From Anaerolineaceae bacterium (GTDB lineage: Bacteria > Chloroflexota > Anaerolineae > Anaerolineales > Anaerolineaceae), in NCBI GenBank assembly GCA_016841525.1, contig JAENYZ010000007.1, positions 1-49,072 of the forward strand: a stretch of 49,072 bases of DNA, written 5' to 3'. Position 1 is the first letter of the stretch. Each line of letters begins with the position of its first letter. The notes beneath the pieces were generated by a model. The model did no database searches and was not told the DNA's origin. It saw only the letters and a list, made by a program, of their open reading frames with translations. Below are positions 1 through 49,072 of the stretch, one piece after another. The position numbers and the translations under genes are program-made.

Positions 1-46
1 GTCAAGTTTAGAATTCCTTCTTTAACCCTTGACATTCAACACAGTT

Positions 47-96
47 ACTGCGAGGAACGAGTGCGAAGCCTCCTGGAAGGAAGCAATCTCGATTTT
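47..96. repeat. Dispersed GCGAGGA...AAGCAATCTCG-type repeat
   Basis: The stretch reads as a degenerate inverted unit: GCGAGGAACGAG at the left and AAGCAATCTCG at the right. Fragments of similar wording (GGAACGAAGTGACGAAG) recur near 34905-34922, and a looser relative (GAGCGAAGCGGAACGCCCGAAG) at 1264-1285. This looks like a dispersed intergenic repeat, not a gene. The rest of positions 1-170 shows nothing I can name. Confidence 0.35.
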
Positions 97-170
97 TGTA
101 GCAGTTGTGCACCAATCCAGTTAACAATGAAAACATCAAGAATTACGGAATATGCCACAGAAAAATATTA

Positions 171-256
171 GATGGGGGACGGAAGACCGAAGACGGGAGA
201 CAGGTGACTGAAGACTGGTTTTAGAAAATGGGGGTAAAAAGACAGAAGATGGAGAA
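171..256. repeat. Heptamer array, AGACNGR family
   Basis: The sequence steps in units of seven (AGACCGA, AGACGGG, AGACAGG, TGACTGA, AGACTGG), with a looser tail after 230. It is the same family that flanks the four-helix-bundle gene at 3549. No gene lies inside this copy. Confidence 0.7.
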
Positions 257-387
257 GAATCAGAAACGGATCGATCCAATCGCATAATTTTCAATTACCG
301 ATTTTCCAACTTAATAAAAAATATGATAAAAAAGAGTTATAAAATAGCTTATAATTATTTTAGTTACCAACGACCAAGGCGGTGAGA

Positions 388-579
388 ATGTCCAGAAAAA
401 CAATGAATTTGATTTTGATCTTAGCCGGAGCGTTGCTGACAATCATCTCCTTGCTTGCCGACGTGATCGGCATTGGTTCCTACCCAGGTATTAATTGGGC
501 GCAGATCACCGGCGCAGGAGCAGGTCTTGTCGTTGTGGTTTTGGGAATCCTTCGAAGTCGGCTTAAAGTTGAGGATTAA
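388..579 (+). CDS. Small two-TM membrane protein, unknown function
   Basis: A 63-residue protein with two hydrophobic stretches (about residues 7-26 and 40-55) separated by a short loop containing GSYPGINWAQITG, and a short charged tail (RSRLKVED). It looks like a small integral membrane protein with no recognisable domain. I chose ATG 388 over an in-frame GTG at 382 because AAGG at 376-379 sits 8 bases upstream. A TATAAT at 350-355 could be its -10 box, though no good -35 is visible. It stands alone between repeat arrays, more than 900 bases from the next gene, so context gives no function. It could be a spurious reading frame, but the hydrophobic pattern and ribosome site argue for a real gene. 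Confidence 0.55.
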   Translation: MSRKTMNLILILAGALLTIISLLADVIGIGSYPGINWAQITGAGAGLVVVVLGILRSRLKVED

Positions 580-608
580 TCTCACAATTGTAGAATTTTG
601 ATTGCAGT

Positions 609-686
609 CCAGGAGAACGGAAACCGAAGACAGAAGACGGGGGACAGAAGACCGGAGACCGAAGACAGGAGACCTAAGACCGATTA
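609..686. repeat. Heptamer array, AGACNGR family
   Basis: About ten degenerate 7-bp units (AGACAGA, AGACGGG, GGACAGA, AGACCGG, AGACCGA) in head-to-tail order. No gene is associated with it. Positions 580-1563 form a gene-free stretch of almost 1 kb that is mostly repeat arrays and small hairpins. Confidence 0.7.
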
Positions 687-729
687 ACCCTCATCACAAT
701 AAACTGCTGCAAGCAAAATGATATCCTCT

Positions 730-905
730 TCCAGCTATCAGCTACCAACTACCAACCACAAGCCACAAATCACCCCCCTAACCCCCCGCAAGCAGGGGGA
801 ATTATTATTTTAGCTACCAGCTACCAGCTACAAGCTACCAGCTACCACCTACCAACTACCGTCTATCAACTACCAACCACCAACTACCAACCACCAGCTT
901 CTCAA
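730..905. repeat. Heptamer array, CTACCAR family, with a G/C-run hairpin
   Basis: Two blocks of head-to-tail CTACCAR/CTATCAR units (732-765 and 812-903) are separated by a short CCCCC-GCAAGCA-GGGGG hairpin (about 782-798). More than a dozen 7-bp units are visible. The same family forms the right arms of the four-helix-bundle cassettes near 35.9, 39.0 and 40.2 kb. Confidence 0.75.
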
Positions 906-1053
906 AATTGAGGATTAAATTCTTGATTTTGGCATGCCAAAAGGCACCCGATTTGGTTTGCCTGTAAACGAATGTCAGAGTACAATGGGTTCTGTCGAAC
1001 ACCGTGGAGAGAACTTACAATGAAGCGATCACAATAAATGTTCTCTTCCACGA

Positions 1054-1100
1054 GAGGGCTGAATTCATCATTCCAAACATCGAAGCCACATTCAGCCCTC
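1054..1100. repeat. Inverted repeat (11-bp arms)
   Basis: GAGGGCTGAAT at 1054-1064 is the exact reverse complement of ATTCAGCCCTC at 1090-1100, with a 25-base loop. No T-run follows, so it is not an obvious intrinsic terminator. Small frames overlapping it have no protein-like features. Confidence 0.5.
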
Positions 1101-1172
1101 GTTCGACTTTTTTATTGGGTATGCACCGCACTTTCAGCTTAGCCAGAGTGACTTCAGGGAACGTCAGGCGTA

Positions 1173-1196
1173 CACAGACTTTGTGAAAAATCTGTG
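1173..1196. repeat. Short palindrome CACAGA...TCTGTG
   Basis: Six-base arms (CACAGA 1173-1178, TCTGTG 1191-1196) around TTTGTGAAAAA. A related palindrome (CAGATTTTA-TG-TAAAATCTG) lies inside the broken gene at 38798-38817, so this may be a small dispersed element. Confidence 0.4.
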
Positions 1197-1200
1197 ATGA

Positions 1201-1383
1201 CCCACCACCTGCCAACTACCAACCACCAGCTACCACTTACCAACTACCAGCTACAAAGTCATGGAGCGAAGCGGAACGCCCGAAGTGAAATGGAGGGTGC
1301 TCCGTCCCCCGTCATACCTGCCAACACCCAGCTATCAGCTATCAGCTATTTGCTTTCACCTTTCAGCTTTCAGCTACCATCCC
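1201..1383. repeat. Heptamer arrays, CTACCAR and AGCTATC/AGCTTTC families
   Basis: Positions 1201-1256 hold CTACCAR units. After a GC-richer unit (1258-1310) containing GGAGC/GCTCC complementarity, 1325-1383 holds AGCTATC then AGCTTTC units. The open frame that runs through here codes only for repeat-derived low-complexity sequence and I do not call it a gene. Confidence 0.7.
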
Positions 1384-1413
1384 TTAATAACAAATTAAGC
1401 TTTATGGTATAAT
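1384..1413 (+). promoter_or_regulatory. Candidate extended -10 promoter of the polysaccharide locus
   Basis: A perfect TATAAT at 1408-1413 is preceded by TGG, giving an extended -10 (TGnTATAAT). The -35 would be TTAATA (1384-1389, 18-base spacer), which is weak, as extended -10 promoters allow. It is the last promoter-like signal before the NusG-like gene at 1564 and gives a leader of about 140 bases. Confidence 0.55.
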
Positions 1414-1416
1414 CTC

Positions 1417-1444
1417 GCACACATTAATAATGAAAAATGTGTGC
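1417..1444 (+). promoter_or_regulatory. 9-bp hairpin at the predicted transcript 5' end
   Basis: GCACACATT (1417-1425) pairs perfectly with AATGTGTGC (1436-1444) across a 10-base loop. It begins a few bases after the -10 box, so the nascent RNA would start with this stem. It could be an operator or a 5' stabilising stem. There is no following T-run, so a terminator is unlikely. Confidence 0.45.
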
Positions 1445-1563
1445 ATCCTCTTGCTTTGGGGATCATTTAACAATACTGAGGCTTTTTACAGCAGGTTTGA
1501 TGATTAAATGTAATTGCTAAAACATGTTTATTAGTATGTCAGAAATCATTAGGAAGTTCACTT

Positions 1564-2073
1564 ATGTCCCTTTCCTGGTACGTACTTCACAGCAAACCTA
1601 ACAGAGAATCATTTCTGTTTTCACAATTAAAGCACCGTGATATCGAAACCTTCTACCCACGCTTGCGAGTGGAGCCGGTTAATCCCCGCTCGCGAAAGGT
1701 GCGATCCTTCTTCCCGGGTTACCTCTTTGTACGTGTTGATTTAGACGAAGTCTCACTATCCAGCCTGACCTATGTGCCTGGTGCACAAAACGTGGTCAGC
1801 TTTGATTACGAGCCCGCCATCGTGCCGGATGAGGTCATCAGCACCATCAAAGAAAATGTAGCGCAGATCAACCAGGATCCGAAAAAATATCAAAAGGCAT
1901 TGAAACACGGTGACCCGGTGATCATCAAAGGCGGACCCTTCGAAGGCCACCAGGCCATATTTGATACCGCCCTCAAAGGGAGCGACCGTGTCCGCTTGCT
2001 GATCAAGCTCCTGCACGGTCAGCAAATCCGCGTGCAGGTGCCGGAGGACATGGCGCAGGCTAAAAATCAATAA
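1564..2073 (+). CDS. Specialised NusG paralogue (RfaH/UpxY-type antiterminator)
   Basis: A 169-residue NusG-family elongation factor. The N-terminal NGN domain (about residues 4-100) opens with WYVLHSKPNRE and contains FFPGYLFVRVD. A KOW segment follows near residues 115-145 (GDPVIIKGGPFEGHQAIFD). Family members of this size at the head of capsule or O-antigen loci bind paused RNA polymerase and stop premature termination in long operons. The position, first gene before about 38 kb of same-strand polysaccharide genes, fits that role and argues against housekeeping NusG, which normally sits beside secE and ribosomal protein genes. AGGAAG a few bases upstream of the ATG is a good ribosome site. 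An ops-like sequence lies downstream at 2161. The specific subfamily (UpxY, LoaP or RfaH) cannot be settled by eye. Confidence 0.9.
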   Translation: MSLSWYVLHSKPNRESFLFSQLKHRDIETFYPRLRVEPVNPRSRKVRSFFPGYLFVRVDLDEVSLSSLTYVPGAQNVVSFDYEPAIVPDEVISTIKENVAQINQDPKKYQKALKHGDPVIIKGGPFEGHQAIFDTALKGSDRVRLLIKLLHGQQIRVQVPEDMAQAKNQ

Positions 2074-2133
2074 TCATCACTAGCGCAAGTGGGGGAGACG
2101 CCGGGAATTGATTATTTTCATACCTTCAACCAG

Positions 2134-2173
2134 CCGACAGAAAGCATTTAATGTCGGAGGGGCGGATGCGTGG
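2134..2173 (+). promoter_or_regulatory. Hairpin plus ops-like element (candidate antiterminator recruitment site)
   Basis: CCGACA (2134-2139) pairs with TGTCGG (2152-2157), with an inner AAA/TTT stem. Four bases on, GGCGGATGCGTG (2161-2172) matches the RfaH ops core GGCGGTAGCGTG at 10 of 12 positions; the two mismatches are a TA/AT swap. It sits between the NusG-like gene and the rest of the locus. A 10/12 match is expected a few times by chance in 49 kb on two strands, so the support comes from its position. Confidence 0.35.
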
Positions 2174-2183
2174 AAAAAATAAT

Positions 2184-2256
2184 AGCTCGTAGCCGGTAGC
2201 TGGTGGCTGGTAGCTTTATAATCTTTTTCTACGAGCTACGAGCTACAAACTACGAA
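2184..2256. repeat. Gene-free inverted heptamer array (long hairpin)
   Basis: The left arm (2184-2216) has units of the GGTAGCT type. The right arm (2229-2256) has units of the CTACGAG type in the opposite sense, separated by about 12 bases. The arms are complementary over most of their length, so the transcript can form a long imperfect stem. It has the arms of the four-helix-bundle cassettes but no gene between them. Confidence 0.75.
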
Positions 2257-2285
2257 CTGTTATCTATAGGTACAAGCTAAACACC

Positions 2286-3377
2286 ATGACTAATATTACG
2301 GAAAACCAAGAAAGCTCAAATTTAAAAAGATCGCGCAACGTCATCCTCGGAGTAATCGCCTTCCTCCTCATCTCCCTCGCGCTGACCTACTTCCTCTGGT
2401 TCCGGCCGATGGTCAATCAACCCATCTCCGAAACCCTTGCCCTGCCGACCCCCGTCGAGGTGGGCAAAGAACCGGTTGATGAAACGCCTGACCTCCCCTC
2501 CAACCTGAGCGAGCGCCCTGTGTTTGTCCGTCCCACCAAACCCGCCTTAGCCAAACCCGTCTGCGGGAATGACCTCGATTGGATCGTCCTGCTGGTCGGC
2601 ATCGACTACCGCGGCGAAGGCTACGAATACGGCCTGGCGGACATCATCCGCCTGGTGCATATTGACTTTGTCGAGATGACCGTTAACATGGTCCCGCTTC
2701 CTCGCGATCTGCTGGTGGAGGTCCCTGAAGGACGCTTCACTGTCGCGGATCCCTTCAAGATCAACCAGACCTACTTGTTCGGCACCCCCGGCATGGGCCA
2801 TTACGTCGGCTCGGGTCAGGGCGCCGGCGCCCTTGCGGAAGCCATCCAGTATAACTTCGGCGTCACCGTGGACCACTACGGCGTGATCAACTTTGAGACC
2901 TTTGTGAACTTCATCGATGCCATCGGCGGGATTGAAGTCGATCTGCCCACAGCTGTCTATGAGGAGGGCGTTGCCAGCTTCTCCGCCGGCGCGCAGATCC
3001 TCGATGGTGAGGATGCACTCATTCTGTCCCGTGTTCGCCACGGCTATGGGGACGCCTTCCGCATCAGCAACCAGACCATCATCCTGCGGGCGATCCTCAA
3101 GAAGATGGCAAAGCCGGCAAATCTGATCAAGGTGCCCGATTTGCTGTCACAGTTCACCGGCGGCTTCCTGACTGACCTCTCAATCGATCAGCTGACGGAT
3201 CTTGGCGTGTGTACTCTGCGCCGCTTCGACACCCAAAACCTATCCGCCTTCGACGTCCCCCTTGACCTGCTCACCGGCGGCAGAGCCTACATCCCAACCC
3301 TCAACAACAACGCCTTCGTTTACCGCTGGGATGAGGAATTTGTGGAATGGATACATGACTCTTTGCTAGCGCAGTAG
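2286..3377 (+). CDS. LytR-CpsA-Psr (LCP) family protein
   Basis: A 363-residue membrane-anchored LCP protein. One TM helix (about residues 20-40) is followed by a Pro-rich linker and the LCP domain (about 95-290). Recognisable landmarks are WIVLLVGIDYRGEG at the domain start, VPLPRDLLVEVP with the conserved Arg/Asp, FIDAIGGIEVDLP, and LSRVRHGYGD with the Arg residues that contact the lipid pyrophosphate. LCP enzymes transfer polyprenyl-linked glycopolymers to a cell-surface acceptor, so this may attach the polysaccharide made by the locus. The usual first Asp region reads ADIIRL, a slight variant. The start ATG follows a heptamer hairpin, so its translation may depend on leader structure. The gene is visibly GC-richer than the genes from 7.9 kb on. 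Confidence 0.88.
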   Translation: MTNITENQESSNLKRSRNVILGVIAFLLISLALTYFLWFRPMVNQPISETLALPTPVEVGKEPVDETPDLPSNLSERPVFVRPTKPALAKPVCGNDLDWIVLLVGIDYRGEGYEYGLADIIRLVHIDFVEMTVNMVPLPRDLLVEVPEGRFTVADPFKINQTYLFGTPGMGHYVGSGQGAGALAEAIQYNFGVTVDHYGVINFETFVNFIDAIGGIEVDLPTAVYEEGVASFSAGAQILDGEDALILSRVRHGYGDAFRISNQTIILRAILKKMAKPANLIKVPDLLSQFTGGFLTDLSIDQLTDLGVCTLRRFDTQNLSAFDVPLDLLTGGRAYIPTLNNNAFVYRWDEEFVEWIHDSLLAQ

Positions 3378-3427
3378 GGTATACACCGCTTAAGAGTGCA
3401 GAAAATCTATTAGCAAACGATAGTCGA

Positions 3428-4003
3428 GCTGAAAGCTTAAAGCTGAAAGTGCTAAGCTGAAAGAAATTTAGCTCGTAGCTGGTAGCATGTAGCTCGTAGG
3501 GTGACAGAGGACCGGAGACCGAAGACGGAAGTGAAAGACTAGAATCCAGTGGCAGAATATAAATTTCAGAAATTAGAAGTCTATCGATTGGCTTTGGGGT
3601 ATATAAAAGATGTATATTTACTGAGCCATAAATTGCCTGGTCATGAGAAATTTAATCTATCCAGCCAGATCGAACGAGCGGCGACGTCAATAGCATTGAA
3701 CATCGCTGAGGGATCTACAGGACAAACCAATCTCGAACAAAAACGTTTCTTGAGTTTTGCGATGCGATCCTATCTTGAAACCATCGCCTGCTTAGATCTA
3801 ACCGAACAGCTAGGCTATCTTAACGAAAGGGAAACTTCTGAATTACGAAAACAAGGGCATCAATTATTTGTCAAGCTGGTCTCATTTAAAAATGCACTCA
3901 GATAACGATCCTCTGTCTTTCATCCTCCCTCCTCCATCCTCCGTCTTCCGTACCCCGTCTTCTGTCCTTATCCCGTCCCCCGTCTCCTGTCTCCCGTCAA
4001 TCA
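3428..4003. mobile_element. Heptamer-flanked four-helix-bundle cassette A
   Basis: The left arm (3428-3535) runs through three heptamer families in turn: AGCTGAA, then GTAGCTG, then AGACCGA. The right arm (3907-4001) holds the same AGACNGR family on the opposite strand (TCCGTCT, TCTGTCC, CGTCTCC units). Together they are inverted arrays enclosing the gene at 3549. The layout resembles rRNA intervening sequences, which carry an IVP gene between complementary ends. Mobility is inferred from recurrence (other cassettes at 35.4, 38.5, 39.8 kb); no target duplication was identified. Confidence 0.6.
3549..3905 (+). CDS. Four-helix-bundle protein (23S rRNA IVP/Avd-like)
   Basis: A 118-residue protein of the four-helix-bundle family (S23/IVP, related to Avd of diversity-generating retroelements). 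Family landmarks are FQKLEVYRLALGYIKDVY in helix 1, SSQIERAATSIALNIAEGS ending helix 2, KRFLSFAMRSYLETIACL in helix 3 and a helical tail. Such proteins form basic oligomeric bundles thought to bind nucleic acid; their function outside DGRs is unknown. The frame opens at GTG 3549; no better ATG lies in frame at the N-terminus. It is a distant paralogue of the copies at 35488, 38576 and 39875. It lies between inverted heptamer arrays and has no evident link to polysaccharide synthesis. Confidence 0.85.
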   Translation: MAEYKFQKLEVYRLALGYIKDVYLLSHKLPGHEKFNLSSQIERAATSIALNIAEGSTGQTNLEQKRFLSFAMRSYLETIACLDLTEQLGYLNERETSELRKQGHQLFVKLVSFKNALR

Positions 4004-4017
4004 ATTAGAATGTAAAC

Positions 4018-4875
4018 ATGAATCAAAATACTGAAACCGAAAATTGGGACCTCATCATCACTCCCCGCAAAAAATGGTACGACCTGCAGCTTGCGGATGT
4101 CTGGCGCTACCGCGACCTGATCGCCCTCTTCGTGCGGCGTGACTTCGTCTCGCGCTACAAGCAGACCATCCTCGGCCCCCTCTGGTTCCTGATCCAGCCG
4201 CTGCTCACCTCCGTTGTCTTCACCGTCATCTTCGGCAACATCGCCCAACTGCCCACCGACGGACTGCCCCAGCTCTTGTTCTACATGTCCGGCAATGTCC
4301 TGTGGGGTTACTTCTCCAACTGTCTCACCAGCACCTCCAACACCTTCGTCGCCAACGCCCGACTGTTCGGCAAGGTCTACTTCCCGCGCCTGGTGATGCC
4401 CATCTCCACCGTCATCTCCAACCTGATCACCTTCGCCATCCAGTTTGTATTCTTCCTGGGCTTTTACCTGTATTTCTTCCTCAGCGGCGCGGACATCACC
4501 CTCACCCTCTGGGCATTCTCCCTGCCCCTGCTGATCCTCCTGATGGCTGGGCTGGGTCTGGGCTTCGGCATCATCATCTCCTCTCTCACCACCAAATACC
4601 GCGACCTGAGCTACCTGGTCTCCTTCGGCGTTTCCCTGTGGATGTACGCCACACCCGTCATCATCCCCGTCTCCAGCATCCCGGAGCGCTGGCGCTGGGT
4701 GGTGGACGTCAACCCCGTCACCCCGATCATCGAGACCTTCCGGGCGGGCTTCCTCGGCGCCGGCGACGCCTCCTGGGCACGCCTGGGCTACTCCGCCGCC
4801 TTCATGCTTGTGGTGATGTTCATTGGCGTGGTGATTTTTAACCGCGTCGAGAAGACGTTCATTGACACCGTTTAG
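4018..4875 (+). CDS. wzm: ABC-2 polysaccharide export permease (Wzm-like)
   Basis: A 285-residue permease of the Wzm/TagG/KpsM family. A cytoplasmic amphipathic start (WRYRDLIALFVRRDFVSRYK, then QTILGPLWFLIQPLL) precedes about six TM helices. Together with a Wzt ATPase it would move completed, lipid-linked polysaccharide across the cytoplasmic membrane. The matching ATPase is encoded 9 kb away at 13953, an unusual separation since wzm and wzt are normally adjacent. The sequence between them includes two decayed wzt starts, suggesting the pair was pushed apart by insertions. The gene is strongly GC-rich with C-ending codons, unlike the AT-rich genes from 7.9 kb on. ATG at 4018 directly follows the right arm of cassette A. 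Confidence 0.92.
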   Translation: MNQNTETENWDLIITPRKKWYDLQLADVWRYRDLIALFVRRDFVSRYKQTILGPLWFLIQPLLTSVVFTVIFGNIAQLPTDGLPQLLFYMSGNVLWGYFSNCLTSTSNTFVANARLFGKVYFPRLVMPISTVISNLITFAIQFVFFLGFYLYFFLSGADITLTLWAFSLPLLILLMAGLGLGFGIIISSLTTKYRDLSYLVSFGVSLWMYATPVIIPVSSIPERWRWVVDVNPVTPIIETFRAGFLGAGDASWARLGYSAAFMLVVMFIGVVIFNRVEKTFIDTV

Positions 4876-4909
4876 GAGATTAAACCACAAAGGACGCGAA
4901 GGACACAAA

Positions 4910-4972
4910 CAAAAAAACAAAAAAACAAAAAAACAAAAAAACAAAAAAACAAAAAAACAAAAAAACAAAAAA
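4910..4972. repeat. Octamer tandem repeat (CAAAAAAA)
   Basis: C residues fall exactly every 8 bases from 4910 to 4966, separated by seven A residues. The run forms the loop of the first inverted unit of the GxxExxY cassette. It would be prone to slippage. Lysine/asparagine-rich frames through it are artefacts. Confidence 0.85.
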
Positions 4973-5128
4973 TCTTTCTTAGTGATCTTGGTAAATTTCG
5001 CGGTTCAAAAAAGAAAAACTAACCACAAAGACACAAAGGACACGAAGAAAAAAGAAAACAAAAAGAATTAACAATCTAACTTAGCGTACTCAGCGTTCTT
5101 CGCGGTAAAAACTTAGTGGATCTTAACA

Positions 5129-5509
5129 ATGAAAAACATCGAAGCCATTGCCACAGAAATCGTTGATGCATCAGTAAAAATCCATAAAGCCTTGGGACCT
5201 GGATTACTTGAATCAGCATATCAACAATGCCTTGCTTATGAACTGAGTAAAAGGGAAATTAATGTCGAATGTGAAGTCTTACAGCCTATTTATTATGACA
5301 ATCAGGTGATTGATGCTGGTTACAGGATCGATATGCTAGTGGAGAATCAGATAATTATCGAAAATAAATGTGTTGAAAGATTGCTTCCTATTCATATGGC
5401 TCAAATTCTGACTTATCTTAAACTCCGTCAAATCAAATTGGGCTTTCTTATTAATTGGAATACATCCCTTATAAAAAATGGCATCAAACGAGTAGCGAAT
5501 GACTTATGA
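5129..5509 (+). CDS. GxxExxY protein (PD-(D/E)XK nuclease-like fold)
   Basis: A 126-residue member of the GxxExxY family. The naming motif GPGLLESAY is at residues 30-38. It is followed by YRIDMLVENQIIIENK (about residues 71-86), where D...ExK matches the PD-(D/E)XK nuclease core, and by the helix MAQILTYLKL. The family is placed in the PD-(D/E)XK superfamily by similarity, with no established role. Because the D and E-x-K residues are kept, a metal-dependent nuclease activity is plausible. It is enclosed by inverted degenerate repeats and is more AT-rich than the permease gene upstream, both consistent with an independently acquired cassette. There is no sign that it belongs to polysaccharide synthesis. 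Confidence 0.85.
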   Translation: MKNIEAIATEIVDASVKIHKALGPGLLESAYQQCLAYELSKREINVECEVLQPIYYDNQVIDAGYRIDMLVENQIIIENKCVERLLPIHMAQILTYLKLRQIKLGFLINWNTSLIKNGIKRVANDL

Positions 5510-5648
5510 TGGTATTAAACCGCGAAGACACAAAGAACACAAAGAATAAATTTAATAAAAAAGATTAAAATAAAAAATCTTTCTTAGCGAACTTTGCGTT
5601 CTCATCGTACCCTTGCGGTATAGCGGTTCAATTATTTCTTCCAATATT

Positions 5649-6269
5649 ATGTTTTCAAAACTGATTAATATAGTTTTTTTACTTTTAGTTGCCATTATAA
5701 TTCTTGGGTTAATTTATCCAAATAGTGTACGCGCGGCGATTGCCAACAACATCTGGTCGGTTCGCTTTATCAAAGGGGCTTACGCGCAGGGTGGGGTGGA
5801 CCCCCGAGCCTTTTCTCCCCCAGCGACCCACAAGCACGCCGGGATGCTCCTGGCAAACCAGGCGCTCAAACTGGATGACGTCGGCCTGGCTTTGGACTAT
5901 ATGGCACCGCTGCGGAATTCTGCCGATTCACTGGTCCGCCACACAATTGCCAACCTCCATTTCTTACAGGGTGAGGTCGCACCAGCGGTTGAAATATGGA
6001 AGAGCCTCGGAGAGTGGCACACCCTTGAACAGGCGTATCGTCAGTTAGAAGGGGACGAGCAAATTTTAGCGCTCCAGGCTGCTTATGAACTCTTTCCGGA
6101 AAGGTACGCCCGGCCTCTGGTTAGTGCCCTTTTGACCAAAGCGAATCAACTGCTCGAAGAAGATCAAATTGACCAGGCAATCTTGGTTTATCAACGGGTT
6201 TTAAGCATCAATCCCGGACAACAAGAAGCCCTGGCTGCTATGGAGAACCTGGCAGATTCCGATGAGTGA
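5649..6269 (+). CDS. Membrane-anchored TPR-like protein
   Basis: A 206-residue protein with one N-terminal hydrophobic helix (about residues 4-27, LINIVFLLLVAIIILGLIYP), then an Ala/Leu-rich helical region with TPR-like pairs, clearest near the C-terminus (ALLTKANQLLEEDQIDQAILVYQRVLSINPGQQEALAAM). It overlaps the next gene (O-antigen ligase) by 8 bases, so the two are probably translated together. It may assist the polymerase/ligase; TPR modules are common beside Wzy/WaaL-like proteins. The start is ATG 5649; an upstream TTG at 5613 lies inside the repeat arm and is unlikely. No enzyme motif is visible. Confidence 0.7.
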   Translation: MFSKLINIVFLLLVAIIILGLIYPNSVRAAIANNIWSVRFIKGAYAQGGVDPRAFSPPATHKHAGMLLANQALKLDDVGLALDYMAPLRNSADSLVRHTIANLHFLQGEVAPAVEIWKSLGEWHTLEQAYRQLEGDEQILALQAAYELFPERYARPLVSALLTKANQLLEEDQIDQAILVYQRVLSINPGQQEALAAMENLADSDE

Positions 6270-7788
6270 GCTTCGCCGCCGCCGAACAATAGCAGCAGTT
6301 ATCCTGTTAGGCTTGATCTTCCTGCTGATCAGCGGGCTGTATCTCCTCCTGGTGCTCAATGATCGTGTGCCCACCTTGGGACTGTCTGCCCTGGGAGGCT
6401 TGTGGCTGGTCTATGCGCTCCTTGCCGGCCGTATCAGTTTTTCTACACCGCTTGACCTGCCCATCCTCGGCTTGATTGCCCTACTACCCCTCAGCCTGTC
6501 GATCTCCGTCGATCATGCCCTGTCCCTGCCCAAGGTCTACGGCTTGCTGTTGGGGGCGGCGATCTTCTATTGGATCGTCAATTTCGTTTGGGACTACCAG
6601 CGCTTGATGTGGGCGATTCTCGGCATGGTCCTGCTCGGATTGGGCATCACCATTCTGGGCGCTGCGGGGATGGATTGGAGCACCAGCCGTTTTGCGGATC
6701 TGATCCCTGCAGTACCCCAACTGGCTGACGCCGATATTCACGTGAATACCCTTGGTGGGGCGCTGACCTTCTTCATCCCGATCCTGGGGGCGCTGGCCTG
6801 GGATGGTGGTGCCTTTGACCGGCTGTATCTGGGAAGGAAACGTGCAAGGGGCTTTCTTCGTATAGTCTATAAAGTGGTTGTCATTGTCATCTTGCTGCTG
6901 GCGGGTGGGGTACTCTTGCTCACCGATTCACGAGGTGCCATCCTTGGGGTTGGGGTAGGCTTGCTCGCCCTCGCCATCTGGAAGGACCGTCGCTTTGCCT
7001 GGCTGATCCCCATCATGCTCCTGGCTGCTCTCGCGTTGTTTTTCATCCTTGCCGATGGGAACCTCTCGCAATTGATCGCCATGATCGATGCCGGGGAGGA
7101 TCAAACCATCAGCGGTCGGTTGGAGCTGTGGCGAAATACCCTCCTCATGATCCAGGATTTCCCCCTGACAGGCGCCGGCATCGGGACTTATGGCGCAGTC
7201 TTTGATGATTTATATATCGTACAGATTTTCCCATTCGCCACGATGCGCTACCTGCATGCCCACAACACCTTCCTGGCTGTGGGGGTGGATCTGGGCTTGC
7301 CGGCATTGGTCCTGTACAGCGCCCTGCTGACCATTTTCACCCTGATGTTCAGGCGCATGCTCAAAATCGGCCGCTCGATCCTCAAGACTTTTCTCCAGGG
7401 GCTGGCTTGCGGACTGCTGGCACATTACATTTTTGGCTTGTTCGACGCTTTCGTATTGGGCACTAAGCTGGGTTTTATTCTGTGGATCTTTCTTGGGCTA
7501 GGGGCAGCGGTTTACGTCCACAAGGGCAATTTCCCCTGGCAAAGCACCCGGGACGGGCTGGCAGCAGCAGCTATTCCCAAACCAGATCGGCATCTACTGA
7601 CCTCCCGCATCCTGGATATGCTGCTCGGCTTTGGCGCTTGGCTGCTGATCGCATTGGCGGCGATAAGCTTTGTAAACCTCAGCCCTTTGCTGAGTGTGCT
7701 GTTTTCGATTGCCGGCGGAATATTTCTTGGAGCTTTTGTATTGAAACGCTTTAGAAGGACAAGCTTAAAGTTGAAAGCTGAAAGCTGA
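6262..7788 (+). CDS. O-antigen ligase/polymerase family membrane protein
   Basis: A 508-residue polytopic protein with about 12 TM helices. The Wzy/WaaL (PF04932) signature is present in the middle: SGRLELWRNTLLMIQDFPLTG followed by GIGTYGAVF and then HAHNTFLAVGVDLG, which carries the conserved His of the large periplasmic loop. It would polymerise repeat units or ligate polymer to an acceptor on the outer face of the membrane. A second protein of this family is encoded at 27285. The last residues (SLKLKAES) and the TGA stop are encoded by an AGCTGAA heptamer array, so the C-terminus has probably been rewritten by repeat insertion. The gene is GC-rich, like the permease gene. Confidence 0.88.
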   Translation: MSELRRRRTIAAVILLGLIFLLISGLYLLLVLNDRVPTLGLSALGGLWLVYALLAGRISFSTPLDLPILGLIALLPLSLSISVDHALSLPKVYGLLLGAAIFYWIVNFVWDYQRLMWAILGMVLLGLGITILGAAGMDWSTSRFADLIPAVPQLADADIHVNTLGGALTFFIPILGALAWDGGAFDRLYLGRKRARGFLRIVYKVVVIVILLLAGGVLLLTDSRGAILGVGVGLLALAIWKDRRFAWLIPIMLLAALALFFILADGNLSQLIAMIDAGEDQTISGRLELWRNTLLMIQDFPLTGAGIGTYGAVFDDLYIVQIFPFATMRYLHAHNTFLAVGVDLGLPALVLYSALLTIFTLMFRRMLKIGRSILKTFLQGLACGLLAHYIFGLFDAFVLGTKLGFILWIFLGLGAAVYVHKGNFPWQSTRDGLAAAAIPKPDRHLLTSRILDMLLGFGAWLLIALAAISFVNLSPLLSVLFSIAGGIFLGAFVLKRFRRTSLKLKAES

Positions 7789-7862
7789 AAGGGTTTTGCT
7801 TTGAGCTTTGAACTTTCACCTTTAAACTAATTACCTATCCCCTACCAACTACTAACTACCAA
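7764..7862. repeat. Heptamer array overlapping the end of the ligase gene
   Basis: Units AAGCTTAAAGTTGAAAGCTGAAAGCTGA begin inside the coding sequence and supply its stop codon. Opposite-sense units (CTTTCAC, CTTTAAA) follow near 7813-7828, then CTACCAA/CTACTAA units up to 7860. Confidence 0.7.
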
Positions 7863-7871
7863 CAAAAAACT

Positions 7872-8795
7872 ATGTCAAGCAAAGTAATTTACATCGCTGG
7901 TAAAGGCCACTCTGGTTCGACCATATTGGATTTATTATTGGGAAACCACCCGTTGATAATCAGCGGTGGTGAATTCAGGTCCTTATGGAAAGGTCCTGAT
8001 CATAAGAAATGTTCATGTGGAAAAGAAATTAGTAAATGCGATTACTGGGAAACAATTAGAAAAGCTTATATGAACGCCCTGGAAATAAAAGAGGACCAAT
8101 TCTATCAATACCCGGTATGTTACGTGACAGGGGGAAAATTACGCTCTATACCAAAATTGATTGACTTACTTCTTATTTCTGGAAATGTTCGGTTTTTCAA
8201 TGCTCTTGCAAGAAAATCAAATTATGTAAGGAAATATCAGCAATTTTCAGTTAATTGTTGGACTCTTTACCATGTTATGAGCAGGATTAATAAAACGGAT
8301 TATATTGTGGATTCATCAAAAGGATCAAAGAGATTGATGAGTCTTTATGTGACAAATCCAGAGAACTTAAAAGTTATTCATCTTGTTCGGGACGGTAGGG
8401 CTGTATTACATTCTGAACTTAAAAGAGGACGGAATGATGTAAAAGAAATAGCCAGAGAATGGAAACTGATAAACAAACATTCCCTTTACAGTCTTAGAAG
8501 CATACCCCTAAAGAATAAAATTTTTATTCGTTATGAAGACTTATGTACAAATACAATCAAGGTAATGCGCAATATATATTTATTTCTTGGCGTTGAACCA
8601 ATAGATAGTTTTTTGCTGGGAGGCTGGGAACATCACCTGGTACCGGGAAATTCATTATTACGCAACCTGAGCAGTAGTGAAACGATAAAGGTAATGCTTA
8701 ATGAAACCTGGAAAGATCAACTTTCATCAGAGACTTTAGAGATTTTTGAAAGAGTTGCAGGAAAATTAAATAAGGAATTTGGTTATCAAGATTAG
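7872..8795 (+). CDS. Sulfotransferase
   Basis: A 307-residue PAPS-dependent sulfotransferase. The 5'-phosphosulfate loop is at residues 10-22 (GKGHSGSTILDLL) and the 3'-phosphate motif is near residue 170 (HLVRDGRAVLHSELKRG). It would place sulfate on a hydroxyl of a sugar or lipid carrier at the cytoplasmic face. A second, unrelated-looking sulfotransferase is at 11591, so the polymer may be sulfated. The gene marks an abrupt change from GC-rich upstream genes to AT-rich codon use, suggesting recent acquisition of the 7.9-13.7 kb block. CSCGKEISKCDYW in the N-terminal third is a Cys cluster of unknown use. Confidence 0.87.
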   Translation: MSSKVIYIAGKGHSGSTILDLLLGNHPLIISGGEFRSLWKGPDHKKCSCGKEISKCDYWETIRKAYMNALEIKEDQFYQYPVCYVTGGKLRSIPKLIDLLLISGNVRFFNALARKSNYVRKYQQFSVNCWTLYHVMSRINKTDYIVDSSKGSKRLMSLYVTNPENLKVIHLVRDGRAVLHSELKRGRNDVKEIAREWKLINKHSLYSLRSIPLKNKIFIRYEDLCTNTIKVMRNIYLFLGVEPIDSFLLGGWEHHLVPGNSLLRNLSSSETIKVMLNETWKDQLSSETLEIFERVAGKLNKEFGYQD

Positions 8796-8951
8796 ATTTG
8801 ACGAAAAACGCATATGTTGGCCTTTTGAATAATATCTACATTTCCTCATTGATCTGGTGTTTCATGCAGAACAACGAATAATTTTATTATTGTCTTTATT
8901 ACTTTTTTTAACCATCCTAATAATTATTAATAAATCAAATTGGAAAAATCT

Positions 8952-9953
8952 ATGAAAACATGTTCGAAATGTATATTACCCGAAACTTACCCGGGCATTT
9001 CTTTTGATGATAAAGGTGTTTGCAATTATTGCAGGGATTACAAGCCAGAATATAAAAATGTAAACTCAGAGAGTTTACTTGAGGTTTTACAGTCCGTGGA
9101 TAATCCCAGCCCTTACGATTGCGTTGTGCCGCTCAGCGGCGGCAAAGACAGCAGCTTTATACTCTTATATATTGTCAAAGAATTAGGCCTCAATCCGCTG
9201 GTGGTAAGTTATAATTCGGGATTTCAGCATCCCATCGCCGAGGAAAACGTCAGATCTGCCTGTGAAATCCTGGGTGTTGATCTTGAAGAAATCAAATCCC
9301 CAGGAAAAATTCAAAAAGGGATATTAAAAGCCAGTTATATACTCTCACAAAAAATGCGTATCGCTTGGGGGTGTGCAAACTGCCCTGCTATTCTCCGAAT
9401 TGTGCCGATTAACGCTGCCAGGAAACATAAAATACCATTTATTATTTGGGGAAGTTCAACACTTGAAACTATTGAAGGAAATGATTATTCAAAGGATTTT
9501 AAGGCACTCTTAAAAATGAGTCTTAAAGATCCTCGGTTTGGGTTTAATGGTTTTAAATATATCTTCTTGCGTATTGTCCAACGCTTTTTGTTGGGGTTTC
9601 CATTACGTTATGCTTTTCGACCTTTCAGCATTCCGCCTTTCAGCAATGAGAATCCTAAATTTATCCATTTCTATGATCATGTTAAATGGGATTCGATGAG
9701 AAACACACAATTGTTGGGAAGTGAGATTGGCTGGAAACACCCTGTGGGTAAAGAATCAAGGTTCGATTGTAGACTGCACAGCATTGGAAACGTACGATAT
9801 CTGCGGGATTACGGCATTACAATGGATGGGTTGAATTTCTCTAATTTCGTGCGTGAGGGAAAAATGAACAGGGACGATGCCTTAAAAAGCGAACAAGATA
9901 TCGCTAAGAAGGCGCAGGACGAGTACGATGCATTTCTAAAAAATATTATGTGA
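8952..9953 (+). CDS. N-acetyl sugar amidotransferase (WbpG-like PP-loop ATPase)
   Basis: A 333-residue PP-loop enzyme of the WbpG/PseA type. Two CxxC pairs sit at the N-terminus (CSKC and CNYC). The ATP pyrophosphatase loop PLSGGKDSSFILLYIVKELG lies near residues 60-80, and GCANCPAILR further on. Family members convert an acetamido group on a UDP-sugar to an amidino group, using ammonia from partner HisH/HisF-like proteins. No such partners are encoded in this window. I chose ATG 8952 because the Cys-rich start of the family begins directly after it; a TTG at 8940 is also in frame. The gene is AT-rich and separated from its neighbours by 150-270 bases with no clear signal. Confidence 0.85.
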   Translation: MKTCSKCILPETYPGISFDDKGVCNYCRDYKPEYKNVNSESLLEVLQSVDNPSPYDCVVPLSGGKDSSFILLYIVKELGLNPLVVSYNSGFQHPIAEENVRSACEILGVDLEEIKSPGKIQKGILKASYILSQKMRIAWGCANCPAILRIVPINAARKHKIPFIIWGSSTLETIEGNDYSKDFKALLKMSLKDPRFGFNGFKYIFLRIVQRFLLGFPLRYAFRPFSIPPFSNENPKFIHFYDHVKWDSMRNTQLLGSEIGWKHPVGKESRFDCRLHSIGNVRYLRDYGITMDGLNFSNFVREGKMNRDDALKSEQDIAKKAQDEYDAFLKNIM

Positions 9954-10219
9954 ATAATACTTTTCATAGCAATACCCTAATCTCTTGTATTCTTGCTTCA
10001 AACGCCAATTCTTGTTTATAAAATTATTGCCTTTACGTTATATATAGAGAGATTTTTAGCACCTGACGATTGCATCAAATTATTGCGGAATAAACACGAA
10101 CCATTTTTATGATATTCATGTTGAATACTTCAATAATTGGAGATTATTCATTGCAAAGTATTCTATAAAAATTCAACAATGATATATAAATTCATTTTAA
10201 AATATATTTCCGGAGCAAT

Positions 10220-11305
10220 ATGGAAAAAATTCACGTTTTAGGCAATAAATTTACAACTTTTCACCGGCATATTCACCCTTTAAAAGTTTTTAAGCATGAA
10301 TTGCGAGAATCAGGCATCGAGATTAAATTCTTTTCAGATCCATTTTCAAGGGGTATAGAAGATTGTAAGAAGTTATTGATATTCGAAGGTGATTTTGAAT
10401 CACTGCTTAAACTTGAAAATAAAACTCGAGACGAAAGAATTGCGTTATTACAATCCTATTTAGGTAAATTCGAAAAAGTTATTTGGTTTGATGACCGGGG
10501 TACTTCTGGATGGTTGCGAACTTATGTGTTTCCATTTGTCGATATTTATGTGAAGGCGCAGATCTTAAAAAATAAAGAATATTATACTGAAACCCATTTG
10601 ACAGGCACGTTGCATCGTGATTATGTTAATGAACAATATCATGTGGAGGATAAAAAATTGTTTAAAGGTGCAATTTCATTCTCCGACTTAAATAAAATTA
10701 AAGTTGGATGGAATACTGCTATGATAAATTGGCCATATTTTATTGAAGAGAATCCAATAAGGAATCGAATAAAGAAAATTATTAGAAATTATCATATTGA
10801 TTACGTTGAACCAGATCTTAGGCAAAGAAACACAATTTCACTTCGAGGAAATTTATGGCAAAACGAACCGACTGTGCACTGGTGGCGAAATAATACATTA
10901 GAAAAAACTAAAAAAATCGTGGATAATAATGAAAAATTCACCATGACTGAACCAAATAAAGTTGGAAAAAGGCAATATTATGAAGAGTTAGCAAACTCTC
11001 TTGTAACACCATCACCCTTTGGTATCGGTGAAGTCTGCTACCGTGATTTTGAATGTTTTTTCTCCGGTTCATTATTATTTAAGGCAAGCATGGATGATTT
11101 TGTTACATGGCCCGATTTGTATATTGATGGAGAGACTTATATCTCACATGCATGGGACTTCAGCGATTTTGAAGAGAAAATGGAAGACATTCTTGCACAT
11201 CCGGAGCACTATGAGTCGGTAGCAAGGGAAGGACAAAGTAAAATTGATGAAGTGCTATCGGATGGCTTTGGATTTGTGCAGCATTTCAAAGAAATAATTG
11301 AATAA
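10220..11305 (+). CDS. Probable glycosyltransferase-like protein, unassigned
   Basis: A 361-residue protein I do not recognise firmly. The C-terminal third resembles the second domain of GT-B/exostosin-like enzymes: SPFGIGEVCYRDFECFFSGS, then MDDFVTWPDLY and HAWDFSDFEEKMEDILAHPE, the usual pattern where acidic and Ser/Gly residues contact the nucleotide sugar, followed by a clause like those that end stored-glycosyltransferase hits. The N-terminal half shows an alternating strand-helix pattern (KIHVLGNKFTTFHRHIHPLK). A role in polysaccharide assembly is inferred from position and this C-terminal similarity. The gene is AT-rich; ATG follows TTCCGGAGCAAT, a good ribosome site. Confidence 0.55.
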   Translation: MEKIHVLGNKFTTFHRHIHPLKVFKHELRESGIEIKFFSDPFSRGIEDCKKLLIFEGDFESLLKLENKTRDERIALLQSYLGKFEKVIWFDDRGTSGWLRTYVFPFVDIYVKAQILKNKEYYTETHLTGTLHRDYVNEQYHVEDKKLFKGAISFSDLNKIKVGWNTAMINWPYFIEENPIRNRIKKIIRNYHIDYVEPDLRQRNTISLRGNLWQNEPTVHWWRNNTLEKTKKIVDNNEKFTMTEPNKVGKRQYYEELANSLVTPSPFGIGEVCYRDFECFFSGSLLFKASMDDFVTWPDLYIDGETYISHAWDFSDFEEKMEDILAHPEHYESVAREGQSKIDEVLSDGFGFVQHFKEIIE

Positions 11306-11439
11306 TGGACCTGATAGAATTATCCATAAAACACTCTCTTATATTATTAATCTTCGGAAAAGCCGGCAATACAATATTATTTTTTATCGATCATATTGAA
11401 TGTTTGCCGTCCCACTGTCTTCGTTCAAATTATTAAACT

Positions 11440-11590
11440 ATGAGTAAAACTGTAATATCTATTGAATATCTAACTAAAAGTTATGACTGCGGTGTGCTCA
11501 TTACCAGTACCCTCTAACGCAATCTAAACCGCTGGCGGATAGGATTCCCCAGAAAGGTCTATCCTGACACCACTAACAAACAAAACAACT
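11440..11590 (+). pseudogene. Decayed 5' fragment of a wzt gene (copy 1)
   Basis: Reading from ATG 11440 gives MSKTVISIEYLTKSYDCGV, then LITSTL, a stop (TAA 11515-11517), then RNLNRWRIGF. This aligns with the start of the intact Wzt at 13953 (MTVISVEHLTKKYDLGV, IGTGTLSRDLNRWW). Similarity fades near 11580, at the start of the next gene. Only about 45 codons remain and no Walker A is present. It marks a former junction with wzt. Confidence 0.75.
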
Positions 11591-12286
11591 ATGATAGAGA
11601 AAAGTAAATCAAAAGAAAACATTACTGGTCTAAGCCAGTATCTAAAGACACATATTCATCAAGAAGGTATCATCGTTTCTGAAGAAAAAAAATTTATATA
11701 CATGAAACCGACCAAAACAGCCGGGTCAAGCATTCTTCGTGGGGTATTAAGCCAACAAGAGTTTCGTGTGATTCATAAAAAAGATCACCCAACAGCTTTT
11801 AACGAATGGATAAATAAGATAAGCGACAACAATCTTCAAGATTATTTTATTTTTTCAGTGGTCAGAAATCCCTGGGATCGCCTTGTTTCAGCAGCAGCAT
11901 ACTTTAAAATACCCATCAAAGATTTCCTGAATAATATTGATCATTACTGGCAAGATCCTGAAATTAAAAAACACAGCTTCCCTTTACATTACTATACACA
12001 TCATCAGGGTCACCAGTTCGCCGATTTTATTTGCAGATTTGAAACACTTCAAGCTGATATTAATCTCGTTTTTGACCGGATTGGAATTGAACGAACAATC
12101 CTCCCGCACGTAAAAAAAACAGAGCATCACCATTATTCAACATATTACAGCAGTGAAACCAGATCAATGGTTGAAAAATTATATGCTGAGGATATTAAGT
12201 TTTACGGCTATGTTTACGAAACGCAACCACCCAGCTTATGGGAAAGAACCCATCATTTCTTACGACGGAAGTTTTTCATTATTTGA
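11591..12286 (+). CDS. Sulfotransferase family 2 protein (carbohydrate sulfotransferase-like)
   Basis: A 231-residue protein of the Sulfotransfer_2 type. KFIYMKPTKTAGSSILRGVL (about residues 33-53) is the 5'-PAPS loop and FSVVRNPWDRLVSAAAYF (about 95-112) the 3'-phosphate motif. The middle His-rich stretch (HYYTHHQGHQFADFICRFETL) is typical of enzymes that act on glycans such as chondroitin and heparan. It probably sulfates a sugar of the exported polymer. It begins exactly where the wzt fragment ends and is followed by a short heptamer hairpin. AT-rich, like its neighbours. Confidence 0.85.
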   Translation: MIEKSKSKENITGLSQYLKTHIHQEGIIVSEEKKFIYMKPTKTAGSSILRGVLSQQEFRVIHKKDHPTAFNEWINKISDNNLQDYFIFSVVRNPWDRLVSAAAYFKIPIKDFLNNIDHYWQDPEIKKHSFPLHYYTHHQGHQFADFICRFETLQADINLVFDRIGIERTILPHVKKTEHHHYSTYYSSETRSMVEKLYAEDIKFYGYVYETQPPSLWERTHHFLRRKFFII

Positions 12287-12333
12287 TTTTATTCGGTGAT
12301 TATCATAAAGGGCTTAAAGTGGCAAATAATTAA

Positions 12334-12390
12334 TTCCATGTAGCTGATAGCAAAAGAAGCTACATGCTACAAACTACCCGCTACCAACTA
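12334..12390. repeat. Short inverted heptamer array
   Basis: GTAGCTGATAGC (about 12340-12351) faces GCTACATGCTACAAACTACCCGCTACCAAC (12360-12388 region) across a few A residues. A small gene-free copy of the cassette arms. Confidence 0.6.
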
Positions 12391-12421
12391 TTTACCATTC
12401 GTTTAAATCCTGCGTTTTTAA

Positions 12422-13696
12422 ATGAGAGAACATAAACAACCAACCCTGGTCTTGTTCATATTTTTATTAATAATTTTCATAGTTCCTGTTTATTGGGTGA
12501 TTTGTGGCAATTGTTTACCTGAATTCTCGATAATGGAAAATCGAAAACTAAAAAGATTTTCTATTGCCGGCTTAGGTTTCAAGACAGTTATACAGGAATT
12601 ACTAAATGGAAATTATTCAACAGCAAAAGATCTTTTGGGCAATGTGGTGGTTGAGCGATATCTGCCTTTACAGATCGAAGGAGCTGCTTCGGACCAATTT
12701 CCATTCAGGACAAATTTGATAAAATTCAATAAAGGGATGGATAGAAAAATAATAAACCTTACATATCTGTTACAGGACGATCCAGCTATACCAACTGATA
12801 TGCAGTCTGGCTACTGTGTCATGCGCGATAGATCAGCAATAATTGCTATGCCTGCCATAAATAATGATACTACGAGAGCAGAAATTGATAAGCGCCTTAA
12901 AAACTATGAATGGATAATTTCTGAATACCCTAATATCAATTTCTATGCCTTTTATATTGAACAGCTTCAGTATTCCCCTCTGCATCCATTGAATCAATAC
13001 TTTATTAATTCGGATCGTGGTCAATCTTTAGATTATTTTATCCAGCGCAAACCGGATCAGTTGGTGCTCGAAACTTTCAGGGCTAATAGTTTAGAGGATT
13101 ATTGGATGAAATTCTATAAAACCGATCATCATTGGAACGTGCATGGGGTATTATTGGCTTATGAAATGTTAGTTAAGTTGTTCGAGGTCAATAATCCGGC
13201 AATTTCAGGTAGAGTAAATGATATAAAGATTATAGGTTTTCCAAATGTAGAATTTCTAGGGAGTTATGCAAAAATAACCTCTTATCCGATTGATGCTGAA
13301 AGTTTTAATGGGTTTGTCAATCAAGCTTCTTATAAAGTCATCAAGGAAGGCCAAGAATTCATTTATGGCAATCGCAACAAATACCTGGACGGGATTTATT
13401 CGACCGATAAATATGCAAATCATTATGGTGATTATTTTGGCTATGATTTTGCCTATCTGGAATTTATTTTTGAAGAAAAAAATGAACACAACCTGTTAAT
13501 CATTGGGGACTCATTTGATAATGCCATTCTACCCCTGATAGCTTCCCATTATGATCATACATATAGTGTGGACTTACGCCACAACCTCGATTTTTCACTT
13601 GAGAAATTTCTTTCAAATCATTCTGTGGACGACATCTTGATTATTGGTACCTATTCCACGGTTCTTAGTTCTGATAAAGGGATCGTAAATCCCTGA
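12422..13696 (+). CDS. AlgX/DHHW-type SGNH protein (polysaccharide O-acetylation)
   Basis: A 424-residue membrane-anchored protein. A TM helix (residues 8-28) is followed by an SGNH-like domain. Landmarks are FYKTDHHWNVHGVLLAYE (the DHHW motif with the catalytic Asp-His) and LLIIGDSFDNAILPLI (GDSF block with the nucleophile Ser). Family members (AlgX, AlgJ, DHHW proteins) act outside the cytoplasmic membrane in O-acetyl transfer to polysaccharide. An MBOAT acyl donor partner is expected but not visible in this window. The N-terminal ENRKLKRF matches the NR(x)L motif often seen right after the TM in this family. The gene is AT-rich and lies between two wzt remnants. Confidence 0.8.
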   Translation: MREHKQPTLVLFIFLLIIFIVPVYWVICGNCLPEFSIMENRKLKRFSIAGLGFKTVIQELLNGNYSTAKDLLGNVVVERYLPLQIEGAASDQFPFRTNLIKFNKGMDRKIINLTYLLQDDPAIPTDMQSGYCVMRDRSAIIAMPAINNDTTRAEIDKRLKNYEWIISEYPNINFYAFYIEQLQYSPLHPLNQYFINSDRGQSLDYFIQRKPDQLVLETFRANSLEDYWMKFYKTDHHWNVHGVLLAYEMLVKLFEVNNPAISGRVNDIKIIGFPNVEFLGSYAKITSYPIDAESFNGFVNQASYKVIKEGQEFIYGNRNKYLDGIYSTDKYANHYGDYFGYDFAYLEFIFEEKNEHNLLIIGDSFDNAILPLIASHYDHTYSVDLRHNLDFSLEKFLSNHSVDDILIIGTYSTVLSSDKGIVNP

Positions 13697-13761
13697 TTTG
13701 TGATGTCAAGTGTATTATGAGTAATTGTAGATTGTATAAAGGACTGTAATGATAATTAACT

Positions 13762-13836
13762 ATGACCATAACTTTTGTCTCGGTTGATAAGCTCACTAAC
13801 CAATATATACTAACACCTATGGACCTCTCTCACCTA
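13762..13836 (+). pseudogene. Decayed 5' fragment of a wzt gene (copy 2)
   Basis: ATG 13762 begins MTITFVSVDKLTNQY, which aligns with MTVISVEHLTKKY of the intact gene 190 bases downstream. The match is lost after about 25 codons. Heptamer units then occupy about 13820-13950. It is shorter and less clear than the fragment at 11440; its position directly before the intact gene supports the reading. Confidence 0.5.
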
Positions 13837-13950
13837 TCAACTATTTACCATCAGCTACGTGCCCCTCTACAGAACCTCTCGTGGGGATCGCAACCGGGGT
13901 CAGCTTTGTTTTCCTTACTATCACTTATCACCTACGAACTTTCAACTTCC
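13815..13950. repeat. Degenerate heptamer units before wzt
   Basis: CTATCAACTATTTACCATCAGCTACG (split over 13837-13862) and CTATCACTTATCACCTACGAACTTTCAAC (13918-13948) follow the 7-bp rhythm of the CTACCAR family. An in-frame GTG at 13881 would extend wzt through this stretch, but the extension is repeat-derived. Confidence 0.5.
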
Positions 13951-13952
13951 TT

Positions 13953-15239
13953 ATGACTGTTATTTCCGTCGAACATCTCACAAAAAAATATGACCTCGGC
14001 GTGATCGGCACCGGCACCCTATCGCGTGACCTGAACCGCTGGTGGGCGCGGCTGCGCGGTCAATCCGATCCCTACTCCACCATCGGGCAGCGGGACCACT
14101 TTGAACGTATTGGCGAATCAATCCTGGCGCTGGATGATGTCTCCTTCAAGGTCGAGCAGGGGGAAGCTTTGGGCATTATCGGCAAGAACGGCGCAGGCAA
14201 GAGCACCCTCCTCAAGATCCTTTCCCGGGTGACGGCACCGACCAGCGGCGTGGTGAAGGTGAAGGGGCGCATCGGCAGCCTGTTGGAAGTGGGCACCGGC
14301 TTTCACCCGGAGCTGACCGGGCGGGAGAATGTGTATTTGAACGGTGCCATCCTGGGTATGCGTAAGGATGAGGTGGAGCGCAAATTTGATGAGATCGTGG
14401 ATTTTTCCGGGGTGGAAAAGTTCATCGACACCCCTGTTAAGCGCTATTCCTCGGGGATGTATGTGCGTTTGGCGTTTGCTGTGGCAGCCCACCTGGACCC
14501 CGAGATTTTGGTGGTGGACGAGGTGCTGGCGGTGGGGGATGCCGAGTTTCAGAAGAAGTGCCTGGGCAAGATGGGCGATGTGGCAGGTGAGGGCAGGACG
14601 GTGTTATTTGTGAGCCATAATATGGCGGCTATTCAACAGTTATGTAAAAATGCTTTTCTTTTACAAAATGGTAAAATAATTGGTAGTGGGCTATCAGAGG
14701 AAGTAGTTAATCAATATCTAAATCAATTTTCACATCAAACAAAAGATATTTATGATGTAAATAACCCTGATCGTAAAGGCAACCATAGTATTTTTATTAC
14801 TGACGGAAGAATTGTCGATCATACAGGAAAAGAAACAAAATCAATTGTTGCAGGAAAACCAATAACTTTTGAATTTGATTATCAAAATAATAACAATAAA
14901 GAAAAAACAGAAATTAGTATGACGATATTTAATTCCAAAGGGATTGCAGTAACAAATACTTCAACAGTTTTGACAGTTGGTGAAATAGAAGAACTTGGTA
15001 ACAAAGGAACGTTTAAATGTGTCATTGAACGTACGCCATTCCCTTTAGGTGACTATCGGATTGCTATTGCTCTTCATGATACGAGCGGTTATGCAGATTA
15101 TATGTCAAATGCATTATTTTTTACGGTTGATTCATCAGCTTTTTATAAGAATTTTAAAATACCAAGTAGTAAATATTGCACAGTAATGGTAGAACATCAT
15201 TGGGAGCATGAGGCTAAATTAGGGGAAAATCAGTTATAA
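13953..15239 (+). CDS. wzt: ABC polysaccharide export ATPase (Wzt-like)
   Basis: A 428-residue ATPase partner of the Wzm permease at 4018. The nucleotide-binding domain covers residues 1-250: Walker A GIIGKNGAGKSTLLKIL, signature YSSGMYVRLAFAVA, Walker B ILVVDEVLAVGD and the switch His in VSHNMA. A C-terminal beta-sandwich of about 160 residues follows; in Wzt proteins this domain recognises the modified end of the polymer. Base use changes sharply at about 14625: the ATPase part is GC-rich, the C-terminal part AT-rich. This suggests that the substrate-recognition domain was replaced by recombination. ATG 13953 is chosen because family similarity begins there. Directly followed by the PP-loop gene with no gap. 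Confidence 0.92.
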   Translation: MTVISVEHLTKKYDLGVIGTGTLSRDLNRWWARLRGQSDPYSTIGQRDHFERIGESILALDDVSFKVEQGEALGIIGKNGAGKSTLLKILSRVTAPTSGVVKVKGRIGSLLEVGTGFHPELTGRENVYLNGAILGMRKDEVERKFDEIVDFSGVEKFIDTPVKRYSSGMYVRLAFAVAAHLDPEILVVDEVLAVGDAEFQKKCLGKMGDVAGEGRTVLFVSHNMAAIQQLCKNAFLLQNGKIIGSGLSEEVVNQYLNQFSHQTKDIYDVNNPDRKGNHSIFITDGRIVDHTGKETKSIVAGKPITFEFDYQNNNNKEKTEISMTIFNSKGIAVTNTSTVLTVGEIEELGNKGTFKCVIERTPFPLGDYRIAIALHDTSGYADYMSNALFFTVDSSAFYKNFKIPSSKYCTVMVEHHWEHEAKLGENQL

Positions 15240-16442
15240 ATGAAAATAAATCCTCTTAAAAGAGAAATAGACGGAAATACTTTATACCTTCAATATTCAT
15301 TTGAATATTCGCTGGGAAGAGATATCTTATGGTACAGCATTGATAATAAATACTCGGAATTTATTACTGATTTGCTCGATGGACCACTGGTTGCGCTTCT
15401 AATTCCGGCAATGGTACTTGGAGAAGATATTTATATAAATGGTGTAATTTCCGAAAGACTTTTTTATAATCTTTCTAAATCATGTCAAATATTACTGAAA
15501 CAAATCATTCCCTCACTGAAACTAATAAATTTATATCCTGAAAAAATTGAAACTCAACATCAGAGGGCATCTGGAGTAGCAACAGGTTTTTCTTGTGGTG
15601 TTGATTCCTTCTGCTTGTTGGATGATCATTATTATACAAAAGTTCCAAAGGATTACAAAGTAACTCATTTATTATTCAATAATGTAGGTTCACATGGAAG
15701 AAAAAATGAGAGATTGTTTGAGGATAGGTTCAGAAAAAACAAACCTGTTGCAGAAAAAATTGGGTTGCCACTAATAAAAATAAATTCCAACATAGATGAA
15801 TTTTATGATGGTTATGGTTTTCAACAAACTCATTCTCTGAGAAACATTTCTGTTCCATTAATTCTTCAAAATGGAATTGGACGTTATTTATATGCTTCGA
15901 CGTTTGATTTTAAAAATATTCATGTAATGCCAACGTATGATATTGCGTATATCGATCCAATTTTATTTCCTCTTTTATCAACCGAAGTGTTAGATATCAT
16001 TTCTACTGGTAGTGAATATTCCCGTGTTGAAAAGACTTTGAAGGTTGCAAATGTGAAGGACTCGTATGATTCACTGGATGTATGTGTTGACCCAAAAAGC
16101 GCAGGAAATTGTTCACAGTGCTGGAAATGCCTACGTACTATGCTGACATTGGATACTGCCGGTTTACTTGAGAAATATTCTAATGTATTCGATATAGATA
16201 TTTATAAGCAAGAAAAAGCAAACTATATTGGTAAAATTTTATATAATAATGACCCGCTTCTGCGTGAGATAATTCATTTTGCCAACGAAAAAGGATATAA
16301 ATTTCCAATTAAATCATATGCAAGTGGCATTTATTATGTAGGTTTAAAACAGTTCAAAAACATAGATAAATTGATTCGTAAATCAATTAATAGAATAAAA
16401 AGAAACTTACTGAATTTATTACATCTTCACCCCAATCAATAG
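15240..16442 (+). CDS. PP-loop (QueC/asparagine-synthase-like) protein of a polysaccharide locus
   Basis: A 400-residue protein with a PP-loop-like motif ATGFSCGVDSFCLL (about residues 115-128), the variant SCGVDS in place of SGGxDS. Further on come GFQQTHSLRNISVPL and a Cys cluster CVDPKSAGNCSQCWKCLRT (about 282-300) that could bind zinc, as in QueC. PP-loop enzymes adenylate a carboxyl or carbonyl and pass it to an amine. The full-length protein does not look like true QueC, and no queuosine genes are near. It starts at the base after the wzt stop, so co-translation with the exporter ATPase is likely. Its substrate is unknown; modification of a sugar or polymer end is a reasonable guess. 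AT-rich. Confidence 0.65.
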   Translation: MKINPLKREIDGNTLYLQYSFEYSLGRDILWYSIDNKYSEFITDLLDGPLVALLIPAMVLGEDIYINGVISERLFYNLSKSCQILLKQIIPSLKLINLYPEKIETQHQRASGVATGFSCGVDSFCLLDDHYYTKVPKDYKVTHLLFNNVGSHGRKNERLFEDRFRKNKPVAEKIGLPLIKINSNIDEFYDGYGFQQTHSLRNISVPLILQNGIGRYLYASTFDFKNIHVMPTYDIAYIDPILFPLLSTEVLDIISTGSEYSRVEKTLKVANVKDSYDSLDVCVDPKSAGNCSQCWKCLRTMLTLDTAGLLEKYSNVFDIDIYKQEKANYIGKILYNNDPLLREIIHFANEKGYKFPIKSYASGIYYVGLKQFKNIDKLIRKSINRIKRNLLNLLHLHPNQ

Positions 16443-16488
16443 AAATCATAGAAATTTTGGATGTTCAACAACAGAAAAAGTGCAGCAA

Positions 16489-17340
16489 ATGGAATTTAGA
16501 ATAATTAATAGACTAAAAGGATACAAAAAAAGGTTTTTAAGGAAAGCAAAGTGTTTAAAAGGATCAATACAGGGAAATCTAGTTAATTTATATTGGTTTG
16601 AGAGGGTGCCTAATTTTGGTGATTTGCTAACCCCTTTTTTGCTAAAACATTATGGTTTAACCTCAATAAATTCTTCATTAAAGTCAGCTGATGTAGTTGC
16701 ATTGGGCAGCGTTTTGCAAGACATACCAGAGGAATTTTCAGGTTTTATAATTGGCTCAGGTTTGATTAGGGATATGGAGCGGAGATTTCCTAATGCGAGA
16801 ATTCTGGCAGTTCGGGGGCGATTGACCAGAGAACGCATAGGTGCTGATAAAAATATCCCTTTAGGTGATCCAGGGTTATTAGTCCCAATGTTGTTTACGA
16901 AAAAACCACAGAAAAAGTACGTTTTAGGTTTAGTTCCTCATTTTGTAGATAAGGATGATGAAAGAATTAATAGAATATATGCAAGTTATCCAAATGATGT
17001 CACCATAATTGATGTTCAACGAAAACCTAAGGCTGTAATATCAGAAATTCGCCAATGTCAATATGTTTTATCAAGTTCATTACATGGATTAATTACCGCT
17101 GATGCTTTTGGTATTCCCAATACTTGGATTTGCTTGTCAGATAAAGTGATTGGCAGTGGGTTTAAGTTTCATGATTATGTATCTGCATTTGATTCACATA
17201 TAGAACCTAATTTCATTACTGGGCAGGAAAGACTTTCAAATTTAATTAAGCTTACCAAAATAAGAGGTAATAATTTAAATGAAATTCAAAATAATCTTGA
17301 TAACGCATTCCGGGTAATGGCAGCGGAAATTCGAAAATAG
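16489..17340 (+). CDS. Polysaccharide pyruvyl transferase
   Basis: A 283-residue protein of the PS_pyruv_trans family (CsaB/GumL-like). Landmarks are NLYWFERVPNFGDLLTPFLL (about residues 28-47, with the conserved N-x-GD), VALGSVLQDIP, FIIGSGLIRD and SSSLHGLITADAFGIPNTW near residue 205. The enzyme adds a pyruvate ketal from phosphoenolpyruvate to a sugar, giving the polymer negative charge. ATG 16489 is taken as start; GTG at 16480 is also possible. There are 46 bases to the previous gene. AT-rich. Confidence 0.87.
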   Translation: MEFRIINRLKGYKKRFLRKAKCLKGSIQGNLVNLYWFERVPNFGDLLTPFLLKHYGLTSINSSLKSADVVALGSVLQDIPEEFSGFIIGSGLIRDMERRFPNARILAVRGRLTRERIGADKNIPLGDPGLLVPMLFTKKPQKKYVLGLVPHFVDKDDERINRIYASYPNDVTIIDVQRKPKAVISEIRQCQYVLSSSLHGLITADAFGIPNTWICLSDKVIGSGFKFHDYVSAFDSHIEPNFITGQERLSNLIKLTKIRGNNLNEIQNNLDNAFRVMAAEIRK

Positions 17341-17387
17341 GTAGTTTTTTGAATTATTATTTTAGCCTATAATTTCATTGGAAAATT

Positions 17388-18392
17388 ATGTCCTTTTTTG
17401 TGAGTGTGATCATACCGGTTTATAACGCTGCCAGATTTGTACCTGAAGCGGTAGAGTCTGCTCTGGCGCAGCCTGAGACCGCTGAGGTGATCTTGATTGA
17501 AGATGGCTCTCCAGACAACAGCCTTTCCGTTTGCCAGGTATTGGCTGAGAAGTATGATAAGGTTCGCTTGCTGCGCCATCCGGGTGGAGAAAATCGTGGC
17601 GCAAGTGCCAGCCGCAACCTGGGGATGGAACATGCGCAGTATGATTACATCGCATTTCTGGATGCAGATGATTATTATTTGCCCGGGCGGTTTGAGGTAT
17701 CTAAAAATATTCTTATATCTGACCCCGAATGTGACGGGGTGTATGAGGCGATGGGAATCCATTTTCAGAGTGAGCAAGCAGAAAAAAAATGGCGTGACTC
17801 CCACATGTCTATTGTTGAAATGACAACAATATCGAAAACAGTTCCCCCGGAACAGCTTTTCAAAATGCTTGTCAATGGAGGAGCAGGTTATTTCTCAATT
17901 TGCGGGCTAACTCTTAAGAAATCCGCGATATCACAGGCTGGTTATATGAACGAAAAGTTGAAAATGCATGAAGACACGGATTTTATTTTCAGAATTTCTG
18001 CTGTTGCAAGGCTACTTCCAGGTAAGATAAATGAACCAGTGGTAATCAGGCGCGTTCACGAACAAAACCGAATTTCAAAACCAAGATCAAAATCAAAGAT
18101 TTATCAAGATCGTATGAAGATGTGGAAAGCGACGTATCAATGGCTAATTCAGCAGGATTTGAAGACTGAGGAAGAAATCGTATTTAATAAAATACTGCAA
18201 TATTGTAAAAAATCAAAACCTTTGCCATTCATTTGGATGAGTAAATTGCCTAAAGAATTCAGACAATTCACAAGATTATCTCTGCTCTTTTTTGAATTTC
18301 CTTCTGTTTTTTTTAAAAAATTATTTTGGAAATGTATGTTTTCAATTAGGCTTTGGCCAGTATTTAGGCGAAATCTTCGTAAACTATTTTAA
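17388..18392 (+). CDS. Glycosyltransferase family 2 protein
   Basis: A 334-residue GT-A enzyme. SVIIPVYNAARFVPEAVES at the start, EDGSPDNSL at about residues 40-48, and IAFLDADDYYLPGRF (DAD metal motif) near residue 90. A conserved acidic stretch MHEDTDFIFRI near residue 197 provides the catalytic-base region. It adds one sugar from a nucleotide donor at the cytoplasmic face. The first 400 bases are GC-richer than the rest; composition shifts near 17750, another sign of mosaic assembly. No TM helix. Confidence 0.87.
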   Translation: MSFFVSVIIPVYNAARFVPEAVESALAQPETAEVILIEDGSPDNSLSVCQVLAEKYDKVRLLRHPGGENRGASASRNLGMEHAQYDYIAFLDADDYYLPGRFEVSKNILISDPECDGVYEAMGIHFQSEQAEKKWRDSHMSIVEMTTISKTVPPEQLFKMLVNGGAGYFSICGLTLKKSAISQAGYMNEKLKMHEDTDFIFRISAVARLLPGKINEPVVIRRVHEQNRISKPRSKSKIYQDRMKMWKATYQWLIQQDLKTEEEIVFNKILQYCKKSKPLPFIWMSKLPKEFRQFTRLSLLFFEFPSVFFKKLFWKCMFSIRLWPVFRRNLRKLF

Positions 18393-18573
18393 AATTACGT
18401 AGAAGCGTGCCTAAATAAGTAGTAACATAAAAAAATAAGTCGTTGTAAATATTTTCGAATAAATCACCTTAAGATTTGTAACACATGCGACAGAAACTTT
18501 TTTGCTCCAGCTTTTTGGTATAAATTAATAACTATCCATCAAAATCAGTCCCATAATAGGGCATTTTTTAGGT

Positions 18574-19665
18574 ATGAAAATTGCTTATCTAAACACATCT
18601 TACAATCAAAACAGTACCACTGGGGGGGCGACACACATTCGGGAATTTATTGACGAAGTGTCAGCGTCGGGTCACAGGATATTTGCATCTCAATACAATC
18701 AGCACCCCAAGGTTACACAAATAGAAGATAGTGTATTTCTTCGTTTGAGAACTATCATAAAATGCGATGTAATTTATACCCGATACAGTGGCAAACTAAC
18801 GAATTCAATGCTATTTAACAAGTTTCCATTAAGGCAATTAACGCAAAATTCACTAAATATTTGGGAGTTTAACGCGCTTCCTGTTTATGCAATCACAAAA
18901 GGCAAGGGCAGATGTGAAGTCCAGCGACAAAACGACTTATTGAGAAAAGAAGCGGAAGTGAGTGACCTTGCCGTATGTGTTTCTACTACTATGGCAGCAT
19001 ATGTTGATGATGTGCTTCATTGGAGAAAGATTCTTGTTGTGCCGAACGGTTCAAATCCTGAACATTTCAAGCCCGGTTTGCCACACCCGGAAAGGATGAG
19101 TTATTTCAAAAATAGCTTTAATATTGTGTGGATGGGTAGCCTATCCCATGAATGGAGTAACATCGATTTACTAACAAAAACAACAAAAACATTATGGGCG
19201 TTGGGATATAAAGAAATCTTTTTTCACTTGATTGGTTCTTTTCCCTCATGGTTGAGCGAAACCTTACCACCGAATGCGTATTTGTATGGCAAGCAGCCTT
19301 ATGATAAATTGCCAAATTGGTTATCTGCAATGGATGTTGGGTTAAATCTTTATAAAGAAAATCAAAATGATTATGGATCACCAATAAAAATTTTTGATTA
19401 TATGGCAAACGGTTTGGGTGTTATCAGTACACAACAGCCCCAAGTCTATGAAATTCTAGATGAAATTGGATTTGCAGATTTTGTTTTGCAATTAGATGGT
19501 CCACAAGAGTTGTTAGAAAAAATATTATTGCTTTATGAAAATGAGGATTTACTTCAGGATTATAAAAAGAAGGCACGGGAATTGATTGTTAATAAATACA
19601 ACTGGAAGAACGGGGTTAATAAAATATTAACTGAAATTAAAGTGTTACTCAATGAAAAAAAATAA
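18574..19665 (+). CDS. Glycosyltransferase family 4-like (GT-B)
   Basis: A 363-residue GT-B enzyme. The N-terminal domain begins MKIAYLNTSYNQNSTTGGAT. The donor-binding domain starts near residue 180 (FNIVWMGSLSHEWSNIDLL). The usual E-x7-E region reads YGSPIKIFDYMANGLGVIST, with Asp in place of the second Glu. It overlaps the next gene by 14 bases, so the two are coupled. The 181-base gap upstream holds no clear promoter, only a TATAAAT near 18521 without a convincing -35. Confidence 0.83.
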   Translation: MKIAYLNTSYNQNSTTGGATHIREFIDEVSASGHRIFASQYNQHPKVTQIEDSVFLRLRTIIKCDVIYTRYSGKLTNSMLFNKFPLRQLTQNSLNIWEFNALPVYAITKGKGRCEVQRQNDLLRKEAEVSDLAVCVSTTMAAYVDDVLHWRKILVVPNGSNPEHFKPGLPHPERMSYFKNSFNIVWMGSLSHEWSNIDLLTKTTKTLWALGYKEIFFHLIGSFPSWLSETLPPNAYLYGKQPYDKLPNWLSAMDVGLNLYKENQNDYGSPIKIFDYMANGLGVISTQQPQVYEILDEIGFADFVLQLDGPQELLEKILLLYENEDLLQDYKKKARELIVNKYNWKNGVNKILTEIKVLLNEKK

Positions 19666-20653
19666 CAATAAACTACCAGAGCCTTCTAAAGGAAAGACCG
19701 GGTGGCCCTGGAATGAGAGTTCACATCAAATTTCAGAGCTTATTCTTAATAGTAAAAGGTGGCCAAAGATCAGCATCATCACGCCCTCCTATAACCAGGT
19801 TCAATACCTGGAAGAAACAATCCGTTCAGTGCTGATACAGAACTATCCCAATCTGGAGTACATAATCATCGACGGCGGCAGCACCGATGGCAGTGTGGAG
19901 ATCATCAAAAAATACGAGCCCTGGGTGTCTTACTGGGTGAGTGAGCCGGATGAAGGCCAAACCTATGCTATCAAAAAAGGAATGGATAGGGCAACAGGCG
20001 ATTTAGTCAATTGGTTGAATTCTGATGATATTTTATTACCTGGCGCCCTGATTGCACTATCAAACGTCTATTTAAGCTCTCATAACAAAGATGCGGTTTA
20101 TTGCGGCCATTCAAAAAGAATTGATGAACATGGAAATATATTGTCAATAAGCAAGGTTCATTATGTTAATAAATTGGATCGAGTCTTACCTCAAGCGCCA
20201 CCCTTTGCTGGCGGCATTCAAGCAAGCCGTTTCCTGACCAGTGAAGCATGGGAAAAAGTTGGCGGATTGAGGCTTGATTTGAATTACACCATGGATTCAG
20301 ATCTTGTGTATCGATGTTACGCTGAAGGATCAGAATTTATTCCAGTAGATTATTTCATTGCAGCTTATCGTTACCATGAATTAACAAAAACACAGCAAGG
20401 ATGGCGGGAATCAACAAGATATAAACATGATTTTTATTGGAATAAATTATCTGAGCTTAAAAAGACGGATCAAAAGCTTTATAGACCTCGGGTGAGAAGA
20501 TCCATGTACGGGTTTTATTTGAGAAGTGTTTCTCCAAGGGATAGCTTTATTGAAAAAATTAAAAAACTATCATTGGCAATTTGGCAAAATCCTATCAGTT
20601 TGTTAAGTATAAGGGAAATTAAGAGACTTTTTCTTTTATTGGTAAAAAGCTAG
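19652..20653 (+). CDS. Glycosyltransferase family 2 protein
   Basis: A 333-residue GT-A enzyme. An N-terminal Trp-rich leader (KTGWPWNESSHQI) precedes SIITPSYNQVQYLEETIRS and IIIDGGSTDGSVEII. The metal motif is NSDD in LVNWLNSDDILLPGA. This leader plus NSDD is typical of WcaA-like transferases found in exopolysaccharide loci. A GC-rich block of about 200 bases (19765-19960) that encodes the conserved nucleotide-binding core is set between AT-rich flanks. Confidence 0.87.
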   Translation: MKKNNNKLPEPSKGKTGWPWNESSHQISELILNSKRWPKISIITPSYNQVQYLEETIRSVLIQNYPNLEYIIIDGGSTDGSVEIIKKYEPWVSYWVSEPDEGQTYAIKKGMDRATGDLVNWLNSDDILLPGALIALSNVYLSSHNKDAVYCGHSKRIDEHGNILSISKVHYVNKLDRVLPQAPPFAGGIQASRFLTSEAWEKVGGLRLDLNYTMDSDLVYRCYAEGSEFIPVDYFIAAYRYHELTKTQQGWRESTRYKHDFYWNKLSELKKTDQKLYRPRVRRSMYGFYLRSVSPRDSFIEKIKKLSLAIWQNPISLLSIREIKRLFLLLVKS

Positions 20654-20731
20654 TTCAAAATTGTCTTCATAAGAAAATTTATGTTTAATGGTTAAATTCC
20701 GGGAAACAAACAGAAATTTGATAAAATTAAT

Positions 20732-21790
20732 ATGCATATTTTGATGGTTGGGGCAGGAAATCCAAATTCTACTTTTATAAAAAGGCAGATACAGAGTTTG
20801 CAGGTAAAGGGAATTGAAGTCAGCCTCATGCCTTCCTTTTCCAGAAATCAATATTTAAATAAGAAATTACTCAACATGGGGTTTACTTTTCACATTTCCC
20901 AAAATATCAAGAGTGCAATTCGACAAGCTGATATCATCCATTTTCAATGGCCAGGCCATTGGATGACTTTTGGTCCTTTAGCCAAAAAATACAATAAACC
21001 ATCGGTCCTGAGTTTGAGAGGGCAACAAATTAATATTCTTCCTTATGTCCCAGGCTATGAAAAATACCGAATGCAATTACAAAAATCCTTAACCGAATGC
21101 AATGCTTACCATTGTGTTTCAAAAGCGATGGTCGAAGAAGCAAGATTACTTGGTTTAATAGATGAAAACCGCGCTTTTATCATCCGCCCGGCTGTTGATC
21201 CGGAATTCTTTGCCCCAGCAAATTCTGAGCTTATTGAATATCCCCTGAAACTGATTATGATTGGGGCATTAATCTGGCGTAAAGGATACGATTATGCTTT
21301 ATTGGGTGTAAAACAAGCGAAAGAACAGGGTCTCAACATTTCCTTAACTATTATTGGTGATGGGGAAGATCGTAAACGTATCGAATATATGATTCGGGAA
21401 TTAGATTTAGAAAATGAAGTACAGTTATTGGGTAGGAAAAAGCCTGAGGAGGTTAGAGACCTCATGCAAGCCAGTCATGTTTTATTGCATACAAGCCTCA
21501 GCGAAGGGATAGCCAATGTGATTTTGGAAGCTATGGCATGTGAGCTTGCAGTCATCACAACGGCTGCTGGCGGCATAGACGAGGTTATTACCGATGGAGA
21601 AAATGGATTGCTCATCCCTGTAAGAGATCCTTCGGCTGTGGCTTCGCGAATAGCGCAAGTTTCTGCAAACCTGCCCCTTCGCACAAAATTAGGTAAAAAG
21701 GCTCGTAAAGATGTTTTAGAAAAACACACACTTGAACAACAAGCAGGTGCTTTTTATCAAATGTATTCTCAAATTTTAGATCAAGGCTGA
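20732..21790 (+). CDS. Glycosyltransferase family 4
   Basis: A 352-residue GT-B enzyme. The N-terminal acceptor domain (MHILMVGAGNPNSTFIKRQI) is followed by the donor domain from about residue 168 (LKLIMIGALIWRKGYDYALLG). HTSLSEGIANVILEAMACE near residue 258 has a perfect E-x7-E. The next small gene is a partial copy of this donor domain. The gene is AT-rich with a small GC rise at the E-x7-E region. Confidence 0.9.
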   Translation: MHILMVGAGNPNSTFIKRQIQSLQVKGIEVSLMPSFSRNQYLNKKLLNMGFTFHISQNIKSAIRQADIIHFQWPGHWMTFGPLAKKYNKPSVLSLRGQQINILPYVPGYEKYRMQLQKSLTECNAYHCVSKAMVEEARLLGLIDENRAFIIRPAVDPEFFAPANSELIEYPLKLIMIGALIWRKGYDYALLGVKQAKEQGLNISLTIIGDGEDRKRIEYMIRELDLENEVQLLGRKKPEEVRDLMQASHVLLHTSLSEGIANVILEAMACELAVITTAAGGIDEVITDGENGLLIPVRDPSAVASRIAQVSANLPLRTKLGKKARKDVLEKHTLEQQAGAFYQMYSQILDQG

Positions 21791-21793
21791 TTT

Positions 21794-22234
21794 ATGAGCA
21801 ATCATCTTGAAATTGTCACAGTTGGAGACTTGATCTGGCAAAATGGCCTGGAGTACGCAATTGAGGGCATAAGAAAAGCATGCGATTATGGTGTCAATTT
21901 ATCTTATGAGATTTTCGGGAACGGTCCGCAGTTGGAAGCAGTTGCATTTGCGATACATGATTCCCAGTTGTCAAATTGCTGTACCATTGATCTGACCGGA
22001 AAAATTCGAAAGGGTCAGAAATACTTTAATATATTCCTGGCTCCTGCCGTGGCGCTAACTTATAAATTTAAATTTAATTTAGAAAATACAGATAGCTTCC
22101 ATTGGATTGTCACATCCATTGTTGAAAAAGAAGATTTGTTGATCATGAATGAAAATTACACACTCGTTCCTCGCTGGGATTCAAATGCAATAGCGAATGT
22201 CCTGGTGAGACGATATCAAAGGGGTGATTATTAA
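21794..22234 (+). CDS. Half-size glycosyltransferase (donor-domain remnant)
   Basis: A 146-residue protein. Residues 1-70 resemble the start of the GT4 donor domain of the preceding gene: EIVTVGDLIWQNGLEYAIEG against KLIMIGALIWRKGYDYALLG, and YEIFGNGPQLEAVA against LTIIGDGEDRKRIE. The E-x7-E segment and the whole acceptor domain are missing, and the last 75 residues do not match. It sits 3 bases after the previous gene and its stop directly abuts the next start, so it is probably translated. It is either a decaying duplicate or a small accessory subunit; it should not transfer sugar on its own. Confidence 0.6.
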   Translation: MSNHLEIVTVGDLIWQNGLEYAIEGIRKACDYGVNLSYEIFGNGPQLEAVAFAIHDSQLSNCCTIDLTGKIRKGQKYFNIFLAPAVALTYKFKFNLENTDSFHWIVTSIVEKEDLLIMNENYTLVPRWDSNAIANVLVRRYQRGDY

Positions 22235-23287
22235 ATGTCTTTTCCAGATATATCGAAGAAAAAAATATTATTTGCACCCCATGAAATTGGCAATCAGATG
22301 CAGTTGATTGTTGATGAGCTGAGGTGCAGAGGTTATTATGCAACTTCAGCGACCTATTCACAAGAATGGTATGGGTATGTCAATGATATTCATTTAAATT
22401 TGCAAAATATTAAAAGCAAAGTTAAGCGGCACAAGAACATGTTGCTGTTCACCCTATGGGCTGCCTCGAATTTTGATATTTTCCACTTTTTTTGGGGTCA
22501 ATCTCTGTACGGCTTTTGGCATTTTCCGCATCTTGATCTGCCTTTACTTAAAAGCAAGGGGAAGAAAATAATTGTTCATTTTCGTGGATTAGACCTGGTT
22601 GATCTTAAGCATTTTGATTATCTACGAGCGATGACATCTGGTGTCGATATGTCTGAACCGCCAATAAGCCGGCCTGATCAAATTGCGTCCTTGAATAAAT
22701 GGAGAAAATACGCAGACAAATTATTGGTCTCTGAACCAGACTTGATGCAAGTAGCACCAGAAGCAATATTGGTGCAGCAGGCTTTAAGACTCGACGAATG
22801 GGTGCCAACAGAAAAAATTAACAATGATGATGGAATTATCCGAATTGCCCATGCGCCTACTCTCCGTAGAAAAAAAGGCACTGAATTTGTTATTGATGCA
22901 GTTGACAAACTTAAGAAAGAGAATTTCCCGGTTGAATTAATTTTGATAGAAAATGTGCCTGCAAATGAAGTCAAACCTTTATATGAGAAATGTGACATTA
23001 TTGTGGATCAGGTTTTGTATGGATGGTATGGGAAGGTTTCTATAGAAGCAATGGCGCTTGGCAAACCAGCAGTTTGTTATATCAACCCCAATTGGAAGCC
23101 TTACCGACCGGATTGTCCAATTGTCAATGCGAAGCCCGAGAATTTGCATGATCAATTGCGTAGGTTAATAATACAACCTGAACTAAGAGAATCCTTGGGC
23201 AAAGCAGGTGTGCAATATGCTAGAAAATATCATGATATTAGAAGCATTACAGATCAATGTGTAAATTTATATAAAGAAGCTTATTAA
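22235..23287 (+). CDS. Glycosyltransferase family 4-like (GT-B)
   Basis: A 350-residue GT-B protein. It opens KKKILFAPHEIGNQMQLIVDE; donor-domain landmarks are RIAHAPTLRRKKGTEFVIDA near residue 205 and YGWYGKVSIEAMALGKPAVC near residue 265, the form of the E-x7-E region common in this subfamily. The start codon directly follows the stop of the truncated gene. AT-rich. Confidence 0.8.
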   Translation: MSFPDISKKKILFAPHEIGNQMQLIVDELRCRGYYATSATYSQEWYGYVNDIHLNLQNIKSKVKRHKNMLLFTLWAASNFDIFHFFWGQSLYGFWHFPHLDLPLLKSKGKKIIVHFRGLDLVDLKHFDYLRAMTSGVDMSEPPISRPDQIASLNKWRKYADKLLVSEPDLMQVAPEAILVQQALRLDEWVPTEKINNDDGIIRIAHAPTLRRKKGTEFVIDAVDKLKKENFPVELILIENVPANEVKPLYEKCDIIVDQVLYGWYGKVSIEAMALGKPAVCYINPNWKPYRPDCPIVNAKPENLHDQLRRLIIQPELRESLGKAGVQYARKYHDIRSITDQCVNLYKEAY

Positions 23288-23328
23288 AGAATCTGGTCGA
23301 GGTTAAGAGATTAACAATTACTTGTAAT

Positions 23329-24969
23329 ATGCGGAAAATTGACCTAATACTTTTCAATTCAGAGATTTCTCAGATTAATTGGCCTTATGGTGATATCTAC
23401 TGTGCTGCCTTTAACCCCCAATCATTGTCCATTCTTATCGATGAAGTGGTTGATAAACCAGATGCTAATGCTTGTTTTTTTTGGGATATAACTCTTGGCA
23501 ATCCGCCTTCCGATGAAATTCAATCACTTTTAGATCAACCATTCGATGTCTGGCATGCTGGTTTGCGGCTTGACATGGGGGAGCAGCCTTCAATGATCAA
23601 CTTTGTGAAACCTACCTGGATGCTCAACCGGGATCCCGATCCTGAAATTGAAGCGACCTCCTGGCGCTTATCCCTGCAGGCTTGCCTCGTCCGTTCAGAG
23701 GTTTTGAAGCAATTGGGAGGTCCAGATCCTGATTTTGAAAGCCTTGCTGGGGCTGGTTTGGAATTGGGTTACCGTTATATACGCAAGGGTGCTTTCATCC
23801 GCCACTGTCCACAATTGGTACCGGGCTTACCTGTCAAATCTTCATCAGAAATCCCACTTAATGATCAGTTGCGTTTTTTAAAAACAGGTTTCGACCAGCG
23901 TTGGTTGTGGTGGGCAGGCATTCGTGCTGTTTTACTTGGTTTGGTTAGCCCATTAAATTTCTATAAAGCTTTGCAAACTGTAAAATATGGAAAACATACT
24001 CCTCGAGAATCACAATACAAGCGCCCTTTGGCTGGGCCGGAAAAAACAGATTTTTCGGAACGAGTGAGTGTGGTCATACCTACCATTAATCGCTACCCCT
24101 ACTTGCGTAAATTATTAGATCAATTACAAAATCAGGCAGTAAAGCCTTATGAAATTTTTGTGATTGATCAAACGCCTGAGCATTTTCGTGACGCTAATCT
24201 GTTGTCAGACTTTGATGACTTACCATTCCGATATTTTAGTACCGACAAGGCAGGACAGTGTTCCTCGCGCAATATTGCGCTGCAATCTGCAAAAGGTGAC
24301 TATATCCTTTTTCTTGATGATGATGTTGAAGCACCTTCGGATTTGATTGAAAAGCATTTAAAAAACCTTCACAAATACCAAAGTAATGTCTCATGTGGCG
24401 TGGTATATGAAAAAGATAACAAATTAAGTTTAGAAAATTCGAAGGGATTAACAATCAGTGATGTGTTTCCGGCTGGGAATTCATTAATTAGGAAAGACGT
24501 TTTGATTGAATCGGGATTATTTGATTTAGCATACGATCTTGGGCAACGCGCAGATGGTGACCTGGGGATGCGAATTTATTTATCGGGTTTCTTGATGGTG
24601 CTTGACCCATTGATTTCAATATTACACCACCGTGCGCCTATTGGTGGACTGCGAGAACATAATGCCAGGGTAAACACACGCGGTGGATCCAGATCACGTA
24701 TTTTTGAATATAATCTTCCCTCTGTTTCCGATATCTATCTTGCAAAACGTTACTTTTCAGACAAACAAATAAATGAAATGCTTTGGATCAAGATTTTAGG
24801 CACTTTCAGTATTGTTGGGCCGATATGGAAACGTATTTTAAAAATTATATTCGGTATAGTCAGTCTTCCACGAAATCTCTGGTTGATTTATAAGCGATCT
24901 AAGATAGCTGATGAAATGTTGGAAAAATTTCCTCAAATTCCTCAATTATTGGAGAGGAATTCAAAATGA
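23329..24969 (+). CDS. Two-part glycosyltransferase family 2 protein
   Basis: A 546-residue protein. The C-terminal part (about residues 240-450) is a clear GT-A domain: SVVIPTINRYPYLRKLLDQL, then FVIDQTPEHF and GDYILFLDDDVEAPSDLIEK with the DDD metal motif. The N-terminal part (1-235) has a GT-A-like feel (ACFFWDITLGNPPSDEI, GAGLELGYRYIRKGAFIRH) but lacks a convincing metal motif, so it may be an inactive or structural copy. A hydrophobic stretch near residue 500 may anchor it. It overlaps the next gene by 4 bases (ATGA), so coupled translation is likely. Confidence 0.82.
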   Translation: MRKIDLILFNSEISQINWPYGDIYCAAFNPQSLSILIDEVVDKPDANACFFWDITLGNPPSDEIQSLLDQPFDVWHAGLRLDMGEQPSMINFVKPTWMLNRDPDPEIEATSWRLSLQACLVRSEVLKQLGGPDPDFESLAGAGLELGYRYIRKGAFIRHCPQLVPGLPVKSSSEIPLNDQLRFLKTGFDQRWLWWAGIRAVLLGLVSPLNFYKALQTVKYGKHTPRESQYKRPLAGPEKTDFSERVSVVIPTINRYPYLRKLLDQLQNQAVKPYEIFVIDQTPEHFRDANLLSDFDDLPFRYFSTDKAGQCSSRNIALQSAKGDYILFLDDDVEAPSDLIEKHLKNLHKYQSNVSCGVVYEKDNKLSLENSKGLTISDVFPAGNSLIRKDVLIESGLFDLAYDLGQRADGDLGMRIYLSGFLMVLDPLISILHHRAPIGGLREHNARVNTRGGSRSRIFEYNLPSVSDIYLAKRYFSDKQINEMLWIKILGTFSIVGPIWKRILKIIFGIVSLPRNLWLIYKRSKIADEMLEKFPQIPQLLERNSK

Positions 24970-26138
24970 AACGTATCCTGTTAATTTCCTCAGAATTTCC
25001 ACCCGGGCCGGGGGGCATTGGCACCCATGCTTACCAGTTGGCAAAATATCTGCAAGATCAGCAAGTTGAGATGCTCGTTCTCAGTCCCCAGGATTATGCG
25101 GATCAGCATGAGATAGACGAATTTAACACTTGTCAACCTTTTACAATTGAACAATTACCTTCGCTTTCAAATAAATTATTCCAATCGCTAAAACGTTTTA
25201 TTATTTTTTATAAGATACTGAGGAATAATAAATTTGACATTGTCGTTGTTTCCGGGCGTGGTTCTATTTGGATGGCTGCACCTTTGCTCGAGTTCTTAGA
25301 TATCCCCTGGGTTTTTGTTGCGCATGGAACGGAATTTGGAACCCCTTCAGGCTTGAAGGCGTTTCTTATGAGATCAGCCAGCAATTCTGCAGACGGTGCA
25401 ATTTGTGTCAGCAAATATACACGGCAAGTAATGCATAAAATGGGTATTACAGAACCTCAAAGTTTTGTGATCCATAACGGTGCAGACAGGGCAGCTTTTT
25501 TCCCACTGTCAAAAACAGATATTGCAAGTTTTCGAAAAAAACATGATGATGATAATAAATTTGTCCTGCTGACTGTTGGCGGCGTTTCTGATCGAAAGGG
25601 GCAGGAAGTACTGATCAGGGCACTTCCCCAAATTAAAGAAAGCATTCCTGATGTGACCTATTGGATTGTCGGTTTGCCGTTTATCCGGGAAAAGCTGGAG
25701 AGGATTGCCAAAGAACTTGGTGTTGAGGATAATATTCGTTTTTGGGGGCGGGTATCCGAGGTTGAACTGCGCAGAATATACAATTCCTGTGATTTATTTT
25801 GCATGACCAGCCGGCAGCTGGCAGATGGTGATTTTGAGGGTTTCGGCATTGCTGTTATGGAGGCTGCGCTTTGCGGTAAAGCTGCTGTCGTCTCGGATAA
25901 TTCCGGATTGGCGGAAGCGGTCATTGATGGGGAAACGGGGATTCTTGTGCCCCAAAATGATTCGGATAAAACCGCAAAGGCGATCATCAAATTAGCAAAT
26001 GACCCTTCAACTCTTGATCGTCTGAGTCAAAATGCTTATTTGAATGCGATCGAAAATCAGACCTGGGAGCAGGTTGGTAAACGTTATTTAAATGTTCTTA
26101 AAATGTTCACAGGATCATCAGCGGGTGAATGCGAATGA
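24966..26138 (+). CDS. Glycosyltransferase family 4
   Basis: A 390-residue GT-B enzyme. It begins KRILLISSEFPPGPGGIGTH, the Gly-rich loop typical of family 4. The donor domain begins near residue 197 (KFVLLTVGGVSDRKGQEVLI), and the E-x7-E is FEGFGIAVMEAALCGKA near residue 298. It shares 4-base overlaps with both neighbours. It resembles PimB-like mannosyltransferases in length and motif, but the sugar cannot be assigned. Confidence 0.9.
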   Translation: MKRILLISSEFPPGPGGIGTHAYQLAKYLQDQQVEMLVLSPQDYADQHEIDEFNTCQPFTIEQLPSLSNKLFQSLKRFIIFYKILRNNKFDIVVVSGRGSIWMAAPLLEFLDIPWVFVAHGTEFGTPSGLKAFLMRSASNSADGAICVSKYTRQVMHKMGITEPQSFVIHNGADRAAFFPLSKTDIASFRKKHDDDNKFVLLTVGGVSDRKGQEVLIRALPQIKESIPDVTYWIVGLPFIREKLERIAKELGVEDNIRFWGRVSEVELRRIYNSCDLFCMTSRQLADGDFEGFGIAVMEAALCGKAAVVSDNSGLAEAVIDGETGILVPQNDSDKTAKAIIKLANDPSTLDRLSQNAYLNAIENQTWEQVGKRYLNVLKMFTGSSAGECE

Positions 26139-27292
26139 GATTATTGATTGTATCGCATACACCTCATTATCGAATGGGAGAGGGAGTCGTCGGTTGGGGA
26201 TCTACCATTTGTGAGATAGATCAACTGGGGCGTTTGTTTGATGATATCGTTCACCTGGCGCCTTTGCATCCTGGTGCCCCGCCGAACAGTTCCCTGCCAT
26301 ATCAAAATCCGAATGTGCATTTTCACCCGGTGAAAGCTGCTGGGGGGAATGGCTTTATGGATAAGCTGGGGATTCTGCGGCAGATTCCGGGATGGTTGAC
26401 AGCTATGAAGTCTGAGATGGGTATTGGGGATACGATACATATTCGGTGCCCGGCGGGGATCAGCACTGTTGCCTTAATTGCCGCCAGGTCGTGGGCAAAA
26501 GGGAAACCAATTTGGGTCAAGTATGGCGGGAGTTGGGAAGCATATCCAAGCCAGCCCTCTTCATATAAGGTTCAGCGGTGGTTTCTGAACAAAAAGCTCC
26601 ACAAAGGGGTTGTCACAATTAATGGACATTGGGAGGGGCAGCCTGATCACATCTTCAGTTTTTTGAACCCATCGTTTTCAGAATTAGAATACCTAAATGA
26701 AAAAGAAATAGCTCTTAAGAAGCGGCTTTCTTCGCCTATTGAACTGCTTTTTGTGGGTAATTTGAGTCGGGCTAAGGGCGTGGATCGGGTTCTTGAGATC
26801 GCTGAAAGGCTTAATCGAATTGGGTTAGATTTTTTATTAACTTTGGTCGGGGACAGCCCTGAGCGTGTGGATTTTGAGCGTCTTGTAAAAGAAAGGTCAT
26901 TGACAGATCGTGTTACCTTTGCAGGATGGAAGCCCATGACGGCTTTGCACAGCTATTACCGGAGAGCACATTTGTTTATCTTCCCATCAACATCAGAGGG
27001 TTGGCCAAAGGTACTCAGTGAGGCGATGGCACATGGCGTGGTCCCAATTGCAAGCGCAATCGCCAGCATTCCTGAGATCCTTGAGGGGGCTGAGGCGGGT
27101 CTCGCTCTCCCCCCTGACGATATTGAAGCTTTTGTGGATGCTGTTATTATGTATACTCAAGATGTAAAAGCCTGGAAGAAGGCCAGCCTAAACGGCATTC
27201 GTGCAGCAAGCAATTTTACGTATGAATATTATCTCTCTTCAGTTAAAGACATGTATCGAAGGGCCTGGAGCCTGGATTTAAACGATGAATAA
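26135..27292 (+). CDS. Glycosyltransferase family 4
   Basis: A 385-residue GT-B enzyme. N-terminus MRLLIVSHTPHYRMGEGVVG; donor domain from about residue 205 (IELLFVGNLSRAKGVDRVLEI); E-x7-E in TSEGWPKVLSEAMAHGVVPI. I chose ATG 26135 because it overlaps the upstream TGA in the ATGA fashion and places GGGTGA seven bases upstream; ATG 26129 is the alternative. Composition here is nearer the GC-rich backbone than the AT-rich genes before 24 kb. Confidence 0.88.
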   Translation: MRLLIVSHTPHYRMGEGVVGWGSTICEIDQLGRLFDDIVHLAPLHPGAPPNSSLPYQNPNVHFHPVKAAGGNGFMDKLGILRQIPGWLTAMKSEMGIGDTIHIRCPAGISTVALIAARSWAKGKPIWVKYGGSWEAYPSQPSSYKVQRWFLNKKLHKGVVTINGHWEGQPDHIFSFLNPSFSELEYLNEKEIALKKRLSSPIELLFVGNLSRAKGVDRVLEIAERLNRIGLDFLLTLVGDSPERVDFERLVKERSLTDRVTFAGWKPMTALHSYYRRAHLFIFPSTSEGWPKVLSEAMAHGVVPIASAIASIPEILEGAEAGLALPPDDIEAFVDAVIMYTQDVKAWKKASLNGIRAASNFTYEYYLSSVKDMYRRAWSLDLNDE

Positions 27293-28703
27293 GGCATACC
27301 GCAGGTTTGATTCAGGCTTACCAAAGATGAAATCACACCCACGGTTTAAGCCGATGGGCAGCATGGCAAAACGTTTGTTGTTCGTTTTTTTTCATGTGAT
27401 TCTGGCATTGGGAATGCGGCAGAATGAAGTCGTTGCTACGATCCATGCCCTTGTTGTTTTCGGAGCAGGAGTCTACATTGCTCTTACTTCGAAAGAGATC
27501 AAAGATATCATCCCGTTGGTGGGTTACATTGCTGGTGCAGAAGTTTTGTGGCGGATGACGGATGCCAGGATATTTTGGGAATTTGGCAAATATGCGACCA
27601 TTGCTATTTCCTTTCTCGCTTTGATAAGACTTCGTAATCTTAAGAATGCTGCTGCGCCGATCTTATATTTCCTTTTGCTCACACCTTCCGCGTTTTTGAC
27701 TTTGGAATTTCTTGGCGTGACTGAACGAGCACGACAGTTGATCAGTTTTAATTTATCCGGTCCTTTAGCGCTTGCGGTGCTTCTTATCTTCTTTAGCCAG
27801 GTGGAAATGGACTATGCGGAACTTAGCAATTGGGTTTGGGCAGTTGTTTACCCCATTCTTGGAACGCTGACATTGGCAGTTTACAACACCATCACAGCAA
27901 CAGAAATTGTTTTTACCGGTGAATCATTGTCTGTCACCAGCGGTGGATTTGGACCCAACCAGGTTTCAGCCGCCCTCAGTTTGGGTGCTTTTTTGCTGGT
28001 AATGCTCGCGATCACCCAGGAGGGAAAAGGAGGTCGGTTTTGGCCGATGCTATTTGCCCTGGCGCTGCTGGTGCAGAGCTTTCTGACCTTCTCTCGCGGG
28101 GGGATCTACAATTTTGGTGTTGCAATTGCGGGTGCTATTTTGCACTTGCTAGGGAAACCGGACCGATTTATCAAGAGCCTTTTTATAATGTTGATAATAG
28201 GTGGGATTTTGGTTGGCTTCTTTTTCCCACAATTGGAAGAATTCTCTGGCGGCATGTTCAGCCAGCGTTTTTTGGATACGGATCTAACCAATCGCGGCGA
28301 ACTTTTCAGGGCGGATTGGCAGCTATTTTTAGAAAATCCTCTCCTTGGTGTGGGTCCAGGGATAGCGAGTTATCGCAGACAAATTGGGATTTATGCTGCA
28401 GCCCACACCGAATACTCACGCATTCTGGCTGAGCACGGCATGGGGGGCGTGTTTGCATTGGTTATCCTGCTAATATTATTGGCGCTGGCTTATTTTAAAG
28501 CCCCGGATGCAACGTCCCGGGCATGGGTTGTTGCGCTTGCAGCCTGGTCATTAGTGGAAATGTCCCATGCAGCCATGCGTATTGTTGGTATTTCTTTACT
28601 TTTGGGGATGGCTGTTGTTGGATGGAAGGTTTCACCAAAGGATGAGCTTCCTGAAGATAAATCTCATAAGGTTGGTCCTTTGTCCAAACGGGCAATCTCA
28701 TGA
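27285..28703 (+). CDS. O-antigen ligase/polymerase family membrane protein (second copy)
   Basis: A 472-residue polytopic protein with about 11 TM helices. The family signature is TNRGELFRADWQLFLENPLL followed by GVGPGIASY and AAHTEYSRILAEHGMGG, with the conserved His. It overlaps the preceding glycosyltransferase gene by 8 bases. It is only weakly similar to the 6262 protein by eye, so the two are not recent duplicates. One may polymerise and the other ligate, or each may serve a different polymer. Confidence 0.87.
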   Translation: MNKAYRRFDSGLPKMKSHPRFKPMGSMAKRLLFVFFHVILALGMRQNEVVATIHALVVFGAGVYIALTSKEIKDIIPLVGYIAGAEVLWRMTDARIFWEFGKYATIAISFLALIRLRNLKNAAAPILYFLLLTPSAFLTLEFLGVTERARQLISFNLSGPLALAVLLIFFSQVEMDYAELSNWVWAVVYPILGTLTLAVYNTITATEIVFTGESLSVTSGGFGPNQVSAALSLGAFLLVMLAITQEGKGGRFWPMLFALALLVQSFLTFSRGGIYNFGVAIAGAILHLLGKPDRFIKSLFIMLIIGGILVGFFFPQLEEFSGGMFSQRFLDTDLTNRGELFRADWQLFLENPLLGVGPGIASYRRQIGIYAAAHTEYSRILAEHGMGGVFALVILLILLALAYFKAPDATSRAWVVALAAWSLVEMSHAAMRIVGISLLLGMAVVGWKVSPKDELPEDKSHKVGPLSKRAIS

Positions 28704-28727
28704 ATTCAGCATTTCGACCAATTTAAA

Positions 28728-29780
28728 ATGAAAACGACCAAAGCAAGCTTACTATTTGTAGGAAATCACTTTATATCTGATCGAAATAATCAGAATGTCA
28801 CGCTGGCACTGATGACACGCTTGGCTGGGCGTGGTTGGCAAATTCTTAAGACATCAAATAAGAAGAATAAAGTCTTCCGGTTATTCGATATGCTCTTCAC
28901 AATTTTGAGCAGGCGAAAGGTTTACCAAATTGCTGAGGTGGATATCTTCAGTGGGCTTGCGTTTGTTTGGGCTGAGCTAAGTGTGAGTTTGCTTAATTTT
29001 TTAGGGAAACCCGTAATATTAACATTGCATGGCGGTAATCTTCCAATATTTTCCCAGAATCACCCGGATCGAGTGCAAAGATTATTACGCAGAGCAGAAA
29101 TTGTTGTATCTCCTTCTGATTATCTGAAAACTATCCTGGGAAAAATCAGGCCAGATATTGTAGTAATCCCAAATTTTGTTGAAATTTCTTCATATCCATA
29201 TAACCATCGCAGATTGCCAACAGCAACCCTGGTGTGGATGAGAGCTTTTCACAAGATTTATAACCCCTGGCTGGCGCCTGAAGTTGTAAGTTTGCTGCTC
29301 AATGATTTTCCTGACATTAAATTAACCATGGTTGGCCCTGATAAAGGAGATGGCAGTTTTGAAAAAACCGTATCAGCGATAAATCGTTTGGGTGTAAAAG
29401 ACCGGATTGAGTTCCCCGGATTAGTTCCTAAAAACGAGGTACCTCACTGGCTTAACAAAGGCGACATCTTCCTCAACACCACCAATGTTGACAACGCGCC
29501 GGTCAGCGTGATCGAAGCCATGGCATGCGGCTTGTGCATCGTCAGCACGAATGTGGGGGGCATTCCCTTCTTGCTTGAAGACGGCGTGGATGCCCTGTTG
29601 GTGCCGCCTGAGGATCCGGAAGCTATGGCAAATGCTGTCAAAAGAATTCTGACCGACCCGCAGCTGGCAGCCAGCCTATCTGCAAATGCCCGTAAAAAGG
29701 CAGAGGCTTTCTCCTGGGAAAAGGTCCTCCCGATGTGGGAAGCATTGTTTTATGAAATCATGGGGGAAACAAGAGATTAA
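28728..29780 (+). CDS. Glycosyltransferase family 4
   Basis: A 350-residue GT-B enzyme. The acceptor domain includes PVILTLHGGNLPIFSQNHPD and VVSPSDYLKTILG. The donor domain has PTATLVWMRAFHKIYNPWLA and NVDNAPVSVIEAMACGLCIV, a common variant in which Asp-Asn replaces the first Glu. Base composition changes from AT-rich to GC-rich near 29450, exactly at the sequence for the conserved NTTNVDNAPVSVIEAMACG region, suggesting homologous recombination there. Confidence 0.88.
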   Translation: MKTTKASLLFVGNHFISDRNNQNVTLALMTRLAGRGWQILKTSNKKNKVFRLFDMLFTILSRRKVYQIAEVDIFSGLAFVWAELSVSLLNFLGKPVILTLHGGNLPIFSQNHPDRVQRLLRRAEIVVSPSDYLKTILGKIRPDIVVIPNFVEISSYPYNHRRLPTATLVWMRAFHKIYNPWLAPEVVSLLLNDFPDIKLTMVGPDKGDGSFEKTVSAINRLGVKDRIEFPGLVPKNEVPHWLNKGDIFLNTTNVDNAPVSVIEAMACGLCIVSTNVGGIPFLLEDGVDALLVPPEDPEAMANAVKRILTDPQLAASLSANARKKAEAFSWEKVLPMWEALFYEIMGETRD

Positions 29781-29806
29781 TAAATGAAAGGGAGTATTTT
29801 TAGCCT

Positions 29807-30427
29807 TTGAAACACATTGTTGAACGAATGCAGCTCACGGATATTACTGCTGCAGCGCGGCTGCACTGCCTGGCTTTCCCTGATTCACGGTCAACGAAAT
29901 TGGGAAAGCCATATGTACGGAAGATGTTCCGCTGGTTTATCACGCAGCAGCCTGTTTTGAGCCTGGTTGCACGAACTGATGGGGAGATCAGCGGGTATGT
30001 CGTGGGCGCGGTCGGCGGTTACGGTCGGAAATTGTTCCGCTATGCTTTCTTTGAAGTGCTCCTGGGGCTGCTGATCCATCCAGGCTTGTGGTTTCAGAGC
30101 GAGACCTTTTTGCTATGGCGCAGTTATCTCAAAGGGCTGTTCCCGCAAAAGACTTCAAACACCGCGCAATTTGGTGATGAGCCCGTCCTTGTGCGGGCTG
30201 CCCTGGCTGGCATTGGTGTGGATCCTGGGCAGCAGAGGCAGGGGATTGGATCCTTATTGGTTGCCGCTTTTGAGAAATCAGCAAAGGAATTGGGCGTGGG
30301 TCAATTGACTCTGAGCGTTGACAAGGATAATGCCAGCGCGCGCCGCCTGTATGACCGCCATGGGTGGTTTGTTGATAATGAGAACAAAGAAGCCAATACC
30401 GTTCATTACATGAAAGTGATAGATTAG
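29807..30427 (+). CDS. GNAT-family N-acetyltransferase
   Basis: A 206-residue GNAT protein. The acetyl-CoA loop is VDPGQQRQGIGSLLVAAFE (about residues 139-157), followed by the N/Y-containing strand DNASARRLYDRHGW. The N-terminal half has an insertion with hydrophobic stretches (FEVLLGLLIHPGLWF). It starts at TTG 29807, with AAAGGGAG upstream, a somewhat long spacing. The next gene, a PaaK-like ligase, begins one base after its stop, so the two form a pair. It may acetylate an amino sugar intermediate. Confidence 0.8.
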   Translation: MKHIVERMQLTDITAAARLHCLAFPDSRSTKLGKPYVRKMFRWFITQQPVLSLVARTDGEISGYVVGAVGGYGRKLFRYAFFEVLLGLLIHPGLWFQSETFLLWRSYLKGLFPQKTSNTAQFGDEPVLVRAALAGIGVDPGQQRQGIGSLLVAAFEKSAKELGVGQLTLSVDKDNASARRLYDRHGWFVDNENKEANTVHYMKVID

Positions 30428-30428
30428 C

Positions 30429-31820
30429 GTGGCAGGCATCCTCGATAAAATTTATGCGATTTCCCCAACCTGGCTGCAAAATTTTGGCGTCAGCCTGTAC
30501 GGCTTGTATTGGAAGCAGCGCCGCTACGGTGGGGATTTCAAGAAATATGTCGCAGAATTTAAAGGTCGGGAAGCCTACAGCTTCGATGATTGGGTGGCTT
30601 ACCAGGAAGCACGCTTACGCCAGCTCCTGCTGCACGCATATCAACATGTTCCTTATTACCATGCACGCTTTGTTGATCTGAATATTGATGACCATGACCT
30701 GCAGGTCTTCACAGCAGCAGATCTGCAAAAACTGCCGGTCTTGACCAAGGAAATATTAAGAGTGCGTCAGGGTGATTTCCTCTCAGATGATCTTCGCGAG
30801 AAACCGGCTACCTATAAGACCAGCGGTACAACGGGCACACCCCTGGCAATCCGCTTCACCCGGGAAGGCGATCACCTGGCACAGGCTGCCTATGAAGCGC
30901 GGGTGCGAAATTGGACGGGCGTGGATTACCGGATGAGCCGCGGGATGATTGGCGGGAGGTTGGTTGTGCCCAAAGCCAATGCAAAGCCGCCCTTCTGGCG
31001 TTACAACATTTTCGAACGCCAGCTGTATATGTCCGCCTTTCATATTTCGCCAACGAATGCGCCTGATTATGCCCGGGCGCTCAACCATTACCAACCGGAT
31101 TACCTGGTAGGGTATGCCTCCAGTCACTTCTTTTTGGCACGTATGCTTGATGAGCAGGGGATAAGCATGTATCAACCCCAAGCGGTACTTACCAGCAGCG
31201 AAAAACTCACGGATGAGATGCGGGCGATGATCCAAAAAGTCTACCGGTGTGAGGTTTATGATGCTTACAGCGGCGTTGAGGTTTGCTGCCAGGCATCGGA
31301 GTGCGAGCACCACCGGATGCACATCAGCCCGGATGTGGGCATCATTGAATTATTGGATGAGGACGATCAACCCGTGCGTCCTGGCGTTCAGGGTCGGATT
31401 GTGGCGACCGGTCTGCTCAATTTCGCTCAGCCGTTGATCAGATATGACACCGGGGATATCGCCATTCTGTCTGAGAAGAGTTGTCCTTGCGGGCGGCAGA
31501 TGCCGGTCATCGAAGAATTGGTGGGGCGGATTGAAGATACTGTGATCACCAAAGATGGCAGGGTGACGGTTCGGTTCCACGGCATTTTTATCGGTTTGGA
31601 CAATGTGAAAGAGGGGCAGGTGGTCCAGGAGGATTATGATCGGTTTCGGGTCAGGCTGGTTGTTAAGCCTGAATTCGGTGATGCCGAAAAGAAAATCATT
31701 TACGATCGATTTGAACAGCGGCTTGGTGAGATCGACCTTGAATTTGATTTCGTGGATCAGATTGAAAGAACCGAAAGCGGCAAGTTCAAAGCGGTTATTT
31801 CTCGGGTTTTAAGGATGTAG
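30429..31820 (+). CDS. PaaK/CapK-like AMP-dependent ligase
   Basis: A 463-residue adenylate-forming enzyme related to phenylacetate-CoA ligase and CapK. The nucleotide loop is YKTSGTTGTPLAIRFT (about residues 118-133), then VYDAYSGVEVCCQASECEHH and the hinge LIRYDTGDIAILSEKSCPCG, followed by a C-terminal lid ending ERTESGKFKAVIS with the catalytic Lys. CapK-like proteins are common in capsule loci, where they may activate an acid used to decorate the polymer. It begins with GTG one base after the GNAT stop. GC-rich backbone composition. Confidence 0.87.
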   Translation: MAGILDKIYAISPTWLQNFGVSLYGLYWKQRRYGGDFKKYVAEFKGREAYSFDDWVAYQEARLRQLLLHAYQHVPYYHARFVDLNIDDHDLQVFTAADLQKLPVLTKEILRVRQGDFLSDDLREKPATYKTSGTTGTPLAIRFTREGDHLAQAAYEARVRNWTGVDYRMSRGMIGGRLVVPKANAKPPFWRYNIFERQLYMSAFHISPTNAPDYARALNHYQPDYLVGYASSHFFLARMLDEQGISMYQPQAVLTSSEKLTDEMRAMIQKVYRCEVYDAYSGVEVCCQASECEHHRMHISPDVGIIELLDEDDQPVRPGVQGRIVATGLLNFAQPLIRYDTGDIAILSEKSCPCGRQMPVIEELVGRIEDTVITKDGRVTVRFHGIFIGLDNVKEGQVVQEDYDRFRVRLVVKPEFGDAEKKIIYDRFEQRLGEIDLEFDFVDQIERTESGKFKAVISRVLRM

Positions 31821-32017
31821 TAATTGGACAAGAAGAATTTGATTTGAACGTTAAGTAAAGTTAATCATTGAAGTATTATCGCTCCAAACAAGGTTGATAA
31901 CTTGACAAATAGATTTCATTCAATCTTAAATTTCAACAATTATTATCATAATCAACTAAAAAAAGGTTTCTAACATTAATTAATTCAATCCCAATTTGTT
32001 AACATAAAAAGGTGCTA

Positions 32018-32662
32018 ATGACATTAATAAACGACCCAAAAAAAATCTTAATTCTTGCTCCCCATACTGATGATGGTGAGTTAGGTTGTGGTGGAACAAT
32101 AGCACATTTCATTTCTATGGGCTCTCAAGTATTTTATGTAGCATTTGCGAGCAAACCAGTAATAACGCATCCTCCTGAATTTCCAGAGGATGTTTTAGAA
32201 AAAGAAGTGAGGAAAGCAACACATGTTTTGGGGCTTCAACAAGAGAATTTGATGCTTTATGACTTCCGAATCCGGTATTTTTCGAGCCAGCGGCAGGAAA
32301 TCCTTGAAGAAATGGTGAAACTAAATAAGCAAATAAACCCTGATCTTGTGTTTATGCCAAGCACTAATGATACACATCAGGATCATCAAATTGTATCAAG
32401 CGAGGGTCTCCGTGCATTCAAAAAAACCTCGATTTTAGGTTATGAATTGCCCTGGAATAATTTTACATTTTCTAATCATTGTTTTGTTTCTTTAGATGAG
32501 AATTGCATAAAAAGGAAAATTGATGCTTTGAATTGTTATGACTCACAAAAAGATCGCGACTATCTTCATGAGGACTTTATTCGAGGATTAGCGATAACAA
32601 GGGGAACACAAATTGGAAGGCAGTATGCAGAAGCGTTCGAGGTCATACGATTAATACTATAA
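32018..32662 (+). CDS. PIG-L family deacetylase
   Basis: A 214-residue LmbE/PIG-L zinc deacetylase. The metal motif APHTDDGELGCGGT is near residue 14 (H-x-DD, here HTDD), and NDTHQDHQ near residue 110 supplies the second His pair. Family enzymes remove N-acetyl groups from GlcNAc-type sugars. ATG 32018 is chosen over GTG 32012 because AAAAAGGTG lies directly upstream. The neighbouring LpxD-like gene could re-acylate the freed amine. The 190 bases upstream are AT-rich with no clear promoter. AT-rich. Confidence 0.87.
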   Translation: MTLINDPKKILILAPHTDDGELGCGGTIAHFISMGSQVFYVAFASKPVITHPPEFPEDVLEKEVRKATHVLGLQQENLMLYDFRIRYFSSQRQEILEEMVKLNKQINPDLVFMPSTNDTHQDHQIVSSEGLRAFKKTSILGYELPWNNFTFSNHCFVSLDENCIKRKIDALNCYDSQKDRDYLHEDFIRGLAITRGTQIGRQYAEAFEVIRLIL

Positions 32663-32717
32663 TTTTTGCATTATATTATTTGATTCAATTAATATTTTAA
32701 TGTTCAGGTGATTAATT

Positions 32718-33710
32718 ATGATAAAATTCGAACTCCATTTTTCAGAAATTAAAAACTTATTGAATTGTGATAAAGAATATGATCTTCTTTTTTCTGGACT
32801 AACGACGCTAGATGAAGAAATTGATCATTCCTTAATTTTTGTAATGAAAATTGATAGGGATAATGAGTTGAAAATAAAATCTTTGGATGGCTGCCTTATC
32901 GTAACACAAAGCAAAGGAACATTCGATTTTCCTCATTGTATTGTTGAAGATAATAGGCTAGCCTTGGCAAAAGTGTTGAACTTTTTATCAAAAAAAATCT
33001 CCTCACATTCGAAATTTGGGATTTCTTCATTAGCCAGTGTTTCGGAAGATGTAATTCTCGGAGAAAATGTAGTTATTGAGGACTTTGTTTTTATTGGGCC
33101 AAATGTCCTTATTGGTGATAATACAATCATAAAACAAGGCGCAAAAATTCTAAGAAATGTCAAGATTGGGAAAAATTGTGTCATCAGGGAGAATGCCGTT
33201 GTAGGTGGACAGGGTTTTGGTGTCGTAAAAGACGAAAATGGTAATAATTTAAAAATGGCTCAATTGGGAGGTGTAATAATTGGTGATCATGTTGAAGTTG
33301 GGGCTTTAAATACAATTGTTACAGGAACAATTAAAGCAACTATTATTGAAGATTATGTGAAAATTGATGATCATGTACATGTCGCACATAATTGCCATGT
33401 AAAAAGAAATTCCATCATTACAGCTGGTGTAATTCTAAGTGGAAGTGTAACAATTGGAGAAAATGTGTGGATTGGGCCTAATTCAACAATTATGAATTCT
33501 GCAGTTATTGCAGACAACACTTTTATCGGTATAGGGACATTAATAACAAAAGATATAAATACACCAGGTCTCACATATGCAGGTGTTCCTGGAAAAGATT
33601 TTGAATTATTTTTGAGAGAAAAGAAGGCAGTTTCATTTATTACAGAAAATAGAAGTACAATTGAAAATTTTTTAAAATATAAAATTAATGATGTTGGTAA
33701 AGATGAATAA
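32718..33710 (+). CDS. LpxD-like acyltransferase with left-handed beta-helix
   Basis: A 330-residue protein. An N-terminal domain of about 100 residues precedes a long hexapeptide-repeat helix (about 103-300): ENVVIEDFVFIGPNVLIGDN, IGKNCVIRENAVVGGQGFG, IDDHVHVAHNCHVKRNSII. The HVHVAHN segment matches the catalytic His region of LpxD. In LpxD the enzyme N-acylates a UDP-amino sugar from acyl-ACP. No other lipid A genes are in the window, so true lipid A synthesis is doubtful; N-acylation of the amine freed by the PIG-L protein is a better fit. Overlaps the next gene by 8 bases if that starts at ATG 33703. Confidence 0.78.
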   Translation: MIKFELHFSEIKNLLNCDKEYDLLFSGLTTLDEEIDHSLIFVMKIDRDNELKIKSLDGCLIVTQSKGTFDFPHCIVEDNRLALAKVLNFLSKKISSHSKFGISSLASVSEDVILGENVVIEDFVFIGPNVLIGDNTIIKQGAKILRNVKIGKNCVIRENAVVGGQGFGVVKDENGNNLKMAQLGGVIIGDHVEVGALNTIVTGTIKATIIEDYVKIDDHVHVAHNCHVKRNSIITAGVILSGSVTIGENVWIGPNSTIMNSAVIADNTFIGIGTLITKDINTPGLTYAGVPGKDFELFLREKKAVSFITENRSTIENFLKYKINDVGKDE

Positions 33711-34716
33711 ACAGGAAAATAGCTCAAGGGAAGAAAAGCCTGTTGTTTCTCTTTTATTAGCAGTTCGAAATGAAGAGAATCATATTATAGCGTGTCTAAA
33801 TTCGATTTTTGAACAGGATTACCCATCTCACTTATTGGAGGTAATTATTGCGGATGGAAGGTCCACAGATCGGACTGGGGAAGTAATAAATGAATTGATA
33901 AAGCATAAAAAGAACTATCAACTAATTGATAACCCCAAAATAATTCAATCTTCTGGTTGGAACTTAGCTTTAGATATTTGTAATGGCGAAATTATTAGTA
34001 TTGTTAGTGGACACATAACTTTGCCCAATGATTATGTCTCAGAATTAGTTGATACACTTTATCGAACAAGAGCAGATATGGTAGGTGGATCGGTTAATAT
34101 AATCAGTCAGACGAAAGTTGGCCAAGCAATATGTATCGCAATGGGAAGTGCTTTTGGTGTTGGTAATGCCCGGTATCGTCTTGCAAAGGTTGAGGAAGAG
34201 ACTGATACGGTTTTTATGGGTTTTTGTAAAAGATCAGTTTATGAAAAAATTGGTGGTTATGATGAAAACCTGATAAAAAATCAGGATGATGAATTTAGCT
34301 ACAGACTCCGGAAAGCTGGCGGAAGGATAATATGTAATCCACAAGTGAAAAGCACATATATTTCACGTTCGACCTATCAATCCCTCTGGCGCCAGTACTT
34401 TCAATACGGTTTTTACAAGGTGCGCGTGCTGCAAAAGCATCCCGCTCAAATGCGCCCCCGGCAGTTTGTGCCGCTGCTCTTCGTCCTTGCGCTGATCCTG
34501 AGCCTGGTCCTGACGGCAGCCTTCCCCTGGGGTTGGATCCCTCTTGTGAGTCTGGTGGGCCTCTACACCTTTGCCAACCTGGCCGTCAGTTTGATGCTGG
34601 CAAAGCGAGAAGGCTGGCGCTATTTTTGGCTTCTCCCGCCGGCATTTGCCACCATCCACATCAGCTACGGTTTGGGGTTTTTATTTGGACTGTTCAAATT
34701 TTATGATAAATGGTAG
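33703..34716 (+). CDS. Glycosyltransferase family 2, membrane-associated
   Basis: A 337-residue GT-A enzyme of the ExoA-like type. SLLLAVRNEENHIIACLNSI at the start, then IIADGRSTDRTGEVI. The usual DxD/DxH position reads IISIVSGHITLP (SGH), lacking the Asp, which is unusual. The acidic motif KNQDDEFSYRLRKAGGRI follows near residue 190, and two to three TM helices close the protein. Composition jumps from AT-rich to GC-rich at about 34370, within the codons for the TYQSLWRQYFQYG motif. The stop TAG (34714-34716) is part of the first GGTAGCT heptamer of the next array. ATG 33703 is preferred over 33688 because GGTAAAG lies just upstream. Confidence 0.85.
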   Translation: MNKQENSSREEKPVVSLLLAVRNEENHIIACLNSIFEQDYPSHLLEVIIADGRSTDRTGEVINELIKHKKNYQLIDNPKIIQSSGWNLALDICNGEIISIVSGHITLPNDYVSELVDTLYRTRADMVGGSVNIISQTKVGQAICIAMGSAFGVGNARYRLAKVEEETDTVFMGFCKRSVYEKIGGYDENLIKNQDDEFSYRLRKAGGRIICNPQVKSTYISRSTYQSLWRQYFQYGFYKVRVLQKHPAQMRPRQFVPLLFVLALILSLVLTAAFPWGWIPLVSLVGLYTFANLAVSLMLAKREGWRYFWLLPPAFATIHISYGLGFLFGLFKFYDKW

Positions 34717-34971
34717 CTGGTAGTTGGTAGCCACAAACTACAAGCCGTCTTCGAGCATAAGCGGTCACACTCAAAGAGTGCTCTCGCTCAAAGAGCGGTC
34801 TTCGACCGAGCAAGCCGCCATGCGAGTGCTGAATTCATTGGAATTCAGCCTCCGTCCCCCGTCTCCTGTCTTCCGTCTTCCGTCCTTCTTTTGCCTTCAG
34901 CTCAAGGAACGAAGTGACGAAGTCCCCGTAACGCAATTGAGGGGATGGGACTTTCAGCTTTCCGCTAAATT
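34712..34971. repeat. Heptamer arrays and a row of short perfect hairpins
   Basis: GGTAGCT units (34712-34735) are followed by CACTC-AAA-GAGTG (34768-34780), CGCTC-AAA-GAGCG (34785-34797), GGTC-TTC-GACC (34797-34807) and GCTGAATTC-ATTG-GAATTCAGC (34828-34849). Next come TCCGTCT-type heptamers (34850-34890) and AAGTCCC/GGGACTT arms (34920-34953). No gene is supported in this stretch; the open frame across it is repeat-derived. Confidence 0.7.
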
Positions 34972-35415
34972 ATGAAATCATTCCTGTCTCGTTATCTTCC
35001 AATTCTCCTCTGGATGTCTCAAATCTTTGGCACGTCTTCGCATTCCAACCCGGCGGATATGCTGCCGCGGTTCATCGTCCGCTTCACCTGGAATACCAGG
35101 ATCTTTGGGCAGCGGCTGTTTTTTCTGTTGGGTCCCCTGGGGCATATGTTCAATTTTGGAATACTGGCTTTTCTGATCGCCCGTGCCCTCGCCTGGAAGG
35201 ATCCCTTGCGAAATCGGTACCTGCTGGTTGTTTTCTTGTTGAGCTTCCTCTACGGCGTGACCGATGAGGTGCACCAATTATTCGTCCCAGAGCGGGCCTT
35301 CCAGATATTCGATATTTTTATTGATGGATTGGGTGCAGTCTTAGGCATTGGCTTTTTCACCCTCTACCGCCTCAGGCGCTGGCAGTCACTGCAGGAAGAT
35401 GGATTGTTGTTGTGA
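34972..35415 (+). CDS. VanZ family membrane protein
   Basis: A 147-residue protein with four TM helices. The VanZ signature is FLYGVTDEVHQLFVPERAF followed by DIFIDGLGAVLGIGFF. The region GHMFNFGILAFLIARAL is also typical. VanZ-like proteins are common in surface-polymer loci, with an unsettled role; some give resistance to glycopeptides. The stop TGA is 2 bases before the left arm of cassette B. Composition is that of the GC-rich backbone. Confidence 0.87.
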   Translation: MKSFLSRYLPILLWMSQIFGTSSHSNPADMLPRFIVRFTWNTRIFGQRLFFLLGPLGHMFNFGILAFLIARALAWKDPLRNRYLLVVFLLSFLYGVTDEVHQLFVPERAFQIFDIFIDGLGAVLGIGFFTLYRLRRWQSLQEDGLLL

Positions 35416-35936
35416 ATTAGCTGGTAGCTGGTAGCTGGTAGCTGGTGGCTAGCAGTCCTTAGGTGAAAGGTGATTAAAATATCGGGTATGGATAAGACAC
35501 AAGAAAATTCTAGATACAAGGATTTGTTGGTTTGGCAAAAAAGTATCTTATTTGCTGATCAGGTTTTAGAGCTAATCGATCAAATTGATACTTCGAGGAA
35601 ACACTATCGACTATTGGAGCAGTTGGAAGCAGCAGTTACATCAATTCCTATGAATGTTGCTGAGGGAAAAGGCAGGAATTCGCAAAAAGAATTCATACGT
35701 TTTCTCTATATTGCCCGGGGTTCACTATATGAGACAATGACATTGTTAGAGATATTCAAACTAAGGGGATGGATAGGCAACGAGCAATTTACTGAACTCG
35801 AATACACATCAACGGAAATCGCAAAAATGATCAATAGTCTCATAAATGCGATAACTAAAAGTCTTTAGTGTTGCAAGTAATTGTCAAATTTTTATTAATG
35901 CTACCAACTACAAACTACTAGCTACGAGCTAGCGTG
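35416..35936. mobile_element. Heptamer-flanked four-helix-bundle cassette B (intact)
   Basis: The left arm (35418-35453) has five GGTAGCT-type units; the right arm (35900-35933) has CTACCAA, CTACAAA, CTACTAG, CTACGAG units in the opposite sense. Between them is the intact four-helix gene at 35488. The arms can pair and would enclose the gene in a stem. The cassette lies between VanZ and the sugar transferase. Confidence 0.65.
35488..35868 (+). CDS. Four-helix-bundle protein (IVP/Avd-like), intact copy B
   Basis: A 126-residue four-helix-bundle protein. ENSRYKDLLVWQKSILFADQ is the start of helix 1, HYRLLEQLEAAVTSIPMNVAEG ends helix 2, KEFIRFLYIARGSLYETMTLL is helix 3, and IAKMINSLINAI ends helix 4. 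I chose ATG 35488 over a GTG at 35470 because paralogues C and D begin at the same point. It is the only full-length member of the B/C/D group and could supply protein in trans for the two broken copies. Function unknown; RNA or DNA binding is likely from family knowledge. Confidence 0.85.
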   Translation: MDKTQENSRYKDLLVWQKSILFADQVLELIDQIDTSRKHYRLLEQLEAAVTSIPMNVAEGKGRNSQKEFIRFLYIARGSLYETMTLLEIFKLRGWIGNEQFTELEYTSTEIAKMINSLINAITKSL

Positions 35937-35990
35937 TTATAATTACTGTCCAGTTTTTATTCAATAACAAGTTGGGGCAATATCTCAATT

Positions 35991-37487
35991 ATGGTAGACG
36001 CCGATACCTCTCAGAAAGAAAAATTATCTTATATCGATCAAGCTTCGAGAATCCAAAAATCTTGGTCAGCCTTCATCAAACGCACCTTTGACGTGGTCGT
36101 CTCTGGGTTTGGGCTGATCATACTTTCGCCGATTTTTGGTTTGATTGCACTGGGCATCAAGCGCGACTCACCCGGCCCGGTCTATTACCGGGGGGCACGG
36201 GTGGGGCGGCACGGCAAGTCCTTCAAGATGCTCAAATTCCGCACCATGTACGAGCGCCCTGAGTCCTATAACGGCACAAAACTGACCGCCAACGGCGACA
36301 GCCGTGTCACGCCCCTCGGTCAGTGGCTGCGGGATACCAAGCTGAATGAACTGCCGCAGTTGTGGAATGTGTTCATCGGAGATATGAGCCTGGTCGGGCC
36401 GCGCCCGGAAGTCGCGGAATTTGTGGGAAAATGGCCTGATGAGGTCAAGCAGCACATTCTGAGCATGCGTCCCGGGATGACGAGTCCGGCGTCGATCCTC
36501 TATCGGGATGAGGAAAAACGGCTCAACGGTGCCAATTTTCTGGATGATTACCTCAAGGACATCATGCCCGACAAGATGCGCCTGGACCTGCTGTACGTCA
36601 GCAATCACACTTTCATCACCGACCTGGATGTCTTCTTCCTGACCATTCTAGCGATCCTGCCGCGTATCCGCAAGGTGAAAATCCGGGAACGGACGATTTT
36701 CTCCGGGCCGATTTATAAATTCTATTATCGGCATTTATCCTGGTTTACCATCGATTTTGTGATTGCCTTTTTCTCTGTTGCGCTTGCAGGGATTGTCTGG
36801 CGGACGGAGCAGGCAGTGAATTTGGGATTCAGCCGTGCATTTTTCCTCGCCTTTGCCATTGCAGCCTTGATCAGCGTGGGGGGAACCATCATGGGCTTGC
36901 ACCGGATTGCCTGGCGCTACGCCAGCCCGGTCCTCGTGATTGATGTCGGTCTTTTGGTCCTGCTGACGGCGAGTGTTGTGGTGCTGGTCAATCGTTTTTG
37001 GCTGGACCAGGTCATCCTTCATCTAAACTTTGTGCTGAATTTTGCCCTGCTGACCTTTTTTGGGATGGTCGCTGTCCGTTACCGTGAGCGGCTGATCACG
37101 GGCATTGCAAGCCGCTGGGCTTTTGCTCGTGGGGATAAAAAATCACTTGGGGAGCCGGTGCTGGTGGTTGGCGCGGGTGACGGCGGCGAGCTGGCGGTCT
37201 GGCTCTTAAACAAGAGCGAGTATGCTTCAGCTTTTTCGATATTGGGTTTTGTGGACGATGATTATCGAAAGCAAAATGTCGAGATGGCGGGGCTGCCTGT
37301 TTTGGGGACGACAGAGGACATCCCGGATTTGGTAAAGAGCAAGGATATCCGTCTGATACTGTTCGCGATTTCGAAGATCAACCAGGCGAATCGGGAGCGG
37401 ATTTTGGAAACCTGTGAGACGACGGGGGCGCGGGTGGTGATTATTCCCGATTTGATAGAGATACTCAAAAAGCCGGATTGTGATTAG
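35991..37487 (+). CDS. Polyprenyl sugar-phosphate transferase with permuted domain order
   Basis: A 498-residue protein. The bacterial sugar transferase domain comes first (about residues 25-230): KRTFDVVVSGFGLIILSPIF, KMLKFRTMY, LNELPQLWNVFIGDMSLVGP followed by RPE and RPGMTSPASI. Next are four TM helices (about 250-375), then a Rossmann-like CoA-binding_3 domain (about 385-495) with VLVVGAGDGGELAVWLLN and GFVDDD. In WbaP/WcaJ-type enzymes the TM-Rossmann part comes before the transferase part; here the order is reversed. The enzyme would start repeat-unit synthesis by moving a sugar-1-phosphate to undecaprenyl phosphate. The next gene, an SDR dehydratase, completes what would be a FlaA1/CapD-like pair. 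GC-rich backbone. Confidence 0.88.
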   Translation: MVDADTSQKEKLSYIDQASRIQKSWSAFIKRTFDVVVSGFGLIILSPIFGLIALGIKRDSPGPVYYRGARVGRHGKSFKMLKFRTMYERPESYNGTKLTANGDSRVTPLGQWLRDTKLNELPQLWNVFIGDMSLVGPRPEVAEFVGKWPDEVKQHILSMRPGMTSPASILYRDEEKRLNGANFLDDYLKDIMPDKMRLDLLYVSNHTFITDLDVFFLTILAILPRIRKVKIRERTIFSGPIYKFYYRHLSWFTIDFVIAFFSVALAGIVWRTEQAVNLGFSRAFFLAFAIAALISVGGTIMGLHRIAWRYASPVLVIDVGLLVLLTASVVVLVNRFWLDQVILHLNFVLNFALLTFFGMVAVRYRERLITGIASRWAFARGDKKSLGEPVLVVGAGDGGELAVWLLNKSEYASAFSILGFVDDDYRKQNVEMAGLPVLGTTEDIPDLVKSKDIRLILFAISKINQANRERILETCETTGARVVIIPDLIEILKKPDCD

Positions 37488-37504
37488 GAATTAGAGGTGT
37501 TCAG

Positions 37505-38497
37505 GTGAGTGATCCTTTGGATGGCAGCAGGGTACTGGTCACAGGCGCTGGCGGATTTATCGGCAGTGCGCTGGTGAATCGGCTGGATGCACTTGGATCA
37601 AGCGTGAGGGCTTTATTGCGCTATACCTCGCGAGCTGAGATGGGCTTGCTCAAATTCTTGACGGCAGAGACCCGCGATCGATTGGACCTGGTTTTTGGCG
37701 ACCTGCGCGACCCGGATGCCGTTGAGAAAGCGGTTGAGAGAGTGGATATCGTCTTTCACCTGGGCGCTTTGATCTCGATCCCTTATTCGTATATCCATCC
37801 GGTTGAAGTGGTGCAAAGCAATGTCCTCGGCACGCTGAACGTGCTGCAGGCTTGCCGCAAACATGGGGCGCGCTTGGTGCACACGTCCACGAGCGAGGTG
37901 TATGGCACGGCGCTGCGCGTCCCGATTGACGAGGGGCATCCCCTGCAGGGACAGTCACCGTATTCCGCCAGCAAGATCGGGGCGGACAAGCTGGTCGAGA
38001 GTTATTACCGGGCTTTTGATGTGCAGGCGGTGACTGTGCGGCCTTTCAACACCTACGGGCCCGGGCAGTCAGCGCGGGCGGTCATCCCGACCATCATCAC
38101 CCAGGCGCTGACCATGGATGAAATTCACCTGGGCAACCTGGATGCAAAACGCGACTTCACATACCTCAGCGACACGGTGGAAGGCTTCATTAAAGCTGCC
38201 CAGGCTGAGGGTATGGCTGGCGAGACCTTCAACTTGGGCTATGGGGACGAGGTTAGCATCGGTGAGCTGGCAGACCTGATCATCAAGCTGGTCGGCAAGC
38301 CGATGAAGGTTGTGGTCGATCAGCAGCGTCTGCGCCCGGAGAAGTCCGAGGTGATGAGGCTGCTCTCGGACAATACCAAAGCCCGTGAGGTGCTCGGCTG
38401 GCAGCCGCAGGTGGACATCCGCGAAGGCCTTTCCCGCACCATCGATTGGATCCGCGAGCATCTGGATTTGTATCGCGTTGGCAAATATGAAAGGTAG
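37505..38497 (+). CDS. SDR nucleotide-sugar 4,6-dehydratase/epimerase (LegB-like)
   Basis: A 330-residue extended SDR. NAD-binding GAGGFIGSAL near residue 15, active-site Ser/Thr region HTSTSEVYG, and the catalytic SPYSASKIGADK (YxxxK) near residue 155, followed by VRPFNTYGPGQSARAVIPT. This wording closely resembles LegB-type UDP-GlcNAc 4,6-dehydratases used for legionaminic acid, though other SDRs are possible. GTG start at 37505 with AGAGGTG nearby. The TAG stop (38495-38497) is part of the first GGTAGCT unit of cassette C. With the downstream nucleotidyltransferase it may make an activated sugar. Confidence 0.87.
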   Translation: MSDPLDGSRVLVTGAGGFIGSALVNRLDALGSSVRALLRYTSRAEMGLLKFLTAETRDRLDLVFGDLRDPDAVEKAVERVDIVFHLGALISIPYSYIHPVEVVQSNVLGTLNVLQACRKHGARLVHTSTSEVYGTALRVPIDEGHPLQGQSPYSASKIGADKLVESYYRAFDVQAVTVRPFNTYGPGQSARAVIPTIITQALTMDEIHLGNLDAKRDFTYLSDTVEGFIKAAQAEGMAGETFNLGYGDEVSIGELADLIIKLVGKPMKVVVDQQRLRPEKSEVMRLLSDNTKAREVLGWQPQVDIREGLSRTIDWIREHLDLYRVGKYER

Positions 38498-38575
38498 CTT
38501 GTAGCTTGTAGCTGGTGGCTTGTAGCTAGTAGCTATTCGCTATTCGTTATTGGATGAGAAATAATTGGAAAAAAG

Positions 38576-39012
38576 ATGGTGAACAGCAAGGAAAATTCGA
38601 GATATAAAGATCTTTTGGTTTGGCAGAGAAGCCTTTGTTTTGCCGATCAAGTCTTAGACCTGGTTGATACTATTGAGACATCAAGGAAGCATTATCGACT
38701 GTTTGAGCAATTAGAGGCTGCAGCAACATCCGTGCCTATGAACATTGCGGAAGGCAAAGGGATAACCTGAGCGGCTTCAAGCCGCATCAAGTGTATGCAG
38801 ATTTTATGTAAAATCTGTGGAATTCACAAAAAGAATTCATGCAATTCCTTTACATTGCCAGAGGTTCACTCTATGAGACGCTTACATTATTAGAGATATT
38901 CAAACTCAGAGGCTGGATCACTATTGACCAATTTAATGAATTTGAACAAAAGTCAAATGAAATTGCCAAAATGATCAATAGTTTAATAAAGGCAATCGCA
39001 CGGAATCTTTAA
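38576..39012 (+). pseudogene. Four-helix-bundle gene, copy C, interrupted
   Basis: From ATG 38576 the frame matches copy B through NIAEGKG, then ends at TGA 38768-38770. After position 38821 the match resumes in another frame (NSQKEFMQFLYIARGSLYET through AIARNL, stop TAA at 39010-39012). The C-terminal half is well conserved, so the break looks recent. The N-terminal 64-residue piece would lack helices 3 and 4. Confidence 0.88.
38761..38820. mobile_element. 60-base insertion made of two perfect palindromes
   Basis: Compared with copy B, about 60 bases replace four (CAGG expected) between the AAAGG and AATTC sequences. The insertion carries GCGGCTT-C-AAGCCGC (38771-38785) and CAGATTTTA-TG-TAAAATCTG (38798-38817). 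It has no coding capacity. The borders are set by comparison with copies B and D and may be off by a few bases. Confidence 0.65.
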
Positions 39013-39084
39013 TCTTTTGCTACCAACTACCAGCTACCAACTACCAGCTATCTCTTATAGCCTTATTTTTTCAGGAGTATTAAT

Positions 39085-39795
39085 ATGAAAGCAGTCATTC
39101 TTGCAGGCGGTCGCGGCACTCGCCTCGCCCCCTACACCTACGTCCTCCCCAAACCGATGATGCCCGTGGGCGATCGCGCCATCCTTGAAATCCTCTTGCG
39201 TCAGATGAAGCGTGCCGGGATCAATCACGTCGTCCTGACCGTGGGACACCTGGCCGGCCTGATGCAGGCCTTCTTCCAGGACGGGCAGCAGTTTGACCTC
39301 GATATCACCTATTCCTTCGAACCCAAACCACTGGGCACAGCAGGACCCCTGGCAATGGTTCCCGATTTGGACCAGACCTTCCTCGTCAGCAATGGGGATG
39401 TGCTTACCTTAATGAATATCAACGATCTGTTCGATTTCCATCGTCAAAAGGGTGGGATCTGTACCATCGCCATGCACGAGCGCCAGGTGAAGGTGGAATT
39501 GGGTGTAATTGAAACAGAAAATGATAACCTCATTAAAGGATATATTGAAAAGCCTTCTTTCGATTTCAGGGTCAGCATGGGGATGTACGTCTTTGAGCCG
39601 GAGGTGTTGAACTATATTCCTGAAGGCGAATACCTGGACTTCCCGGACCTGATCCATAAACTGCTCGATGCAGGGGAGACTGTGGTCGGTTATCCCTTCG
39701 ACGGCTACTGGATGGACCTCGGCAACCCGGAGGATTACGCCCAGGCGAATCGGGACTTCGAACGCATGCGTGGGCAGTTTTTGAAGGACAGCTAG
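39085..39795 (+). CDS. Sugar nucleotidyltransferase
   Basis: A 236-residue NTP-transferase. MKAVILAGGRGTRLAPYTYV contains the nucleotide-binding GGxGTRL, then PKPMMPVGDRAILE, the substrate region EPKPLGTAGPLAM and SNGDVL for metal binding. It resembles RmlA-short or PtmE/LegF-adjacent enzymes that make NDP-hexoses; the nucleotide and sugar cannot be fixed. A clean ribosome site AGGAGT precedes the ATG. The TAG stop (39793-39795) is the beginning of the left arm of cassette D. It likely works with the SDR two cassette-lengths upstream. Confidence 0.88.
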   Translation: MKAVILAGGRGTRLAPYTYVLPKPMMPVGDRAILEILLRQMKRAGINHVVLTVGHLAGLMQAFFQDGQQFDLDITYSFEPKPLGTAGPLAMVPDLDQTFLVSNGDVLTLMNINDLFDFHRQKGGICTIAMHERQVKVELGVIETENDNLIKGYIEKPSFDFRVSMGMYVFEPEVLNYIPEGEYLDFPDLIHKLLDAGETVVGYPFDGYWMDLGNPEDYAQANRDFERMRGQFLKDS

Positions 39796-40258
39796 TAGTC
39801 GGTAGCTTGTAGCCTGTAGCTCGTAGTTAGTAGTTCATAGTAATAAATTCAAACTAAATTGCCGAAAGTAATAGATGGAAAAAGAACGAGAGAATTCTAA
39901 ATACAAAGACCTTTTGGTATGGCAAAAGAGTATAACTTTTGCAGATCATGTTATTGAGTTAATTGACCATATTGAGACTTCTAGAAAACACTATCGACTG
40001 TGTGAGCAATTAGAATCAGCTGTCACCTCAGTTCCAATGAATATTGCTGAAGGTAAAGGCAGGAATTCATCAAAAGAATTTATGCATTTTCTCTACATTG
40101 CTAGAGGATCACTAACGATCAATACGATGAAGTTTAAAGTTTATCAAATGAAATTGCTAAAATGATCAACAGCTTGATCAGGGCAATCGCTCGTAGTGTT
40201 TAATTTTTTTGCTACCAGCTACCAACCACCAACTACTAGCTAAAATCTATCAACCACC
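39791..40258. mobile_element. Heptamer-flanked four-helix-bundle cassette D (broken)
   Basis: The left arm (39791-39842) has GTAGTCGGTAGCTTGTAGCC-type units; the right arm (40211-40258) has CTACCAG, CTACCAA, CCACCAA, CTACTAG units. The enclosed gene has an internal deletion. The left arm supplies the stop of the nucleotidyltransferase gene. Confidence 0.65.
39875..40203 (+). pseudogene. Four-helix-bundle gene, copy D, deleted and frameshifted
   Basis: From ATG 39875 the protein matches copies B and C up to LYIARGSL. About 50 bases for the end of helix 3 and the turn are missing there and the frame is lost (stop TGA at 40163-40165). In another frame the tail SNEIAKMINSLIRAIARSV is still readable to TAA 40201-40203, and one in-frame Glu codon has become TAA. 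This is a different lesion from copy C. Confidence 0.85.
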
Positions 40259-40275
40259 AAATATACTAAAATGAT

Positions 40276-40304
40276 TTGAATTTATTGCAATTATGTGTTA
40301 AAAT
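40276..40304 (+). promoter_or_regulatory. Candidate promoter, distal, of the DUF11/RiPP operon
   Basis: TTGAAT (40276-40281) and TAAAAT (40299-40304) are 17 bases apart. It lies just after cassette D in the 323-base gene-free stretch 40204-40526. That stretch otherwise holds the cassette arm, the proximal promoter and an untranslated leader. Confidence 0.4.
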
Positions 40305-40392
40305 TAGCTTAATTACCAATCGAAAGTGTCTGTTATCGCAAAGAGGAGGGCAGCAAAATAAATTTAACCAATATTTAAGTAGAAAACTCGTA

Positions 40393-40420
40393 TTGACATA
40401 ATGATAAATTATGTTAAAAT
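40393..40420 (+). promoter_or_regulatory. Candidate sigma-70-type promoter, proximal, of the DUF11/RiPP operon
   Basis: TTGACA (40393-40398) and TAAAAT (40415-40420) with a 16-base spacer. This is the best promoter match in the window. Transcription would start near 40427 and give a leader of about 100 bases with a hairpin AGATAAAA-CGGGT-TTTTATCT (40436-40456). AAGAGGAG at about 40512-40519 is a strong ribosome site for the gene at 40527. Confidence 0.65.
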
Positions 40421-40526
40421 AGAATTAGTGTTGTTAGATAAAACGGGTTTTTATCTTTAACTTCATAGATTAATTTGGTTAAGGGTGTCTAGGGTAATTT
40501 TCCAGTGAGGAAAAGAGGAGTCAAAA

Positions 40527-42389
40527 ATGATAGGTAAAAAAGGTAAATTAAGGCAAATTGTATTTGGTATTTTGTCGGGATTATTGTTGGTCATTGTGCT
40601 GGCAGCACTTGGCGTTCAAGGGGTTAAGGCTGTGCCCGATTTCTTAACATATGTTGATGATGGTGGCGCGGATGATTATCCTGGTCAAAAGGATATTAAT
40701 TTCCTTCAAAGGGGATACGATACTGAGTTCCCAGATAACTTGTACATAAATTGGGGACTTGATGACACCGACTGGTCTGGTCAAAATACGGGGGATGTTT
40801 GTGTATTATTTGACAGCAATGATAATGGAATGGCAGATTATTCATTTTGTATCACTGTTAATGGAACCCCTGCTGCGCTAACGGTTAAACAGTTATATTC
40901 TTGTGGTGATTCTGCTGCTGATAAATGTACTAATCCACGTGCTCCTATTCTTTTTGAGTCAACAGGAGTAGTAAGTATAGCTGAAGTGGACCCCTTTGGT
41001 ACCTTTGGAGGTCCATATTATGACCCATTACACGTAACAGGAAACACATGCAGTTTTAATTACGACCCATTTAATTGTTACACTTACGATACCTTTGTTG
41101 AGACAACAATCTCAGGCGTCGATTTGGCGGCAATGGGAAATCCCGAAATGATCAACGTTTGTTCATACCCCTCGGCGATCCCGGGTTCTGCGCCCTCCGA
41201 TTGTGTTTTCTTGCCCGGCGCTGGTTTTCTTGAGATTGTAAAAGTAGCAGACCCTGACGTAGCAACAAATTTTGTTTTCAATATGGGCGCAGGGCAAGCT
41301 TCAGCAGGGGGAGTAAGCAGCTGGACGATTAGCGGGAGTGGAATTGAAAGTTACATTTCATTTATGCCTGGGACAGGCTACGACCTTAGTGAAATTGTTC
41401 CGGATAGCTGGGTACTCACCAATGCCTCCTGTGTATTGAATGATGGGACATCAACCGGCACCTGGACGGGATCAACAATTACAGATTTCGCCATTCAGAC
41501 AGGGTTAATGACAACCTGTACGTTCACAAATGCTGCGGCAGTGGATGTAACAGTAACCAAGACGGATTATGATTATGCTCGTACCGCTCCTTATCCTCGA
41601 TACCCTTACATTGGTTCTGCGCTCCCATATAAAATCACGGTAGCAAATGAGGATATGCCAGGTGATATTCCCGCTCAGGGTGTGATAGTAACGGATAAGC
41701 TTGATGCAAACGTCTATTATGATCAAGCATGTCCTCCTGAAATTTGTCTTCCCTTAACAATCACCTCACCCACAGACTTTGATGGCCTTTCTCGCTCTTG
41801 CGCTTATGATGGCGGGTCTAATGTGATCACCTGCGATTTAGGAAGCATGGCACCGGGTGAAGTTGTCACCATCGATTTTGCTGTTATAGTTGGCCCAATG
41901 GCACCGACATACTACCTTGTTGAAATTGGGGAATGTACCCAGGGTACACCGAATTTGCAGGATGAGGTGATACCAGTTGATGTTTGTAATGAGGTATCGG
42001 TTTCGGCTACAAATGAAGTAGAGCCATACACTTTAGATAATTCCGACTCCGAGCCGACCGATCTTGGCGTACCTACCGCTGTCGATCTTCTCTCATTCAC
42101 AGCAACCGGCGTTGCAGGCGGGATCAGGCTCGATTGGGAAACAGAGATGGAAACAGATAACCTGGGCTTCAACCTCTATCGAGCCCCGTCACTGCATGCC
42201 CCCCGAACGAAAATCAATGAAGAACTCATCCCTGGAAACACCGGCGGCATGGGGGCTGCATATTTCTACATTGATGAGGTCAATTCACGCAATGTCTTCT
42301 ATTACTGGATTGAGTCTGTAGACATTCACAACTTTGCTGAATTGCACGAGGATTTTGCTTCAGCAAGGGCTTTGAAGAAGATCAAGTGA
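40527..42389 (+). CDS. Secreted DUF11-type surface protein
   Basis: A 620-residue protein. A Sec signal peptide (residues 1-37, LLLVIVLAALGVQGVKA) is followed by a unique region with several Cys, then a DUF11-like beta domain (about 345-460: VTVTKTDYDYARTAPYPR, PYKITVANED, VTDKLDANVYYD, GSMAPGEVVTIDFAV). The end resembles the C-terminal module seen in secreted Chloroflexi proteins (LLSFTATGVAGGIRLDWETE, DNLGFNLYRA). It has its own promoter and its stop overlaps the GTG start of the S26 peptidase gene. The Cys-containing N-terminal half matches nothing I recognise. It may be a cell-surface or filament protein, and a possible target of the adjacent peptidase. Confidence 0.78.
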   Translation: MIGKKGKLRQIVFGILSGLLLVIVLAALGVQGVKAVPDFLTYVDDGGADDYPGQKDINFLQRGYDTEFPDNLYINWGLDDTDWSGQNTGDVCVLFDSNDNGMADYSFCITVNGTPAALTVKQLYSCGDSAADKCTNPRAPILFESTGVVSIAEVDPFGTFGGPYYDPLHVTGNTCSFNYDPFNCYTYDTFVETTISGVDLAAMGNPEMINVCSYPSAIPGSAPSDCVFLPGAGFLEIVKVADPDVATNFVFNMGAGQASAGGVSSWTISGSGIESYISFMPGTGYDLSEIVPDSWVLTNASCVLNDGTSTGTWTGSTITDFAIQTGLMTTCTFTNAAAVDVTVTKTDYDYARTAPYPRYPYIGSALPYKITVANEDMPGDIPAQGVIVTDKLDANVYYDQACPPEICLPLTITSPTDFDGLSRSCAYDGGSNVITCDLGSMAPGEVVTIDFAVIVGPMAPTYYLVEIGECTQGTPNLQDEVIPVDVCNEVSVSATNEVEPYTLDNSDSEPTDLGVPTAVDLLSFTATGVAGGIRLDWETEMETDNLGFNLYRAPSLHAPRTKINEELIPGNTGGMGAAYFYIDEVNSRNVFYYWIESVDIHNFAELHEDFASARALKKIK

Positions 42390-42892
42390 AAAAATTAACG
42401 GATAAACCCTGGTCAGATGCGGATATTTGCGATCTGACCAGGGATCTTCTCCGGATGGGGAAATCCGTCCGTTTCCAGGCACGCGGAATGAGTATGAAAC
42501 CGCTTGTCAGGGATGGTGATATCATGCTTGTTGAGCCGTTTGGGCAAAAACTGCCCCGTTTGGGTGATGTGGTCTTGTGCCAAACAGAGAGTGGCAGGGT
42601 GCTTGCCCATCGCGTGATCGGGCGGCAGGGAAAGCTTGAGGAAAAAACCTATCTCATCCAGGGCGATCGAGCTGCGTATGCGGATGGCTGGATAAGCCAT
42701 GAACAGATTTGGGGGCGGGTTTCAAAGCTGGAGCGAGGTGGCAATGTGATCAACCTTGAAAATCCTTTTATGAAAGCTTTGGGGAAGTACGCAGCCTTTC
42801 GATCTCGATATGGATGGGGTAGGGGAAAATTGCAAACTTTCGGCACGATGATTGCCAGAAAGCTGCCTTATATAGGTACACTTATTAATTAA
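42386..42892 (+). CDS. S26-type signal peptidase-like serine peptidase
   Basis: A 168-residue protein. RGMSMKPLVRDGDIMLVEP carries the nucleophile Ser36. LAHRVIGR places His75 where bacterial SPase I has Lys, as in Sec11/SipW-type enzymes, and QGDRAAYADG provides the Asp94 region. No clear TM helix is present at the N-terminus, unlike true SPase I. Such S24/S26-like proteins occur beside PqqD-like proteins in RiPP-type loci, where they may process a leader. Translation starts at GTG 42386, overlapping the DUF11 stop by four bases. PqqD follows after a few bases. Confidence 0.82.
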   Translation: MKKLTDKPWSDADICDLTRDLLRMGKSVRFQARGMSMKPLVRDGDIMLVEPFGQKLPRLGDVVLCQTESGRVLAHRVIGRQGKLEEKTYLIQGDRAAYADGWISHEQIWGRVSKLERGGNVINLENPFMKALGKYAAFRSRYGWGRGKLQTFGTMIARKLPYIGTLIN

Positions 42893-42901
42893 AGGTATTT
42901 G

Positions 42902-43195
42902 ATGATGAATGACACCAAGTTTCAACGCAGCCCGGATTTTATCTACCGCAAGATTGTCGATGAATCGATCCTTGTGCCGCTCCATAAAGATGTGGTAGAT
43001 ATGGACGCCATATACACCCTGAACCCGGTTGGGGCTTTCATTTGGGATCAGCTGGAAAACCCTTTTAGTAAAGGGGAGATACATAACGCATTGCAAAATG
43101 CGTATGATGCAGAATCTGAGGTCCTGGACGCAGACCTTGTCCGTTTTCTTGAGGAGATGACAGCGATTGGTGCCATCATCGAGGTGGAGCAATGA
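42902..43195 (+). CDS. PqqD family protein (RiPP recognition element)
   Basis: A 97-residue protein of the PqqD fold. RSPDFIYRKIVDESILVPLH forms the N-terminal beta wing; TLNPVGAFIWDQLENPFSKG and a helical C-terminus follow. PqqD-like domains bind the leader of a precursor peptide and present it to a radical SAM enzyme. Its last codons overlap the radical SAM start by 4 bases (ATGA). AAAGG at 42891-42895 serves as ribosome site; ATG 42905 and TTG 42899 are other possible starts. Confidence 0.9.
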   Translation: MMNDTKFQRSPDFIYRKIVDESILVPLHKDVVDMDAIYTLNPVGAFIWDQLENPFSKGEIHNALQNAYDAESEVLDADLVRFLEEMTAIGAIIEVEQ

Positions 43196-44334
43196 GCTGC
43201 CCAAACATTCCTGAAATTGATTTAGGCGATTTAGGCGCAGCGATCCATGCCCAGATGAAAGGGCGCCGTTATCCCCTGAGCGGGATGATGGAGCTGACCG
43301 ACCGTTGTGATTTGAACTGCGTGCACTGTTATATCAACCAGCCGGCAGGCAGCAAGCAAGCCCGTTCGAAAGAATTATCCACAGAACAAATCAAAGACAT
43401 TCTCAGGCAGGCTGTTGATGCGGGAACCCTGTTTGTGACCTTTACAGGCGGCGAGGTTTTCCTGCGGCAGGATTTCCCTGAGATTTATACCTATGCCAGG
43501 CGGCAGGGTCTTCTGGTCACGATTTTCACCAATGCCACCTTGATCACACCTAAAATTGCAGATTTGTTATCCAATATTAGGCCGTATAGGGTTGATATCA
43601 CGCTTTATGGCGCAACCAAAGAGACCTACGAAAAGGTGACGCGAGTTCCTGGATCATATGCCCTTTGTTTGAACGGCATAAATCTTTTACGGGAAAGGGG
43701 TATCAAATTCTCATTGAAGACCATGTTATTGAACAGCAACAAACATGAACTGGCTCAAATGCAAGCCATGGCAGAGGAATTTGGCGTCTCATTGCGTTAT
43801 GATGGCACACTCTGGCCGAGAACGGACGGCGGCTTGGCGCCAATTGAGCAGCAGATCCCGATTGAAGAAATGATCGCCATGGATTTTGAGGATCCGGAGC
43901 GTCGGGCGGAGTGGATCAGGCTGGCACGTGATTTTGGTGGTTTTCTCAGCAGGAAAAAATTTGTGTTTAGCTGCAATGGGGGGATGCAAAGCTACCACAT
44001 TGACAGCGCAGGAAACATGTGTTTCTGTACCATGGTCAGGGATCCTGCGTGCAGTTTAGGGGAAATGTCTTTTATTGAAGCATGGGAAAAGATCGGTGAA
44101 TTGCGGAAGTTAGAGCGGCAGTTGAGTACACCCTGCCAGACCTGCACCCTGGGGGCTTTATGCACACAGTGCCCGGGCTGGTCACAGGCGATCCATGGTA
44201 ACAATGAGACCCCTGTGGAATTTAATTGTGTGATTGCCCACGAAAGAAAAAAACAGGTTAATCAATATTTAAGGTATAATGCATTCATTGAGGAGAATGA
44301 GGAGGCAATGAGCTATGAAAAAGAAAAAGTATGA
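43192..44334 (+). CDS. SPASM-domain radical SAM peptide maturase
   Basis: A 380-residue radical SAM enzyme. The [4Fe-4S] motif C39-x3-C43-x2-C46 lies in LTDRCDLNCVHCYIN, with GGEVFLR as the SAM-binding Gly motif. The C-terminal SPASM region has FSCNGGMQSYHIDSAGNMCF and then CQTCTLGALCTQCPGW, with enough Cys for two auxiliary clusters. This layout is that of PqqE/AlbA/QhpD-type maturases that form bonds on ribosomal peptides. It overlaps PqqD by 4 bases at its start and the 53-residue peptide gene by 20 bases at its end, which strongly suggests that peptide as substrate. Confidence 0.93.
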   Translation: MSCPNIPEIDLGDLGAAIHAQMKGRRYPLSGMMELTDRCDLNCVHCYINQPAGSKQARSKELSTEQIKDILRQAVDAGTLFVTFTGGEVFLRQDFPEIYTYARRQGLLVTIFTNATLITPKIADLLSNIRPYRVDITLYGATKETYEKVTRVPGSYALCLNGINLLRERGIKFSLKTMLLNSNKHELAQMQAMAEEFGVSLRYDGTLWPRTDGGLAPIEQQIPIEEMIAMDFEDPERRAEWIRLARDFGGFLSRKKFVFSCNGGMQSYHIDSAGNMCFCTMVRDPACSLGEMSFIEAWEKIGELRKLERQLSTPCQTCTLGALCTQCPGWSQAIHGNNETPVEFNCVIAHERKKQVNQYLRYNAFIEENEEAMSYEKEKV

Positions 44335-44476
44335 AGCGCCGGTAGTCAAGCGGGTTAAGCTTGAGATTAGGGGAGCTATAATGTCGGCTTGTCATTCAAG
44401 TATGATTATTGAACCAAGTGGAGAAGGCATGGTATGCAGGGAGATTACAAGTATGTGTGCCAATCCATTGACCTAA
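44315..44476 (+). CDS. RiPP-like precursor peptide (53 aa, three Cys)
   Basis: A 53-residue peptide. It begins MKKKKYEAPVVKRVKLEIRG: a Lys-rich start and Y6-x-x-P9-V10, close to the YxxPxL leader motif that PqqD-like domains recognise in lasso and related precursors. The second half is a likely core with SACHSSM (C26), GEGMVC (C41) and TSMCANPLT (C48), rich in Ser, Thr, Met and Cys. GGAGG at 44301-44305 is nine bases upstream. It lies 20 bases inside the end of the radical SAM gene in another frame, so translation is coupled. It is too small for default gene calling and could be missed. Product and bond type are unknown; thioether (sactipeptide-like) links from the Cys residues would fit a SPASM enzyme. 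Confidence 0.8.
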   Translation: MKKKKYEAPVVKRVKLEIRGAIMSACHSSMIIEPSGEGMVCREITSMCANPLT

Positions 44477-44488
44477 AATTATTTTTCT

Positions 44489-44523
44489 GCCTTTATGTGG
44501 AAAATTATATAAAAGGCTTCCAC
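44489..44523 (+). promoter_or_regulatory. Overlapping alternative hairpins between precursor and kinase genes
   Basis: GCCTTT (44489-44494) pairs with AAAGGC (44512-44517), and GTGGAA (44497-44502) pairs with TTCCAC (44518-44523). The two stems interleave, so they would compete. No T-run follows. They could act as an RNA-processing or attenuation site that keeps precursor expression above that of the kinase. Confidence 0.35.
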
Positions 44524-44600
44524 GATATATAATTTAAATTACTTGTTGATTTGGTGATTTGTGGAATCTAATTTTAGAAATATAAATTATCTGGTGGTAT

Positions 44601-45497
44601 TTGTTTAAATTTAATCTAAATATAGCTGATCTTTGGCTTCAACTGGAAACAAAAAGTGAGCAACGCAATATTTCTATTCCGGAAAGCCATAAGAAATTTT
44701 ACCAGCCTGTGGGTAATTCGCAGGCTGATTTTACGTTAACCTCCAAAGCCTCTAAAAATTTATCACAGGAATTAAAGTTGATTTTTCAGAATGGCTTTCC
44801 CGAGCATCAGGTTGATTTTGGGATGCCGCTGCTGCAAACCACTTCCTGGGATTTATGGGAAGGCAAGGATAAATATTACACCTTATTTATCAAAGAAGAT
44901 ATCCCGCCGCGCCTGGCAAGGGTCGACCACAAATTCACACAGGGGGACTTGTTTGTGGGGCATTCCATTAGTCGTAAAGCCTTTTATCCCCTGGGGCAGC
45001 TTGAAATCAGGTTGTTTTCTCTATGGCTGGCGACCCTCGGGGATATTATCCTGCATGCTTCTGGGGTCGTAAAGGACGGCAAGGGCTACTGTTTTTTGGG
45101 CGAATCAGGCGCGGGCAAATCGACCCTGGCACGCGTCCTTGCTAAAGATCCTCAAGCGACGATTTTGGGGGAGGATACCATCATCCTTCGCTATTTGGAT
45201 AGGGGGTTCTGGATTTTCGGTACGCCCTGGCACCTGGACTCGGATTTTTGCTCACCCGTTGGCGCACGCCTTGAGAAAATGTTCTTTTTAGACCGATCCA
45301 AACCAAATGGCATTAATCTTGCACCCAATACGGTTGGGATAAGCAAGGTCTTACAGACCGCAGTTATCCCCTATTACCATCCTGATGGGTTGTCCAAAGT
45401 TTTGGATAATCTGGTATTATTATCGGGTTTGGTGCCGTTTTTCAATTTCAGTTATCGATTGGGTGCTGATGCATGGAAATTAATTCTGACTGCGTGA
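44601..45497 (+). CDS. HPr kinase-like ATPase (HprK-related, RiPP-associated)
   Basis: A 298-residue protein. The P-loop GYCFLGESGAGKSTLARVLA is near residue 167, preceded by ILHASGVV, as in the HPr kinase fold. It lacks the N-terminal domain of true HprK, and no HPr gene is near. HprK-related kinases recur beside PqqD and radical SAM or similar maturases; their substrate is unknown and may be the precursor or its product. The start is taken as TTG 44601; GGTGG upstream is close. GC use varies little from the operon. It is probably the last gene of the operon. Confidence 0.82.
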   Translation: MFKFNLNIADLWLQLETKSEQRNISIPESHKKFYQPVGNSQADFTLTSKASKNLSQELKLIFQNGFPEHQVDFGMPLLQTTSWDLWEGKDKYYTLFIKEDIPPRLARVDHKFTQGDLFVGHSISRKAFYPLGQLEIRLFSLWLATLGDIILHASGVVKDGKGYCFLGESGAGKSTLARVLAKDPQATILGEDTIILRYLDRGFWIFGTPWHLDSDFCSPVGARLEKMFFLDRSKPNGINLAPNTVGISKVLQTAVIPYYHPDGLSKVLDNLVLLSGLVPFFNFSYRLGADAWKLILTA

Positions 45498-45526
45498 TCA
45501 CAAAAGCTTTGGAAAACTTTGTATCT

Positions 45527-45548
45527 TCAGCTTTGAATTCAAAGCCGA
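45527..45548. repeat. Near-perfect palindrome before the C25 peptidase gene
   Basis: GCTTTGAATTCAAAGC (45530-45545) is a perfect 16-base palindrome, flanked by TTC and GAA that extend it with one mismatch on each side. It lies just after the kinase gene, 115 bases before the peptidase start. It may be an operator or an end-of-operon hairpin; no T-run follows. Confidence 0.45.
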
Positions 45549-45662
45549 AAACTCTTTTGTGCCATACACGACTCGGGACCCATTCTAAGATAGCAGTAGT
45601 TATTAATGATGGGAATGTTTTGGCATGTTAATTTTCAAACTGAATCCTGAGGCAGCAAAATA

Positions 45663-48600
45663 ATGAAAAATCTACGAATCTCTCTTATTGTTATTATTCT
45701 TTTAGTAATGATTGGCAGTCCTTTTTTCTCTGCCAGTAATGATGTTTTTGCATCGGGTAACGATCGAAAAATTGATTCCGGATCATCAACTTCTTTATTA
45801 AATCAAGGATCGATTATAGATCAGTCTGCTCAAATCTCAACGGATGACCCGGTGCAGTTGAAATCCTCATCTACAACGGGTTTAACCTTTGAGATAACAA
45901 TTCCCTGGGAAGAGCTCAATCTTAATCCAATCACTGTGGACAACAAGGAGTTTGTCCAGGTAACGCTTCCCGGTTGGGACCTGACATCAGATCCCGGCGC
46001 ACCCGAGCTGCCAGTTTTCACAAGCCTGGTCGGTGTGCCCATAAGCGCGGGGATCGAGATAAGCGTCCTTCCGGGCATGTCCCATACCCAGGACCTGTCA
46101 GGGGATGTTTTACCGAAGGTGACACAAATTGCCAACCAGCAATCCTTTTCGGAAGATATGGAAAATTGGATAGATTCAGAACCTGTTCTGGTTTATGAAA
46201 TGGCCCCGACAGTCTATCAGGCCCAGGCAGCTTATCCTGGTGTATTGGCGGAAATCAGCCAGGATGGTTATTTGCGGCAGCAGCGGGTGGCAGGATTGTC
46301 GGTTTACCCGGTGCAGTATAATCCGGGTGAAAAGCAAATTACAGTTTATGAAACCTTGCAGATCACAGTGAACTTTACAGGTGATCCTGTTTTACAGAAT
46401 AAGGTTCAAAAAGAAGACTCACAAATCTTTGAAAATCTTTACGCTGAAACTTTGCTGAATTATGAGGATGCAAGGGATTGGCGAAAATCAGCAGATCTTG
46501 AAGCCTCGCCTCAATCCGATAGCCAGGGGAGTTTGACATCCTGGTCGCCCCCGAGTCAATCATGGCGCATCAATATAAGGGAAGAGGGCATGTACCAGCT
46601 CACCTACCTAGAGCTGCAAAGTGCGGGACTGCCTGTGGATAGCCTGGATCCGCGCAGTCTTCAGATGTTTTATCTTGGAAATGAAGTCGCCATCCAGGTC
46701 GAGGGCGAAGAAGATGGCGTCTTTGACCAGGGAGATCTCATTCGATTTTATGGGGAGGGTATCGCCTCAAAATATACGTTTGATAATGATTACTGGTTGA
46801 CCTACGGTCAGGTGAGCCAGGGTTTACGCATGGGAACCAAGGATGGCGCCCCGGGAGCGGCTGCCGCACCAGAGTATTATATGGAAACACGCCGCTTTGA
46901 AGAAAATAAATTATACATACCTGATGCTGATGTTGATGAAAATTGGCTGTGGAATCGAATGGCAGTTACATCCAGCACGTCTTTTACCCACATGTTTACT
47001 CTAGAAGCGCCTATCTCAAGTCCTGCTGTTGTCCGTGCAACGCTGCTCGGTTTTATTTCAAGATATGTTAGCCCAGATCATCATGTAAATATCTACGTCA
47101 ACGACATAGAAGTCGGCGAGGTATTTTGGGACGGATTGACCTGGCAAATGCTTGAGGCTGACATCCCAGCGGGGGTACTGCAGGCTGGAGACAACACGAT
47201 TACGATAACCGCCTTGTTTCTTCCAGGTTTGTCTTATGATTACATTCCCTATGACATAATTTTCCTGGATTGGATTGAATTGGAATATGCCAGTTCATTT
47301 TTGGCAGAGAATGATCATCTGGCATTTGACTATGACAGCCCCGGTACCTGGAAATTCAATATAGACGGTTTTACCAGCGACCAGGTCCTTGTCTATGATG
47401 TTACCGACCCTAGCGCTGTCAAAGGGTTTACCGGGGCAGAAGTAAGCCCAACAGGTCTTGGATACGCACTTGCCTTTGAGGATGATATTACCTCGCTTAC
47501 AAATTACTTTGCCCTGGAATCTTCCGGATACCGGCAGGTTCAGGGGATTGAAAGCGATGCCCCTTCAAATTTGCAGGCGGTAACCAATGGGGCGGATCAC
47601 ATCATTATCACCCCTACCGATTTTACAGCGGCATCGACAAGTCTCAGGGATTATCGTCAATCCCAGGGGCTGCGTTCGATGGTCGTGGACGTGCAGGATA
47701 TTTATGATGAATTCAACTTTGGGATTGTTGACCCGTCTGCCATCCGTGACTTTTTAGCTTACGCGTACAATACCTGGTCTGGGACCCCACCTTCCTTTGT
47801 TGTTTTGGTGGGGGACGCCACCTATGACCCCAAGAATTACACGGGTTACAACACAAAGAGCTTTATTCCAGCATATCTTCTGCCGGTGGACCCCTGGATG
47901 GGGGAGACGGCTGCGGATAACCGTTATGTCACCATTTCTGGCACAGATATCATGCCGGATATGATGCTGGGGCGGATTTCCGTCAACAGTGCTGCCGAGG
48001 CTCAAGCCTTTGTGAACAAGATTATCGAATATGAATCTGCGCCTGACGATGATTGGAAAAACCAGGTTCTGGCTGTGGCAGATGATATGGATTCCGCCGG
48101 GGACTTTGCCGCCCTTTCAGATACCCTGCTATCGTGCTGTTTTTCAGAAGATTACAGCGCAGAAAAAATTTATTACAAAATCTCACCTTATACGGATACA
48201 ACAATTACCCAAAACGCGATCAAAAGCAGCATCAGCGCCGGGAAGTTCCTGGTAAATTATATCGGGCACGGTTCAACTGCATCATGGGCAGGTGAATCTT
48301 TGTTCCATTCGACTTATGTCTCCTCATTAACAAATGCTGGTAAATATCCAATTGCTGTGGTCATGGCTTGCTTGGAAGGCTATTACATCCGGCCCCAGAC
48401 CACGTTGAATTATCACGCTGTGGGGGAGGTCTTCACCCGGGCTGTTGATAAAGGTGCTGTTGCCAGCTGGTCTGCAACTGGAGAGGGTGTTGCTAGCGGG
48501 CATACCTATCTCAACCAGGGCTTTTATAACGCCGTATTCCAGCAAAATGCCGGCACTGTTGGCGAAGCGACCCTGGCAGGGAAGCTCAATCTTTTCTCGG

Positions 48601-49072
48601 TTGGTGCCAGCCCGGATTTGTTGGATACTTACCTTCTATTTGGGGACCCCGCCACAGTTATCGGCCAGCTATTCAGAGCTGCAGACGATACCTATTCGAC
48701 AAGTCAGGATACACCTTTGTCTCAAGCTGCACCAGGCGTCCTTTCGAATGATATTTATTCGGGCGAGGGCTCACTATCTGCGGTCTTGGTAAGTAATGCA
48801 GGCAATGGCAGCGTGACACTTAATGCTAACGGTTCCTTCACTTACACGCCCTCCTCAGGTTTTACGGGTATGGACAGCTTCACTTATTTTGCGACTGATG
48901 GCACCCTGGACAGCAACACTGCCACGGTAACGATCACGGTTACGGGCGATGAGCTCAACCAACCGCCTGTGCTCAACCCCATTGGCGATAAAACCATAGC
49001 AGAACTCAGTCCCTTAAACTTTACAGCGACAGCAACAGATCCCGACCTTCCTGCAAATACGCTGACCTTCAG
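45663..49072 (+). CDS. Gingipain-like C25 cysteine peptidase with cadherin-like repeats (3' end outside window)
   Basis: An open frame of at least 1136 residues that runs past the window end. A signal peptide (residues 1-30, LIVIILLVMIGSPFFSASN) and a long beta-rich propeptide precede the C25 domain (about 640-1000): HIIITPTDF, VVLVGDATYDP, then NYIGHGS (His869) and VVMACLEGYY (Cys903), the catalytic pair. The end signature LLFGDPATVIG is present. From about residue 1010 come Ig/cadherin-like modules (APGVLSNDIYSGEGSLSAVL, GSFTYTPSSGFTGMDSFTYF), then NQPPVLNPIGDKTIAELSPL. Family enzymes cleave after Arg or Lys and can process surface proteins in C25-based secretion systems. It follows the RiPP operon by 165 bases, but no shared promoter is clear. 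Confidence 0.88.
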   Translation, partial: MKNLRISLIVIILLVMIGSPFFSASNDVFASGNDRKIDSGSSTSLLNQGSIIDQSAQISTDDPVQLKSSSTTGLTFEITIPWEELNLNPITVDNKEFVQVTLPGWDLTSDPGAPELPVFTSLVGVPISAGIEISVLPGMSHTQDLSGDVLPKVTQIANQQSFSEDMENWIDSEPVLVYEMAPTVYQAQAAYPGVLAEISQDGYLRQQRVAGLSVYPVQYNPGEKQITVYETLQITVNFTGDPVLQNKVQKEDSQIFENLYAETLLNYEDARDWRKSADLEASPQSDSQGSLTSWSPPSQSWRINIREEGMYQLTYLELQSAGLPVDSLDPRSLQMFYLGNEVAIQVEGEEDGVFDQGDLIRFYGEGIASKYTFDNDYWLTYGQVSQGLRMGTKDGAPGAAAAPEYYMETRRFEENKLYIPDADVDENWLWNRMAVTSSTSFTHMFTLEAPISSPAVVRATLLGFISRYVSPDHHVNIYVNDIEVGEVFWDGLTWQMLEADIPAGVLQAGDNTITITALFLPGLSYDYIPYDIIFLDWIELEYASSFLAENDHLAFDYDSPGTWKFNIDGFTSDQVLVYDVTDPSAVKGFTGAEVSPTGLGYALAFEDDITSLTNYFALESSGYRQVQGIESDAPSNLQAVTNGADHIIITPTDFTAASTSLRDYRQSQGLRSMVVDVQDIYDEFNFGIVDPSAIRDFLAYAYNTWSGTPPSFVVLVGDATYDPKNYTGYNTKSFIPAYLLPVDPWMGETAADNRYVTISGTDIMPDMMLGRISVNSAAEAQAFVNKIIEYESAPDDDWKNQVLAVADDMDSAGDFAALSDTLLSCCFSEDYSAEKIYYKISPYTDTTITQNAIKSSISAGKFLVNYIGHGSTASWAGESLFHSTYVSSLTNAGKYPIAVVMACLEGYYIRPQTTLNYHAVGEVFTRAVDKGAVASWSATGEGVASGHTYLNQGFYNAVFQQNAGTVGEATLAGKLNLFSVGASPDLLDTYLLFGDPATVIGQLFRAADDTYSTSQDTPLSQAAPGVLSNDIYSGEGSLSAVLVSNAGNGSVTLNANGSFTYTPSSGFTGMDSFTYFATDGTLDSNTATVTITVTGDELNQPPVLNPIGDKTIAELSPLNFTATATDPDLPANTLTF

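Follow-up and report, generated by a model that had tools for sequence, protein, structure and literature searches.

The linear polyphosphorylated peptides (LPPs) are represented by the lpp cluster of Paenibacillus alginolyticus. According to the text of the paper describing them, the LPP core consists of a leader peptidase resembling signal peptidases, a discrete RRE that recognises YxxP, a kinase of the HprK-like type, and an NTP transferase, and LPPs are restricted to Bacillota (PMC13381572). An Asp of the RRE, LppB, hydrogen-bonds the leader Tyr (PMC13381572), and related W/Y/LxxP recognition is noted in parts of PMC12710340. In paeninodin-type lasso peptides, an HprK-like kinase modifies the C-terminal Ser, as stated in passages of PMC9266682 and PMC13381572.

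We analysed a stretch of 49,072 nucleotides (the window; positions 1–49,072 of the forward strand of contig JAENYZ010000007.1, assembly GCA_016841525.1) from an Anaerolineaceae bacterium. It contains the following features.

40527–42389, + strand: SpaA/DUF11-type secreted protein with a C-terminal FN3-like domain (domain named by eye), companion gene
42386–42892, + strand: S24/S26 (archaeal/SipW-type) peptidase, candidate leader peptidase, S36/H75/D94; GTG start
42899–43195, + strand: PqqD-type discrete RRE, predicted leader-binding adapter; TTG start, ATG at 42902
43192–44334, + strand: predicted SPASM radical SAM (rSAM) peptide maturase
44315–44476, + strand: precursor peptide gene, 53 residues; ATG start, AGGAGG upstream
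44315–44377, + strand: predicted precursor leader, residues 1–21, with YEAPVV; assumes the LPP cut register
44378–44473, + strand: predicted core; Cys26 at 44390–44392, Cys41 at 44435–44437, Cys48 at 44456–44458
44399–44401, + strand: candidate phosphosite Ser29 in the core
44601–45497, + strand: HprK/PEPCK-fold kinase-like protein, H152, K173, E191-D192 (not D-D); TTG start
45663–49072, + strand: C25 (gingipain/PorU-type) secreted peptidase with C25 propeptide domain and Ig/cadherin repeats; extends past the window

The start of the S26-like gene overlaps the stop of the DUF11-type gene by 4 bases (42386–42389), the PqqD and rSAM genes overlap by 4 bases, and the rSAM and peptide genes by 20 bases. 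The S26-like peptidase, PqqD/RRE, SPASM rSAM enzyme, 53-residue peptide, and HprK-like protein form one overlapping unit. All genes and overlaps lie where the original prediction placed them, and the peptide has the Y6, P9, V11, and Cys 26, 41, and 48 listed there. To judge from its sequence, the cluster very probably makes a small modified three-Cys peptide by means of the rSAM enzyme, the RRE, the kinase-like protein, and the signal-peptidase-like protease. Rfam returned a single match on 44300–45900, far under the gathering score. An ORF at 45473–45631 was considered as a second peptide gene and is rejected for now, as its substitutions relative to locus L004 show no codon-position bias (4/3/4) and the stretch is present in just 2 of 41 genomes.

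No Pfam or NCBIfam model matches the 53-residue peptide. The conserved small peptide on which the original prediction was staked beforehand is present in homologous operons: a relative lies directly 3′ of the rSAM gene in 33/33 related loci (22 + 11; E ≤ 3.3e-7), 15 of which match by construction, the profile having been made from their peptides, and 18 of which are independent of it, 7 of these being one family (f46). The other small ORFs listed for the 22-locus set have profile E values of at least 0.06. Across Anaerolineaceae, a genome-wide search with an 18-precursor profile gave matches in 19/19 rSAM-positive vs 3/128 rSAM-negative genomes (Fisher 4e-21, a value that ignores kinship). Of the three latter matches, L200 is the same cluster truncated at a contig end, L198 is complete but diverged, and L199 is another system. 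Residues Y6, P9, L16, and C26 are invariant in 18/18 aligned precursors, so the suggested check on Y6, P9, and the Cys comes out positive for Y6, P9, and the first Cys. The precursors of L013–L024 were located by motif, and their motif is therefore no evidence of conservation. The core has three Cys and is highly variable in sequence across species. A reading of L-x-x-C in the precursor as a lipoprotein signal was rejected by eye, as a signal helix is absent and the Cys mostly lacks a preceding Gly/Ala. Judged from its recurrence after the rSAM gene and its genome-wide co-occurrence, the 53-residue peptide is real and not a chance ORF.

The PqqD protein matches PF05402 over the cut-off (E 6.9e-15). 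Its PDB profile matches include the lasso protein TbiB1 (2.5e-10) and LppB (7.8e-8). In particular, it carries counterparts of LppB D70 and N33, and the Asp that contacts the leader Tyr in LppB is retained. Of 35 loci, 32 have an RRE, and the three without one are truncated at the contig start. The rSAM enzyme matches Pfam Radical_SAM over the cut-off (E 9.9e-24) and SPASM under it (15.5 of 21.5 bits). The motif C39xxxC43xxC46 and the SPASM residues C261, C279, C315, C318, C324, C327, and C346 are kept in 22/22 sequences. The best PDB sequence match is SkfB (E 2.8e-12). In NCBIfam the enzyme resembles mycofactocin and PqqE maturase models, with none of the best 25 models near its own cut-off.

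The S26-like protein scores under the cut-off with Peptidase_S24 (23.2 of 23.3 bits), Peptidase_S26 (18 of 22.9 bits), and TIGR02228 (39.2 of 51.85 bits; E 6.1e-10). Its S36, H75, and D94 are invariant in 23/23 aligned relatives and alike in kind to S29, H68, and D93 of LppS as given in the text of PMC13381572. With its AF2 model (pLDDT 85.6), Foldseek matched signal peptidases only weakly (best E 1.2e-3), and no transmembrane segment was seen by eye. A relative occurs in 25/35 loci, not adjoining the RRE in L009 and L102. None was found in L101, L119, L124, and L103 within the 2–7 kb searched on either side, or in the 2.9 and 1.0 kb flanks of L100. By analogy with LPP, the leader could be cut after residue 21 (the LPP register) or 24, equally possible sites. 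Precursor position Y+15 is A/S/T in 18/18 precursors of the window's clade (ED). Among the 19 D-group precursors, 10 have A there and the remaining 9 have D or E; 6 of these 9 have a longer spacing from Y/W to Cys, where Y+15 may not be equivalent.

The HprK-like protein is present in 35/35 loci. In L017, L019, L023, and L098, rSAM and HprK-like domains share single ORFs, which links the kinase to the same pathway. The AF2 model (pLDDT 89.4) resembles HprK/P (Z 10.7–11.4; rmsd 2.7–2.9 over 114–120 residues), and H152, K173, D192, R197, and GTPWH are kept in 22/22 sequences. All 19 loci of the ED clade have Glu in place of the first Asp of the HprK Asp-Asp pair, the HprK branch of this clade is long (1.35–1.56), and the C-terminal Ser/Thr of the precursor is mostly lost. 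With E191 in this place, the HprK-like protein could perhaps no longer be a peptide kinase. These features would suit a regulator or chaperone driven by ATP or GTP, with just the rSAM enzyme, RRE, and peptidase acting on the peptide. However, the His, P-loop Lys, second Asp, Arg197, and GTPWH are invariant, as is a Ser/Thr at Cys+3 in the same clade, and we consider such a role fairly unlikely.

The Asp-Asp pair of the kinase and the probable phosphate acceptor change together, though across just two or three changes in evolution. Precursors end in Ser/Thr in 22/22 loci with Asp-Asp kinases, and Ser/Thr occupies first-Cys+3 in 21/21 precursors of altered-pair loci. These counts include the near-copies L179–L182, entered with the letters of L172 (L179, L182) or L173 (L180, L181, where one leader residue differs). 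Left out were L016 and L023, in which no precursor was found; L017, where a 33-residue candidate ending CKRNA lies beside an Asp-Asp kinase, contrary to the rule; and L020, with precursors ending A, D, and S and no kinase found there. The covariation was rejected as statistical proof, as the altered pair needs two changes on the HprK tree (two to three in bootstrap trees), a sign test cannot reach significance, and the Fisher values ignore kinship.

Downstream, the recurrent neighbourhood includes the secreted C25 peptidase; in the closest clade it also takes in, upstream, the secreted DUF11/FN3-like protein. The DUF11-type protein matches PF24514 over the cut-off (E 9.9e-08) and DUF11 under it. 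A similar protein lies upstream of the rSAM gene in 15/19 ED-clade loci and 2/16 others; three of the four ED loci lacking it begin at most 13 bases from the rSAM gene. The C25 peptidase (1185 residues in total; PF01364 E 6.8e-89, PF08126 E 2.2e-21) is the sole one in the window's genome. Its H869 and C903 are kept in 27/27 copies that span them and were chosen independently of the GHG motif; the L100 copy is truncated. The C25 gene follows the kinase gene in 27/35 loci, about 0.1–0.7 kb past the HprK match, the contig-cut L100 copy being extra. It is present in 18/19 rSAM-positive vs 41/128 other genomes, the 41 including G064 and G124, whose copies of the cluster are diverged or cut. This association would fit a pair of protease and RiPP inhibitor, in which the peptide, rigidly modified, serves the neighbouring C25 peptidase as inhibitor or propeptide-like partner. 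We regard this as improbable, however: no C25 was found in L010, L011, L012, L175, and L177, many C25 genes lie elsewhere without the rSAM/peptide cluster, and the neighbours also include the DUF11 protein and polysaccharide genes. A pathway to a redox cofactor, as for PQQ or mycofactocin, with the peptide as source of a small cofactor, would account for the PqqD and SPASM rSAM pair and the likeness of the rSAM enzyme to such maturases, but is very improbable given a three-Cys core highly variable between species, unlike a conserved cofactor core, and the presence of a kinase-like protein and a peptidase.

The genome has one NTP_transf_5 gene (PF14907; G000:C2:55129–55887), on the same contig about 10 kb downstream. 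In L198, RRE, rSAM, peptide, HprK, S26, C25, and NTP5 stand in a single row. Polysaccharide genes are among the neighbours of the cluster. As originally claimed, the cluster genes include no exporter: no MsbA-like transporter was found among the 8 cluster proteins or the 10 proteins of the downstream stretch scanned. More distant ABC genes (window 4018 and 13881) are of ABC-2 and Wzt type, and the related locus L014 carries an MsbA-like transporter.

The cluster is likely a RiPP pathway in which the RRE, rSAM enzyme, kinase, and peptidase act on the 53-residue precursor, because of gene order, co-occurrence, conserved active-site and core residues, and predicted folds. Conservation of the RRE, the SPASM Cys, the kinase P-loop, and the peptidase Ser/His/Asp supports the RiPP interpretation first put forward. 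The RRE would bind the YxxPxV leader and present the precursor. The SPASM rSAM enzyme would modify the core, most likely by cross-linking at least one of the three conserved Cys, our best guess being a thioether. The HprK-like enzyme would phosphorylate a core hydroxyl, most likely that of Ser29, which follows the first Cys by three residues. The S26-like serine peptidase would, by analogy with LppS, remove the leader after residue 21 or 24. More speculatively, the NTP transferase may decorate the phosphate group, and outside the cell the secreted C25 peptidase may act on, or with, the product. It is conceivable, if rather unlikely, that the cluster defines a new RiPP class, with an rSAM cross-link and phosphorylation within four residues (Cys26, Ser29), an acceptor moved from a C-terminal Ser/Thr to an internal Ser as the kinase Asp-Asp became Glu-Asp (or Asp-Glu), and a C25 peptidase that then processes the peptide or joins it to a surface partner.

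Within Chloroflexota the pathway is found repeatedly, and related loci occur in genomes of Nitrospinota, Acidobacteriota, Deltaproteobacteria, and methanogens. One prediction that follows, open to test, is a shift of the kinase acceptor site. The cluster also places a C25 peptidase next to putative RiPP genes; 'C25' and 'gingipain' are absent from the main text of a leader-peptidase review (PMC10885120). Among the matches listed, in a search mostly outside subscription journals, there was no published account of a cluster of rSAM, signal-peptidase-like, and HprK genes.

SynChlorMet (SCM; NCBIfam TIGR04248–TIGR04251), which is not mentioned in the literature searched, has in ScmD, ScmC, and ScmE and ScmF weak homologues of the PqqD, HprK-like, and rSAM proteins. 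The scores are far under the cut-offs (ScmC 19.9/125, ScmD 26/100, ScmF 87.5/400, ScmE 79.4/400 bits), which the tested L014 proteins likewise fail to reach. The window has one rSAM gene, and related Delta/archaeal loci have one to three. Paeninodin-type lasso systems share the discrete RRE, [YW]xxP leader, HprK-like kinase, and nucleotidyltransferase, and the Ser- or Thr-ending precursors of sister loci with Asp-Asp kinases recall the paeninodin C-terminal Ser. However, the lasso leader peptidase B2 (PF13471) has 0 matches in the window's genome, which has the rSAM enzyme instead, and no asparagine-synthetase-like macrolactam cyclase is among the 8 cluster proteins scanned. With sactipeptide and ranthipeptide maturases the cluster shares the full SPASM Cys set (two predicted auxiliary clusters) and a Cys-containing core, but it has a separate RRE gene, a kinase-like protein, and an S26-like peptidase.

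LPP clusters share with the window a predicted SipW/archaeal-type signal-peptidase-like leader peptidase, YxxP-type discrete RRE, HprK-like kinase (here with Glu for the first Asp), NTP transferase, and polysaccharide-locus setting. Thus the HprK-like and S26-like members, first called less usual, are both core members of LPP RiPPs, and the label 'uncharacterised' holds for the rSAM-containing form but not for the partner set, already known from LPP, as the text of PMC13381572 describes; 'radical SAM' is absent from that text. The precursor shares only YxxPxV with the LPP consensus YxxPxVLxHQxIxFETxxS, without HQ..FET..S. LPP has an MsbA-like transporter, whereas the window cluster lacks one but has a C25 peptidase. 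LPPs are described in that paper from Bacillota only, whereas the rSAM form occurs in Chloroflexota, Nitrospinota, and Acidobacteriota records, which suggests that signal-peptidase-like leader peptidases may extend beyond Bacillota. The cluster joins rSAM peptides and phosphorylated lasso/LPP peptides in a single short pathway and, by analogy, would work like LPP with the addition of a SPASM rSAM enzyme and a three-Cys core.

The contig containing the window (C2, 62,986 bases) belongs to a 3.2 Mb genome in 9 contigs. The genes, overlaps and small peptide of the original prediction are all borne out. Together with a C25 peptidase gene, which that prediction did not name, they are:
40527..42389, + strand, DUF11/FN3-like protein
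42386..42892, + strand, S26-like protein
42899..43195, + strand, PqqD-type leader-binding protein (RRE)
43192..44334, + strand, SPASM radical SAM protein (rSAM)
44315..44476, + strand, 53-residue precursor peptide
44601..45497, + strand, HprK-like protein
45663..49072, + strand, C25 peptidase (continues past the end of the window)

The nearest named relative is L004, a locus of a Brevefilum MAG (rSAM identity 88%), which points to an Anaerolineaceae bacterium of the Chloroflexota as the source. The six upstream proteins scanned include an ABC-2 permease, a Wzt-type ATPase, a glycosyltransferase, a sugar transferase and sugar-nucleotide gene products, and a Wzz-like protein, with a match below cut-off, lies downstream. 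Therefore, we assign the cluster to a polysaccharide locus. The FN3-like domain at the C-terminus of the DUF11 protein (42060-42386), possibly a sorting or attachment domain, recurs at three further sites in the genome, two on contig C8 and one on C5. Also in the window, a 23S rRNA-intervening-sequence-type protein is encoded twice; the first copy (38576-39012) is apparently broken into two ORFs, and the second (39875-40165) matches PF05635 with E 2.7e-22. Elsewhere in the genome (G000:C5:637546-639441), two adjacent ORFs that both combine a PqqD-like stretch with an rSAM match make up a second RRE-rSAM pair.

The 53-residue peptide is genuine. It has no match in Pfam or NCBIfam. As predicted, a small peptide is conserved at this position: a homologous short ORF lies directly 3' of the rSAM gene in 33/33 loci (22 + 11), of which 15 built the precursor profile and match by construction, and 7 of the remaining 18 (L172-L174, L179-L182) come from one family, f46, 6 of them being near-copies. 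The consensus is K-x-Y-x-x-P-x-V-x-x-V-x-L-x(6)-L-x-x-C, followed by two further Cys. Of the residues singled out beforehand, Y6, P9 and the first Cys show no variation in 18/18 aligned precursors; the same holds for K4 and L16. From the first Cys on, most precursors have the expected three Cys; L124 and L021 have two, and the L019 precursor and all three L020 precursors have four. Outside the Cys, the core varies between relatives, as is usual among RiPP precursors.

The 18-precursor profile matches 22/147 family genomes, namely all 19 that are rSAM-positive at E <= 1e-80 versus 3 of the remaining 128. These three are a cluster truncated where its contig stops (L200), a diverged complete cluster (L198) and another system with RRE-, HprK- and S26-like genes (L199). 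Across the phylum, 16/400 sampled genomes carry the rSAM at E <= 1e-60, and related clusters occur beyond Chloroflexota in Nitrospinae (L011) and Acidobacteriota (L012). Twelve loci that are more distantly related (L013-L024), from Deltaproteobacteria, archaea and one further genome of the window's genus, have one to three rSAM genes each, with RRE, S26 and HprK in most of them and an MsbA-like exporter in L014. The spacing from Tyr to the first Cys is 20 residues in 31/32 Tyr-type precursors (21 in L024), and 21 or 22 from Trp in the Trp-type precursors (n=8, Deltaproteobacteria and archaea).

Deltaproteobacteria, archaea and a single genome of the window's genus carry Trp-type precursors (WxxPxL...PEExVLxxCK), at L013, L014, L018, L019, L020 (three in tandem), L021 and L098:14159-14401, adjoining rSAM and RRE genes and in most cases S26 and HprK genes. 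Separately, L097:6144-9643 (contig positions about 51143-54642) encodes three successive proteins with signal-peptide-like starts, one of them containing MBG repeats, that have the motif P-x-S-[FY]-YG in common at the N-terminus.

The rSAM CxxxCxxC motif and seven SPASM Cys are kept in 22/22 relatives, and the Ser, His and Asp of the S26-like protein are invariant in 23/23 aligned; by eye, the latter has no transmembrane segment. The RRE matches PDB profiles of lasso TbiB1 (2.5e-10), PbaB1 (4.6e-7) and LppB (7.8e-8), the last from linear polyphosphorylated peptide (LPP) clusters. Two LppB residues have counterparts in it: Asp70, which hydrogen-bonds the Tyr, is Asp in 42/42 RRE rows, and Asn33, linked to the kinked Pro, is Asn in 39/42, the exceptions being L012 and L024 (both Thr) and L022 (Asp). 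Since Asp70 is kept in RREs beside Trp-type leaders, it alone does not decide between Tyr and Trp here.

C25 is a peptidase family that includes the gingipains, which are proteases, and the sortase PorU. In 16/19 loci of the window's clade (ED clade, with a Glu-Asp HprK-like pair) and 11/16 other loci, a secreted C25 peptidase match begins about 0.1-0.7 kb beyond that of HprK; these filtered counts leave out a contig-cut copy in L100. Sequence ends 429 and 5 bases after HprK in L115 and L176, and no C25 lies within 2-5 kb in L010, L011, L012, L175 and L177. The gene order at L198, RRE-rSAM-peptide-HprK-S26-C25-NTP5, includes it. Both active-site residues, His and Cys, occur in 27/27 copies that span them, and the window's copy matches the PorU model with E 6.9e-83, yet below the model cut-off. 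Because C25 also occurs in 41/128 family genomes without the rSAM at E <= 1e-80, two of which carry a diverged or cut cluster, it is a frequent, not exclusive, partner. The gap before it (45498-45662) is identical to L004 at 155/166 bases and present in 2/41 genomes; substitutions in the ORF covering it show no codon-position bias. It is possibly a regulatory element or a recent exchange.

In its predicted model (pLDDT 89.4), the HprK-like protein has the HprK/PEPCK fold, aligning with HprK/P (Z 10.7-11.4, rmsd 2.7-2.9, 114-120 residues) and PEPCK (Z up to 12.4, rmsd 5.0-6.3). Single ORFs of about 650-680 residues join rSAM and HprK-like domains at L098:14611-16581, L017, L019 and L023, the last continuing past the contig end. 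The accessible text of PMC9266682 gives the C-terminal Ser as acceptor of the paeninodin kinase. We compare kinase and precursor in 43 rows having both, near-copies included and L017 (contrary to the rule), L020, L016 and L023 omitted. With an Asp-Asp kinase, the precursor ends in Ser/Thr in 22/22 rows and has Ser/Thr three residues after the first Cys in 9/22. With an altered pair (Glu-Asp in 19 rows, Asp-Glu in L198 and L022), the latter position is Ser/Thr in 21/21 and the C-terminus in 5/21, among them the window's own precursor, which ends in Thr. One genome (G006) carries both kinds: L004 (Glu-Asp, precursor ending in Val) and L103 (Asp-Asp, ending in TS). The pattern suggests the hypothesis that the phosphate acceptor has shifted to Ser29, a predicted site. 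As two kinase changes suffice on the tree (two to three on bootstrap trees), we treat this covariation as a hypothesis, not a statistical result.

In the accessible text of Popov et al. 2026 (PMC13381572), LPP clusters are located in capsule loci of Bacillota and comprise a signal-peptidase-like leader peptidase (LppS), an RRE (LppB), an HprK-like kinase phosphorylating core Ser3 (LppK), an NTP transferase (LppN) and an MsbA-like LppD; cleavage falls directly after residue Tyr+15. This position is A/S/T in 18/18 ED-clade precursors; among the 19 D-group precursors, 10 have A and the other 9 have D or E, six of the latter with longer spacing. A small residue (A/G/S/T) occupies Tyr+18, two positions ahead of the Cys, in 17/18 and 15/19, respectively (counted by hand from the precursor rows), which would fit a signal-peptidase -3/-1 pattern. 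With both the LPP register and the small Tyr+18 noted, the leader has two candidate cuts, after residue 21 or 24, neither preferred.

As far as that account of LPP goes, the window's cluster has counterparts of the leader peptidase, RRE, kinase and NTP transferase, the last 10 kb downstream and the sole one in the genome. In contrast, it has an additional SPASM rSAM, its precursor departs from the LPP precursor consensus, and it does not include the MsbA-like transporter. Because of the precursor and the transporter, we do not call it an LPP cluster. Its logic is that of an ordinary RRE-guided RiPP; the combination is new, a radical-SAM relative of LPP.
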